NCBI GenBank assembly: GCA_902624465.1
Contig: CACNXP010000003.1
Span: 1 to 64,000 of the forward strand
Direction: 5' to 3'
DNA length: 64,000 nt
Source of the DNA: an uncultured Pelagibacteraceae bacterium
GTDB lineage: Bacteria; Pseudomonadota; Alphaproteobacteria; Pelagibacterales; Pelagibacteraceae
Below the pieces are notes generated by a model, which ran no database searches, had not been told where the DNA came from, and saw nothing but the letters and a program-made list of their open reading frames with translations. Every line of letters begins with the position of its first letter. Position 1 is the first letter of the stretch. A program made the position numbers and the translations under genes. This document shows, piece by piece, positions 1-64,000 of this stretch.

Positions 1-1119
1 TGCATTAGAAAAATCATTAATAAAGAAACAGTAAATGATATTGATATGGCTACAAATCTTGATCCTCAAAAGGTTTGTAAAGTTTTGAAAGAAAATAAAA
101 TTGATTATTTCGAAACTGGTATTGAACATGGAACAATTACAGCACTTATAGAAGGGTATAAATTTGAGATTACCTCATTGAGAGAAGATATTTTAACAGA
201 TGGAAGACACGCAAAAGTGAAATTTTCAAAAAATTGGAAAGAGGATGCATTGAGAAGAGATTTTACCATTAATTCCATTTACGCGGATGAAGAAGGAAAC
301 TTGTTCGATCCCTTTGAGGGTAAAAAAGACCTAGAAAACGGTTTCGTAAATTTTATAGGAGACGCTGATAAAAGAATTAAAGAAGATTATTTGAGAATTT
401 TAAGATATTTAAGATTTTTTGCTCATTACTCGAAGCATCCGCATAATCCAGAATTAATTAGGAAACTTAAAATTAATATTGGTGGTATCTCAAAATTATC
501 TAAAGAGAGATTGTTAGATGAGTTAAAAAAAATAACTCATTTAGAAATATTAGAAAAATTAGCTGATGATAAATTGGGCTCAGAATTATTTTTAATTGTT
601 TTTCCTGAATTGAATAATTTAAAAACTTTTTCAAAATTAAATTCAAAAAAAAAACAAATAATTAATAAAGCAGATTTTGTCTTTCTATTATCTTTAATGA
701 TTATTGATGAGACAGATAATGCAGATTATTTTATGTACAAATTTAATATTTCTAAAAAAGATCAAAAAAGAATTAAAATTATTGATAATTTTTTTAAGGA
801 AAAAATTGGACCAAAAACTTTTAGAGAGGAAAATTTTAATGGTATTTTTTATTATAATGGAAAACAAGCTGTAACTGATATTCTTAATTATTATTTAATC
901 AAATCAAAAAAAAATTTTGAAAATATTCAAAAATTAATCGATTTCTATAAAGATAAAACAATACCAAAAATGCCTGTGGGCGCAGAATTTTTAATGGAAA
1001 AATTCAATATTCCCGAAGGTAAACAATTGGGTGCAAAACTAAGAATAATTGAGGAAGAATGGGTGAAAAATAATTTTCAAATTTCAGATAAACAAGTAAG
1101 TCAAATTGTTAACAATTAG
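1..1119 (+). CDS. CCA tRNA nucleotidyltransferase / poly(A) polymerase family, 5' end outside window
   Basis: Frame is open from base 1 (CIRKIINKETVNDIDMATNLDP); DALRRDFTINSIYAD and YLRILRYLRFFAHY motifs of the class II nucleotidyltransferase family. Confidence 0.9.
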   Translation, partial: CIRKIINKETVNDIDMATNLDPQKVCKVLKENKIDYFETGIEHGTITALIEGYKFEITSLREDILTDGRHAKVKFSKNWKEDALRRDFTINSIYADEEGNLFDPFEGKKDLENGFVNFIGDADKRIKEDYLRILRYLRFFAHYSKHPHNPELIRKLKINIGGISKLSKERLLDELKKITHLEILEKLADDKLGSELFLIVFPELNNLKTFSKLNSKKKQIINKADFVFLLSLMIIDETDNADYFMYKFNISKKDQKRIKIIDNFFKEKIGPKTFREENFNGIFYYNGKQAVTDILNYYLIKSKKNFENIQKLIDFYKDKTIPKMPVGAEFLMEKFNIPEGKQLGAKLRIIEEEWVKNNFQISDKQVSQIVNN

Positions 1120-1592
1120 ATATATTTTACGTCTTTAATTTCGAAATTTTTGACCCCAGCAGGTGTTTTTATTTCAACTAAATCGTTTTTATTTTTTCCT
1201 ATTAAACCTTTACCTATAGGTGATTGAAAATAAATTAATTTTTGTTTAAGATCAGCTTCATCTTTTCCTACAATTTTATAATTTATTTTTTCTCCAGTAT
1301 CTAAATTTTCTAAAAACACAGTCGAGCCAAAGATAACTTTTCCATCATTATTTAATTTCGTAACATCAATGACATTTGCTCTAGCAATGATATCATTAAT
1401 TTCAGTAATCCTTCCCTCATTATGAGACTGCTCTTCTTTTGCAGCGTGGTACTCTGCATTTTCTTTTAGATCACCATGTGACCTCGCTTCAGCAATCGCC
1501 GCTACAATCTCAGGTCTTTTTTTTTCTTTTAAAAAGATTAATTCATCTTTAAGTTTATTTAAGCCATTAAAAGTAATTGGTTCTTTGTCCAT
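1116..1592 (-). CDS. greA: Transcription elongation factor GreA
   Basis: 158 aa; ARSHGDLKENAEYHAAKEEQ and SPIGKGLIGK motifs. Confidence 0.95.
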   Translation of the reverse strand: MDKEPITFNGLNKLKDELIFLKEKKRPEIVAAIAEARSHGDLKENAEYHAAKEEQSHNEGRITEINDIIARANVIDVTKLNNDGKVIFGSTVFLENLDTGEKINYKIVGKDEADLKQKLIYFQSPIGKGLIGKNKNDLVEIKTPAGVKNFEIKDVKYI

Positions 1593-1593
1593 G

Positions 1594-2421
1594 TTATTTC
1601 CATTTTGCTAACGGAGGTAATGACATTAAAATACCTTCAACATTCCCACCAGTTTGTAAACCAAATTTTGTTCCCCGGTCATAGAGTAAGTTAAATTCTG
1701 TATAACGACCTCTTTTTATGAATTGTAATTCTTTATGTTTTTTATTCCACCTTTTCTTCATTTTTTTTCTAATGATTTTTTCAAAAATAAGTTGAAAAGT
1801 AATCCCCACATCTCTAACAAATTTAAAATCTTTCTCAAAATTATCTTTTTTATAATCAAAAAAAATTCCACCAATACCTCTCGGTTCTTTTCTATGAGGT
1901 AAATAAAAATATTTATCACACCATTTCTTATATTTTGTATAATATTTCTTATTGTGTTGATCACACATTTTTTTTAGAGTTTTATGAAATTCTTTTTTTT
2001 CCTTATCATCCTTTATTGACGGGGTTACATCCATACCACCACCAAACCAGTCCTGAGTTGTGCAGATATATCTTGTATTAAAATGCATGGCAGGGATCAT
2101 GGGATTTTTCATATGCATCACAACGGAAATACCAGAAGCCCAAAAACTGGGATTTTTTTTTGCACCTAAAATATTTTTTTGAAATTGTTTCGGGAATTTT
2201 CCATGAACTTTAGAAAAATTTACTCCAACTTTATCAAATATTCTTCCATTTTTTAAAATTCTAAATTCTCCGCCTCCTTCATCTCTTTTTTTACTTCTGT
2301 TCCAAACAGTGGTTTTGATATCCGCATCTTTTTTTTCAAGGTTGGTTATAGTATGCCAAATAGCTTCTTGTAGCATTTTGAACCAATTACTTGTGATATC
2401 TTTTTTAATTTCTAAATCCAT
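1594..2421 (-). CDS. hemF: Aerobic coproporphyrinogen III oxidase
   Basis: WFGGGMDVTP, HRKEPRGIGGIFFD and KRGRYTEFNLLYDRGTKFGLQTGG motifs. Confidence 0.95.
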   Translation of the reverse strand: MDLEIKKDITSNWFKMLQEAIWHTITNLEKKDADIKTTVWNRSKKRDEGGGEFRILKNGRIFDKVGVNFSKVHGKFPKQFQKNILGAKKNPSFWASGISVVMHMKNPMIPAMHFNTRYICTTQDWFGGGMDVTPSIKDDKEKKEFHKTLKKMCDQHNKKYYTKYKKWCDKYFYLPHRKEPRGIGGIFFDYKKDNFEKDFKFVRDVGITFQLIFEKIIRKKMKKRWNKKHKELQFIKRGRYTEFNLLYDRGTKFGLQTGGNVEGILMSLPPLAKWK

Positions 2422-2422
2422 A

Positions 2423-2896
2423 TTAGATTAATTTAGTTTGTTTTAAACTTTCTGCCAATATGATTGCAACAGAGGATGCAATATTAAGTGAGCGTTTATT
2501 GTTTTTCATAGGAATTTTGAGTCTATCTTTAATTTTTTTGTGAACTTCATTTGGAACTCCGGCACTTTCTCTACCAAAAAGAATAGTGTCATTTTTATTA
2601 AACTTAAATTTTGTGTAAGAAACAGATGCTTTTGTGGTCATTAGAACTATTCTTTGATCTTTTTTCGATTTAAAAAAATCATCTGAGCTTGGATGGAATT
2701 TTATGTCTTTTTCATTCATATAATCCATAACGACTCGCTTAAATCTTCTGTCACTTAGCATAAACCCGCAAGGTTCTATTATTTCAAGTTTTGCGCCTAG
2801 GCACGCACAGGTTCTGATTATTGCTGCTGTATTTTGAGGTATGTCTGGTTCAAATAAAGCAATTTTAGGGCCATGATTTATCAAATTCTGTGTCAT
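2423..2896 (-). CDS. trmL: tRNA (cytidine(34)-2'-O)-methyltransferase, SPOUT family
   Basis: ALFEPDIPQNTAAIIRTCACLGA, ILFGRESAGVP and RSLNIASSVAI motifs. Confidence 0.9.
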   Translation of the reverse strand: MTQNLINHGPKIALFEPDIPQNTAAIIRTCACLGAKLEIIEPCGFMLSDRRFKRVVMDYMNEKDIKFHPSSDDFFKSKKDQRIVLMTTKASVSYTKFKFNKNDTILFGRESAGVPNEVHKKIKDRLKIPMKNNKRSLNIASSVAIILAESLKQTKLI

Positions 2897-2986
2897 TCTT
2901 TCAGTAGTAAATTTATCATTTTATATTATATGAAATCATATATTTAAGTAGAAAAAAGCAATATTGAGTATATTTAACTATTATTG

Positions 2987-3496
2987 ATGTCAGAAAAAAA
3001 AACTAATAGACGAGATTTCTTATTCACAGCAACTTATGCAGTTGGTGCAGTTGGTGTTGGTGCAACGATATGGCCAATGATTGATCAGATGAACCCAGAC
3101 GCATCAGTCAAAGCTTTAGCGAGCACTGAGGTTGATGTGAGTGCAGTTAATCCAGGTAAAACAATTACAGTTTTATGGAGAGGTAAACCAATTTTTATTC
3201 GTAGAAGAACACAAGATGAGATAGCTGAAGCAAGATCTGTAAAGTTAGAAGATTTAAAACATCCTGAAAAAGATGAGGATCGTGCAGTGAACCCCGAGTG
3301 GTTAGTCATGCTTGGAGTGTGCACTCACTTAGGTTGTGTTCCTTTAGATCAAAAAGGTGAGTACAATGGATGGTTTTGTCCTTGTCATGGTTCTCACTAT
3401 GATATCTCTGGAAGGATTAGAAAGGGACCAGCTCCAACAAATATGGAGATCCCTAAATATGAATTTGTTAATGCTAATACAATTAAAATTGGATAA
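2987..3496 (+). CDS. petA: Ubiquinol-cytochrome c reductase Rieske iron-sulfur subunit
   Basis: CTHLGCVPL and CPCHGSHYD Rieske boxes; TAT-like N-terminus RRDFLF; first gene of petABC. ATG at 2987 preferred over the TTG at 2984. Confidence 0.95.
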
Positions 3497-3501
3497 TTAT
3501 T

Positions 3502-4764
3502 ATGAGTGATCACGAATACACACCGAAATCAAAATTTGGAAAATGGTTTAACGATCGTTTACCATTATTAACTCTTGCAAATCACTTAACTGATTATCCA
3601 ACACCAAAAAATTTAAATTATTGGTGGACGTTTGGTGGAATATTAACTTTTTGTTTGATTACTCAAATTGTAACGGGTTTAGTTCTTGCAATGCATTATA
3701 TTGCTCATGCTGATATGGCTTTTGATAGTGTCGAGCATATTATGAGAGATGTTAATTATGGTTGGTTAATTAGATACATTCATGCAAATGGTGCTTCAAT
3801 GTTTTTTTTAGCTGTTTATATTCATATATTTAGATCATTATTTTATGGTTCTTACAAAGCTCCTAGAGAAATAATTTGGATAATAGGTATCATCATTTAT
3901 TTATTAATGATGGCAGCTGCATTTTTGGGTTATGTACTTCCATGGGGCCAAATGAGTTTCTGGGGTGCAACTGTAATTACAAATCTATTTAGCGCAATTC
4001 CTTTAGTAGGCGAGGGTATTGTCACTTGGTTATGGGGAGGTTACTCAGTTGATAATCCTACTTTAACAAGATTTTTTACACTTCACTATTTAATACCTTT
4101 TTTAATTTTAGGTTTAGTTGTTCTTCACATATGGGCACTTCATGTACCTGGAAATAATAATCCAGTTGGAATTGACATTAAAAAACCTTCAAAAGATACA
4201 GTGCCATTCCATCCATACATCGTAATAAAAGATGGTTTTGCTTTACTAATGTTTATGATTGTTTTTGCATTTTTTGTTTTTTACACGCCAAATATTTTAG
4301 GTCATGCAGATAATTATATTGAAGCTAATCCATTAGTTACGCCGGCACATATTGTTCCGGAGTGGTATTTATTACCTTTCTATGCAATTTTAAGATCTGT
4401 ACCAGATAAACTTTTAGGAGTAGTTGCAATGTTATCTGCTATTTTAATTTTAGCAGCTCTTCCATGGCTTGATACTTCAAAAATTAGATCTGCAGTGTTT
4501 AGACCTTTATATAGACAATTTTATTGGATCCTTGTAGCTGATGTTTTGATTCTGGGATATGTAGGTGCTATGCCAGCTGAGGGATTATATCTGTTAGTTG
4601 CTAGAGTAGCTACAGCATACTATTTCTTACACTTTTTAGTGATACTTCCAGTTTTAGGTTGGAAAGAAAAAACTCTCCCAATTCCATTAAGTATTACCGA
4701 ACCAATACTAGGTGGATCACCTAATTTAGCTACAGCAAAAAACAAGGAAAGTTTAAATAAATAA
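3502..4764 (+). CDS. petB: Cytochrome b of the bc1 complex
   Basis: 420 aa multi-[21 protein letters not shown] and [13 protein letters not shown] motifs. Confidence 0.96.
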
Positions 4765-5544
4765 GTGAAAAATTTTTTTAAAATATTTTCATTTATTATC
4801 TTATTTTCTGGACTTTCATTTAGCACTCAAGCTGCAGAAAAAGTCGAATATCTAAAAACTGATTGGAGCTTTAAAGGACTCTTTGGAAAGTTTGATCGAG
4901 CTGCACTTCAAAGAGGTTATCAAGTCTACACAGAGGTATGTTCTTCTTGTCATTCGATGAAATATTTAAGTTATAGAAACTTAGCTGAAAAAGGGGGACC
5001 AGAATTTTCTATAGAGCAAGCAAAAGCTATTGCTGCATCTTTTGAAGTCAAAGATGGACCTAATTCAGATGGCGATATGTTTACTCGTCCGGGCAGATTA
5101 TCAGATAAATTTGTAATGCCCTATGATAATGTTCAAGCTGCTCAAGCAGCAAATGGAGGTGCTTATCCACCAGATATGTCTGTATTAGTTAAAGCGAGAG
5201 GAGGTGGGGTAGATTATATTTACTCTTTGCTTCAAGGATATGAAGACCCACCAGCTGGAGTTACTTTAGATGATGGTGTTTATTATAATAAATACATGTA
5301 TGGGAATAAAATAAAAATGGCTAATCAGTTATCAGATGGATTACTGGAATACTCAGATGGTACAACAGCCTCTGTTGAACAAATGTCAAAAGATGTAACA
5401 ACATTCTTAATGTGGTCAGCTGAACCTCATTTAGAGTCGAGACATAGAATGGGTTTTAAAGCTATCGTGTATTTAATTATTTTAACAATCCTAGTTTATT
5501 TTAGTATGAAAAGAATATGGTCACGTATTGAAACGGAAGTTTAG
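4765..5544 (+). CDS. petC: Cytochrome c1 of the bc1 complex
   Basis: CSSCHSMKYLSYRNL heme motif, C-terminal TM anchor; GTG start directly after the petB stop. Confidence 0.95.
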   Translation: MKNFFKIFSFIILFSGLSFSTQAAEKVEYLKTDWSFKGLFGKFDRAALQRGYQVYTEVCSSCHSMKYLSYRNLAEKGGPEFSIEQAKAIAASFEVKDGPNSDGDMFTRPGRLSDKFVMPYDNVQAAQAANGGAYPPDMSVLVKARGGGVDYIYSLLQGYEDPPAGVTLDDGVYYNKYMYGNKIKMANQLSDGLLEYSDGTTASVEQMSKDVTTFLMWSAEPHLESRHRMGFKAIVYLIILTILVYFSMKRIWSRIETEV

Positions 5545-6594
5545 AACGTCTCCATCTTTAACTATATAATCTTTTCCCTCTAATCGCATTTTTCCGTTAT
5601 TTTTTGAATTTACCCAACCATCATTAGATATGAAATCATCGTAAGAAATAGTTTCAGCCCGAATAAATCCTTTTTCAAAATCAGTATGAATTTCACCTGC
5701 AGCCTTTGGAGCGGGACAATTTTTTTCAATTGTCCATGCTCGAGTTTCTTCGGGTCCAGATGTAAAGTATGTATCTAGGTCAAGAATTTCGTAACCTTTC
5801 TTAATAAGTTTATTCAATCCTGTTTCCTTTAATCCAATCATTTCCATATAATTTTTTCTCTCATTACTATCAAATTCATTTATTTGATTTTCTATGTCCG
5901 CAGAAACAATTAAAGTATTATTATTTCCATATTTATCAATAAATGATTGAGTGTAATTATTTCCACTCTGAACACTTTGCTCATCAACGTTACAAACAAA
6001 AATTTTAGGTTTGAGTGATAATAATCCAGATTGATTAAGTTGCTTTTTATTAAATTGAGTTTTTAAATCATCAAAACTTTTATTATTATTTATACAATCC
6101 ATAGCTATTTCGAGAATTTTGATTTGATCCTCATCAACATTTTTTTTATTATTTTTTTCTAACCTTTTTTGAATAGACTCAAGATCTGCAAGCATCATCT
6201 CTGTTTCTATTATTTCTATATCTCTTACTGGATCAACAGAGGGGTTAACATTTTGAATATCATTAGAGTCAAAACATCTGATCATGTGAATAATTGCATC
6301 GACTTCTCTAATATGAGAAAGAAATTTATTACCCAAACCTTCACCTTTAGATGCTCCTTTTACCAGCCCTGCAATATCAACAAAAGAGATAGTGGTATTT
6401 ATAATTTTTTTTGATTTTGAAATTTTAGCTAAATTATTTAATCTTTCATCAGGAACTATTACAACTCCAATATTTGGATCAATTGTACAAAAAGGAAAAT
6501 TAGCTGCCTGTGCCTTACTGGAATTAGTTAATGCATTGAAAAGAGTTGATTTACCAACATTAGGTAATCCAACGATCCCACATTTAAAACTCAT
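5521..6594 (-). CDS. ychF: Redox-regulated ATPase / P-loop protein YchF
   Basis: GIVGLPNVGKSTLFNALT, DIAGLVKGASKGEGLGNKFL and C-terminal TGS-like domain. Confidence 0.96.
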   Translation of the reverse strand: MSFKCGIVGLPNVGKSTLFNALTNSSKAQAANFPFCTIDPNIGVVIVPDERLNNLAKISKSKKIINTTISFVDIAGLVKGASKGEGLGNKFLSHIREVDAIIHMIRCFDSNDIQNVNPSVDPVRDIEIIETEMMLADLESIQKRLEKNNKKNVDEDQIKILEIAMDCINNNKSFDDLKTQFNKKQLNQSGLLSLKPKIFVCNVDEQSVQSGNNYTQSFIDKYGNNNTLIVSADIENQINEFDSNERKNYMEMIGLKETGLNKLIKKGYEILDLDTYFTSGPEETRAWTIEKNCPAPKAAGEIHTDFEKGFIRAETISYDDFISNDGWVNSKNNGKMRLEGKDYIVKDGDVLNFRFNT

Positions 6595-7154
6595 TATTTA
6601 TTATTAACTGTGCTTGAAAATAAATCTAATTTTTTTTCAACAAGTATCGAGAGTGACTCAGTTATATTTTTGGATATTTTTTCTACACCCATAATTTCTT
6701 CATCATCAAAGTTTTGCAAAACATAATCAGATACTTCAATGGGTCCTTTTGGTTTTCCTATACCTATTCTAACTCTTGAGTAATCTTTTCCAATAAATTT
6801 ATCAATAGAAGATATTCCATTGTGGCCAGCACTTGATCCACCAAATTTCGCTTTTATTTTTCCAAACTCAACATCAAGATCATCATGAAAAACAATTACA
6901 TTTTCTGGTTCAATTTTAAAATATTCGATTAGTTCTCTGATACATATTCCAGAGTTATTCATAAAAGTTAAGGGCTTGATGGCATAAACTTTTTTACTAT
7001 CAATATTACCAGTTGTTAACAAACCTTTGAATTTGGGTTTTTGTTTTGTAAGCCCGAACTCTTTATTGATGGAATCTATTATTCTAAAACCAACATTATG
7101 TCTATTATTTTCACTATCTGGAGTTGGATTACCTAAACCTACAAATAAAAGCAT
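6594..7154 (-). CDS. pth: Peptidyl-tRNA hydrolase
   Basis: FVGLGNP, NRHNVGFRIID, FHDDLDVEFGK and GHNGISSID motifs. Confidence 0.95.
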   Translation of the reverse strand: MLLFVGLGNPTPDSENNRHNVGFRIIDSINKEFGLTKQKPKFKGLLTTGNIDSKKVYAIKPLTFMNNSGICIRELIEYFKIEPENVIVFHDDLDVEFGKIKAKFGGSSAGHNGISSIDKFIGKDYSRVRIGIGKPKGPIEVSDYVLQNFDDEEIMGVEKISKNITESLSILVEKKLDLFSSTVNNK

Positions 7155-7188
7155 AAACTATTAAAATTAGTATTTCAAATTTAGTGGA

Positions 7189-7917
7189 TTATTTTTTTTC
7201 TTCTGGGGCTTTTTTGTCTGCAGGTTTTTTATCGTCACCCTCTTTTTTATCACCCTCCGCAGCTGGTTTATCTCCTTCAGCTGCAGCTGCTTCTGTTCCT
7301 TCAGCACCTTCTTCACCCTCTGCAGTTTCTGCTTCTGCTGGTTTTTCTGGCTCTTTCATTACTGTTGGTGCTGCTAAGGTTGCAATTACGAAATCTCTTC
7401 CTTGAATAGTTGGTGTTACTTCTGCATCTAGTTTAACTGAAGAAATTTTAAAACTTGACCCGATATCTATACCATCTAAATCTAAAGTAATACTTTCAGG
7501 TATTTTTTCGCTTGGGCATTTTAATTCAACTTTTCTTCTTACAATGTTAAGCACTCCACCTCTTTTTAAACCTGGAGATTTTTCATGATTAATAAAATTA
7601 ACTGGAACTTCAATCTTAATTTTCACTCCAGGGAGAACTCTTAGAAAATCTACATGAGTAGGTTCATCACTTATGATGTGATACTTTACTTCTCTAGGTA
7701 ATACATTTTGAGATTTTCCATCTACATTTAATGTAATAATGTTTGATAAAAAGTTTTCTTTCTCAATCAAGGTTTTTAATAATTTCTTTGATATAGAAAC
7801 TTTTTGATTTTGGTCTTTACCTCCGTAAATAATCCCTGGAACACTACCATCATTCCTGATAGCATTGAGTTGACCTTTAGTTTTGTTATCCCTGATCTTA
7901 GCTTCTAATGAATTCAT
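7189..7917 (-). CDS. rplY: 50S ribosomal protein L25/TL5/Ctc with acidic Ala/Glu/Lys-rich C-terminal tail
   Basis: N-terminal RNAIRNDGSVPGIIYGG and TL5 beta domain; low-complexity tail PEKPAEAETAEGEEGAEGTEAAAAEGDKPA. Confidence 0.92.
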   Translation of the reverse strand: MNSLEAKIRDNKTKGQLNAIRNDGSVPGIIYGGKDQNQKVSISKKLLKTLIEKENFLSNIITLNVDGKSQNVLPREVKYHIISDEPTHVDFLRVLPGVKIKIEVPVNFINHEKSPGLKRGGVLNIVRRKVELKCPSEKIPESITLDLDGIDIGSSFKISSVKLDAEVTPTIQGRDFVIATLAAPTVMKEPEKPAEAETAEGEEGAEGTEAAAAEGDKPAAEGDKKEGDDKKPADKKAPEEKK

Positions 7918-7960
7918 AAAACAGAGGTTTTTAACCCATGTTCATAAATAATCAAGGTAA

Positions 7961-8893
7961 TTATTTGAATAAATCTGAAACTGATGTCGAATTAGAAATT
8001 CTTTTTATTGCTTCTCCCATAAGGGCAGAAATTGGTAAAACTTCTATGTTTTTAACATTTTTAGTTTTTGCACTATTATCTATCGTGTCAGTAATAACTA
8101 AATTTTTAATTACCGAATTTTTAATTTTTTTAACTGCATCTCCACTTAGCACTCCATGAGTAATATAAACATAAACATCTTTTGCACCTCTTTGTTTTAA
8201 GGCCTTAGCGGCATTGACAATAGTACCACCAGAATCAATTATATCGTCAACCAAGATACATGTTTTACCTTTTACATCCCCAATAACATTCATTACTTGT
8301 GATTGACCAGGTTTTGGTCTTCTCTTATCAACAATAGCTAAGCCAATGTTTAAGATTTTACCAAGTGCCCTAGCTCTTTCTGTGCCACCGACATCTGGTG
8401 CAACACAGATTAAATTTTTATTTTTGATTTTCTTTTTGACGTGTCGTGCAAAAATTGGAGTAGAAAAAAGGTTATCTACAGGGATGTCAAAAAAACCTTG
8501 AATTTGACCAGCGTGGAGATCAACTGTCACAACTCTATCTGCTCCAGCTTTAGTAATTAAATTTGAAACAAGCTTTGCTGATATAGATGTTCTTGGTACA
8601 ACTTTTCTATCTTGTCTCGCATAACCAAAATAAGGAATTACAGCAGTTATATTTTTTGCCGATGATCTTTTTAAAGCATCAATACATAATAATAATTCCA
8701 TTAAATTGTCATTAGCTGGTGAAGAAATAGATTGAATTATAAAAATGCTATTCCCTCTTATATTTTCATTTATTTCAATGTAAATTTCACCATCTGCAAA
8801 TTTTCTTATACTAGAATTGACAAGTTTAGATTTTAAATATTTAGCGATATTTTTACTTAGGATTTTATTACTATTTCCAGTTAATAATTTCAT
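7961..8893 (-). CDS. prs: Ribose-phosphate pyrophosphokinase
   Basis: [26 protein letters not shown] and [14 protein letters not shown] motifs. Confidence 0.96.
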
Positions 8894-8900
8894 GAAAAGT

Positions 8901-9659
8901 TTAATTAATCATAATTATTGAAATATTTCTACCATAATCATTTAGATTTAATTTTAATGATCTTCTTGCACTAAAAAAATTATTTTTTCTATCGAATGTA
9001 TCAATTTTTATCATATCAATTCTATTGATTTTCTGTGATTTAAGTTGAGATTTGACATAATTTGGTAAATCAAAATAAATTAAATCATTTTTATTTTTAA
9101 AGAAAATTTTGTTTTTTTTGTGTTTTTTAATAAATTTCTTTTTAAAGTCAGCTTTTACTTCGTAGTTTTTTTGAGTAATTGATGGACCAATTGCTCCTAT
9201 AATATTTTTTGGATTACACCCTTTTTTAAGCATAAAATTAATAACATTTTTGATTATCCCTCTATATGCACCTTTCCATCCGGCATGTATAGCCGCGATA
9301 ATTTCTTTTTTATAGTCATATAATAACACTGGTACGCAATCAGCAGTTAATACAGCTATTGGAAGTTTTTTTTGATCAGTTATTATTGCGTCAGCTTTAA
9401 TTTTCTTTTTTAATTTTGAATTTTTATTTAAAAAAACTAACTTATTGCTATGTACTTGATGATTTAAATAAATATTTTTTGTTTTTTTTCCTATTTTATT
9501 TTTGACAATTTTTAAATTTTTTAAAATATTATTTTTGTTATCATGAGAACCGGGACCACAATTTAGACTTTTATATATTCCTTTTGATTTACCTCCATTC
9601 TTATTAAAAAAACCATGACTTATATTTTTGTTTTTTAATAATTTTTGAGAAGTGATCAG
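8901..9659 (-). CDS. pgeF: PgeF/YfiH family multicopper polyphenol oxidoreductase-type protein; full frame with a non-ATG/GTG/TTG start
   Basis: Manual translation upstream of the tracked ORF (9329) stays open to a TAG at 9669-9671 and gives [30 protein letters not shown]...VHS...[47 protein letters not shown]. The 5' end is approximate. Confidence 0.8.
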
Positions 9660-9660
9660 A

Positions 9661-10704
9661 TCAAAATCCTAAATTAAAATCATTTTTTTGATTTTTTATT
9701 AACATAACTTTAAACAATTTTCCCATTTGTTTATCATCTGTTAATCTTTTTAATCTGTAATAAATATCTGCTTTTTTTAAAAAATTTTGATTTTTTGCAA
9801 TCATCTCAGCTCTTTCTTGGATACCCATTTTTGTAAGAAATTCTTTTTGTGTTGTAATACTATGTTTTAATCCTCCCAGTTTCTTGATTATTTTTTCAAA
9901 TAATCGAAAATTAATATTATGCGTGATATCTGAACTCCCAATTTTAGCTAAAACATCTGAATATTCATGTTTATATATTGCTTGCAAAGTATTTTTCATT
10001 TTATCCTCATTATATCCATAATCTATGATCAAAATTCCTCCAGATCTCACTTTAACTATTTTTGAAATTTTTTTCAGATAATTAATGCCAAGCTCTGAAT
10101 ATTCTATAAAATTCTGTTTTTTAGATATTTTAAAGTTAATCTTTTTTTCATAATTTTTCATATTAATCTTTTTTTCCAAAAAAGAGGTTGTTTTTTTGTT
10201 TAAACTAACAAACTTTTCAAACCATAGATTTCCTTTTTTTTGAAATTGTTTAATTGCAAGTGCATCAAAAAACTCATTTGCAACAAATATACTAGGAATT
10301 TTTTTAATTTTTTTTAAATCGTTTATCCAATTTACATCTGAATTAAATAATTCTTTTTTTTGTATCCTTCTTAAAGTAGGACTTATCTCATAAATTACCA
10401 ACCTGCAGGATTTGAAAAACAATGGAAACTTTTTAAAACTTTCTATAAGAATTTTCATCATTGCAGCATTTCCTGCTCCAAGTTCAATTAAGTTGAATTC
10501 TTTTGGTGACCCTATACTTTTCCAAAAACTTACAACCCAAATAGCAATCATTTCAGAAAATAATCTTGATACATTAGGAGCTGTAATAAAATCTCCTTTT
10601 TTGCCAAATGGATTTTTTTTTATATAGTAACCAGACTTTTTATTATACAGAGAGATATTTATAAACTTGTCTAAGGGTAGATTAACTATTTTGTCTGTTT
10701 TCAT
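9661..10704 (-). CDS. SAM-dependent methyltransferase, MidA/NDUFAF7 (DUF185) family
   Basis: GKKGDFITAPNVSRLFSEMIAIW, LIELGAGNAAMM and IFVANEFFDALAIKQF motifs. Confidence 0.88.
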   Translation of the reverse strand: MKTDKIVNLPLDKFINISLYNKKSGYYIKKNPFGKKGDFITAPNVSRLFSEMIAIWVVSFWKSIGSPKEFNLIELGAGNAAMMKILIESFKKFPLFFKSCRLVIYEISPTLRRIQKKELFNSDVNWINDLKKIKKIPSIFVANEFFDALAIKQFQKKGNLWFEKFVSLNKKTTSFLEKKINMKNYEKKINFKISKKQNFIEYSELGINYLKKISKIVKVRSGGILIIDYGYNEDKMKNTLQAIYKHEYSDVLAKIGSSDITHNINFRLFEKIIKKLGGLKHSITTQKEFLTKMGIQERAEMIAKNQNFLKKADIYYRLKRLTDDKQMGKLFKVMLIKNQKNDFNLGF

Positions 10705-11464
10705 ATTTAGAGATTGATAAATAACATCCGATTATTAAAAAAAAGATACTTATAAGTTGTCCCATAGTTAAATTGAATAATAAATAGCCCAGTTGGTCAT
10801 CAGGAACTCTTAAAAACTCAATGGCAAATCTAAAAATAGAGTAAAAAACCAAAAATATACCTGAGATAAAACCCGGTCTTTTAGAGAAACTCTTATTTTT
10901 GAAATATATTAGAATTGAAAATAAAACTATACCTTCAAAAAATGCTTCATATAATTGAGTGGGATGTCGATATAAATTATCTATTTGTATAAATTGGACT
11001 GCCCAGGCAACATTAGTTTCGACGCCGTAAAGTTCTGAATTTATAAAATTTGCTATTCTACCAAAAAAAATACCCATGGGCGCAACAAGCGACACAATAT
11101 CTAAATAACTAAATGAACTTTGAGAATTTTTTTTTGCAAAAAAATAACTTGTAATTATAATTCCTATAACTCCTCCATGAAATGACATACCACCTTGCCA
11201 AATTTTAAAGATATCTAATAAATTATTGATATAAAATTCAAAGTTATAAAAAACAACATATCCTAATCTGCCACCAATAATTAAACCTAAAATTAGATAA
11301 GTTAAGTAATCGTCAAATTTTTCCATTATTTTCAGTTCAGAAATAAAAAATTTTTTACTTAAAAACCACCCTAATAAAATGCCAACAATATAAGCTAAAG
11401 AATACCATCTAATCTCAAATGAAAAAATTTGAAATGCGACTGGGTCAAAATTATTAATGAACAT
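10682..11464 (-). CDS. lgt: Prolipoprotein diacylglyceryl transferase
   Basis: GGRLGYVVFYN, GGMSFHGGVIG and FGRIANFINSELYG motifs; start MFINNFDP chosen over the 21-aa extended track start. Confidence 0.95.
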   Translation of the reverse strand: MFINNFDPVAFQIFSFEIRWYSLAYIVGILLGWFLSKKFFISELKIMEKFDDYLTYLILGLIIGGRLGYVVFYNFEFYINNLLDIFKIWQGGMSFHGGVIGIIITSYFFAKKNSQSSFSYLDIVSLVAPMGIFFGRIANFINSELYGVETNVAWAVQFIQIDNLYRHPTQLYEAFFEGIVLFSILIYFKNKSFSKRPGFISGIFLVFYSIFRFAIEFLRVPDDQLGYLLFNLTMGQLISIFFLIIGCYLSISKYENRQNS

Positions 11465-11514
11465 TTTTATTTTTAAATATAAGTTATAATTATAATAAGT
11501 TATTAGATTAATAT

Positions 11515-11766
11515 ATGAAAAACTCAAAGTTTGTAATTGAAAAACTTGCTAAATTATTTGAACAAGGCTTAGTATCGTCAAAAGATATAACCAATGAAAT
11601 TATGACCATTTTAAAATCTAAAAGAGATGAAATAGTTTTTAAAATGAAGTTAACAAGTAAAGATGAGTTTGAAGTTCTTTCAAAAAGAGTTGAAAATTTA
11701 GAAAAAAAAATTGATCAATTAAAACTTACAAAAAAAAAGAAAATTAAAAAGGCAAAAAGATCTTAG
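11515..11766 (+). CDS. BMFP / UbiK-type accessory coiled-coil protein
   Basis: 83 aa; SKDEFEVLSKRVENLEKKIDQL C-terminal coiled coil typical of the BMFP family. Confidence 0.7.
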   Translation: MKNSKFVIEKLAKLFEQGLVSSKDITNEIMTILKSKRDEIVFKMKLTSKDEFEVLSKRVENLEKKIDQLKLTKKKKIKKAKRS

Positions 11767-13063
11767 CTTCTAAACCACCCATTGGTGACTTAGCTAATTT
11801 TATATTTCCCCCGTGTGATCTGATAATGTCCGAAGCTATGGATAATCCAAGTCCAACGCTTGATTTTGTTTCAGCTCGACCTTTATCAATTTTATAAAAA
11901 GGTTTGAAAACATTATCATATTCTGCCTCAGGTATACCTGGTCCGTTGTCCTCAATTTTAATGAATAAGTTGTTACTACTTTTAGTAATTCCTATATTTA
12001 CTTTTTCTGCGTATTTAATTGCATTATCTATAAGATTGTTAACACATCTTTTGATTAAGTTTTTTCTACCATTTATATAAATTCTAGGTGTAATTTTGGA
12101 TGATATATTTTCATTTTCATATTTTTTAACTATTTCATCAACTAACTCGCTAATATTAAACTCTTCATCTTTTTCAAGGTATGACGAGCTGGTAAATTGC
12201 AAATACTCATTGAGCATTTTTTCCATTTCGTTAATGTCTTCGGATAATTTTTTGCTTAATTCTTTATCTTTTATAAATGCTATTTGTAATTTCATTCTTG
12301 TTAAAGGAGTTCTTAAGTCGTGGCTGATTCCAGACAACATTTCTGATCTTTGGTTAAGATGTCTTATAATTCTTTTTCTCATTCTATCAAATTCATAACC
12401 AGCTTGCCTGATTTCTGCTGCACCAGAGGGTTTAAATTCATCAATTTCTTCTCCTCGACCAAATTTTTCAGCTGCTTTGGCAAGATTAGTTATAGGTCTT
12501 GTTTGATTTTTCAAAAAAATTAATGAAATAAAAATCATTATTATTGCCGGAACTGTTATCCAAAGTGCAAAGATACGAGCTGAGGAAGTGGTCACTCTAT
12601 CTCTTGGAACCAAAAACTTAAAATAACCAGATTGATACTTTATTCTAATATCAATTAACTCTTTATATGAAGTTGTATCAAACCAATAATTTCCATTCCC
12701 AAATTTTGACTTAAGTTCTCTTCTTAAAGTCCTATCTATTGGGCTAAACCATCTTTCATCAAAAATATATTTAAAATTTTTACTCTCTACAAAATCTATA
12801 TTTAAGTCTTGGTAAACTGAAAAAACATTTTTTATTTCAGCTTTTTTATAAATTTCATCAGAATAAACTTCAATGAAAGTATTAATTTCGTTTACTAACG
12901 CTTTAGTCATACCTTTGTTAGTCTTGATCCAAAGGCTATCAAAAAAAACAATAGTAATAACTAATTGTAAAACTATGACTGGAACAGCAACGATTAATAA
13001 AGCTCTGTAAAATAATCTTTTAGGTAGTAGATCTTTTAAAAATTTACTCAATCCATAGAACAT
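11744..13063 (-). CDS. Sensor histidine kinase, EnvZ-like
   Basis: TM segments, HAMP-like region, H-box ISHDLRTPLTRMKLQ, N-box and GLGLSIASDIIRSHGG G-box. Confidence 0.9.
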   Translation of the reverse strand: MFYGLSKFLKDLLPKRLFYRALLIVAVPVIVLQLVITIVFFDSLWIKTNKGMTKALVNEINTFIEVYSDEIYKKAEIKNVFSVYQDLNIDFVESKNFKYIFDERWFSPIDRTLRRELKSKFGNGNYWFDTTSYKELIDIRIKYQSGYFKFLVPRDRVTTSSARIFALWITVPAIIMIFISLIFLKNQTRPITNLAKAAEKFGRGEEIDEFKPSGAAEIRQAGYEFDRMRKRIIRHLNQRSEMLSGISHDLRTPLTRMKLQIAFIKDKELSKKLSEDINEMEKMLNEYLQFTSSSYLEKDEEFNISELVDEIVKKYENENISSKITPRIYINGRKNLIKRCVNNLIDNAIKYAEKVNIGITKSSNNLFIKIEDNGPGIPEAEYDNVFKPFYKIDKGRAETKSSVGLGLSIASDIIRSHGGNIKLAKSPMGGLEAKIFLPF

Positions 13064-13721
13064 ATCCAGCTCCTCTTATAGTTTGTAAAAACTTTGGATT
13101 TTTTGGATCAATTTCAATTTTTTTTCTAAGTCTTGTGATTATAACATCTATTGATCTCTCTTTATCAAGCTCAGTTAGAATACCAATATCTTCCCGTGAA
13201 AAAGTTTTGCCAGGATTATTAATCATTTTTTCTAAAATTTTTTTCTCTGTGTTGTTAATTTTGTACTCTGTATTTTTCTTGATTATTAGTTGTTTATTTA
13301 AATCGATTTTAATATTTTCAAATTGTATTACTCGTTTTTGATCACTTTTTTTTGTTTTTCGAATTATATTTTGAATTCTCAATATTAACTCTTTAGGTTC
13401 GAAAGGTTTTGGTAGATAGTCATCAGCACCAACCTCTAAACCCTCAACTCTTTCATTTGCTTCACCTTTAGCAGTTAGTAAAATCACAGGTGTATCCAAT
13501 TTTTTTTGATTTTCTTTAATAAACTCTAAGCCACTTTTTCCAGGCATCATAATATCTAGTATGATTAGATCAAATTTGATTATTTGTATTTTTTCAAAAG
13601 CATTTTCTGCACTATTTGCAGTTGTAACCAGGTAATTATTTTCATTTAAATATTTTTTAACAAGAGTTCTGATACCTTCATCATCATCAACAACTAAAAT
13701 ATGAGCTACAAAATTATCCAT
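13044..13721 (-). CDS. OmpR-family response regulator, PetR-like
   Basis: Receiver LVVDDDEGIRTL, LDIMMPGKSG and LTAKGE; C-terminal winged helix TRLRKKIEIDPKNPKFLQTIRGAGY. Confidence 0.9.
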   Translation of the reverse strand: MDNFVAHILVVDDDEGIRTLVKKYLNENNYLVTTANSAENAFEKIQIIKFDLIILDIMMPGKSGLEFIKENQKKLDTPVILLTAKGEANERVEGLEVGADDYLPKPFEPKELILRIQNIIRKTKKSDQKRVIQFENIKIDLNKQLIIKKNTEYKINNTEKKILEKMINNPGKTFSREDIGILTELDKERSIDVIITRLRKKIEIDPKNPKFLQTIRGAGYVLWIE

Positions 13722-14151
13722 TAATTATTTTTTTTAAAACGTTGTCAAAGTTAATGACTTCTTCTGAGCTTGAGCTAAGTAACGCGCTATGAATTCTTTT
13801 TTTTTGAATTTCAAAAATTTCATTAAATATTTTTTTTCCTTTATCATTTAGAAATACATGTTTTATTCTTGTATCCTGCTCATCTTTTTTAAAAATAATT
13901 ATGTCTAGTTTAATTAGATCTTTTAAAACTCTATTAAGGCTTTGCTTGGTTACCTTAAGTCTTTTAAGTAATTCCGAAATAGTTATCCCTTCGTACATTG
14001 ACAGCAAATGAATGACTTTTTGGTGTGCCAGGCCAATTTTATACTTATTTAATATTTTTTTTGAATCTGAAAATGTTTCTCTGTAACCTATAAAAAGCTT
14101 TTCGATCAAATCTTTTAATTGATCATCTTTTAGATATAAAAGTTGTTTCAT
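13714..14151 (-). CDS. MarR-family transcriptional regulator, PetP-like
   Basis: 145 aa; winged helix HQKVIHLLSMYEGITISELLKRLKVTKQSLNRVLKDL; overlaps the response regulator start. Confidence 0.82.
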   Translation of the reverse strand: MKQLLYLKDDQLKDLIEKLFIGYRETFSDSKKILNKYKIGLAHQKVIHLLSMYEGITISELLKRLKVTKQSLNRVLKDLIKLDIIIFKKDEQDTRIKHVFLNDKGKKIFNEIFEIQKKRIHSALLSSSSEEVINFDNVLKKIING

Positions 14152-14221
14152 TATTGGTAAGTTATATTGACATATTACAGATACAAAGATATTTTTTCAG
14201 TAAGAATTTTTTTATTTCATA

Positions 14222-15103
14222 ATGATACCCTACGATAAAAGATCAGGTAAAATATGGTACAATGGCGAATTAGTCGATTGGTCTGATGTTAAGGTTCATG
14301 TTCTAAGCCACGGATTACATTATGCGAGCTGTGTTTTTGAGGGAGAACGTGTGTATGATGGTTCAATTTTTAAATTAGAGGAACATACTTCAAGATTATT
14401 TTACTCAGCAAAGAGAATGGGAATTGAAATACCATATAGTGAAGATGAAATTAATAAAGCGAGCAATAAAATAATTTCTACCCAGAAAGTAGAGAATGGA
14501 TATGTTAGACCTGTAGTTTGGAGAGGCAGTGAAATGATGGCTATTTCAGCTCAACAAACAAAAATTCATGTAGCAATTGCAACTTGGGAGTGGGGTTCAT
14601 ATTTTGATCCTAAACTTAAGGTTGAAGGTATCAAATTAAATATTTCAAACTGGCGAAGACCCGCCCCTAATACTATTCCTTGGGACACAAAAGCTTCTGG
14701 TTTGTATATGATTTGTACCCTTTCAAAACATGAAGCTGAAAAACAAGGTTATACTGACTCACTTATGTTAGATCATGAGGATAATATCGCAGAAGCGACT
14801 GGAGCAAATATTTTTTTCAAAGATAAAAATGGTGAGCTACACACTCCAATACCAGACTCTTTTTTAGATGGAATTACTCGAAGAACAGTAATTCAAATTG
14901 CAAAATCTAAAAATATCAAAGTGCATGAAAGAAAAATAAAACCAGAGGAATTAAAAGATTTTGTTGGATGTTTTTTAACAGGTACTGCAGCTGAAGTAAC
15001 TCCTGTTTCTACTATCGCAGAGTATCAATTTAAAGTTTGTGATTTGATAATTGATTTAAATGAGAGCTATTTAGCTTTGGTTAAAAAGAAAAAGGCTGCC
15101 TAA
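14222..15103 (+). CDS. ilvE: Branched-chain amino acid aminotransferase
   Basis: Class IV PLP aminotransferase; HVLSHGLHYASCVFEGERVYDG and FLTGTAAEVTPV motifs. Confidence 0.93.
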   Translation: MIPYDKRSGKIWYNGELVDWSDVKVHVLSHGLHYASCVFEGERVYDGSIFKLEEHTSRLFYSAKRMGIEIPYSEDEINKASNKIISTQKVENGYVRPVVWRGSEMMAISAQQTKIHVAIATWEWGSYFDPKLKVEGIKLNISNWRRPAPNTIPWDTKASGLYMICTLSKHEAEKQGYTDSLMLDHEDNIAEATGANIFFKDKNGELHTPIPDSFLDGITRRTVIQIAKSKNIKVHERKIKPEELKDFVGCFLTGTAAEVTPVSTIAEYQFKVCDLIIDLNESYLALVKKKKAA

Positions 15104-15684
15104 TCTTTATTGTCTTCTGATATAGCGTGATCTATTCCTTTGCGTATATATTCATAACCCGTGAACAGAGTCAAAGCTGCTGATAGCCATAATAAAATTA
15201 TACCAATTGTTTGAGCATTATAATCTTGAAAATTAATAATTTTATTTCCCGTATCTCCAGAAAGCAAAAGACCAATTGAGACCATTTGTAAAACTGTTTT
15301 TAGCTTTGCTAGATTAGAGACAGGAAGTTTAATCTTACCTTTTGCTAAAAATTCCCTAAGACCAGATATTAATATTTCTCTTGTTAAAATTATAATTGCA
15401 GCAATAACCTCATAATTTTTAATTGTGCCATCCATAACTAATAAAATTAGTGCTGCAGCCACAATAATTTTATCTGCTATTGGATCTAATAACTCTCCTA
15501 ATTTAGACTCTTCTCCAAGTAGTCTAGCCAACATTCCATCTAAAAAATCTGTAAACGACGCAATTATGAACAATACCAAAGCAGTTAGATCTCCATAAAA
15601 TCCAGGTAAATAGAAAGCTAAAACAAAAAAGGGTACAATTAAAATTCTACCGACAGTCAATATGTTGGGTATTTTTCTAAGCAT
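15100..15684 (-). CDS. pgsA: CDP-diacylglycerol--glycerol-3-phosphate 3-phosphatidyltransferase
   Basis: CDP-alcohol phosphatidyltransferase motif DFLDGMLARLLGEESKLGELLDPIADK. Confidence 0.94.
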   Translation of the reverse strand: MLRKIPNILTVGRILIVPFFVLAFYLPGFYGDLTALVLFIIASFTDFLDGMLARLLGEESKLGELLDPIADKIIVAAALILLVMDGTIKNYEVIAAIIILTREILISGLREFLAKGKIKLPVSNLAKLKTVLQMVSIGLLLSGDTGNKIINFQDYNAQTIGIILLWLSAALTLFTGYEYIRKGIDHAISEDNKD

Positions 15685-15689
15685 AATTT

Positions 15690-17525
15690 TTACTCGTGAA
15701 AAAAATTATATATTTTTTTTGCAACTTTTGTTTCCACACCTTCAACTGATTTAATTTCATCGAGGCTAGCAGATTCTACGGCTTTTGCAGACCCAAAATG
15801 GTTTAATAACGCTCTTTTTCTGATTGCCCCTATTCCTTCAATTTGATCTAGCATAGATTTAGAAATACCCTTTTTTCTTTTTGCTCTATGAGCACTTATA
15901 GCAAATCTATGGGCCTCATCACGTATTCTTTGTAGAAAAAATAGAGTGGGGTCATTTTTCATAAATTTATACTCTCTTCCGTTATGAAAAAAAGTCTCAT
16001 TACCACTATTTCTAAATTTACCCTTAGCAATAGCTATAACTGGTATTTCATTTAATCCTAGCTCATTAAGTGTTTCTCTAGCGGATGAGTATTGTCCTTT
16101 ACCGCCATCAATTAAAACTAGATCTGGAAAACTTAAGTAATTACCTTTTTCTTGAATAGCTCTTTTAAATCTTCTTCCCAAAACTTCTCTAATCATACCA
16201 TAATCATCTTGTTTAAAATCTTCATTTTTAATATTAAATTTTCTATATCTCTTTTTTACAAAACCCTCATTTCCATAAGTAATCAAAGCTCCGACACTAT
16301 TTGTACCTTGAATATGACTATTATCATAAACTTCAATTAGACTAATAGGATTTTCAATATTAAATTTTTTTGCTATCTCGTCTAATAACTCTCTATTATT
16401 TTGATTTTCATAAAGATTTCTATTTAAGCTATTTTTCGCATTTTTAATCGCTAAGTTTATTACTTTTAATTTCGAACCTTTTTTCGCAATAGAAATATTT
16501 ACTTGTTTATTCTCTTTTTTAGTTAAGGTTTGTTCTATTAGTTTTTTTTCTTTAATTTCCTCGCTAAGTATAATTGATCTTGGGACTGCTTTATTTACAT
16601 AAAATTGAGATACAAACGAATTTAAAATATTATTTAATTTTTCATCAGGATCATGTTTTGGAAAAAAAGCTTGATTTCCCCAATTTTGTTTAGATCTATA
16701 AAAAAATACTTGAATACAAGTTTTTCCAGATTCTTTATAACCAGCTATTACATCTGCTTCATTAAGATTTACATCGCTTATAGTCAAAGAAGACTGTATT
16801 ATATTTAAAGATTTTATTTTATCTCTCACTATAGCTGCTTTTTCAAAGTCTAATTCTTCACTTGCATTTTCCATTTGAGTTGAAAGTGTTTGCTGAATTT
16901 TTCGAGATCTACCCTTACTTAAAAATTCATCAGCTGCTTCTACAAGTTTTGAATAATCTTCTTTATTGATTTTACCTCCACAAGGACCAGCACATCTTTT
17001 TAAGAAATAATTAAAGCAAGTCTTATCACCTGCCTCAACTTGTTTATCCGTGCAAGATCTAAGTAAAAAAATTCTTTGGAGAGTTTTAATTGCACTATTA
17101 ACTGCAAGAGAACTTGCAAATGGTCCATAATATTTTCCAGGTTTATTTTTAGCTCCTCTGTGTCTTTCGATGCGTGGAAATTCATGTTTTGAGATAAATA
17201 TGTATGGAAAGGATTTATCATCTTTAAGTAATATATTAAATTTGGGTTTATGTTTTTTGATTAGATTAGCTTCTAATAGTAACGCCTCGCTTTCATTTGT
17301 GGTTGTTGTAATTTCCAATCTAATTGTTTGAGAAAGCATTCTTTCAGTTCTAATTATGTGATTTTTTTCAGAAACATAACTTTTTAATCTATTTGGAAGG
17401 TTTTTGGCTTTTCCAACATATAAAATTTCATTTTTAGAATTTAACATTCTATAAACACCGGGTAATTTAGGTATTAAAGGTAATTCTTTTCTAATAACTT
17501 CTTTTCCAATTTCAGGACTTAGCAT
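15690..17525 (-). CDS. uvrC: Excinuclease ABC subunit C
   Basis: GIY-YIG domain [22 protein letters not shown], UvrC_HhH and RNase H-like DGGKGQ segments. Confidence 0.96.
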
Positions 17526-17937
17526 GGCTTCTTATTTTAGAAATTTGTATTCCAACAGATGAGCAATCTTTTAAAATCTCTAATTTTTCAATTTTAAGCA
17601 TAATTTTTGCAATCCTTTTATCTTTAAATAATTCATCAAAAACTGCTTCTGCTAAAGTTTCTAAAAAATTATAATGTCTCTTTTTAACAAGTTTCTTAAT
17701 CAATTTTACGATAGTTCCATAATTCACAATTGATTTTAAATCTTTGTCATTTGAGGGCTTTTTGTCTTGATAATCTATTTCTAAACTAAATTTTACTTTT
17801 TGGGATTTTTCTTTCTCAAAATCATAATACCCAAGCTTTAAATCCAAAATTAATTCATTAATAAGAATTTTTTTCTCATAATTAAAAAGGTTTTTATTTT
17901 TGTCTATTTTAACAATTTTCAAATTATTTTTTTTCAT
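17512..17937 (-). CDS. folB: Dihydroneopterin aldolase-like
   Basis: [28 protein letters not shown] and [15 protein letters not shown] motifs. Confidence 0.82.
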
Positions 17938-18667
17938 TCTTTTCCTAAAACATCTGGTGTTTGCCAGTTCAAACTTTGACCGCTATCAATAGCCAAAACT
18001 TGACCAGTAATAGAACCATTTTTTATGAAGAAGTCAACAGCATTACATACTTCAATAACATTGACTTGCTTCTGGAGGGGAGTAGCTAAAAATTGTTTTT
18101 TAAAATGTTTATCTGATTGTCTCTTATTCTTAATTGTTGGTCCAGGAGCTATTCCATTTACTCTAATTTTTGGTGCAAGACTCATTGCACTAGTTTTAGT
18201 CAATGTGTATAATCCCGTCTTACTAATGGTATAAGAAAAGAAATAAGGAGTTAATTTGAATACTCTCTGATCTATTATATTAATTATATTGTTTTTCCTC
18301 CCTTTAATACATTTTGAAAATTCTTTAGACAAAAGAGCCGGAGCTTTAAGATTTGTTGAAAGGTGCTTCTCCCAACTTTTTGAATTAAAATTCTCCAACT
18401 TATCATTTTCGAATAATGAGGCGTTATTTATCAAACAATCAAAAAATTTCATTTTTGATTTTGAAAATTTGATGATTTTAAAAATATCTTTTTCTTTACT
18501 TAAATCACCCCTCACTAGATAAACTTTTGTTCCAAAATTTTGTAATTTTTTTTTAAGAGCCTCAGCTTTAGATTTCGATTTATTAAAATGAATGGTAATC
18601 TCAATATTTTTACCCGAAAGTCTCTCAGCTATTGCTGCACCAATTCTAGTTGCACCCCCAGTAATTA

Positions 18668-18686
<19 letters not shown>
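17934..18686 (-). CDS. SDR oxidoreductase, pteridine reductase (PTR1/FolM)-like
   Basis: N-terminal TGGATRIG (TGxxxRxG class) instead of TGxxxGxG; NNAS, YxxxK (SYTISKTG); adjacent to folB with 4-nt overlap. Confidence 0.75.
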
Positions 18687-22069
<3,383 letters not shown>

Positions 22070-23017
22070 TTATTTTTGATTTAAAATTTTTTTTGCTGGA
22101 ATTGTCTTTTTTATCCAAGACTTTGGAATTGAATTTAACCCTTTTAATGCGGCGAAGTATGCTCCAGTGAAATTTGCTCTAGAACAATTGCAACCACCTG
22201 CCTTTATTGTTTTTAATATAGCTTCTTTATAATTTCTTGAATTAACTATTGTATATATTGAACTATTAAAAGTTCCTGGATAACTACATGCCATACCAAG
22301 TTTTTTAATTGTGATAGGATGAAATTTTGAATTTAATCTTTTTATTTTTTCAATGTCATTAACAATAACTTTAAATGATGTGTTTTTTTTAAATCTTTTA
22401 ATAAATTCATAAATTGGATCTTTGGCTCCTTTAAGAGCAAAATCAATTATATAAAATTTAGCTAATGCATATTTTAAACTAATTTTTGAAGCAGTCACAA
22501 TTCTTATGATTTTTTCTAGACTTTTAAAATCATAACCATAAAGAAAGTATGGAAGTGCAGCACAAAACCCATCAGACTCATTAACTTTTACTCCACCTGA
22601 AATTTTCTTATTTGATTTAATATTGTTTACAGTTTCTATAATATTTTGGTGTATCCATGGTCCTTTTATTATACCACGCCAATCTTTTACTTTTTTATAT
22701 TTTGATCTAAGGTTTAAATTTTTCCAATATTTGCTTCCAGGACCAAAATTCTTCACAATATTCTTTTTAAATTCTTTCTCTAAATCCTCATAATTTTCTA
22801 GAAGTGTTTGAAACATAACTTGTCCAATGTCATTATAACCTGAGACTTTTCCAGTTTTAATATTATAGAAAGGACTTTTATTTTTTTTTAAAAAAGTAAA
22901 GTCTTTTTTACCTTTAATATAGAAATTAAGTTTTTTTTGATTGTATACCCAATGTAATGGTCTTGCAGCTGCATCAGCAACTGTTGCTCCTAAAAATACA
23001 TGAAGGTTATTTTTCAC
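22070..23017 (-). CDS. ADP-ribosylglycohydrolase (ARH/DraG, crystallin J1-like) family protein
   Basis: N-terminal GATVADAAARPLHWVYN, SGYNDIGQ and C-terminal AGGCNCSRANFTGAYFAA. Confidence 0.7.
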   Translation of the reverse strand: MKNNLHVFLGATVADAAARPLHWVYNQKKLNFYIKGKKDFTFLKKNKSPFYNIKTGKVSGYNDIGQVMFQTLLENYEDLEKEFKKNIVKNFGPGSKYWKNLNLRSKYKKVKDWRGIIKGPWIHQNIIETVNNIKSNKKISGGVKVNESDGFCAALPYFLYGYDFKSLEKIIRIVTASKISLKYALAKFYIIDFALKGAKDPIYEFIKRFKKNTSFKVIVNDIEKIKRLNSKFHPITIKKLGMACSYPGTFNSSIYTIVNSRNYKEAILKTIKAGGCNCSRANFTGAYFAALKGLNSIPKSWIKKTIPAKKILNQK

Positions 23018-23018
23018 T

Positions 23019-23963
23019 TTAATGTGATAAAAATTTTTCAGCCTCTAGTGCTGCCATACAACCCATACCAGCAGCAGTCACTGCTTGTCTGAATGTTTTA
23101 TCTTTTACATCTCCAGCTGCATAAACGCCTGGTACATTAGTCTCAGTTGAATCTGGCTTAGTTATCAAATAACCTTCATTATCCATGCTTAATTGATTTT
23201 TAAATAATTGTGTAGCTGGATCATGTCCGATTGCGATGAAAACACCATCTAATTTAATTTCGTCGATTTTATTTGTTTTAACATTCTTAATTTTAATTCC
23301 TTTAACATTTTTTGGATCTTTATCACCAATAACGTCTTCGACAACACTATCCCAAATAATTTCAATTTTTTTATTCTCCATAAGTTTTTTTTGAAGCATT
23401 TTTTCAGCTCTCAAATTATCTCTTCTATGGATTAATTTTACTTTTGACGCAAATTTCGTAAGAAACATCGCTTCTTCAACAGCAGCATTACCTCCTCCAA
23501 CAACGGCAACCTCTTTGTCTTTAAAGAAAAAACCATCACACGTTGCACACGCAGACACGCCAAAACCCCTGAACTCTTGTTCTGATTTCAAATTTAACCA
23601 TCTCGCTTGTGCACCTGTAGAAATTATAATGCTATCAGCAGTGTATTTTTGACCAGTGTCTCCAATAGCTTCAAAAGGTGTTTTTTTTAAATCGACAGAA
23701 CTTATATGATCTTCAATCATTTCTGTTCCAACTGCTTTTGCTTGTTCTTTCATTTGATCCATAAGCCACGGACCTTGAATAACGTCAGCAAACCCAGGAA
23801 AATTTTCAACATCTGTTGTTGTAGTTAATTGTCCTCCTGGCTCCGAACCATAAACTAAAATTGGATTTAGCATTGCTCTGGCAGCATAAACAGCTGCTGT
23901 ATATCCAGCGGGACCAGACCCAATTATTAACACTTTTGTGTGTTTAGTTGGATTTTGACTCAT
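23019..23963 (-). CDS. trxB: Thioredoxin-disulfide reductase
   Basis: GSGPAGYTAAVYAARA, CATCDG redox motif, GVYAAGDVKDKTFRQAVTAAGMG. Confidence 0.96.
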   Translation of the reverse strand: MSQNPTKHTKVLIIGSGPAGYTAAVYAARAMLNPILVYGSEPGGQLTTTTDVENFPGFADVIQGPWLMDQMKEQAKAVGTEMIEDHISSVDLKKTPFEAIGDTGQKYTADSIIISTGAQARWLNLKSEQEFRGFGVSACATCDGFFFKDKEVAVVGGGNAAVEEAMFLTKFASKVKLIHRRDNLRAEKMLQKKLMENKKIEIIWDSVVEDVIGDKDPKNVKGIKIKNVKTNKIDEIKLDGVFIAIGHDPATQLFKNQLSMDNEGYLITKPDSTETNVPGVYAAGDVKDKTFRQAVTAAGMGCMAALEAEKFLSH

Positions 23964-23984
23964 ATGAGAGCTATATAGTGATTA

Positions 23985-24935
23985 ATGACTAAATTAAAAG
24001 GTTTATTATTGACCGAGGGTATGCACGGCATGATTAGTCAAGTTGAGGGACTTGCCAAAGCTTTAGGTTTGAATTTTATACACGAGAAAATTGAACTGAA
24101 TAATTTTTGGAAAATGATTCCCCCAAAAATAACGCCGATTAAAAGCTTTGTTTTTAAAAATGATATTTTAGAAAAATTTAATGTTGTAATTTCTTGCGGA
24201 AGAAAAAGTGTAATTCCCTCAATTTTCTTAAAAAAAAAGTTTGGAAATAAAATTATGAATATTCATATCCAAGATCCAAAGGTATCTCTTAATAATTTCG
24301 ATTTTGTTATTGCTCCAGAACATGATGACCTAAAAGGTGAAAATGTATTATCAACTAAAGGGGCTATTCATTATCTTAAAGAAAGTGAATTAAACGAAAA
24401 TTTGAATTATTTAAAACCAAAAATCAAAAAAGAAAAAGTAGTTGTACTTGTTGTAGGTGGTCCAAATAAATATTACAATTTTAGCGACGATTCAATTGAA
24501 GAAATTTTCTATAAAATTCAAAAAAATTTTCTTGATAATGACTACCAATTAATTTTTATTCCCTCAATGAGAACCCCTCAAAGAATTATTAATAAAGCTA
24601 GAGATTTTTATAATGGGGATCAAATCATTATTTCAGACGTTGATAAAAGAGCTTATCTATCATCACTTAAGTTAGCAGACCACATAATAGTAACTTGCGA
24701 CTCGACGTCTATGATATCTGAGGCTGCAATTACAGGTAAACCTATATATGTAGCTGATATGCCAGCAATTAAGAACAATTATCGTTTCAAAAAATTTTTT
24801 GAGTTGTTTAAATCTTTAGATATTATAAGAAATTTAGATTCTACTATTGAAAATTGGAATTATAAAAAACTTAATGAAACTGATAGAATTGCAGGTTATA
24901 TAGAAAAAAAATTTGAAGATTATGACTTTTCTTAA
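23985..24935 (+). CDS. ELM1/GtrOC1 family (DUF1022) protein
   Basis: GMHGMISQVEGLAKAL, IHIQDPK, VTCDSTSMISEAAITGKPIYV motifs. Confidence 0.8.
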   Translation: MTKLKGLLLTEGMHGMISQVEGLAKALGLNFIHEKIELNNFWKMIPPKITPIKSFVFKNDILEKFNVVISCGRKSVIPSIFLKKKFGNKIMNIHIQDPKVSLNNFDFVIAPEHDDLKGENVLSTKGAIHYLKESELNENLNYLKPKIKKEKVVVLVVGGPNKYYNFSDDSIEEIFYKIQKNFLDNDYQLIFIPSMRTPQRIINKARDFYNGDQIIISDVDKRAYLSSLKLADHIIVTCDSTSMISEAAITGKPIYVADMPAIKNNYRFKKFFELFKSLDIIRNLDSTIENWNYKKLNETDRIAGYIEKKFEDYDFS

Positions 24936-25584
24936 TTCCATTTTAAACAACTCAAAAAAATATGATTCTCCTTTTAATCATTGGGAATACAATTATGCTC
25001 TAACTGATGAAGCGATTAAAGAAATTGAAAATGCAGACATCCCTGACATCAGTAAACATAATCTTAATTATGATGGAACAAGAGCTATCGATGGTGGTGC
25101 AGCAGAATTTAGAAAAGGAATAGCCTCTGGAGGAAAGGCGATTAAGTTTAGATGTTTTGTCACAAAAGAAAATGCTTTACAATTTCCAAATTTGGTAAAA
25201 TTTATTAACGAACTTCAATCAAAGGAAACTTGTAATGCAATTTCAAAAATGATTGATAAAGATTTATCTAATTCATATGTTAGAGTTGAAATTATATGTG
25301 ATCGTGAAGGTTTTTGGCTTAAACCGCATTGCGATATTAAAGAAAAATTAATGTCAGGGTTGATTTTTGTTAATAATGCAAAAGAGTCGGAGGATCTAGG
25401 CACTGATTTTTATAATGAAAAATTAGAAAAAGTTAAAACAGTTCCTTACAAACATAATTATGGATATTTATTCACTAGCGGACCTAATACTTGGCATGGT
25501 ATGGAAAAAAAGAAAATTGTTAATGAAAGAAGATGTATTCAGGTAAATTATGTCACTTTTCCTACAGATTGGAAAGTTAAATGA
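24913..25584 (+). CDS. 2OG-Fe(II) oxygenase-like protein
   Basis: HxD and distal H/R (LKPHCDIKEKLMSGLIFVN ... NTWHGMEKKKIVNERRCIQVNYV) fit a 2-His-1-carboxylate facial triad. Confidence 0.68.
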   Translation: MKIMTFLNSILNNSKKYDSPFNHWEYNYALTDEAIKEIENADIPDISKHNLNYDGTRAIDGGAAEFRKGIASGGKAIKFRCFVTKENALQFPNLVKFINELQSKETCNAISKMIDKDLSNSYVRVEIICDREGFWLKPHCDIKEKLMSGLIFVNNAKESEDLGTDFYNEKLEKVKTVPYKHNYGYLFTSGPNTWHGMEKKKIVNERRCIQVNYVTFPTDWKVK

Positions 25585-25845
25585 TTAGCTTAACAAACTC
25601 GAATATAGGCCAATGAAACTAAATACAATCAATACTAAACATATCCCTGTAACTGCCTTTAACTGGTCGCCATCTTCATGAATACTTGTTTTGTCATAAA
25701 GTTTCCAAAATTTGCATTCATTTTGATCTGAAACTTTAAGTTCTAATAATTTTTTCTTAATAGGAAGATTTAATAGTTGAGCACTAAAAATTTCACTTTT
25801 TTTTGCTGCGTCCTCGATAATATATTGACGAACTTCTGAACTCAT
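25585..25845 (-). CDS. Small hypothetical membrane protein (86 aa, one C-terminal TM)
   Basis: Intact ORF filling the gap; C-terminal hydrophobic segment AVTGICLVLIVFSFIGLYSSLL. Confidence 0.55.
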   Translation of the reverse strand: MSSEVRQYIIEDAAKKSEIFSAQLLNLPIKKKLLELKVSDQNECKFWKLYDKTSIHEDGDQLKAVTGICLVLIVFSFIGLYSSLLS

Positions 25846-25951
25846 ATAATTAAATTTTAAAAAATAAATTTGATGAATACAACTTAACGATTATTCATTT
25901 TGGGCAATTATTCCTCAGAAAAAAGAAATTATACAACTTTTAATTGCAATA

Positions 25952-28900
25952 TCATTTTTGTTCCTGTAATGAGACGACATCTAATTTTTTTGTTTTAAGA
26001 GATTTTATTGCTTCCAAACATGCTTGAGCAGTTGACATATTTGTGCAATACGGAACTTTATTTTTTAAAGTTGCTCTTCTAAGTGCAATAGCATCGTTTA
26101 TTCGATGCTCACTATTTCCACCACCAGTATTAATTACAAGTGCTATTTTTTTTGAGTCCAAAATATCTACTATATGAGGTGTTCCACTGCTGACTTTATT
26201 TATAATTTTACATTTCATTCCATGTTTTCGAATATACTCTGCAGTGCCTTTAGTTGCACTTAACTTAAAATTTAATTTAATTAAATCTTTAGCTAGACCT
26301 ATCCCTTCATCCTTATGAGAGTTTTTCAAAGATATAAATGCAAGACCTTTTTTTGGAAGTGAATTCGCAGCAGCAATTTGACTTTTTGCAAATGCCATGC
26401 CAAAATTTTTATCGAAACCCATTACCTCACCAGTTGATTTCATTTCTGGACCTAGAAGTAAGTCGCTATTTGGAAATTTGTTAAAAGGAAATACTGCTTC
26501 TTTTACTGCATACATTCCTTTTGATTTTTCCTTTAAATTGAATTTCAATAATTTCTCTCCAGCCATTACTCTTGATGCAATTTTTGCTAATGGTAAACCT
26601 TTTGCTTTAGATACAAAGGGCACAGTTCTACTAGCTCGAGGATTTACCTCAATCACATAAATTTCATCTTTTTTTATTGCAAATTGGATATTCATGAAAC
26701 CTTTGACTTTTAAAGCAAGCGCTAGTTTTTTAGTTTGATTTTCAATTTCCTTTACCAAAAATGGTTTAATAGATATTGGAGGCAAACTACAAGCAGAGTC
26801 CCCAGAATGAATACCAGCTTCTTCAATATGCTGCATAATACCAGCTACATATACCTCTTTACCATCAGATATTGCATCAACATCAACTTCCATTGCATGA
26901 TCAATAAATTTGTCAATTAAAATTGGATTTTTTTCTGCAGCTTTAAATGCTTCTTCAATAAAATTTTTTAATTGACCTTTTTCATAAACTATTTCCATTG
27001 CTCTTCCACCTAAAACATATGAAGGTCTTACCATTAAAGGTAATCCAATTTTATCAGCAATCCTGATTGCTTCTTTATAAGTCTTGGCAATTCCACTTTC
27101 TGCTTGTTTTAATTTTAATTTATTCAATAAATTTCTAAATCTATCTCTATCCTCCGCTAAATCTATAGAGCTGTATTGAGTTCCTAAAATAGGTAATTTG
27201 TTTTGATGTAAAAATTTAGCAAGTTTAATTGGAGTTTGTCCTCCAAACTGGGCAATTATACCAATTAAGTTTCCATTTATTTGCTCTTTTTTGATGATAT
27301 TAAAAACGAATTCCTCTTTTAAAGGTTCAAAATAAAGTCGATCACTAGTGTCGTAATCGGTAGAAACAGTCTCAGGATTACAATTTACCATGATTGTTTC
27401 GAAACCAGCATCTTTTAAAGAAAAACTTGCTTGACAACAACAATAATCAAATTCTATTCCTTGACCAATTCTATTCGGTCCCCCTCCTAGAATAATTATT
27501 TTTTTTTTACTAGTCGGCTGTGCTTCACACTCTGAAACTATTGAAAAGTTTCTTTGATAAGTTGAATACATGTATGGAGTGAAAGATTTAAATTCAGCAG
27601 CACAAGTATCAACTTTTTTATAAACGGGTAATATTTTTAGTGCTATCCGTTTTTTTCTCACAACATCCTCAGAAAGATTTGTTAATTCTGATAATTTTTT
27701 GTCTGAGAAACCTATAGATTTAATCCTATTAAATTCTGTAAAATTTCTTGGTAATCCTTTTTTTTTTAAATTTATTTCACAATCAACAATTTCTTTAATT
27801 TGACCTAGAAACCATGGGTCAATTTTAGAAAATTTAAAAATTCTATCTAAACTAATTTTTTTTCTAACACCTTCAGCAACTAGTAAAATTTTGTTTGGAA
27901 TATTTTCTTTTAGTTTCTTTTCAATTTGTCTTTTTGATAAATTGAATATTCTATCAAGACCTGAGAAACCAGTTTCTAATGATATTAAAGCTTTTTGAAG
28001 AGACTCTTTAAAATTTCTTCCTATTGCCATAGCTTCACCAACAGATTTCATTGAAGTACCAAGAGTGGCTGGAGAGGATGAAAATTTTTCAAAAGTAAAT
28101 CTTGGTATCTTGGTTACTACATAATCTATACTTGGTTCAAAAGATGCAGGGGTAATTTTTGTAATTTCATTTTTGAGTTCATCTAAAGTATATCCGACAG
28201 CTAATTTTGCTGCTACTTTTGCAATTGGAAATCCAGTTGCTTTAGATGCCAAAGCTGATGATCTTGATACACGTGGGTTCATCTCAATTATAACCATTCG
28301 ACCATTTTTAGGATTAATTGCGAATTGAACATTGGATCCACCTGTCTCAACCCCAATCTTTCTTAAACATGCGATGGATGCATTTCTCATGACCTGGTAT
28401 TCTTTATCAGTGAGAGTTAGTGCTGGCGCAACTGTTACCGAGTCACCTGTATGTATCCCCATTGGATCAATATTCTCAATGGAACAAATAATGATACAGT
28501 TATCTTTCTTATCTCTAACGACTTCCATCTCAAATTCCTTCCAACCCTCCAAACATTCTTCAACCAAAACCTGGCTAACAGGAGACTCGTGTAGTCCATT
28601 TTTTACAATTTTAAGATAGTCCTTTTTTGTTTTTGCTATTCCTCCACCAAGCCCACCAAGTGTGAAAGCAGGTCTTATGATTGCAGGTAAACCAATTTTT
28701 TTTAGAACTCTTGTAGCTTGATTATTGTTATTTACGATTTCAGATTTAGGTAAATCTAAACCAATCTCTAACATATTTTTTCTAAACTTTTTTCTATCTT
28801 CAGCATTTGAGATTGCCTTTGAATTAGCTCCAATAAGTTCAATTTTATATTTTTTTAAAATCCCTTTTTTTTCTGCCTCTATAGATAGATTAAGAGCAGT

Positions 28901-29179
28901 TTGACCCCCCATTGTAGGAAGAATTGCATCAGGTCTTTCTTTTTTAAGAATTTTTTCTAAAATATCTAAAGTTATTGGTTCAACATAGGTTTTGTCTGCA
29001 ACATCTGGATCTGTCATGATAGTTGCAGGATTGGAATTTATCAAAATTACCTTATAGCCTTCATCTTTAAGAGCTTTGCAAGCTTGTGTTCCTGAATAAT
29101 CAAATTCACATGCTTGTCCGATGATGATTGGGCCAGCTCCTACAACTAATATTTTTTTAATGTCTTTTCTTTTTGGCAT
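25952..29179 (-). CDS. carB: Carbamoyl-phosphate synthase large subunit
   Basis: 1075 aa; duplicated ATP-grasp domains; [25 protein letters not shown]. Confidence 0.97.
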
Positions 29180-30350
29180 TTCTTTTTATGTTATGAATAA
29201 ATTCTTGAAATAAATAAACACTATCTTGTGGTCCTGGATTTGATTCTGGATGATACTGAACAGAAAATACTGGTTTATTTTTTAATCTTATACCTTCGAT
29301 ACTACCATCGAATAAAGACTTATGAGTAACCTCAATATTTTTTGGCAATGTTTCTTTTACTACTTCAAAACCATGGTTTTGACTAGTGATTTCAACATTA
29401 TCATGAATTAAATTTTTTACTGGATGGTTTGCTCCTCTATGACCTAATTTCATTTTTTTTGTTTTACCCCCAAGGGCAAGTGCAAGAATTTGATGACCCA
29501 AACAAATACCAAATATTGGTAAATTTTTTTTAATAAGGTCTTTGATAATATTGATCGCATATTTGCCAGTTGCTGCCGGATCCCCGGGCCCATTAGATAA
29601 AAAAATTCCATCAGGCTTGAGGCTCAATATTTTTTCTGCTGAAGTTTTACATGGAACAACAGTTACCTTACAATTAAAGTCTGAAAAATATCTTAAAATA
29701 TTTTTTTTTATCCCATAGTCAATGGCAACCACATGCAAAGATTTTTTTTTATTTTTTTCAAATCCAAATTTTTTCTTCCAGGTTTTAAGCCCTTTCCAAA
29801 TATAATTTTTTCTGGTGGATACGACCTCGGCAAGATCTAAATTTTTTAAACCACTCCATTTTATTGTTGTATTTGTGAGTTTGTTAATACTGAATTTTCT
29901 TTTATTTGAATAACAAATGGTACCTTTAGGGGCCCCTTTATCTCTAATGAAATTTGTAAGGTTTCTAGTATCTAATCCAGTAATACCAATAATTTTGTTT
30001 TTTTTAAGCCAATAATCTAAATGTAAAAATGATCTATAATTTGAGGGATTAGTTATTTCAGAATTAAAAATTACTCCTCTAGTCCAGATTTTATCTGACT
30101 CATGATCCTCATGGTTCGTCCCAACATTTCCTATGTGAGGAAAAGTAAAATTAATAATTTGACCTGCATAAGAAGGGTCAGATATTATTTCTTGATAGCC
30201 AGTTAATGAGGTATTAAAACAGACCTCTCCTGTTGCAACGCCTTCATAACCAATTCCTATACCTTTAAAAACTTTCTTATTTTCAAGAACTAAAATACCT
30301 GTATGTGTCTGAGAAATTTTTGAGCTATTTTTTTTTGCTTTTTTGATCAA
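29157..30350 (-). CDS. carA: Carbamoyl-phosphate synthase small subunit
   Basis: [25 protein letters not shown] and glutaminase [18 protein letters not shown]. Confidence 0.96.
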
Positions 30351-30475
30351 TTACAACTCATGAGTTAAAGGTTAATACAATAAAAGGTTTATTATCGCAA
30401 CAGAGATGTATTATAAAATTGTAAAAAAACAATTTTTCTTTTGAAGAATTTTTTCTTTAAAGTAGATTAAATATT

Positions 30476-30937
30476 ATGTCCTTAAAAGAGACCATAGAAA
30501 CTGAATATAAAAAGTCGCTTAAATCAAAAGATAAAATTAAAATCTCAACTTACAGGTTAATTCTTTCATCAATCAAGGATTTGGATATCATAAATAGATC
30601 TGGTTCAAATAAAAAAGAGACTGATGATGACGATATTAAAAAATTATTTAAGAAGATGATGAAACAAAGAGCCGAATCAATTGAAATTTACAAAAAAAAT
30701 AATCGGTCTGATCTTTTGGAAGTAGAGCAAAATGAATATGATATTTTATCAAGTTTTTTACCTAAGCAACTAAATGAGGAAGATACAAAAAAGATATGCG
30801 AAGATATAATATCTAAAGTAGGCGCTAATTCAGTAAAAGAAATGGGCAAAGTTATGGGAGAATTAAAAAAACATCATGCTGATGAAATTGATTTCTCCAA
30901 AGCAGGAGAACTGATTAAACAATTGCTTAACAAGTAG
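30476..30937 (+). CDS. GatB/YqeY domain protein
   Basis: YRLILSSIKDLDI, MMKQRAESIEIYKKNNRSDLLEVEQNEYDILSSFLPKQL typical of YqeY. Confidence 0.9.
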   Translation: MSLKETIETEYKKSLKSKDKIKISTYRLILSSIKDLDIINRSGSNKKETDDDDIKKLFKKMMKQRAESIEIYKKNNRSDLLEVEQNEYDILSSFLPKQLNEEDTKKICEDIISKVGANSVKEMGKVMGELKKHHADEIDFSKAGELIKQLLNK

Positions 30938-30939
30938 TC

Positions 30940-32712
30940 ATGAAATATCCAAAAGAATATTTAGAGGAAATTAAAACAAGATTAAAAGTTTCAACAGTAG
31001 TCTCAAAATACGTCAGTTTAAAAAAAAGAGGTAAAGAATATGTTGGTCTCTCACCATTTAAAAATGAAAAAACTCCATCCTTTACAGTAAATGATGAAAA
31101 AGAATTTTACCACTGTTTTGCGACATCGGAACATGGAAATATTTTTGATTTTGTGATGAAAACTCAAAATTTTAAATTTGGTGAGGCAGTAAAGCACTTA
31201 GCAAATTTAGCTGGTATGCAACCCTACATTTTTTCAAAACAAGATGAAGAAAGAGAAAAAAAATGGAAAATATACTCATCTATTTTTTTGGAATATGTGG
31301 ACTTTTATCACAATCAACTTTTAAAAAATGAAAAATATTCTAAAGCAAGAGATTATCTGAAAAATAGATCACTTGACAAAGATCAAGTTAAAAAATTTAA
31401 GATTGGTTTTGTAGAAAAAAGTCCAAATTTATTTGGAGAATTAAAAAAAAATTATCAAATTGATGATCTGCTAGAAACAGGATTATTTTATTTAGATGAA
31501 AAAAAGAATATTTATGTTGAAAGATTTAGAGGAAGATTAATTTTTCCAATCAATAATATTTCGGGACAGCCAATTGCTTTGGGTGGAAGAATAATTGAAA
31601 AAAGTGATTTTCTTGCTAAATATGTTAATTCTCCAGAAACAATATTCTTCAAAAAAGGCTCTAATTTATACAATTTAGATTCAGTGAGAAAATTGTCTAA
31701 TAAGTTCGAAAATATTTTTTTAGTTGAGGGCTATATGGATGTGGTTGGTTTAAGTAAAAATGGAATAGAAAATGCTGTTGCTAATTTAGGTACTTCTTTA
31801 ACAGATAAACAAATATTAACTCTCAATCAGTTTTTTAATGATATTATTATTTGTTTTGATGGTGATGAAAGTGGCTATAAGGCAGCCTTAAGAGCTGCAG
31901 AAAATTTTATAAAAGATACGAAACCTGAAAAGCAAATATCATTTTTGTTTTTACCAGATAAAGAAGATCCAGATAGTTTTGTTAATAAAAATGGTAAAGA
32001 ATATTTTTTTGATTATTCAAAAGAAAACAAAATACCAATACATCAATTTATATTTAATCATTACAAAAAAAATACTCAAAATAATCCATCTTCACTTGCA
32101 ATTTTTGAAAAAAAATTAAGATCAATAGCCAACTCAATAAAAGATGATTATATAAAAAAATACGTTTTAGAATATTTCATAGAAAAAATTTCTGGATTAA
32201 CTCCATATACAAGTCAAAATCGAAAAAACTTTTATACAAAAAAAACCAGATCTTTAGAGAAGACCAAAAAGTACTTTAATGAAAGTCAATTATTGTCAGG
32301 CGTAGAATTAAAAGAATTTTCATTAATTTATCTGATTGTTAATAACTTGAATTTGATGCGAGATTACATTCATTTTCTTAAAGATATAAAATTATTTTCT
32401 GAGGTAAATAGACAAATTTTTGAAAAAATTGTATCCAAACTAAAATTAGAAAATGATTTGTCTATTGATAAGTTAGATATTGACACTCAATTAATTGATA
32501 AAATTACAAAATTTGCTCCAATCAAACATATTTTACAAAAGTCTAACAATGATCATGAAATTATTGAATTATTAGAGGACATAGCTCGTGATTTAAATAA
32601 TTATGACTTAGAATTTAGGATCCAGGAATTAGAATCGAAGTTTTCAAAAGATTTAAGTGAAGCAACATTTAATGAGCTAAAAGAGCTAAAAAAAAAGCAA
32701 AATATCAATTAA
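30940..32712 (+). CDS. dnaG: DNA primase with degenerate CHC2 zinc motif
   Basis: GLSPFKNEKTPSFTVNDEKEFYHCFATSEHGN; TOPRIM FLVEGYMDVVGLSKNGIENAVANLGTSLT. Confidence 0.95.
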   Translation: MKYPKEYLEEIKTRLKVSTVVSKYVSLKKRGKEYVGLSPFKNEKTPSFTVNDEKEFYHCFATSEHGNIFDFVMKTQNFKFGEAVKHLANLAGMQPYIFSKQDEEREKKWKIYSSIFLEYVDFYHNQLLKNEKYSKARDYLKNRSLDKDQVKKFKIGFVEKSPNLFGELKKNYQIDDLLETGLFYLDEKKNIYVERFRGRLIFPINNISGQPIALGGRIIEKSDFLAKYVNSPETIFFKKGSNLYNLDSVRKLSNKFENIFLVEGYMDVVGLSKNGIENAVANLGTSLTDKQILTLNQFFNDIIICFDGDESGYKAALRAAENFIKDTKPEKQISFLFLPDKEDPDSFVNKNGKEYFFDYSKENKIPIHQFIFNHYKKNTQNNPSSLAIFEKKLRSIANSIKDDYIKKYVLEYFIEKISGLTPYTSQNRKNFYTKKTRSLEKTKKYFNESQLLSGVELKEFSLIYLIVNNLNLMRDYIHFLKDIKLFSEVNRQIFEKIVSKLKLENDLSIDKLDIDTQLIDKITKFAPIKHILQKSNNDHEIIELLEDIARDLNNYDLEFRIQELESKFSKDLSEATFNELKELKKKQNIN

Positions 32713-32778
32713 TCCATCCAAATTAATTATGGATTTTTTTGAATAAGCTATTATATACACCTTTTCAAATATATAAGT

Positions 32779-34605
32779 GTGGAGAGAATAATTACAAAAT
32801 CATTTGCCCGATTAATGGGTCGTGGAACTCACAGGGGTTTTATTACCCATGAAGAGTTGAGCAAATCTCTTGGAAAAAGAAATCTTTCTGATCAAAATTT
32901 AGCCCAAGCTTTTATTCACATATTAGATGAAAAAATTTCTTTAGTCGAAAAAAAATCAGACTTCAAAGTTTTGAGAAAAAAAGAGGGTTCCTCAAAAGAT
33001 GAAGGAAAAACTATCGAGAAAAGCGATGACCCAATTCGAATGTATCTTCGAGAAATGGGAGGTGTTGAACTTTTATCTAGAGAAGGTGAAATTGCTATTG
33101 CTAAAAGAATTGAAGCTGGAAAAGATGTAATGTTAATTGCACTATCTCAAAGTCCAATTACTGCACAACAATTTTCCGAGTGGAATGAAAAACTTCAAAA
33201 AGATGAGATTTTGGTAAGAGAAATTATTGATATTGATACTAACTACATGGAGGATGAAACTACTGGCCCTAGTGCAAAACAAAAAAATTCAGGTGAAGCC
33301 GAGAGTGATGATAATTCAGGTGACGAAGGTGATGAGGACTTTAATCCAACATTAGCTGCAATGGAGACAGAGATAAAACCGAAAGTTTTAAAAACTGTTT
33401 ATAAATTAACTAAAGATTATAATAAATTAATCAAATACCAAAAAGAAAAATTAGACTGTATTCTTACCTCAAAAATATTTTCTCCTGCAAAAGAAAAAAG
33501 TTATGAAAAAATTGTAAAAGATATTCTAGAAGATATCAAATCTCTCCAATTATCCCCATCAGTTTTAGAAGGATTAGTTCAAAAGCATTATATAGAAAAT
33601 AAAAAAATAATTTCATTAGAGGGAAACCTTATGCGGTTAGCTATAGATCATAAAATTCCAAGAAATGAATTTTTGAAATTTTACGTAGGAAATGAAATTA
33701 ACCCAAATCTTAAAAAATTTTTAGATACTAATTTAATATGGAAACAATTTTTTTCTAAAAATAAAGACAAGTTTAAAGATATTCGTGAAAGATTAATTGA
33801 ATTTAGTCATAAAATAGGAATGTCTGTAACAGATTTCAAAAAACTTGTAAGTAGAGTTCAAAAGGGTGAAAAAGAGTCAAGAATAGCAAAAAAGGAGATG
33901 GTAGAAGCTAACTTAAGATTAGTTATCTCGATTGCCAAAAAATATACCAATAGAGGGTTGCAGTTTTTGGACTTAATTCAAGAAGGAAATATCGGACTGA
34001 TGAAAGCAGTAGATAAATTTGAATATAGAAGAGGTTATAAGTTTTCCACATATGCCACATGGTGGATCAGACAAGCAATTACAAGATCAATAGCTGACCA
34101 AGCTAGAACAATAAGAATTCCTGTTCATATGATTGAAACAATTAATAAAATTGTTAGAACTCAAAGACTAATTTTAAGTGAATTTGGTAGAGAGGCAACT
34201 CCGGAGGAATTGGCAAAAAAACTAAGGATGCCATTAGATAAAGTTAGAAAAGTTTTAAAGATTTCTAAAGAGCCAGTATCTTTAGAAAAACCCGTCGGCG
34301 ATGAGGAAGATAGCAGTTTAGGAGATTTTATAGAGGACACAAAAGCTTTAGCTCCTCTTGAACAAGCAATAAAATCAAATTTAGGAGAAGCTACTACTAA
34401 AATATTATCAACCCTGACACCAAGAGAGGAAAGAGTTTTAAGAATGAGATTTGGAGTTGGTATGAATACTGATCATACATTAGAGGAAGTTGGTTTACAG
34501 TTTTCCGTAACTCGAGAAAGAATTCGTCAGATAGAAGCAAAAGCGCTAAGAAAATTAAAACATCCTAGTAGATCAAAACAATTAAAAAGTTTCTTAGAAA
34601 GTTAA
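32779..34605 (+). CDS. rpoD: RNA polymerase sigma factor RpoD (sigma70)
   Basis: Regions 2-4: [42 protein letters not shown] start. Confidence 0.97.
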
Positions 34606-34615
34606 GATTTATTTT

Positions 34616-34690
34616 GGGCCGTTAGCTCAATAGTAGAGTACTGCATTGACATTGCAGGGGTAGTTGGAGCGTAACCAACACGGCCCACCA
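34616..34690 (+). tRNA. tRNA-Val(GAC) with atypical D- and T-loops
   Basis: Acceptor GGGCCGT/ACGGCCC, D stem GCTC/GAGT, anticodon arm CTGCA-TTGACAT-TGCAG, T stem GTTGG/CCAAC, encoded ACCA; T-loop AGCGTAA, D-loop AATAGTA. Confidence 0.85.
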
Positions 34691-34745
34691 TTATGGGATT
34701 TGTTTATTGATTAAAATTATAAAACAAAGTAGAAAAGACTTTTTT

Positions 34746-34822
34746 GGGCCTGTAGCTCAGTTGGTTAGAGCAGTACACTCATAATGTATTGGTCCCAGGT
34801 TCGAGTCCTGGCGGGCCCACCA
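34746..34822 (+). tRNA. tRNA with CAT anticodon (elongator Met or Ile2/lysidine)
   Basis: Acceptor GGGCCTG/CGGGCCC, D arm GCTCAGTTGGTTAGAGC, anticodon loop CTCATAA, T-loop TTCGAGT, CCA encoded. Confidence 0.93.
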
Positions 34823-34831
34823 AAATATTTA

Positions 34832-35422
34832 TTAATTTTTTGAAAATTCCTCTAATGTTTTAAATAATGCATTTATATCATTATCGTTTGAGTTCAAAAT
34901 AGATGCAAACTCTTCTTTTTGAGTTCTAGCTAAACTTAAACCCTCAATAATTAAATCTCTAATCAAGGGATTTTCTGGATTTTTAGTGTAAACTCTCCAA
35001 TCAATTTTGACCTCAGGTCTTTCAGAAGTACCTTTTAAAAGACTATTTACAATCGTATAATTTTCACTAAGAACGTCTTTTGATAAAACATCGATTTCTG
35101 GATTTGTATACTCAGATAACCTACTAGAGAAGCTTTTAAGAAAATACTCTCTGAATAATTTTGAATATCTTTTTTTTTGTTCACTATCTAGGTTTTTTCT
35201 TAGAGATCCAAGTGTATAGAAACCGATACCTCTAATATCAACTGTCTCCTCAGCAACTATTTTAAGTTTGTCAATCTTTTCATTCTTTGACAAATTTTCA
35301 GAAAGTATTTTTGATGCTCTGTTGACAGTTGATTGCACAAATATATCAGCCTCAATTGAGAAGGAGCTGCTTAATGTTAAAAAGTAAAAAAAAATTACTA
35401 AAATAATTTTTTTTTTGTTCAT
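34832..35422 (-). CDS. MlaC/Ttg2D family phospholipid-binding ABC transport accessory protein
   Basis: Signal peptide; FREYFLKSFSSRLSEY and KIDWRVYTKNPENPLIRDLIIEGLSLARTQKEEFASIL pattern. Confidence 0.82.
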   Translation of the reverse strand: MNKKKIILVIFFYFLTLSSSFSIEADIFVQSTVNRASKILSENLSKNEKIDKLKIVAEETVDIRGIGFYTLGSLRKNLDSEQKKRYSKLFREYFLKSFSSRLSEYTNPEIDVLSKDVLSENYTIVNSLLKGTSERPEVKIDWRVYTKNPENPLIRDLIIEGLSLARTQKEEFASILNSNDNDINALFKTLEEFSKN

Positions 35423-35433
35423 AACTTAAATCT

Positions 35434-36219
35434 TTATTGGCTTATCTCTTCCCAATCACTATCATCTTGTGTATTTACTATTTTTCTTGAGTTGAGAATT
35501 TTTTGTTGTCGATCTTGTAAGTATAAACTTTTAACTGAAGCATAAAAGTCTAGTGAATTGTTCTCTAAGTTTTCAATTGAGTCATAATTTTTTGCTCTAA
35601 AATCAACTCCAGATGCACCTCTTGAATAATAAAAATCTGAATTTTTAAAATATTTAGTGTCTTTATTAACCGTTACATTGTACCAAGGATCACCACCTAA
35701 GTAATTAAATGTTGAAGCGATTGTATCTCTAACTGTGCTGGGACCTAAAACTGGTAGAACAATATAGCATCCTGGACCAACTCCTGCTTTTGCTAGAGAT
35801 TGGCCATAGTCTTCTTTTTCATAATTTGTCAGTCCTAGATATTGTGCTACATCAAAAATTCCCAAAATACCTAATGTTGTATTTATAATAAATCTTCCAG
35901 TATTAATTCCAGCTTGTTTGAAATCTCCTTGCAAAACATTGTTTGGTATTGTCAACAAATGGGAAATATTTTCTAAAGAATTACTTACTCCAGTTTTAGC
36001 TGGTGAAGGTAGTTTTCTGTATATTGATGCAACAGGTTTGAAAATCACTCCATCTAAAGTTTGATTAAATGCAAAAGTCACTCTATTAATCTTTTCAAAG
36101 CAATCCTTTACTTCTGTAGGTTCATTTTTTTTTAATATTAAATCTCCATCAGATCCAGCGTTGACATTTAGAGTTAACGCAAAGGTTGTAAAAATAATAA
36201 TTAAGAATTTTTTTATCAT
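35434..36219 (-). CDS. MlaA/VacJ family lipoprotein-like protein
   Basis: NRVTFAFNQTLDGVIFKPVASIYRKLP, GRFIINTTLGILGIFDVA, GCYIVLPVLGPSTVRD. Confidence 0.88.
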   Translation of the reverse strand: MIKKFLIIIFTTFALTLNVNAGSDGDLILKKNEPTEVKDCFEKINRVTFAFNQTLDGVIFKPVASIYRKLPSPAKTGVSNSLENISHLLTIPNNVLQGDFKQAGINTGRFIINTTLGILGIFDVAQYLGLTNYEKEDYGQSLAKAGVGPGCYIVLPVLGPSTVRDTIASTFNYLGGDPWYNVTVNKDTKYFKNSDFYYSRGASGVDFRAKNYDSIENLENNSLDFYASVKSLYLQDRQQKILNSRKIVNTQDDSDWEEISQ

Positions 36220-36276
36220 GTTAATTTTATATTATATTGGACCATAAAGTAAAATAAGTATTAATTAAATATAAAA

Positions 36277-37017
36277 ATGTATCAAAAAATAGGCTTAAAA
36301 ATGGCCACAAGTTATTCCCCAAATTTTAATTTACCCAAAAGAGTAAAAAACAGAATTAAATTTATTATAATTCATTACACAGGTATGAAAAAAGAATCTG
36401 CAGCTATTAAAAGACTGCAAGACCCAAAATCAAAAGTTAGTTCACATTATTTGATAAAAAATAATGGTGGAATAATAAATTTAGTTCCTGATCTTTATGA
36501 GGCTTGGCACGCAGGTGTTTCAAGCTGGAAGCATTACACATCATTAAATAAAAATTCAATTGGAATTGAACTTACTAATCCTGGCCACCAGTATGGTTAT
36601 AGAAATTTTTCATCTAAACAAATTTTATCACTTAAAAAATTACTTTATTTTCTAATAAAAAAATATAGGATTAAAAAAAATTGTGTTCTTGGTCATTCCG
36701 ATATATCACCGAGCCGTAAAAAAGATCCTGGTGAAAAATTTCCTTGGGAAATATTAGCGAAAAAAAAATTAGTTTTTTGGCACAATTTAAATCAAAAAAA
36801 AATTAAAAATTTAAGACATGAAAATCTTTTAACAAATATTGAGGAAAAGATTTTCTTAAAAAATCTCCATAAAATTGGATATAATGATGTTAAGGGTTTC
36901 AAATTTCGAAAAAATATGAAGCACCTTACACTAGCTTTCCAAAGACGATTTAGACAAAGTCTTGTTAATGGTAAGATTGATAAAGAGTGTCTATTAATTA
37001 GTAAAAACCTTCTTTAA
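36277..37017 (+). CDS. AmpD-like N-acetylmuramoyl-L-alanine amidase
   Basis: IIIHYTGM, SSHYLIKNNGGIINLVPDLYEAWHAG, GHSDISPSRKKDPGEKFPW. Confidence 0.87.
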   Translation: MYQKIGLKMATSYSPNFNLPKRVKNRIKFIIIHYTGMKKESAAIKRLQDPKSKVSSHYLIKNNGGIINLVPDLYEAWHAGVSSWKHYTSLNKNSIGIELTNPGHQYGYRNFSSKQILSLKKLLYFLIKKYRIKKNCVLGHSDISPSRKKDPGEKFPWEILAKKKLVFWHNLNQKKIKNLRHENLLTNIEEKIFLKNLHKIGYNDVKGFKFRKNMKHLTLAFQRRFRQSLVNGKIDKECLLISKNLL

Positions 37018-37064
37018 CAATAAAAATTTAGCTTGAAATAACAAATTTTAGTAATAAGTTGAAA

Positions 37065-37422
37065 GTGCCAGATGAACGACTTATCGCTTTAAAATTTTAA
37101 AGAGGAAAGTCCGGACTCTACAAAGATGCAGTGCCAGGTAATACCTGGCAGGGGCGACCCTAGGGATAGTGCCACAGAAAATATACCGCCTTAACAAGGC
37201 AAGGGTGAAAAGGTGTGGTAAGAGCACACCGGTTCTATTGGTAACAATGAACGCTGGAAAACCCCACTGAGAGCAAGACTAAGTAGAGATGACATTGTTG
37301 AAAAACTAAAAGCTATCTTTGGCTCGTCATCAGGGTTAGTTGCTTGAGCTTAAGAGAGATCTTGAGCCTAGACAAATGGTAAGTTTAAACGACAGAACCC
37401 GGCTTATAGTTCATCTGGCTTT
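37065..37422 (+). ncRNA. rnpB: RNase P RNA, bacterial type A-like
   Basis: P1 GCCAGATGAAC (37067-37077) pairs with GTTCATCTGGC (37409-37419); GAGGAAAGTCCGGACTC, GGTAAGAGCACACCGG and GACAGAACCCGGCTTATAG conserved regions. Confidence 0.96.
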
Positions 37423-37509
37423 TTAATCGAAAATAAATATTACCTAAATGTTCACGTTTTGATTCACTATCATCCTCAATTAACCTACTTCAATTATAAA
37501 TAGTATTTG

Positions 37510-37538
37510 TTGACTCATTTCAAAAAAACCCATAATAT
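37510..37538 (+). promoter_or_regulatory. Sigma70-like promoter upstream of mraZ
   Basis: TTGACT (37510-37515), 17-bp spacer, TAATAT (37533-37538). Confidence 0.65.
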
Positions 37539-37552
37539 CCCATAAATTCCCA
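37528..37552 (-). promoter_or_regulatory. Putative MraZ operator: three TGGGN boxes at 10-bp period on the minus strand
   Basis: Plus strand ACCCA-TAATA-TCCCA-TAAAT-TCCCA; minus strand TGGGA-N5-TGGGA-N5-TGGGT. Confidence 0.7.
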
Positions 37553-37581
37553 AATAAGGGATTTATAGGACTTTATGGTTT

Positions 37582-38037
37582 ATGTTTTTATCGACCTACG
37601 AAAACAAATTGGACAAAAAAGGAAGGGTGTCAGTGCCTGCAAGTTATAGATCATATTTGTCTAATTTAGGTTATAATGGTGTAATCTGTTATCCATCATT
37701 TAATAATCAATCAATAGAGGCATGGCCTCAAGACAGAATAGAAAAAATTTCAAATTCTATAGACTCTTTAAATCCTTTTGAGGAAAAAAGAGATTTTTTT
37801 GCAACATCAATTTTATCAGAAAGCACAAATTTACAATTTGATAGCGAAGGAAGAATTTCAATTACTTCAAAATTATTAAAACATGCTAAAATCAAAAATA
37901 GCATGGTCTTTGTTGGTCAGGGTAAAACATTCCAAATATGGGAACCAACAATATTTGAAAAATTTAAGGTCAATGCAAGAAAAAAAGCTAATTTAAATCG
38001 AGCCAGCCTTAAATGGGAGCATCAACTAAATAAATAA
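37582..38037 (+). CDS. mraZ: Division/cell wall cluster transcriptional regulator MraZ
   Basis: [21 protein letters not shown] and second AbrB-like repeat [17 protein letters not shown]. Confidence 0.94.
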
Positions 38038-38051
38038 CGGGGGATAATATA

Positions 38052-39512
38052 ATGACAATTAATTTTAAGGTACCAGAAATAAAAGAACTTCAACCAAGGC
38101 TTTTAGTCATGGGAATAGGCGGAGCAGGTGGAAATGCCATAAATGAAATGATTGATAACGGAATGCAAGGTGTTGAATTTATAGCGGTAAATACTGACGC
38201 TCAAGATTTAAAACATAGCAAAGCAAAATCTAAAATTCAAATTGGTTTAAATTTGACTAAAGGTTTAGGAGCTGGAGCAAAACTTGATATTGGTCAAGCT
38301 GCTGCTGATGAGTCTCTAAATGATATAGTGAATATTCTACAAGGTGCGAATATGGTTTTCATAGCTGCTGGTATGGGAGGCGGAACAGGTACGGGTGCTG
38401 CACATGTTATTGCAAGAGCTGCAAAGGAATTGAATATTTTAACAGTTGGAGTAGTTACATTACCATTCTTATATGAAGGTCCTTCAAGAATGAGAAGAGC
38501 TCAACAAGGTTTAGAAGAACTAAGAAGACATGTTGATACGATTATAGTTATTCCAAATCAAAATTTATTTAAGATTGCTAATGAGCAAACTACATTTGAA
38601 GAGTCGTTTAATCTTTCAAATAACGTATTAATGCATGGTGTCCAGAGTATTACTGATTTAATGGTAAGACCTGGATTGATCAATCTTGATTTTGCTGACG
38701 TGGAATCCGTTATGGCTTCAATGGGTAAAGCTATGATGGGCACTGGTGAAGCTGAAGGAGAAGGTAGATCAATGAAAGCAGCCGAGATGGCTATTAGTAA
38801 TCCATTAATTGATGATTATACTTTAAAAGGAGCAAAAGGATTATTAGTCAATATTACTGGAGGTAAAGATCTTAAATTATTTGAAGTTGATGAAGCAGTC
38901 AATAAGGTTAGAGCAGAAGTAGATCCTGAAGCTGAATTAATTATTGGCGCTATCACAGATCCAGAACTTGACGGAAAAATGAGAGTTTCAATTGTAGCCA
39001 CATCTTTAGATGGTCAACAACCAGAAACAAAATCAGTTATTAACATGGTACATCGTATTCAAAATCGAAATCCTGGCTATTCTGATTTTGGCACAACTTT
39101 AGGTACAACCTCCTTTAATTTCCAGAATACTAATTCCAACCCAATTTCTGATGGTGCAACTGCACTTAAACTTGAAAATGAGATAGTATCAGAAGGTGTT
39201 CATAGTCAGTCAGTTGATGAAGTAAACAATCAGTATCATGAAGAATTGTTAAAAAATCAAGAAGCTGAAAATATTGTTGAAAACATCTCAGAGGACAATG
39301 ATACTTCTTTTTCACAAGAAGCATTAAGTTCGTCTAATACTGAAGAATCTTCAAATGATTTAAAGGAATTTGGTGTGGATACAGATGAACCAGATCTATT
39401 TAATACAGAAAATCAAGCTTCAACATCTGAAGATTTGCTTGGATCATCAGATGAAGATCAAGAAGAGGATGATTTAGAAATACCTGCATTTTTACGAAGA
39501 CAAAAAAATTAA
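38052..39512 (+). CDS. ftsZ: Cell division GTPase FtsZ
   Basis: [13 protein letters not shown] tubulin signature, acidic C-terminal linker and terminal peptide [14 protein letters not shown]. Confidence 0.97.
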
Positions 39513-39530
39513 TGGTCTTCGAAAAAATAA

Positions 39531-40541
39531 ATGGAAGCCACCATGGTATCGGATGCTCCAAAACATTATCCGGTATTGCTTAATGAAATAATTAGCATTA
39601 TTACCCCTCAACATGGTGGCACATTTATTGATTGTACTTTTGGTCAAGGTGGTTACACAAAAAAAATTTTAAGTTATAAAGATACTCAGGTAATTGCAAT
39701 TGATAGAGATATAGAAAGTAAAAAAATTGCGGATAAAATTTCTGAAAAGTTCCCGAACAGATTTATTTTCAAACATAAAAAGTTTAGTCAATTAGACAAC
39801 CTCAAACTTAAAAATGAAAAAATCAGAGGGATACTCCTAGATTTAGGTTATTCTTTTACTCAAATCAAAGATCCAAAAAAAGGTTTATCATTTAATTCTG
39901 TTGGAGATCTAAATATGCAAATGGGTTTAAATAATTTTTCTGCAAGTGACGCAATAAATAATCTGGATGCACATGAATTAGAGAAAATTTTTAAATTTTT
40001 TGGTGAAGAATTAGAAGCCAAAAGAATAGCTTCTAACATCGTTAAAGAAAGAAAGATAAAAAAAATTGATACAAAAAAATTAGTCGAATTGGTAGAAAAA
40101 TCAAAAAAAAGAAAAAGTTTTAAGACAAATAATTCTACAAAAACTTTTCAAGCTCTAAGAATTTTTGTCAATAAAGAAATGAGTGAATTAATATATGGTT
40201 TAATTGCAGCAACAAAAGTACTAAAAAAAAATGGCATATTGGCAGTTGTAACTTTTCATTCGTTGGAGGATAAAATTGTAAAATATTTTTTTAAAAGTTT
40301 ATCTGAAAAAAAAAGCATATCTCGGTATATGCCAAATATAAATCAACCTGAAACATTATTTAGGATGGTTGAGAAAAAACCAATTACACCATCAGCTAAA
40401 GAATTAAGAGAAAATATTCCATCAAGATCAGCAAAACTCAGATATGTAATAAAGAAAAATGATTTTTATAATTTTGAGACAGATATAGCTAAAAAATTTA
40501 AAACACTTTTAGATATTGAGAGATTTGGTGAAAAATTATGA
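39531..40541 (+). CDS. rsmH: 16S rRNA (cytosine(1402)-N(4))-methyltransferase RsmH
   Basis: [41 protein letters not shown]; start may be internal (39543). Confidence 0.95.
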
Positions 40542-40846
40542 AAAAATTTTTTGTTACACTCTTTGTATTTTCTTTAATTTTCTTAACGGCAATAATTAAA
40601 AACTCAACAAAGAGGATTGATGATGAAATATTTGTCTTAAAAGAAAACATCAGAGATTTAAAAAAAAATTTTGAAAATACTAGATTGGAATTTGATTATT
40701 TGAGTTCTAATGAAAAATTACTTCAGTTTCAAAACCTGTACTTTGACAATGAATTAATAAAATTTGATATCCAGAAAATTCAAACAATTACTAGAAAACA
40801 TAATGAAATCGAAATAGGTCAATTAAGTTTTAATAAAAATGAGTAA
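40538..40846 (+). CDS. ftsL: FtsL-like cell division protein
   Basis: 102 aa, N-terminal TM plus coiled coil, located between rsmH and ftsI. Confidence 0.75.
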
Positions 40847-42530
40847 TAAAAATTCGCAAATTATTTTAGAGGATAATCGTAATGATTTTTCTTTTAAAAA
40901 AAATAAATCTAATATTAATATTTCATTTAATAGGGTTTCATTTATTTTTTTTATCTTTTTTATAATTTTTATAATTTTTTCTATACACTTAGTACATCTT
41001 GGCTCTAGAGACTCCAAAAAAGTAATAAATGAAAATTTGACTAGTACTTCCAATAAACTTTATAGAGCAGACATAATTGATAGAAATGGAAAATACCTAA
41101 GTAAGACAATAAGCTCAATTGATATTGGAATAAGCACTAGAAAAGTTATTGATAAAAAAAAGTTATTAATAAATTTAAAATATATTTTTCCTAATAAAGA
41201 TTTTGTCAAAATTCAAAATCAATTGAAAAATAAAAAATTTTTTTACTTAGAAAAAAAAATATCTGAAGAAAATTATGAAAAGGTAATGAAACTAGGTGAT
41301 AAATCAATTCAACCTGAAGAAAAATTAACAAGGATTTATCCTGAAAAAAACTTATTTAGTCATATTCTTGGTCAAATTGATAATGATAATAACGGAGTCT
41401 CAGGTCTAGAAAAATCATTAGATAAAATTTTAAGAAATAGTAAAGAACCTATTCAATTAACAGTAGATAAAGACCTACAATTTTTAATCAGGGAAGAATT
41501 AATTAAATTCAACAAAATTTTTAATACCATTGGCAGTGCTGCAATTTTGATGGATGTAAATAATGGTGAAATACTATCTTTAGTTTCTCTTCCTGATTTT
41601 GATCCAAATCAGAGAAAAAAAATCTCAGATACAAATTATATAAATCGGGTCACCAAAGGTGTCTATGAATTTGGATCTGTATTTAAAACTTTCACATTAG
41701 CCGCTGCTCTTAATGAAAAAATTATTACTGCTGAAACAGAATATGTTGATTTACCAAAATCTCTTATGTGTGCAGGATTTCCGATAAGAGAATATGACAA
41801 AAAAATCCCATCCAATCTTACTGCTGAACAAATATTAGTTCGTTCTGGCAACATAGGATCTGTTAGAATTGCTCAGCAAGTGGGCGAAGAAAAATTTAAG
41901 TCATTTTTATCAAAGATTGGAGTTTTAGAAAAAATTGACTTTGATATTGAGGAAGTAGGAAAACCAATACAATTCAATTGGGGAAAATGTCCACTTGCTA
42001 CAGCATCATTTGGTCATGGTATTACAACTACATTACTTCAATTAGCAAAAGCTTATTCTATTGTTGTTAATGGGGGTTATCAAATAAAACCAAAGTTGGT
42101 CAAAAATAATAACAATGAAAAAAAAGAAAAAATTTTAAGTCAAGACTTATCAAGAGAAATTTTACCGATCTTGAGAAAAATTGTTTCAACAAAAGATGGA
42201 ACCGCATCACTGGCAAATGTAAATGGATATGAAATTGGTGGTAAAACAGGAACAGCCGAAAAAAGTGCTGATGGAGAGTATTCAAACAAGAAGATTAATT
42301 CTTTTGTGTCAGTATTTCCAACATCTAAACCAAAATTTGTTTTAGCCGTTATGTTGGATGAACCAAAAATAAATGAAAACTATATTTATCATTATAGAGA
42401 TGGATCAAACATAAAGTATAAAGGGACACCTTTTAATACTGCTGGATGGACAACAGTCGAAGCTACGGGTCAAATTGTTGAAAAAATTGGGCCTATTTTA
42501 GCCACAAAATATAGTGAATTTAATTTCTAA
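40839..42530 (+). CDS. ftsI: Peptidoglycan D,D-transpeptidase FtsI/PBP3
   Basis: SVFKTFT (SxxK), SGN and GGKTGTAEK active-site motifs; N-terminal TM. Confidence 0.95.
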   Translation: MSNKNSQIILEDNRNDFSFKKNKSNINISFNRVSFIFFIFFIIFIIFSIHLVHLGSRDSKKVINENLTSTSNKLYRADIIDRNGKYLSKTISSIDIGISTRKVIDKKKLLINLKYIFPNKDFVKIQNQLKNKKFFYLEKKISEENYEKVMKLGDKSIQPEEKLTRIYPEKNLFSHILGQIDNDNNGVSGLEKSLDKILRNSKEPIQLTVDKDLQFLIREELIKFNKIFNTIGSAAILMDVNNGEILSLVSLPDFDPNQRKKISDTNYINRVTKGVYEFGSVFKTFTLAAALNEKIITAETEYVDLPKSLMCAGFPIREYDKKIPSNLTAEQILVRSGNIGSVRIAQQVGEEKFKSFLSKIGVLEKIDFDIEEVGKPIQFNWGKCPLATASFGHGITTTLLQLAKAYSIVVNGGYQIKPKLVKNNNNEKKEKILSQDLSREILPILRKIVSTKDGTASLANVNGYEIGGKTGTAEKSADGEYSNKKINSFVSVFPTSKPKFVLAVMLDEPKINENYIYHYRDGSNIKYKGTPFNTAGWTTVEATGQIVEKIGPILATKYSEFNF

Positions 42531-45374
42531 ATGTTACTTAAAGATTATTTCCCAAATATTGGAAAAAAATATGAAAAGACTTTTTTTTCTGGCATCTGTT
42601 TTGAGAGTTCAAAAGTAAAAAAAGATAGTGTCTTTTTTGCGATTAAAGGCACAAATATTGATGGAAATAATTTCATATTAGATGCAATAAACAAAGGCTC
42701 AAAAATTATCGTAACTGAAAAAAAAATAACAAAATTTCCAAATGGAGTATTAATTATTCACTCAAAAAATGTGAGAAAATTATTAGCCGAAGTTTCATTT
42801 AAAATTTATAATAAAAAACCATCAAATTTAATAGCAATTACAGGAACTAATGGAAAGTCCTCCGTAGCTGATTTTTATTATCAAATATTAAAATTTAATA
42901 AAAGAAAAGTTGCATCAATTGGAACTTTGGGTGTTAAATCGAACAACAAATATATCAATTTATCCAATACAACCATCGACCCAATTCAATTGGGGAAGAT
43001 ATTGAATTATCTTAAAAATCAGAAAGTAGATGATGTAATATTAGAAGCTTCAAGTCATGGTTTAAGTCAAAATAGGTTAGATGGTTTAAAATTTAATTCA
43101 GGAATATTTACAAATTTATCTCAAGATCATTTAGATTATCATAAAAATTTAAAAGATTATTTAATCGCAAAACTCTATCTTTTTGAGAAACTTCTACCTA
43201 TTAAAGGCAATGTAATTACTGATGAAAAGATACCTGAATTTAGAAACATAAAAAAAATTGCATTAAAGAGAAATTTAAATGTTTTTTCTATAAATAATCC
43301 AAAAAATCATTTTAAAATTTTATCTCATTATTTTGTAGGTGAGAAACAAATGTTAATAATTAAATATAAAAACTTAATCAAAAATATTAAGCTCAATCTT
43401 ATAGGTAAAATACAATTCAAGAACATAATGATGGCAATTATAGCTGCCCAAAAAAGTAATCTAAGTTTAAATAAAATTTTGGCAGTTATTCCAAAAATAA
43501 GATCTGTTGAGGGAAGACTAGAAAAAATTGGCAATATTAAAAATAAATCTAAAGTTATCTTGGATTACGCACACACACCAGATGCATTAAGAATATCTCT
43601 TCTTTCACTAAGAGAGCAATTTCCTAATAAAAAAATTGTTCTTTTGTTTGGCTGTGGTGGAAATAGAGATCAAAATAAAAGATCAAAAATGGGTAAAATA
43701 GCTTCATTATATGCAGATCAAATATATTTGACAGATGATAATCCTAGACTGGAAAATCCTAATAAAATCAGAAAAGATATTAAAAGAGGGATAAATAGTA
43801 AAAAAATATCGGAAATTTCTGATAGAGCAAAGGCGATTTCTGAAGCGGTCAAAAATTTAACTACAGGCAATATCTTATTAGTTGCAGGCAAGGGTCATGA
43901 AAAAATTCAAGAAATTGGTAATCGTAAAATTTATTTTTCAGATAAAAAAATAATTTTAAACGCAATTAAATTAAAAAATTTGAATTTATCAAATAATTTG
44001 AAATTAAATCTTATTAAAGAGTCATCTGGTGATAAAAAATTAAATACAAATTTAACTCTGGGACAAGCTAGAATTAATTCAAAAGAAGTTAAAAAAAATG
44101 ATATTTTTTTTGCTATACGAGGCAGGAAAAATGATGGAAATAAGTTTGTAGAAGAAGCTCTGAAGAAAAAAGCTTCTATAGTAGTTGTAAATAAAATTAA
44201 AAAAAAATTAGATTATAAAAAACAAATAAAAGTAATGGATTCATTAAAATTTTTGACCGAAACATCAAATATTTTCAGAGAGAATATTGATGCAAAGATA
44301 ATTGCAATAACAGGGAGCTGTGGAAAAACTACACTTAAGGAATTATTGGGCAAAACTTTAAAAAAAATTTCTAAAACAACTATTTCCCCAAAATCTTATA
44401 ATAACAAATATGGGGTTCCATTAAGCCTTTTTAATTTGAGTAAGAACGATAATTATGGAGTTTTGGAAGTCGGCATGGATAAAAAAGGGGAAATTGATTA
44501 TTTATCAAAAATTATCAAACCAGACATAAGCGTTATAACTAATATAAATTACGCTCATGCTAAAAATTTTAAGAATATAAAAGATATTGCACTTGCAAAA
44601 TCTGAAATAATTTCAAATACAAGACCAAATGGTTTTGTGATTTTAAATGCAGATGATAATTTTTTTAAATTACATCAAAAAATAGCTACCGAAAATAATA
44701 TTAATACAATTTCATTTGGGATCAAAAATCATAAATCTGATTTGAAGTTAATTAGTATTATTAAAATTAATAATAATTTTAAAATAAATATCAAAGCTAA
44801 AGATTTAAACAAAAGTTTTGTGATTTCTAATAATTTTCAAAATAATATTTATAATATTTTAGCTGCTTTAGCGGTAATGAGTATTAATATTGATATTACA
44901 AAATTAGATAAAAAAGTTTTTTTTAATTTTACAACTCCCCAAGGGAGAGGAGATTTATCAAGAATAAAAATAAATAAAAAAAACATAAACCTAATAGATG
45001 AAAGTTATAATTCAAATCCTTTATCCCTTAAATCTGCGATATTAAATTATGATAAAGTAAAGAGCAAAAAATTCAAAAAGTATCTCTTACTTGGTGATAT
45101 GTTAGAACTTGGAACTCATTCTAAAAAACTTCACCAGTCAATTGTTCCAATAATCAATAAAACAAAAATTGATAAAATTTTCTTAAAGGGAAACTATATA
45201 AGTCAAATATTCAAAAAGATTGCAAAATCAAAAAGAGGTAAAGTTTTCAAAACCAACTCTCAGATGATTAAATTTATTAAAAATGATTTGAATAATAACG
45301 ATTATTTAATGGTTAAAGCCTCAAATGCGACAGGTTTTAATAAGATGATAAATGATTTAAAAGGAATTAAGTAG
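42531..45374 (+). CDS. MurE-MurF fusion (UDP-MurNAc-tripeptide synthetase / UDP-MurNAc-tripeptide--D-Ala-D-Ala ligase)
   Basis: 947 aa with two Mur ligase P-loops (AITGTNGKSS and AITGSCGKTT) and DAP-type DNPR motif (TDDNPRLENP) in the MurE half; uninterrupted frame. Confidence 0.93.
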   Translation: MLLKDYFPNIGKKYEKTFFSGICFESSKVKKDSVFFAIKGTNIDGNNFILDAINKGSKIIVTEKKITKFPNGVLIIHSKNVRKLLAEVSFKIYNKKPSNLIAITGTNGKSSVADFYYQILKFNKRKVASIGTLGVKSNNKYINLSNTTIDPIQLGKILNYLKNQKVDDVILEASSHGLSQNRLDGLKFNSGIFTNLSQDHLDYHKNLKDYLIAKLYLFEKLLPIKGNVITDEKIPEFRNIKKIALKRNLNVFSINNPKNHFKILSHYFVGEKQMLIIKYKNLIKNIKLNLIGKIQFKNIMMAIIAAQKSNLSLNKILAVIPKIRSVEGRLEKIGNIKNKSKVILDYAHTPDALRISLLSLREQFPNKKIVLLFGCGGNRDQNKRSKMGKIASLYADQIYLTDDNPRLENPNKIRKDIKRGINSKKISEISDRAKAISEAVKNLTTGNILLVAGKGHEKIQEIGNRKIYFSDKKIILNAIKLKNLNLSNNLKLNLIKESSGDKKLNTNLTLGQARINSKEVKKNDIFFAIRGRKNDGNKFVEEALKKKASIVVVNKIKKKLDYKKQIKVMDSLKFLTETSNIFRENIDAKIIAITGSCGKTTLKELLGKTLKKISKTTISPKSYNNKYGVPLSLFNLSKNDNYGVLEVGMDKKGEIDYLSKIIKPDISVITNINYAHAKNFKNIKDIALAKSEIISNTRPNGFVILNADDNFFKLHQKIATENNINTISFGIKNHKSDLKLISIIKINNNFKINIKAKDLNKSFVISNNFQNNIYNILAALAVMSINIDITKLDKKVFFNFTTPQGRGDLSRIKINKKNINLIDESYNSNPLSLKSAILNYDKVKSKKFKKYLLLGDMLELGTHSKKLHQSIVPIINKTKIDKIFLKGNYISQIFKKIAKSKRGKVFKTNSQMIKFIKNDLNNNDYLMVKASNATGFNKMINDLKGIK

Positions 45375-46460
45375 ATGCTTTATCAATTTTTATTAAACTA
45401 TGTAGATACGTTTGGATTTTTGAATGTTTTTAAATACTTAACTTTCAGAACTGGTTTATCTGTTTTCACATCACTCATAATAGTTTTAATATTTGGAGGG
45501 CCGTTTATTAAATTCTTCTCTAATCAAAAAATTTTAAATCCTATAAGAGATGACGGACCTGAAGATCATATAATAAAAAAAATTGGTACACCAACTATGG
45601 GTGGATTAATTATTCTATTAGGTTTACTCACATCAGTAATTTTGTGGGCAGACTTATCAAATATTAATATTTTGTTTTGTGTGTACATAGCTGTTTCATT
45701 TGGATTATTAGGAGCATTTGATGATTATAAAAAGATAAAGTATAGTAACTCTTCAGGAATTTCATCTAAATTTAAAATAATTTTACAAATTGTATTATCA
45801 ATTATTGGTGTTGTTATTTATGTAAATTTTATAGATTACCAAAATATAACTAATTTATATTTTCCATTTTTTAAAAACTTAATCATTAATCTTGGTTGGT
45901 TTTTTATTCCTTTTGCAATATTTGTAATCATTGGTTCATCTAATGCCGTTAATTTAACAGATGGTTTAGATGGTTTGGCAACTGTTCCAGTAATTTTGGT
46001 GGCAGCATGTTTTGCATTTATTAGTTATGTAACTGGTAATATTGTATTTTCAGATTATCTACAAATTCCTTACATAGAGGGAACTGGAGAGGTAGCGATA
46101 TTTTGTGGAGCTATAATAGGTTCATGCCTTGGATTTTTATGGTTTAACGCACCTCCAGCTAAAATTTTTATGGGTGATACTGGTTCATTGTCTTTAGGAG
46201 GGTCTTTGGGAGCTGTTGGAATAATAACAAAACATGAAATAGTTTTAGCAATTACCGGAGGCCTTTTTGTATTGGAAGCGGTTTCTGTGATGGTTCAAGT
46301 TATTTCATTTAAACTTACTGGAAAAAGAATTTTTAAGATGGCACCTATCCATCATCACTTTGAGAAAAAAGGTTGGCCAGAGTCGACTGTTGTAATAAGG
46401 TTTTGGATCATTTCTATAATTCTTGCAATGATAGGATTAGCTACTTTAAAACTGAGATGA
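45375..46460 (+). CDS. mraY: Phospho-N-acetylmuramoyl-pentapeptide-transferase
   Basis: GTPTMGGLIIL, NLTDGLDGLA, GDTGSLSLGG, MAPIHHHFE. Confidence 0.97.
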   Translation: MLYQFLLNYVDTFGFLNVFKYLTFRTGLSVFTSLIIVLIFGGPFIKFFSNQKILNPIRDDGPEDHIIKKIGTPTMGGLIILLGLLTSVILWADLSNINILFCVYIAVSFGLLGAFDDYKKIKYSNSSGISSKFKIILQIVLSIIGVVIYVNFIDYQNITNLYFPFFKNLIINLGWFFIPFAIFVIIGSSNAVNLTDGLDGLATVPVILVAACFAFISYVTGNIVFSDYLQIPYIEGTGEVAIFCGAIIGSCLGFLWFNAPPAKIFMGDTGSLSLGGSLGAVGIITKHEIVLAITGGLFVLEAVSVMVQVISFKLTGKRIFKMAPIHHHFEKKGWPESTVVIRFWIISIILAMIGLATLKLR

Positions 46461-47743
46461 AAAAAAAAGTTGAAAATATTTTTTTGAAAAAAAAAATATT
46501 AATCTATGGTCTTGGAAAAAGTGGAATATCAGCTTTTAAATTTTTAAGAAATAAAGCTGATATTTATCTATTTGATGATTTAAAAAACACACATCCAAAA
46601 CAAATTTCTAAATTACAATTATCAAAAATTAAATTTGATATAATCATTATTAGTCCAGGTATCAATATTTTGAATTGTAAATTATCTAAATTTCTAAAAC
46701 TTAATGAGAAAAAAATTTATACAGATTTAGATGTATTTTTTACTTTTTATAAAAATAAATGTATTACTATTACAGGTACAAATGGAAAATCTACCACTGC
46801 TAAAATTTTATATGAAGTTTTAAAAGATCAAAAAAAAGATGTGAGATTAATTGGAAATATAGGCAACCCTCCATTAAATGAAAAAAAAATATCAAAAAAT
46901 ACAATTTTTGTGATAGAGGCATCTTCTTACCAGCTAGATTACAGCCAGTTATTTAGTTCAAAATATTCAATAATTTTGAATATACAACCCGACCATCTTG
47001 AAAGACATAAAACTCTTCAAAATTATATTGATGCAAAATTTAAACTTTTAGATTCTCAATCCAAAGGTTGTTTGGCATATGTAAAAAGTAATGATGTATT
47101 AATTGCGAAAAAATTAAAAACAAAAAAATTTGATTGTAAAATTATTAAAGTAAATACAAAAAAAAATTACAATGATTTTTTAGAAACCAAAAATAAATAT
47201 TTTTTAACTGAGTCAAATAGAGAAAATCTATCTTTTGTTATAGAATTGGCAAAAAAATTAAAACTAAAAAACTATCTTTTACAAAAAACGATAAAAAATT
47301 TTAAGGGTTTAAAATATCGCCAACAAATTATCATCCAAAAGAAGTATCTCACTATTATAAATGATTCAAAATCTACCAGCTTTTCATCTTCTGTTGGAAT
47401 GTTTAAAAAAGACTCCAACATATTATGGTTATTGGGTGGTATTTATAAAAAAGGTGACAAATTAGAATTAAAAAAAAAAGATTTAAGTAATGTTACCGCT
47501 TTTATTTATGGACAAAATAAAAATTTTTTTAACAAACAGCTTAGAAGTAAAGTAAAATTTAAAAATTATAAAAATTTAAAAGACGCAGTGAAAACCGTTT
47601 TTTCTATAATCAATACAGGGAAATCTGTTAAATATACGATATTATTTAGTCCTTGTGCAGCGTCGTTTGATAGTTTTAAAAACTTCGAAGAAAGAGGTTT
47701 ATATTTTAATCGATTAGTAAAAAGATTTATGTATGGAAAATAA
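46457..47743 (+). CDS. murD: UDP-N-acetylmuramoylalanine--D-glutamate ligase
   Basis: ILIYGLGKSGISAFKFL, ITGTNGKSTT; start at ATGA overlap with mraY (the track start is 28 aa too long). Confidence 0.93.
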   Translation: MKKKVENIFLKKKILIYGLGKSGISAFKFLRNKADIYLFDDLKNTHPKQISKLQLSKIKFDIIIISPGINILNCKLSKFLKLNEKKIYTDLDVFFTFYKNKCITITGTNGKSTTAKILYEVLKDQKKDVRLIGNIGNPPLNEKKISKNTIFVIEASSYQLDYSQLFSSKYSIILNIQPDHLERHKTLQNYIDAKFKLLDSQSKGCLAYVKSNDVLIAKKLKTKKFDCKIIKVNTKKNYNDFLETKNKYFLTESNRENLSFVIELAKKLKLKNYLLQKTIKNFKGLKYRQQIIIQKKYLTIINDSKSTSFSSSVGMFKKDSNILWLLGGIYKKGDKLELKKKDLSNVTAFIYGQNKNFFNKQLRSKVKFKNYKNLKDAVKTVFSIINTGKSVKYTILFSPCAASFDSFKNFEERGLYFNRLVKRFMYGK

Positions 47744-48857
47744 AAATACTTTATTTGGTATCTATTATGATTGGTGGAAAAATATTGATAAGTTTCTTTT
47801 TTCACTGATTGTTTTATTATTTTTAACAGGTTTATTTTTTTCCTTAGTTTCCACATCATTAATTGCCTCTGATAAATTAGACACAAATGATTATCAATTT
47901 TTTTTTAAACATTTAGTTTTTATTTTGTTAGGGATGATTATAATTTTTTTATTATCCTTAATTAAAAAAGAACAACTTCTAAAATATTCTTCTCTATTCT
48001 TTTTTTTATCATTAATATTTTTAATTTTAGTGCCTATAATTGGGGTAGAGGTTAAGGGTTCAAAAAGATGGATAGATCTGTACTTCCTACCTAGATTTCA
48101 ACCGATCGAATTAGTAAAGCCATTTCTTATCATTTTTATAAGCTTGATATTGTGTAGCCAAAAATTTACCAACATTTATATAAAGTATTTATTTTCTTTT
48201 ATAATAACTTTAGGTATTGCTTTATTATTATCATTACAGCCAGATATAGGACAAACTCTTTTAGTTTTTTTTAGTTGGTCAGTTTTGATATTTACTTCGG
48301 GTGTAAGTATATTTTTACTTTTTTTTTTATTTTCATCAATTATTTTAATATTTTTTTACTTAATTTTTTTTGTTTCAAAATTTACATACATTAAAAATAG
48401 ATTAATATCTTTTTTAGATTCTGAAACTGGGACTTACAATTTTCAATCAGACAAAGCTTTAGAGTCCATTACGAGTGGAGGCTTTTTTGGGAAAGGTATA
48501 GGAGAGGGGACTTTAAAAAATAGAGTTCCAGAGGCACATACAGATTATATTATTTCGGTAATTTCTGAAGAGTTTGGTGTAATTGCCATAATTTTAATCT
48601 TTTTATTGTTTTTAATATTTATTTACTCGGTATTTAAAAAAGTTAATTTTGAAAATGATGAAACTATTAAATTAATTTTAGTTGGATCTATAAGCCTTAT
48701 ATTAATGCAAACTATAATTCATATTGGAGTAAATATTAGATTATTTCCTACAACTGGTATGACATTACCATTTATAAGCTATGGTGGTTCCTCAATAATT
48801 AGTATTTCAATTTTATCTGGAATAATTTTGAACTTTACAAAAAGAAATCTAAATTAG
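47733..48857 (+). CDS. ftsW: SEDS lipid II polymerase FtsW
   Basis: Polytopic SEDS; KGSKRWIDL, QPDIGQTLLVF, PFISYGGSS. Confidence 0.94.
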   Translation: MENKNTLFGIYYDWWKNIDKFLFSLIVLLFLTGLFFSLVSTSLIASDKLDTNDYQFFFKHLVFILLGMIIIFLLSLIKKEQLLKYSSLFFFLSLIFLILVPIIGVEVKGSKRWIDLYFLPRFQPIELVKPFLIIFISLILCSQKFTNIYIKYLFSFIITLGIALLLSLQPDIGQTLLVFFSWSVLIFTSGVSIFLLFFLFSSIILIFFYLIFFVSKFTYIKNRLISFLDSETGTYNFQSDKALESITSGGFFGKGIGEGTLKNRVPEAHTDYIISVISEEFGVIAIILIFLLFLIFIYSVFKKVNFENDETIKLILVGSISLILMQTIIHIGVNIRLFPTTGMTLPFISYGGSSIISISILSGIILNFTKRNLN

Positions 48858-48858
48858 A

Positions 48859-49923
48859 ATGAATAGAAATTACTTAATAACCACAGGAGGATCGGGGGGC
48901 CATGTAATCCCTGCAGTAATACTTTATGAACATTTGTCTAGAGATGCAAAAGTAATAATCACAACTGATAAGAGGGGCTTAAAATATTTAAATGATGAAA
49001 ATTATCAATTAAGAATTATTGATACTCCAAGGTTAAATAATATATTTTTATTTCCAATAAATTTAATATTAGTAATTATATTGACAATAAAATCATATTT
49101 ATTATTAAAAAAAAATAATATTAAAAAATTATTCTCCACCGGGGGATACATGTCTTTTCCATTGTTGCTAGCAGCAAAATTCTTAAGATTAGAGATTTAC
49201 CTGCTAGAACCCAATCAAGTTTTGGGTAGAGCAAATAAATTTTTTTTGAGCTCATGTGAAAAAATAATTTGTTACAAAGAAAAAATAAAAAATTTTCCAC
49301 CAAAATATAAAAGTAAAATTGAAACTATATTTCCCTTAGTTAGAGAAAAATTTTATAGTTTAAAACAAAAAAATTTTAACCATCAAAAATTAGATTTATT
49401 GATTGTTGGAGGAAGTCAGGGAGCGAATATTTTTGATATAAATCTCAAAAATAAAATTGTTAATATTTCAAAAAAACACTCAATCAAAATTTTGCAACAA
49501 ACAAATGAAAAAAATATTCTTAATTTGAAAAATTTCTATGATGAAAATAATGTTGAATCTTTAATCTTCAGTTTCAATAAAAATTTTGAAGAAATAATTA
49601 ATAATTCAGATATTTGTATAACTAGGGCAGGTGCTTCAACTTTAGCTGAATTATCTTTATTAAAAATACCATTTATTGCAGTGCCTTTACCACATTCGAA
49701 GGATAATCATCAATTTGAGAATGCTTTATTTTACAAAGAAAAAGAATGTTGTTGGATGCTCAATCAAGAGACATTTGAGGATAATATAGAACAACTTTTA
49801 ACCAATATATTATCTGATAATTCTGATTTTTTACAAAAAAAGGAAAATTTAAAAAAATTAAATTACAAAAATACTTGGACTAATGTACATCAAAAAATAT
49901 TAAATATAATTAATGAAAATTGA
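48859..49923 (+). CDS. murG: UDP-GlcNAc:lipid I GlcNAc transferase MurG
   Basis: TGGSGGHVIPA, GGSQGA, TRAGASTLAELSLLKIPFIAVPLPHSKDNHQ. Confidence 0.96.
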   Translation: MNRNYLITTGGSGGHVIPAVILYEHLSRDAKVIITTDKRGLKYLNDENYQLRIIDTPRLNNIFLFPINLILVIILTIKSYLLLKKNNIKKLFSTGGYMSFPLLLAAKFLRLEIYLLEPNQVLGRANKFFLSSCEKIICYKEKIKNFPPKYKSKIETIFPLVREKFYSLKQKNFNHQKLDLLIVGGSQGANIFDINLKNKIVNISKKHSIKILQQTNEKNILNLKNFYDENNVESLIFSFNKNFEEIINNSDICITRAGASTLAELSLLKIPFIAVPLPHSKDNHQFENALFYKEKECCWMLNQETFEDNIEQLLTNILSDNSDFLQKKENLKKLNYKNTWTNVHQKILNIINEN

Positions 49924-51307
49924 ATTAGCAAAAACTGAGGTTATTCACTTCATTGGCATTGGTGGTATTGGCATGAGTGGACTTTCTTTAATCATGAAAG
50001 GGAAAGGATTTAAAGTTCAAGGTAGTGACCTATCATCAAATAAAAATATAGATAGATTAAAAAAAGAAAAAATAAAAGTTTTTATTGGCCAAAAAAAACA
50101 AAATTTAAAGATAGCAACAATAGCAGTTATTTCCTCAGCAATAAAAAAAAATAATCCAGAATACATTGAAGCTAGAAGGAAAAAACTACCAATTATTACT
50201 AGAGGAAGAATGTTAGCTCATATTGTTTCTCTTATGAAAAATATTGTTGTGGTAGGTTCACATGGCAAAACTACAACAACTTCTTTAATTACCTCTATAA
50301 TGCAAAAAACTAAATTAGATCCAACAATTATTAATGGAGGAGTAATCAATTCCATCAAAAATACTGCTAAGCTAGGAAAGAGCGATTGGACAGTTTTGGA
50401 AGCAGATGAGTCTGATGGGAGTTTCCTTCATATACCTCCTACTTATTCTATTATTACAAATATAGACAGAGAGCATATGGATTTTTATAAATCTATGGAC
50501 GACTTAGAGAAATATTTTATTAATTTTATAAAAAAAGTTCCTTCTTTTGGAAAATCATTTATTTGTTTAGATGACCCTATTAATAATAGGATAATTAAAA
50601 AATTAAGTAATAGGAATTTTTATACCTATGGACTTAATCCAAAATCAAATTTTCTTATTAAAAATATAAATCAAAATCAAAATTTTACAGAATTTGATGT
50701 ATTAGTAAATGTTCCAAACAAGAAAAAAATAAAGATTAAAAAAATAAGAATACCCTTACTAGGTATTCATAATGTAAGAAATTCTGTTGCAGCTGCTGCA
50801 GTTGCGATCACAATTGGTATTTCAATTTTTGATATAAAAAATGGATTAAAAAACTTTAAGGGTGTTCAAAGAAGATTTAATAAAATATTTACTCACAACA
50901 ATATTGATTTTTATGATGATTACGCTCATCATCCAACTGAAATAAAAGTAGTTTTGGATGGCGTAAACAAAGTTTATAAAGATTATGAAAAAGTTTGTAT
51001 TTTTCAACCACATAGAGTGTCAAGACTTAAAGATTTGAGAAAAGAATTCTCCTTTGCATTTAAAAATGCCGATATTGTTGTTTTATGCCCTGTATATTCA
51101 GCGGGAGAAAAAATAAAGTTAGGATTTAATTATATAAATTTTGCTAAAGAGATAATAAAAAACTCGAAAGTAAAATTATTTTTAGTAAATGATAATTTTC
51201 AACTGGCTAAATTTATAAAAAGAAATATGAGTGGAAAAAAAATCGTAATTGGAATGGGTGCGGGTTCCATCTCTAATTGGATGAGGGAACTCCCAAAATT
51301 AATATAA
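49913..51307 (+). CDS. murC: UDP-N-acetylmuramate--L-alanine ligase
   Basis: HFIGIGGIGMSGLS, VGSHGKTTTTSL, YDDYAHHPTEI. Confidence 0.96.
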   Translation: MKIELAKTEVIHFIGIGGIGMSGLSLIMKGKGFKVQGSDLSSNKNIDRLKKEKIKVFIGQKKQNLKIATIAVISSAIKKNNPEYIEARRKKLPIITRGRMLAHIVSLMKNIVVVGSHGKTTTTSLITSIMQKTKLDPTIINGGVINSIKNTAKLGKSDWTVLEADESDGSFLHIPPTYSIITNIDREHMDFYKSMDDLEKYFINFIKKVPSFGKSFICLDDPINNRIIKKLSNRNFYTYGLNPKSNFLIKNINQNQNFTEFDVLVNVPNKKKIKIKKIRIPLLGIHNVRNSVAAAAVAITIGISIFDIKNGLKNFKGVQRRFNKIFTHNNIDFYDDYAHHPTEIKVVLDGVNKVYKDYEKVCIFQPHRVSRLKDLRKEFSFAFKNADIVVLCPVYSAGEKIKLGFNYINFAKEIIKNSKVKLFLVNDNFQLAKFIKRNMSGKKIVIGMGAGSISNWMRELPKLI

Positions 51308-52215
51308 TGAAATTAGACCAACTAAAAACATTGTTTGGAGAATTTGATGAAAATGTAAGATTTGAGTACGATCTTAAAAAAAAAAACTGGTTCAATATTG
51401 GTGGAAAAACAAAAGTTTTTTTTAAAGCTAACAATCTTCATGAACTGATTAAATTTTTGAAAATAGTAAATAATCAGGAAAAAATATTTATTCTTGGAGC
51501 AGGTTCTAACACTTTAATATCTGATGATTTATTTGATGGTGTAGTTATAAAATTAGGAAAAAATTTTAATAACATCTCACTTCTTGGAGATGATGTGATA
51601 ATTGCTGGAAGTGCTGTGACTGATAAATCTATATCAGACTTTGCTGTAAAAAATAGTCTCAGCGGATTTGAGTTTTTATCTTGTATACCAGGCACAATAG
51701 GAGGTGGAATAAGAATGAATGCAGGTTGTTTTAACAAAGAATTTAAAGATATATTGATATCAGTTCAAGCAATCGATAAATCTGGAAATATCATTACTAT
51801 TCCAAGTAAAGAAATAAAATTTGAGTATAGAAAAAGTAATTTATCCGATAATTTGATCTTTTTAAGCGCTTCATTTAAAGGGTCGAAATCTAGTCCTTTG
51901 CAAATAAAAAATGAAATTGAGAATTTAGTAAAAAAAAAAGAAAAAGCACAACCTACTCGAATTAAAACTAGCGGAAGCACATTTAAAAATCCTAAATCAC
52001 AAACAAATAAGAAAGTTTGGGAGTTAATAAAAGAGTCAGTTCCTTTAAACAAAAGCTTTGGGGATGCATGTATTTCAGAAAAACATTGTAATTTTTTTGT
52101 AAATAAGGGTAGCGCTTCTTTTAATGATATGAACAATTTAATTGAATTTGTATCAAAAGAGGTTTTAGAAAAAACTGGTATAAAATTAGAAAAAGAAATT
52201 AAGATTTTAAAATAA
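51307..52215 (+). CDS. murB: UDP-N-acetylenolpyruvoylglucosamine reductase
   Basis: NWFNIGGKT, GAGSNTLISD, CIPGTIGGGIRMNAGCF; start MKLDQLK preferred. Confidence 0.94.
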   Translation: MKLDQLKTLFGEFDENVRFEYDLKKKNWFNIGGKTKVFFKANNLHELIKFLKIVNNQEKIFILGAGSNTLISDDLFDGVVIKLGKNFNNISLLGDDVIIAGSAVTDKSISDFAVKNSLSGFEFLSCIPGTIGGGIRMNAGCFNKEFKDILISVQAIDKSGNIITIPSKEIKFEYRKSNLSDNLIFLSASFKGSKSSPLQIKNEIENLVKKKEKAQPTRIKTSGSTFKNPKSQTNKKVWELIKESVPLNKSFGDACISEKHCNFFVNKGSASFNDMNNLIEFVSKEVLEKTGIKLEKEIKILK

Positions 52216-52216
52216 A

Positions 52217-53128
52217 TTGAAAAAAATATTAATAATTTCAGGTGGTATTTCAAAAGAAAGAGCAATCAGCCTTGATACTGGAAGACAAGTAGCTAAGGAA
52301 CTGAAAAAAAATAATTATTTTGTAAAAATAACAGAGCCGAATTTTCAGTTATTTAATGTTATTAAAAAATTCAAACCAAACAAAATTTTCAATGCGTTAC
52401 ACGGTCAGTTTGGTGAGGATGGCTATATACAAACAATATTAGAGAGTTTTAAAATTCCTTATACTCATTCAGGTGTGATTTCATCATCAATAGCAATGGA
52501 TAAAGTGTTATCAAAAAAGATTTTTATTAAGAATAAAATATTGACTCCAAAATTCCTCACCTTTTCTTTCGGCAAAGATGAAAAAAATATTGTTCAAACC
52601 ATTGAAAAAAAACTTAAATTTCCAGTTGTGATAAAACCAATCAATGAGGGTTCAAGTGTAAATGTGTTTATATGTACAAAAAAAGATATAAAAAAAAAAT
52701 TGAAGTTTTTAGAAGATTATAAAAAAATAATTATTGAAGAATTTATCCCTGGTAGAGAGATACAGGCTGCATTGATAGGTTCAAAAAAACTTGGTGCAAT
52801 TGAATTAAAACCAAAAAGAAAATTTTATGATTATCAAGCTAAATATAATCCAAAAGCAAAAACGAAACATATCATACCAGTGGATTTACCAAAAAAAAAA
52901 TATGAGCAAATAATGAAAATTTCTTCTAAAGCACACAGTTTAATTGGTTGTCGAGGAGTTACCCGTTCAGATTTCAAATATTACAAGGGTAAGTTTTATC
53001 TTTTAGAAATTAATACTCAGCCAGGAATGACAAAACTTTCTTTAGTGCCTGAGATTGCTGCATTTCGTGGTATAAGTTTTATTAAACTTATTGAATTAAT
53101 TTTAAAAGATGCTTCAGCAAATAAATAA
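52217..53128 (+). CDS. ddl: D-alanine--D-alanine ligase
   Basis: SGGISKERAISLDTG, HGQFGEDGYIQ, LEINTQPGMTKLSLVP; TTG start. Confidence 0.95.
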   Translation: MKKILIISGGISKERAISLDTGRQVAKELKKNNYFVKITEPNFQLFNVIKKFKPNKIFNALHGQFGEDGYIQTILESFKIPYTHSGVISSSIAMDKVLSKKIFIKNKILTPKFLTFSFGKDEKNIVQTIEKKLKFPVVIKPINEGSSVNVFICTKKDIKKKLKFLEDYKKIIIEEFIPGREIQAALIGSKKLGAIELKPKRKFYDYQAKYNPKAKTKHIIPVDLPKKKYEQIMKISSKAHSLIGCRGVTRSDFKYYKGKFYLLEINTQPGMTKLSLVPEIAAFRGISFIKLIELILKDASANK

Positions 53129-53777
53129 GAAAATTATTTTTTATATTTCATTAGTAATCATTCTTGGCACTTTCAATAACAAAAATTTGAAAAATTTTAA
53201 TCTTCCTAAAATTGATATAGTTAATATTGAAGGAATAGAATTTAATAATAATGAATTTCTAAAAATCATGAATTTAATAAAATTAGATAATCTATTATCT
53301 ATTCAAAAATCCCAGATTAAAGAAATATTAAACTCTAATAATTTGATTGAAGAATATGAAGTATTTAAAAGATATCCATCATCTCTTGAAATCAAAATTA
53401 AAAAAACAAATTTTTTAGCATCAACTAATATAAATGGAAAAAATTATTTAGTTGGATCTAATGGGAAATTTATTAATACAAAAGACTATCCTCAAAATTT
53501 ACCTTTTATTTTTGGAAATTTTGAATCAGAAAAATTTTTAGAATTTAAAAATATTATTCTGCAAACTAATTTTAAATATAATAACATAAAAAATTTTTAC
53601 TATTTTCCCTCTGGGAGATGGGATATTGAAACGATCTCAGGAGTTTTAATTAAATTACCAATCACAGGGATCAAAAAGTCATTAAATTTATCAATTGATT
53701 TACTTGATGATATAGAATTTAGTAATATAAAAATTTTGGATATACGTCAAAAAAATCAAATCGTTATAAATGATTAG
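53109..53777 (+). CDS. ftsQ: FtsQ-like cell division protein (POTRA)
   Basis: N-terminal TM, POTRA-like region followed by YEVFKRYPSSLEIKIKKTNFLAS; position between ddl and the ftsA slot. Confidence 0.85.
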   Translation: MLQQINKKIIFYISLVIILGTFNNKNLKNFNLPKIDIVNIEGIEFNNNEFLKIMNLIKLDNLLSIQKSQIKEILNSNNLIEEYEVFKRYPSSLEIKIKKTNFLASTNINGKNYLVGSNGKFINTKDYPQNLPFIFGNFESEKFLEFKNIILQTNFKYNNIKNFYYFPSGRWDIETISGVLIKLPITGIKKSLNLSIDLLDDIEFSNIKILDIRQKNQIVIND

Positions 53778-54474
53778 AGAGGCAGATTTTCAAACCTATC
53801 TTTATCTAAATAATACTCAATATATAATTTATGTTACCAACAACAAAACAAATGAGAAAATTTATTCTGAAAAATTAGCAATGGAAGAAAATTCTACAGA
53901 ATTAAAGTTTAGTAAATTAGATGAATTTTTAGATTCTAACATATTTAAAATTGAAAAAAAATTAAATAGTTTTATTAAAGACATATATGTTATTTTAGAT
54001 AGTGAGGAATTTCACTCAATAAAATTGTCAATCAAAAAAGATAATAATGGAAATCTTATAAATTCAGAGGCTTTAATTCATCCATTAAGTGATTTAAAAA
54101 ATTTATGTCAATCGAATTTGCTAAATAAAAAAATTATACACTTAATTATAGAAAAATATATGATCGACAATAAATTTTATACATCTTTACCAGAGAATGT
54201 TAAGTGTAATATTTTTTCTTTAGATACAGAATTTATCTGTCTTTCAAAAAATTTAATTGAAAATATAGAAAAGACTTTAAAAAAATATCATATTTCGTTA
54301 ATTCAAATTTTAAGTGCGAGCTATGTAGAAAAATTTAAAGATAATACAGATAACACTATTTTTACAACAACTAGTAGAATTATTTCAGGCCACAATAGTA
54401 ATGAGGTTTTGCTTACTGGTAAAATTACGAAAAAACAGGGTTTTTTTGAGAGATTTTTTAACTTTTTTAATTAA
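53770..54474 (+). CDS. Reduced FtsA-like protein: partial 1A + 1C region + C-terminal amphipathic helix, no 2A/2B lobes
   Basis: 234 aa in the ftsA slot; IIHLIIEKYMIDNKFYTSLPENVKCNIFSLDTEFICLSKNLIENIEKTLKKYHISLIQILSASY aligns by eye with FtsA 1C ([68 protein letters not shown]); C-terminus GFFERFFNFFN. Confidence 0.72.
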   Translation: MIREADFQTYLYLNNTQYIIYVTNNKTNEKIYSEKLAMEENSTELKFSKLDEFLDSNIFKIEKKLNSFIKDIYVILDSEEFHSIKLSIKKDNNGNLINSEALIHPLSDLKNLCQSNLLNKKIIHLIIEKYMIDNKFYTSLPENVKCNIFSLDTEFICLSKNLIENIEKTLKKYHISLIQILSASYVEKFKDNTDNTIFTTTSRIISGHNSNEVLLTGKITKKQGFFERFFNFFN

Positions 54475-54538
54475 TTAGTATTTTATCGTAATATTTGTTG
54501 TTTTCAGTTTTTTTTCTCAACATATTAATAGTTCAACT

Positions 54539-55459
54539 ATGTCATTGTTAAGTCAAAAAACTTTAAAAAAAACAGCAACTTTTAGTGGAGTTGGACTCCA
54601 TAGTGGTAAATTAGCTAAATTGTTAATAAAACCCTCTGAGCCAAACACAGGAATTGTTTTTAAAAGAGTAGATTTACAATCAAACAATTATGTTTACCCA
54701 AGTTTTACCAATGTAACTAATACATTATTAAATACAACTATATCTAACGAGCACGGAGTAAAAGTATCAACTATTGAACATCTAATGGGTGCTTTATTTG
54801 GATTGGGGATCGATAATGCACTGGTAGAAATAAACAATGAAGAAGTTCCAATTTTAGATGGTTCAGCAAAAGAATTTATAGAAATTTTAAAAAGTTGTGG
54901 ATTAGAAAAAAGCAAGGCGCCTATAAAGATAATTAAGATACAAAAAAAAATATCGTTTCATCATGGAGAGAAATTTATTTCCATAGAGCCCTCTAAGCTA
55001 AGTTTAGATATTAATTTTCAATTAAAATTTGAGGATTGTTTGATTGGAAATCAAAAAAATAAAATAAATGTATACGAAGACGATTTGGTAGATATTTTTA
55101 ATTCAAGAACATTTTGTTTATTCGACGATGTAGAAAAAATTAAAGAAAAAGGACTCGCAAAAGGTGGTAGTTTGGATAATGCAATCGTTGTTAAGGGTAA
55201 TGAAATCCTAAATTCTGAAAAGCTTAGAAATCCTAAAGAGTTTGTTAATCATAAAATACTTGATTGTATCGGGGATCTATACACTAGTGGTTATAGAATA
55301 ATCGGAAGTGTAAATTGCTCACAAGGGGGTCATTTCCTTACAAATCAACTTTTAAAGAAAGTGTTTGAAAATAAAGAAAACTTTTCAATAATTGAGATAC
55401 AAGAAAGAAATCTTCCACATACAATTCTAAATAAAACCTTATTAAGATCGATTGCTTAA
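54539..55459 (+). CDS. lpxC: UDP-3-O-acyl-N-acetylglucosamine deacetylase
   Basis: TLKKTATFSGVGLHSGK, STIEHLMGALFGLGIDNA, HKILDCIGDLY. Confidence 0.96.
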   Translation: MSLLSQKTLKKTATFSGVGLHSGKLAKLLIKPSEPNTGIVFKRVDLQSNNYVYPSFTNVTNTLLNTTISNEHGVKVSTIEHLMGALFGLGIDNALVEINNEEVPILDGSAKEFIEILKSCGLEKSKAPIKIIKIQKKISFHHGEKFISIEPSKLSLDINFQLKFEDCLIGNQKNKINVYEDDLVDIFNSRTFCLFDDVEKIKEKGLAKGGSLDNAIVVKGNEILNSEKLRNPKEFVNHKILDCIGDLYTSGYRIIGSVNCSQGGHFLTNQLLKKVFENKENFSIIEIQERNLPHTILNKTLLRSIA

Positions 55460-55506
55460 CATATATTGATCTTTGAAATTTTCCACTAAGTCTGTATAAA
55501 ACTGAT

Positions 55507-56355
55507 ATGTTCAAGTTTAAGATTTTAGTTTTTTTAGTAATTTCAATTTTATTCAGTTCCTGCTCTAAAGATGTGTCAAAAAAATCTATAATCAAGGAAA
55601 AAAGCTTAGAATCTCAAGTACAAGAAGCCTACAATGAGGGAATGGATGCTTTAGAAGGTGGCGATGTATTATTTGCCGCAAAAAAATTTAATGAGGCAGA
55701 AATATTGTTCCCTCAAGCGAATTCAGCACCTCAGTCAGCACTAATGGCAGCCTATTCATATTATACTCAAGATTATTATGGTGATGCTATAGCAGAATTA
55801 CAAAGATTTTTAGAGGTATACCCATCTCATAAAGATTTGGCGTATGTATATTATTTATTAGCAGTTTGTTATTATGAGCAAATTGTTGATGAAAAAAAAG
55901 ATTTACAATCAATTGTAAAAGCTCAAAAAAATTTTAACATAATTGTAAAAAATTACTCTGATACAGAATATGCGATTGATGCAGAATTTAAATTAGATTT
56001 AATAGACGATATTCTAGCAGCTAAAGAGATGTATTTAGGTAGATATTATTATGATAAAAAAAAATGGATACCAGCAATAAATAGATTTAGAGAAATAATT
56101 GATAGCTATGACACAACAATTTATGCAGAAGAAGCTTTACATAGATTAGTTGAAGTACATTATACGATTGGTTTAATTGATGAAGCTGAAAAATACGCAC
56201 AATTATTAGGATATAATTACCAATCCTCAAAGTGGTATGAAAATTCTTATAGTTTATTTGATAAAAATTATGAAAAACAAAAAAAAGAGAGATTAAAAAC
56301 TTTCAAGAAAAAAAGTGGAGGGCTTATTAAAAAATTTAAAACTCTTATAGAATGA
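55507..56355 (+). CDS. bamD: Outer membrane assembly lipoprotein BamD
   Basis: Lipobox LFSSC, TPR-like repeats, YYYDKKKWIPAINRFREII. Confidence 0.9.
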   Translation: MFKFKILVFLVISILFSSCSKDVSKKSIIKEKSLESQVQEAYNEGMDALEGGDVLFAAKKFNEAEILFPQANSAPQSALMAAYSYYTQDYYGDAIAELQRFLEVYPSHKDLAYVYYLLAVCYYEQIVDEKKDLQSIVKAQKNFNIIVKNYSDTEYAIDAEFKLDLIDDILAAKEMYLGRYYYDKKKWIPAINRFREIIDSYDTTIYAEEALHRLVEVHYTIGLIDEAEKYAQLLGYNYQSSKWYENSYSLFDKNYEKQKKERLKTFKKKSGGLIKKFKTLIE

Positions 56356-56356
56356 G

Positions 56357-58387
56357 ATGGATAAAAATAAAATTAAGAAAGAATACAATAAAAAAATTCA
56401 AAATTTAGTAAAACTAAACAAATATTATTATGAATTTAGCAAGCCTTTAGTAAATGATTATGAATATGATCAAATTAAAGCGGATATATTATCTTTAGAA
56501 CAAAAATATGATTTTTTAAAAAGTGCAAATTCACCCTCTAAAATAGTAGGTTTTAAACCATCTAAAACTTTTAAAAAAGTTTTACACAGAGTTCCCATGC
56601 TTTCACTTTCAAATGCTTTTGATGAGGAGGATTTAGTAAATTTTGAAAAAAAAATTAATAATTTTTTAGACCAAAAAAGTGTTAACGAATTAGAGTATAG
56701 TGCAGAACCTAAGATTGATGGTATTTCTGCTTCGTTAATTTTTAAAAAGGGAAAGTTTATAATGGGACTTTCAAGGGGTGATGGTAAAGAAGGAGAAGAT
56801 ATTACAAATAATTTAATGACAATTGATGATATTCCTAAAAATATTTCAGCTAAAAATTTTCCTGATGAAATAGATATTCGGGGTGAAGTATTTATTCAAA
56901 ATAACGATTTTGAAAATCTTAAAGACAAGTTCGCTAACCCAAGAAATGCTGCATCTGGATCATTACGACAAAAAAATCCTCAAGATACAAAAAAAATTCC
57001 TTTAAGGTTTATTGCTTATACATTTGGCTATGTAAATAACATAAATATAAAAAATCAAAGTGATTATTTACAAAAATTAGATGAGTGGGGATTTAAAACA
57101 AATCCATTAAATAAAACGATAAAAGGTATTAAAAATTTAATGAAAAACTATCATGTAATAGAAAAAAAAAGGAATGAGATTGACTTTGATATTGATGGTA
57201 TTGTTTACAAAATAAATAGTTTTGATTTACAGAAACGTTTAGGCAATGTTGCAAATTCACCTCGTTGGGCTATTGCGCACAAGTTTTCAGCTAATAAAGG
57301 TACTTCGATAATTTTAAATATTGAAATTCAAGTTGGCAGAACAGGGGCATTGACACCTGTTGCAAAAATAAAACCAATTAACATTGGTGGTGTTGTTGTG
57401 TCGAATGCAACACTCCATAATGAGGATGAAATATTAAGAAAAGATATAAGAATAGGGGATACAGTAATCGTAGAGAGAGCAGGAGATGTAATTCCACATA
57501 TAATTGAAGTAGTTTTAAAAAAAAGAAATAAAAATTCGGAAAAATATGCTTTCCCAATTAAATGTCCATCTTGTGGAGCTAAAACAATCAAAGAATACAA
57601 CTCAATTACTAAAAAAAATGATGCAGTGAGAAGATGCTCAAGTGAGGGATATGAATGTGATAAGATGACTATAGAAAAAATTAAACATTTTGTGTCAAAA
57701 GAAGCTTTTAATATTGATGGATTTGGTAAAAAGATTGTAGAAAACTTCTGGAAACTAAAGATGATTCGATTACCACAAGATATTTTCGGTTTGAATTACG
57801 GAAAAATTAGAAAAATGGATGGTTGGGGACAACAATCTGTCGCTAACTTGAGATATGCGATTGAAGAAAAGAAAAATATTTCTTTTGAAAAATTTATATA
57901 TGCTCTTGGTATAAGACACATTGGTTTTGAAAATGCCAGATTAATTGCAAAAACACTTAAAAGTCCTGAAAATTTTTTAAACCTTTCTAAAGAAAATAAA
58001 GTTGATGATTTGTTAAATATTGATGGGATCGGTGAAACGCAAATAACTTCTTTGAAAAAATTTTTTTTGAATAAGGATAATTTAAAGGTAATTCAAGATC
58101 TTCAAAAAATTTTAAAAATCCAAAAAACAAAAGAAAATAAAAAAGATGGCGTATTAGGTGATAAGATATTTATGTTTACTGGAAAATTAACAGGTATGAG
58201 TAGAGCAGAAGCTAAGTCTTTAATAGAAAAAAATTCAGGAACAATAATTAGTAATGTTTCAAAAAAACTTGATTATCTGATAATTGGAGACAAACCCACT
58301 AAACGGAAAGTTGAAGCTGCAAAAGAGTTAAGGATTAAAATCATAGATCAATCAGAATTGCTTAAATTATTGAATAAAAGTAGCTAA
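56357..58387 (+). CDS. ligA: NAD-dependent DNA ligase
   Basis: YSAEPKIDGISASLIF (KxDG), Cys4 zinc site CPSCG...RCSSEGYEC, HhH and BRCT. Confidence 0.97.
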   Translation: MDKNKIKKEYNKKIQNLVKLNKYYYEFSKPLVNDYEYDQIKADILSLEQKYDFLKSANSPSKIVGFKPSKTFKKVLHRVPMLSLSNAFDEEDLVNFEKKINNFLDQKSVNELEYSAEPKIDGISASLIFKKGKFIMGLSRGDGKEGEDITNNLMTIDDIPKNISAKNFPDEIDIRGEVFIQNNDFENLKDKFANPRNAASGSLRQKNPQDTKKIPLRFIAYTFGYVNNINIKNQSDYLQKLDEWGFKTNPLNKTIKGIKNLMKNYHVIEKKRNEIDFDIDGIVYKINSFDLQKRLGNVANSPRWAIAHKFSANKGTSIILNIEIQVGRTGALTPVAKIKPINIGGVVVSNATLHNEDEILRKDIRIGDTVIVERAGDVIPHIIEVVLKKRNKNSEKYAFPIKCPSCGAKTIKEYNSITKKNDAVRRCSSEGYECDKMTIEKIKHFVSKEAFNIDGFGKKIVENFWKLKMIRLPQDIFGLNYGKIRKMDGWGQQSVANLRYAIEEKKNISFEKFIYALGIRHIGFENARLIAKTLKSPENFLNLSKENKVDDLLNIDGIGETQITSLKKFFLNKDNLKVIQDLQKILKIQKTKENKKDGVLGDKIFMFTGKLTGMSRAEAKSLIEKNSGTIISNVSKKLDYLIIGDKPTKRKVEAAKELRIKIIDQSELLKLLNKSS

Positions 58388-60067
58388 CCATCTTTTTTCA
58401 CTTGGGTTTAGATATTTATGAAGTTTTGTGTAAATATCTAAACTATATTTCCAAAGATAATTTTTTTCATCATTTGTTAATAAATCGAAATTAATTAGAT
58501 CTTTATCAATTGGAGCTAGTGTTAAATTTTCAAAGTACAGCTTATTTTTATTTTTTTTAACATAAATCAAATTTTCTATACGTATTCCAAATTTATCCTT
58601 TTTATAATATCCTGGTTCATTACTTAAAATCATTCCTTCAAGTAACTTTATTTTATTAAATTTAGAGATACCTTGGGGGCCTTCATGCACATTTAAAAAA
58701 AAACCTACACCATGTCCAGTTCCATGTTGGTAATCTAAGTTGATCTCTCTTAAAAATTTTCTAGCTCTAATATCTATCAGATTTCCGGAGGAATATTTAT
58801 TTAAATTAGATTTTACAACTGCAATATGACCTTTTAATACTCTTGTGAAAATATTTTTTATATTCTTTTCTGGTGTTGAGAAACAAATTGTTCTAGTTAC
58901 ATCAGTAGTACCATATTTATACTGGCCTCCAGAATCACATAAAAAAATATCTTTTTTATTAATTTTTTTTGTATTTATTTTTGTTGCTCTATAATGAACA
59001 ATAGCACCATTCCCTCCGGCACCAGCAATAGTATTAAAACTTGGATATAAATATTCTTTATTTTTTTTTCTAAAATTTTCTAATTTATTTTGTGCCTCAA
59101 ACTCAGTAATTTTTTTTTTATTAATATTTTTTATCCAATAAATGAATTTTGTCAATGCAACACCATCTAAAATATGACTTTTTAACATATTCTTGATTTC
59201 TGTTTTGTTTTTTAATGATTTGAGTAAATATATTGGATCTTCTTTTTTTAAAATTTCAAATCTTTTTTTAATTAAATTTTCAAAAAAAATTGAGCAAGTG
59301 TTTCTGTCAATTATAATTTTTTTACCTTTAAGATTTGAAATAAATTCTTTTAAATTCTTTGGTTCAACTATCTGATTAGATTTTAATTTTTTTTCCGTTA
59401 TTAACCTTGAAACTTTATTTTTATAAGTAATCAAATAAAAACTATTTTTATTATCTATGATTAATTGACAATTAGGAATGGGACTATTTGGATTATCGTA
59501 TCCCCTAATATTTAAAAGCCATGCAATATTTTCTGGAGCTGTGATAAATAAATAATCTGATTTATTTTTTTTTAAGTATTTTCTTATTCTTACTATTTTA
59601 GTTTTATAGTTTTCTCCAACCACTTTGTTTTTAAGAGAAAAAAAAGGTTTGTTTACTTTAACTTTATTTTGATGAATTTGATCGATTAAATTCGACTCAA
59701 TACTTTTGACTTTATTTTTTTTATGAAAAAATTTTTTTATTTGTCTAGATGTAAAGAACTTTGGATCAAAACCTATTGATAAATTTTTGAACAAACTACA
59801 ATTAATAATTTTATGGAAATCTACAATTTGAAAGTTTTTACCCGCCTCTTTTTTTGCTTGAATAGTGTATCTCCCATCAACAAATAAATAGTTTTTCTTT
59901 TTAAGAATGATTGAATAACCAGCAGAGCCAGAAAAGTTAGAGATAGTTTTAAGTCTATCATTTGCAGAGTATTCAGAAAAAAATTCGTCATTTTTAGGAA
60001 TAATATATCCATCTATATCGTATTTTTTAAATTTGCTTACTAGTGTGTTTATTCGATTATTTATCAT
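58367..60067 (-). CDS. Xaa-Pro aminopeptidase (M24B)
   Basis: FLCDSGGQYKYGTTDVTRTI, DYQHGTGHGVGFFLNVHEGP, ILSNEPGYY. Confidence 0.92.
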   Translation of the reverse strand: MINNRINTLVSKFKKYDIDGYIIPKNDEFFSEYSANDRLKTISNFSGSAGYSIILKKKNYLFVDGRYTIQAKKEAGKNFQIVDFHKIINCSLFKNLSIGFDPKFFTSRQIKKFFHKKNKVKSIESNLIDQIHQNKVKVNKPFFSLKNKVVGENYKTKIVRIRKYLKKNKSDYLFITAPENIAWLLNIRGYDNPNSPIPNCQLIIDNKNSFYLITYKNKVSRLITEKKLKSNQIVEPKNLKEFISNLKGKKIIIDRNTCSIFFENLIKKRFEILKKEDPIYLLKSLKNKTEIKNMLKSHILDGVALTKFIYWIKNINKKKITEFEAQNKLENFRKKNKEYLYPSFNTIAGAGGNGAIVHYRATKINTKKINKKDIFLCDSGGQYKYGTTDVTRTICFSTPEKNIKNIFTRVLKGHIAVVKSNLNKYSSGNLIDIRARKFLREINLDYQHGTGHGVGFFLNVHEGPQGISKFNKIKLLEGMILSNEPGYYKKDKFGIRIENLIYVKKNKNKLYFENLTLAPIDKDLINFDLLTNDEKNYLWKYSLDIYTKLHKYLNPSEKRWLATFIQ

Positions 60068-62097
60068 TTAATTCTTTTTTGATATCTTAACCATCCAGGA
60101 CTATTTATACCGCTATCATTTTCAATATCTTGATTAAATTCGAATTCTTCTATCTCTTCTTTGCTATCATCAAAAAAAGAATTTTTTTCTAAATATTTAT
60201 CTGGTAATTCTTCAATAAATCTTGACGCCATACTATCTATCCAATCACCCTGGTAAAACCTATTCATTGAAAAAGATACTACTACTTTTTTTTTAGCCCT
60301 GGTTAAACCGACATAGGCCAGCCTTCTTTCTTCCTCTAAACCACTTTGACCCTTTTCTTCGATAGATTTTTGGTGGGGAAAAAGTCCTTCTTCCCAACCA
60401 GGTAAAAAAATTACATCAAACTCAAGACCTTTTGCAGCATGCATAGTCATCATATTAACTTTTTCACCCTCCCATTCTTGATCAATTGAAGTCGCTAGTG
60501 AAACATGATCTAAAAAACTTTCTAGATTATCAAATTCTTTCATCGCGCTTAATAATTCTTTTATATTTTCAAGTCTATTTTCGTTTTCTAGATCTTTTTT
60601 ATTTTTAAGCATTGATGAATATCCAGATTCATCAAGAATAGTTTGTAATAATTTAACATGACCCATTTTTTTAATTGTTAGATCCTTTCTCCATTTTGAA
60701 ATTAAATCCAAAAAAGATATTAAACCAATCTTAGCTTTAGGTTTGATTAAGTTTTCTTCTATCATTTTTCGGGTTGAAGTCTCTAAACAATCGTTTTGTC
60801 TTTTTGCAAATTCATGAATATTTTTTATTGTGGTATCACCAATCGAGCGTTTAGGATTGTTAACAATTCTTTCAAAAGCCAGATCATCTTTTTCTTGAAA
60901 AACTAATCTTAAATATGCAACACAATCTTTTATTTCAGCTCTCTCATAAAATTTTATTCCTCCTAAAATTCTATAAGGTAGTCCAATTTTTAAAAATCTT
61001 TCTTCAAATTCTCTTGTTTGAAATATCGCTCTTACAAGAATGGTAATATTATTATATGAATATTCCTTTTTTATCTTTTCAATTTCGTCTGAAATTCCAA
61101 TAGCCTCATCTTTTCCATTTTTATAACAATTTAACTTGACTAATTCACCCTCGTCTAATGTTGTCCTTAATGTTTTGCCAACTCTATTTTCATTATTTGC
61201 TATTAAGTTTGATGCAACAGCTAAAATATTTTCAGTAGATCTATAATTTTCCTCTAGTCTTATTACTTTTGTATTTTCATAAACTTGATCAAATTCTAAA
61301 AAATTTTTTATTTCAGCTCCTCTCCAACTATAAATTGATTGATCATCATCTCCTACGCAGCAGATATTTTTATTTTTTTCTGAAAGTAACTTCAGCCATC
61401 TACTTTGAATAAAATTTGTATCTTGATATTCATCGACTAAAATATATTTAAAATTTTTTGAATAAATTTCTCTTAGATCTTTATTTTTTTCTAGGATCTT
61501 GACTGCATGAAGAATTAGATCACCAAAGTCACAAGAGTTTAAGTCAAGTAGTTTTTGTTGATAAATATTATAAATTGGCAATATAGTTTTTTCGTAAATA
61601 TCCTTTTGATTGATTATTACTTCACTTGGATAAAATCCTTTATTTTTCCACTTATCAATTATTGCAAGAATATATCTTGGAGCTAATTGTTTAATATCAA
61701 TATTTTCTGCTTTACATATATTTTTAATCAGCCTTGTTTGGTCATCAGTATCTATTATTGTAAAATTTGAATTAAGATTAACCGCTGGAGCATGTTTTCT
61801 CAAAAGTTTTGCGCAAATAGAGTGAAAAGTTCCAAGCCATGATAACCCTGTCGCAGAAGAGCCTAAAATTTTACTAACTCTAGTTTGCATCTCTTTGGCT
61901 GCTTTATTAGTGAATGTTACTGCTAGTATTTGGTTGGGATAGGCTTTTTTTTCTTTGATTATATTTGCTATCCTTGTTGTTAGCACTTTGGTCTTTCCAG
62001 AACCAGCTCCAGCCACAATTAAAAGTGGTCCATCAAGATATGTAACTGCCTCTTTTTGAGCTTTATTTAGGTTTTTTAAATATTCAGAGTTTAACAT
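60064..62097 (-). CDS. uvrD: UvrD/PcrA/Rep-type superfamily 1 DNA helicase
   Basis: LIVAGAGSGKTKVLTTRI, ILVDEYQDTN, VGDDDQSIYSWRGA, MTMHAAKGLEFD. Confidence 0.93.
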   Translation of the reverse strand: MLNSEYLKNLNKAQKEAVTYLDGPLLIVAGAGSGKTKVLTTRIANIIKEKKAYPNQILAVTFTNKAAKEMQTRVSKILGSSATGLSWLGTFHSICAKLLRKHAPAVNLNSNFTIIDTDDQTRLIKNICKAENIDIKQLAPRYILAIIDKWKNKGFYPSEVIINQKDIYEKTILPIYNIYQQKLLDLNSCDFGDLILHAVKILEKNKDLREIYSKNFKYILVDEYQDTNFIQSRWLKLLSEKNKNICCVGDDDQSIYSWRGAEIKNFLEFDQVYENTKVIRLEENYRSTENILAVASNLIANNENRVGKTLRTTLDEGELVKLNCYKNGKDEAIGISDEIEKIKKEYSYNNITILVRAIFQTREFEERFLKIGLPYRILGGIKFYERAEIKDCVAYLRLVFQEKDDLAFERIVNNPKRSIGDTTIKNIHEFAKRQNDCLETSTRKMIEENLIKPKAKIGLISFLDLISKWRKDLTIKKMGHVKLLQTILDESGYSSMLKNKKDLENENRLENIKELLSAMKEFDNLESFLDHVSLATSIDQEWEGEKVNMMTMHAAKGLEFDVIFLPGWEEGLFPHQKSIEEKGQSGLEEERRLAYVGLTRAKKKVVVSFSMNRFYQGDWIDSMASRFIEELPDKYLEKNSFFDDSKEEIEEFEFNQDIENDSGINSPGWLRYQKRIK

Positions 62098-62131
62098 TTT
62101 TAATTTTAAATTATAACTTGTTTCAATTTAT

Positions 62132-63619
62132 ATGAGAAAACAAAATTTATTATCAAAAAAAATTGGAAAACAAATCTCTATCATAAATAATTTATTAGAG
62201 AATTATTTCAATAGTTTAAGACGTTTCATCTTAGATGTAAAAAGACTAAGGTTTGATAAGAATAATAGAGTTTTTTTGACTATAGTTTCAATTATATTTT
62301 TGACACTTATTTATTTTTTAATACCAACTGCTTACAATAAAGAATTAATAGAAAAACAAATAAAGAATCAAATTTATCAAAAATACAACTTGGCTATAAA
62401 ATTTGATAATGAGGTACAATATAATTTTTTCCCCAAACCCCATTTTAGTTCAAAAGATTTATCAATTCTTAATGATCAATCAAAAGTTGGAGAGGTAAAA
62501 AATTTTAAAATTTTTATTGAATTTAAAAATTTTTTTAACTTTAATCAAATTCAAACTCTAGATGTAATTTTTGATAAAGCTGCTTTTAATATTAAAAAAT
62601 CTGACTTAAGTCTTTTTAAAAATCTTCTTAAAACAGAGCCAAATAGAAACAAAATTAAAATTAAAAGAAGTAATGTTTTTTTTATGAATAAAGATGATGA
62701 AGTTTTATTTATCAATCAAATAAATGATAGCCAGTTTTATTATGACATTAAAAATTTAAAAAATGTTTTTTTTTCAAAAGGTAAAATTTTTAATGTCCCT
62801 TATAAATTAATTATAGGAAACGATAAATTAAATGAAATTTTAAATTTTGAACTAGTTTCAAAAAAACTTGTATTAAAAATTGAAAATAGAACAGATTATA
62901 AAATGGAAGATGATACTGGAAGTTTAAAAATAAGCTTTAAAAATAAAAATAATATTTTCAATTATCAAATAAAAAAGAATACTATGGATATTTTTTTGAA
63001 TGATACAAATAAGACTTTTAAAGTTTCATTAGAATTCAAGCCTTTTTATTTAATATCAAATTTAAATTATCAAACATTTCGAATAAGAGATCTTTTTAGC
63101 AACCCTTTTTTCATGGAGATTTTTAAATCCCAAATTTTAAATAACAAAAACCTAAATGCTTTAATGAATTTCGAGGTGAAAAATGTTTATGATATTGATA
63201 GATTTTCAGATTTATCATTAAAACTGAAAATAGAGGATGGAAATTATAATTTTTCTAATTCTAATATAATTTGGAAGGAAAATGTTAAAGTACTTTTTTC
63301 AGACGCTTTTTTAAATTTTGATAAAGGTAAAATTAATTTAAATGGAAGAACATCATTCGATGTAAAAGATAAAGATGAGTTCTTTAAATTTTTTCAAATT
63401 AAAAAGGAATTAAGAAATAATATTGAAAAAATCGAGTTGGATTTTAATTATGATTTAAACGAAGAAAAGATTACTTTTGACAATTTAAGAATTGATAATC
63501 AGTCAAATAAAAAAATTGAGGAAATTATTTCAAATTTTAACTCAAGTAATAAAAGATTTTTGAATAAAATTACTTTTAAAAACTTTGTAAATGATATTTT
63601 GTTAGCTTATTTTGGATAA
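62132..63619 (+). CDS. AsmA-like membrane-anchored protein
   Basis: N-terminal TM followed by AsmA-type KYNLAIKFDNEVQYNFFPKPHFSSKDLSIL region; large beta-rich C-terminal part. Confidence 0.62.
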   Translation: MRKQNLLSKKIGKQISIINNLLENYFNSLRRFILDVKRLRFDKNNRVFLTIVSIIFLTLIYFLIPTAYNKELIEKQIKNQIYQKYNLAIKFDNEVQYNFFPKPHFSSKDLSILNDQSKVGEVKNFKIFIEFKNFFNFNQIQTLDVIFDKAAFNIKKSDLSLFKNLLKTEPNRNKIKIKRSNVFFMNKDDEVLFINQINDSQFYYDIKNLKNVFFSKGKIFNVPYKLIIGNDKLNEILNFELVSKKLVLKIENRTDYKMEDDTGSLKISFKNKNNIFNYQIKKNTMDIFLNDTNKTFKVSLEFKPFYLISNLNYQTFRIRDLFSNPFFMEIFKSQILNNKNLNALMNFEVKNVYDIDRFSDLSLKLKIEDGNYNFSNSNIIWKENVKVLFSDAFLNFDKGKINLNGRTSFDVKDKDEFFKFFQIKKELRNNIEKIELDFNYDLNEEKITFDNLRIDNQSNKKIEEIISNFNSSNKRFLNKITFKNFVNDILLAYFG

Positions 63620-64000
63620 ATCATCTTTTTTGGATTTACTATTCTATCAAAATCTTTTTCATTAATTAATTTTGTTTTTAAAGCTTCCTCTTTTAGAGTT
63701 GTGCCTTTTTTAAGCGCTGTCTTAGCTATTTTGGCAGAGTTATCATACCCAATATGAGGAGCTAGTGCAGTTACTAACATTAATGAGTTATCTAAAAATT
63801 TTTTAATTTTTACTTTATCTGCTTTAATTCCTTTGACGCAATATAAAGCAAAATTTTTAGTACTATCTGCAAGAAGATCAACAGATTGTAAAATGTTGTG
63901 AGCAATTAATGGTTTAAAAACATTTAGCTCAAAATGTCCATGTGAACCAGCCATTGTTATTCCATTATGATTACCGATTACTTTAACACAAACCATTGTC
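63607..64000 (-). CDS. fumC: Class II fumarate hydratase, C-terminal part (5' end outside window)
   Basis: TMVCVKVIGNHNGITMAGSHGHFELNVFKPLIAHNILQSVDLLAD and ALAPHIGYDNSAKIAKTA; frame open to window edge. Confidence 0.93.
   Translation of the reverse strand, partial: TMVCVKVIGNHNGITMAGSHGHFELNVFKPLIAHNILQSVDLLADSTKNFALYCVKGIKADKVKIKKFLDNSLMLVTALAPHIGYDNSAKIAKTALKKGTTLKEEALKTKLINEKDFDRIVNPKKMIYPK

Follow-up and report, generated by a model that had tools for sequence, protein, structure and literature searches.

The window, that is, the whole stretch of 64,000 nucleotides analyzed here, contains a gene for a tRNA-Val(GAC) between rpoD and a gene for a tRNA-Met(CAT). The features of this region, with the first letter of the window as position 1, are the following.

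32779 to 34605, plus strand: rpoD, the conserved upstream neighbor in the window's genus (open reading frame; synteny in relatives).
34616 to 34690, plus strand: tRNA-Val(GAC) with an alternative elbow and an encoded CCA (ARAGORN, RF00005, kept across SAR11).
34629 to 34635, plus strand: D-loop AATAGTA, with A15 at 34630, A18 at 34632, and G19 at 34633 (sequence).
34648 to 34650, plus strand: anticodon GAC of tRNA-Val (ARAGORN, sequence).
34658 to 34662, plus strand: variable loop GGGTA of tRNA-Val, with A48 at 34662 (sequence).
34668 to 34674, plus strand: T-loop AGCGTAA of tRNA-Val (sequence; the loop recurs in phages and other phyla).
34746 to 34822, plus strand: tRNA-Met(CAT) with a normal elbow, the downstream neighbor (ARAGORN; RF00005, 72.7 bits).

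The ARAGORN call for tRNA-Val(gac) covered exactly 34616 to 34690, and the Rfam family RF00005 matched 34616 to 34687 with 53.6 bits (E value of 3.4e-10), above the cut-off of 29 bits. All stems are paired as an earlier, sequence-only reading of this stretch had described: the acceptor stem GGGCCGT/ACGGCCC at 7/7 positions, the D stem GCTC/GAGT at 4/4 including one G10-T25 pair, the anticodon stem CTGCA/TGCAG at 5/5, and the T stem GTTGG/CCAAC at 5/5. T33, the discriminator A, and the CCA are likewise present. In standard numbering, the D-loop reads A14 A15 T16 A18 G19 T20 A21 and the T-loop A54 G55 C56 G57 T58 A59 A60. A tRNA-Met(CAT) right after rpoD is kept in most of the SAR11 genera examined, and among these genera a tRNA-Val between the two occurs only in that of the window. 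Minus-strand matches to the Rfam families HPnc0260 and plastid-ycf2, which overlap the antisense of tRNA-Met, were below the cut-off and were discarded.

An elbow composed of G18-Psi55 and T54-A58 is, to our knowledge, treated as near-universal. Within the tRNA-Val gene, the cloverleaf, the loop positions, purine 57, and the pair G19-C56 (G at 34633, C at 34670) are those of the canonical elbow, but positions 18-55 are A/G instead of G with U, positions 54-58 are A/T instead of U with A, the Levitt position 15-48 is A/A, and residue 60 is a purine, leaving no site for Psi55, m5U54, or Gm18. In the canonical arrangement, residue 18 is inserted between 57 and 58, where it touches 55 (PMC4810234), and the contacts given in reviews (PMC4810234, PMC7912444) are G18-Psi55, G19-C56, T54-A58, and R15-Y48. 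The sequence-only reading had recorded the T-loop AGCGTAA, the loss of G18-Psi55, and an apparent swap of T54-A58 to A54/T58, all of which were confirmed, and it had thought that a G19-C56 pair might survive, for which both letters are indeed retained. Its statement that the D-loop lacks G18G19 is correct for G18, which is replaced by A18, but not for G19, and it mentioned neither the Levitt position nor residue 60.

The sequence of this tRNA-Val is identical, letter for letter, in most of the same-genus genomes fetched, and the gene is usually located directly after rpoD. In divergent copies (relatives G001, G007, G009/G017/G034, and G191), the acceptor, anticodon, and T stems differ, always with compensation, and the loops are near-fixed apart from changes at positions 16, 57, and 59, a single T20A, and a single insertion in the D-loop. 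In an alignment of the stems of 13 distinct tRNA-Val sequences, three of them with normal loops, both partners were changed in 12 of 21 pairs, 100% of the cells were paired, and 0 of 500 shuffles did as well. Judged from these alignments, the gene is under selection. Because stem changes across SAR11 are compensated and the unusual loops are fixed, the tRNA is not a decayed one, and because the tRNA is identical in most same-genus genomes and both loops are kept in the divergent copies, the loops are not a chance occurrence. The comparison of the orthologous loci downstream of rpoD, which had been proposed as a check, thus yielded conservation and stem compensation instead of random stem decay, in agreement with the earlier view that the gene is not a pseudogene.

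The complete genome of the relative G012 (1,343,202 bases, 32 tRNAs) possesses a sole tRNA-Val(GAC), which has the alternative elbow, and one other valine tRNA with the anticodon TAC and a normal elbow. A second, normal-looped tRNA-Val(GAC), to be sought according to the sequence-only reading, is thus not present in G012. In the long open reading frames of the window, GTT and GTC make up 503 of 881 valine codons (57%). Since this isoacceptor is the only one with the anticodon GAC in G012, it is probably charged with valine and used in translation, and the simplest role would be the ordinary decoding of GUU and GUC. The gene is likely to encode an ordinary, probably single-copy GUU/GUC elongator tRNA with a coevolved alternative elbow.

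Positions 18 and 55 change together in SAR11. A pattern that requires a GCTC/GAGY D stem and combines A18G19 with G55C56 had matches in 308 of the 398 Pelagibacterales genomes. All 308 genomes belong to the family of the window; there was no match in the sister family of the order and none in 382 Alphaproteobacteria outside the window's family. The mixed states A18 with T55 and G18 with G55, each sought by pattern, were found in 0 of 297 family genomes. The tRNA-Phe(GAA) of SAR11 is also switched, with the D-loop AGGAGTA or AGTAGTA and the T-loop TGCGAAT or TGCGATT, and so is the tRNA-Thr(GGT) of G012; both tRNAs combine A18 with G55 but retain T54 and A58. In the genome from which the window comes, the site is L154 (G000:C22:3675-3725) for tRNA-Phe(GAA); in G012, the sites are G012:C1:1127230 and 1131490 for tRNA-Phe(GAA) and tRNA-Thr(GGT). 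The tRNAs of G012 were distributed to 29 with G18-T55, 3 with A18-G55, and 0 in a mixed state (Fisher test, P = 2e-4).

A tRNA-Val(GAC) with normal loops was found by pattern in 10 of 297 family genomes, and G210 is one more genome of this kind. In G082 and G210, this normal-loop tRNA-Val(GAC) is located at the same rpoD locus and has the same acceptor stem, which indicates that the 18-55 and 54-58 positions switch together. Both genomes were placed among A18-G55 genomes on a tree of rpoD, and this suggests that their normal loops are the result of a reversion or, alternatively, that A18-G55 was gained repeatedly. These two tRNAs (L606 and L608) have normal G18-T55 and T54-A58 letters with reversed Levitt letters, C15/A48 and T15/G48, which are perhaps the trace of a reversion from A15/A48.

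The switch is not a SAR11-only oddity, an explanation ruled out by scans of GTDB genomes and of IMG/VR viral contigs. In the GTDB scan, a T-stem letter was set to leave out most SAR11 genomes, and the matches listed include Elusimicrobia, Verrucomicrobia, Planctomycetota, Patescibacteria, Micrarchaeota, Bathyarchaeia, Woesearchaeota, and others; nearly all of the parsed ones were well-paired tRNAs. The elbow type of SAR11 tRNA-Val (AGCGTTA or AGCGTAA plus A18) occurs in tRNA-His of Daviesbacteria and another Microgenomates bacterium, in tRNA-Ile(GAT) of Verrucomicrobia, and in tRNA-Phe of Gribaldobacteria, and the 18-55 switch as such in ordinary Phe, Thr, Ile, His, Ala, and other tRNAs. Among the viral contigs, A18 was combined with AGCRT in at least 120 and G18 with AGCRT in none, and the viral AGCRT tRNAs had 14 different anticodons. 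A18 with TGCRA was present in at least 120 viral contigs and G18 with TGCRA in 12. A18 with TTCRA matched in 74 contigs, many of the parsed ones being other D-loop types such as ...GAGTA, and a true mixed state of this kind exists in a few phage contigs. A blastn search with tRNA-Val against plasmids and phages gave no match.

Unselected tRNAs, meaning those outside the pattern selection, gave the same result when compared by Fisher tests. At the GTDB loci, with ambiguous D-loops omitted, G55 was accompanied by A18 in 129 and by G18 in 5 tRNAs, and T55 by G18 in 118 and by A18 in 1; at the viral loci, the ratio was 198:10 (A18:G18) for G55 and 1930:9 (G18:A18) for T55. These covariation counts are not phylogenetically independent, but with so many phyla and isoacceptors involved, a repeated origin of A18-G55 is suggested. 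The sequence-only reading had suspected that both sides of the elbow contact changed together, and with a complete 18-55 covariation in SAR11 that recurs across phyla and phages, the case for coevolution appears much stronger than that reading could know.

Further positions are linked to the switch at 54-58. Residue 60 was a purine in 94 of 94 distinct AGCRT tRNAs versus 69 of 2275 TTCRA tRNAs, and a canonical G15-C48 or A15-U48 was present in 3 of 75 AGCRT tRNAs versus 300 of 349 in the TGCRA class. The recurring elbow types are U54-A58 with A18/G55, A54/U58 with A18/G55, and A54/U58 with G18-U55, and judging by these types, the elbow of tRNA-Val is one of a few recurring solutions and not a random mix. 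The T-loop ATCRT, A54/T58 together with T55, was seen in 46 distinct tRNAs (for instance, L262, L268, and L275), and the examples shown have GG in the D-loop; a 54-58 swap may thus occur without the 18-55 switch. In eukaryotic tRNA-Ala, R15/A48 and A54/A58 are always found together, with a linked change at 48, 54, and 60, and according to PMC7566577 neither bacteria nor archaea have this combination. SAR11 tRNA-Val shares A48, A54, and purine 60 with it, but residue 58 is an A in tRNA-Ala and no 18-55 change is reported there (PMC7566577), whereas SAR11 tRNA-Val has T58 and A18/G55.

From the observed covariation of 18 and 55, we infer the following geometry. A18 would still slot between 57 and 58 and would pair with G55 as a sheared G-A in place of G18-Psi55. 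G55-C56-R57 with A18 as the fourth residue would form a composite GNRA-type turn, the purine at 57 being retained as such a turn would require. G19-C56 would still cap the elbow, and the outer face read by the ribosome and RNase P would remain unchanged. In tRNA-Val, A54-U58 would close the triloop. It could do so by Watson-Crick pairing, in which case the 54 strand would be displaced, and this might account for the changes at 15/48 and 60. With U54, U55, and G18 gone, this elbow cannot rely on m5U54, Psi55, or Gm18. The arrangement resembles the UGNRA type R1 lonepair triloop, or T-loop motif, of rRNA and riboswitches, in which it is common for an A from outside to bind the G of the triloop, yielding a composite GNRA tetraloop (PMC2258182). 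tRNA-Val has the G at position 2, the purine at position 4, and A18 as an available outside A, but not the U at position 1 and the A at position 5, its closing residues being A..U instead of U..A, whereas SAR11 tRNA-Phe and tRNA-Thr fit fully; another difference is the location of the motif within a tRNA. The A18-G55 elbow was rated as a variant of the T-loop/elbow motif and not as a separate category.

The D-loop and T-loop may alternatively form a short ordinary helix from G19-C56, a U20-G55 wobble, and neighboring pairs, with no intercalated A18-G55. T20 is usual in SAR11, and by sequence G19-T20-A21 of tRNA-Phe could pair with T54-G55-C56. However, the position that covaries with 55 is 18 and not 20, residue 20 is itself freely variable (T20A in G022 and C, A, or G elsewhere), and the next pair in tRNA-Val would be A21-A54, so that such a helix is unlikely. 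Zagryadskaya, Kotlova, and Steinberg reportedly found with laboratory suppressor tRNAs carrying re-selected D- and T-loops that alternative contacts can support function. Such suppressor tRNAs, among them ones with a D/T-loop helix, come from selected libraries, whereas the elbow of SAR11 tRNA-Val is natural, conserved, and widespread. Alternatively, the elbow may simply have been lost and be floppy with weakly constrained loops, as in many mitochondrial tRNAs. The conserved letters G18, U55, U54, and A58 are indeed all gone, but the replacement letters are fixed across diverged SAR11 bacteria and recur in unrelated phyla and phages, G19, C56, and purine 57 are retained, and mixed 18-55 states are missing in SAR11, which makes a floppy elbow quite improbable. 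tRNA-Pyl and mitochondrial tRNAs without GG and TPsiC have lost or rebuilt their elbow, often with altered arm sizes (PMC7609411); they share the missing canonical loop letters with SAR11 tRNA-Val, in which, by contrast, arms of standard size are combined with a retained G19-C56.

The sequence-only reading had considered a specialized or non-translational role, with evasion of EF-Tu, as in the Staphylococcus tRNA-Gly species for peptidoglycan synthesis. These non-proteinogenic tRNA-Gly species have lost the canonical GG and TPsiC letters, and SAR11 tRNA-Val resembles them in this respect. It differs in being a conserved and covarying isoacceptor that has no duplicate, looks essential, and retains G19-C56. 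In the complete genome of G012, it is the only GAC-Val and does not accompany a normal isoacceptor for the same codons. GTT and GTC account for most valine codons in the window, the T stem of tRNA-Val is fully paired, and elbows of this type exist across phyla in tRNAs for Phe, Thr, Ile, His, Ala, and other amino acids. A non-translational function is thus very improbable. Finally, the probability of a mutated, decayed, or misassembled gene is practically negligible, and this explanation was rejected on the basis of the same loops in hundreds of genomes and the 12 compensated stem pairs.

The A18-G55 elbow may be connected to the fate of TruB, the Psi55 synthase, whose gene is otherwise near-universal. 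In a survey of relatives, to which the window's own genome (63% complete) did not belong, Pfam TruB_N was not found in the same-genus genomes G012 (complete), G067 and G062 (both single-contig), G082, and G210, nor in one g8 genome, G076. It was found in the SAR11 genomes G061, G191, and G037 and in 14 of 14 control genomes. The truB gene is located between rbfA and rpsO in G061 and G191 (L628 and L629 for comparison), while in G012 the end of rbfA is only a few bases from rpsO and truB is cleanly deleted (G012:C1, L690, about 16434-17040); tblastn of TruB across the whole G012 genome gave no significant match. Pus10, the enzyme that makes Psi55 in archaea, is not known from Bacteria (PMC7912444). 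With truB absent and Pus10 not bacterial, the TruB-less Pelagibacter-type cells are probably without Psi55, and an elbow independent of Psi55 would be favored or no longer disfavored. The TruB substrate T-arm is given as 53-GUUYRANYC-61 in PMC7912444, and the arm of tRNA-Val, which reads GAGCGUAAC, departs from it. Loss of TruB in Pelagibacter-type SAR11 would have removed the benefit of U55 and thereby favored or permitted the switch in Val, Phe, and Thr. As a driver of the switch, TruB loss is plausible, and the evidence is suggestive only: TruB is present in G191, yet its tRNA-Val is switched, and TruB is absent from G082 and G210, yet their tRNA-Val loops are normal, so that the link is a loose one.

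No description of the A18-G55 elbow was found among the open-access papers searched, and it does not come up in the searched passages of reviews on T-loops and non-canonical tRNAs. Tentatively, A18-G55 may be regarded as a second, repeatedly evolved, modification-independent elbow of bacteria, archaea, and phages, which possibly spread with the loss of TruB and Psi55 in Pelagibacter-type SAR11 and of which A54/U58 plus A15/A48 plus purine 60 would be the fully rewired version. It would be a natural elbow replacement with covarying positions, located in a tRNA that very abundant ocean bacteria apparently cannot spare, and it suggests that the interior of the elbow can be rebuilt while the G19-C56 face for the ribosome and RNase P stays in place. 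The truB deletion would connect the switch to genome streamlining and leads to the testable claim that the most conserved tRNA modification is dispensable for some free-living cells. There would also be consequences for tRNA finders and for design rules in which TTCRA and GG are obligatory.

Dense tRNA arrays with nearly all members carrying G55 (for instance, 24/25, 13/14, and 18/18) were also observed in metagenome-assembled contigs of Verrucomicrobia and Planctomycetota and in viral contigs (L180, L182, L191, L193, L206, L207, L515, L564, and L594), and several of these arrays adjoin TROVE/Ro60 or RtcB RNA-repair genes. A search for the trn tRNA operon of Anabaena, covering parts of the plasmids delta and gamma, did not find it. 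Plasmids of Nostoc and Tolypothrix (L703 and L704) carry arrays of about 20 tRNAs adjoining an HNH endonuclease gene; the loops in these arrays are mostly normal, and A18 pairs with G55 in Glu(CTC) and, in L703, additionally in Met.
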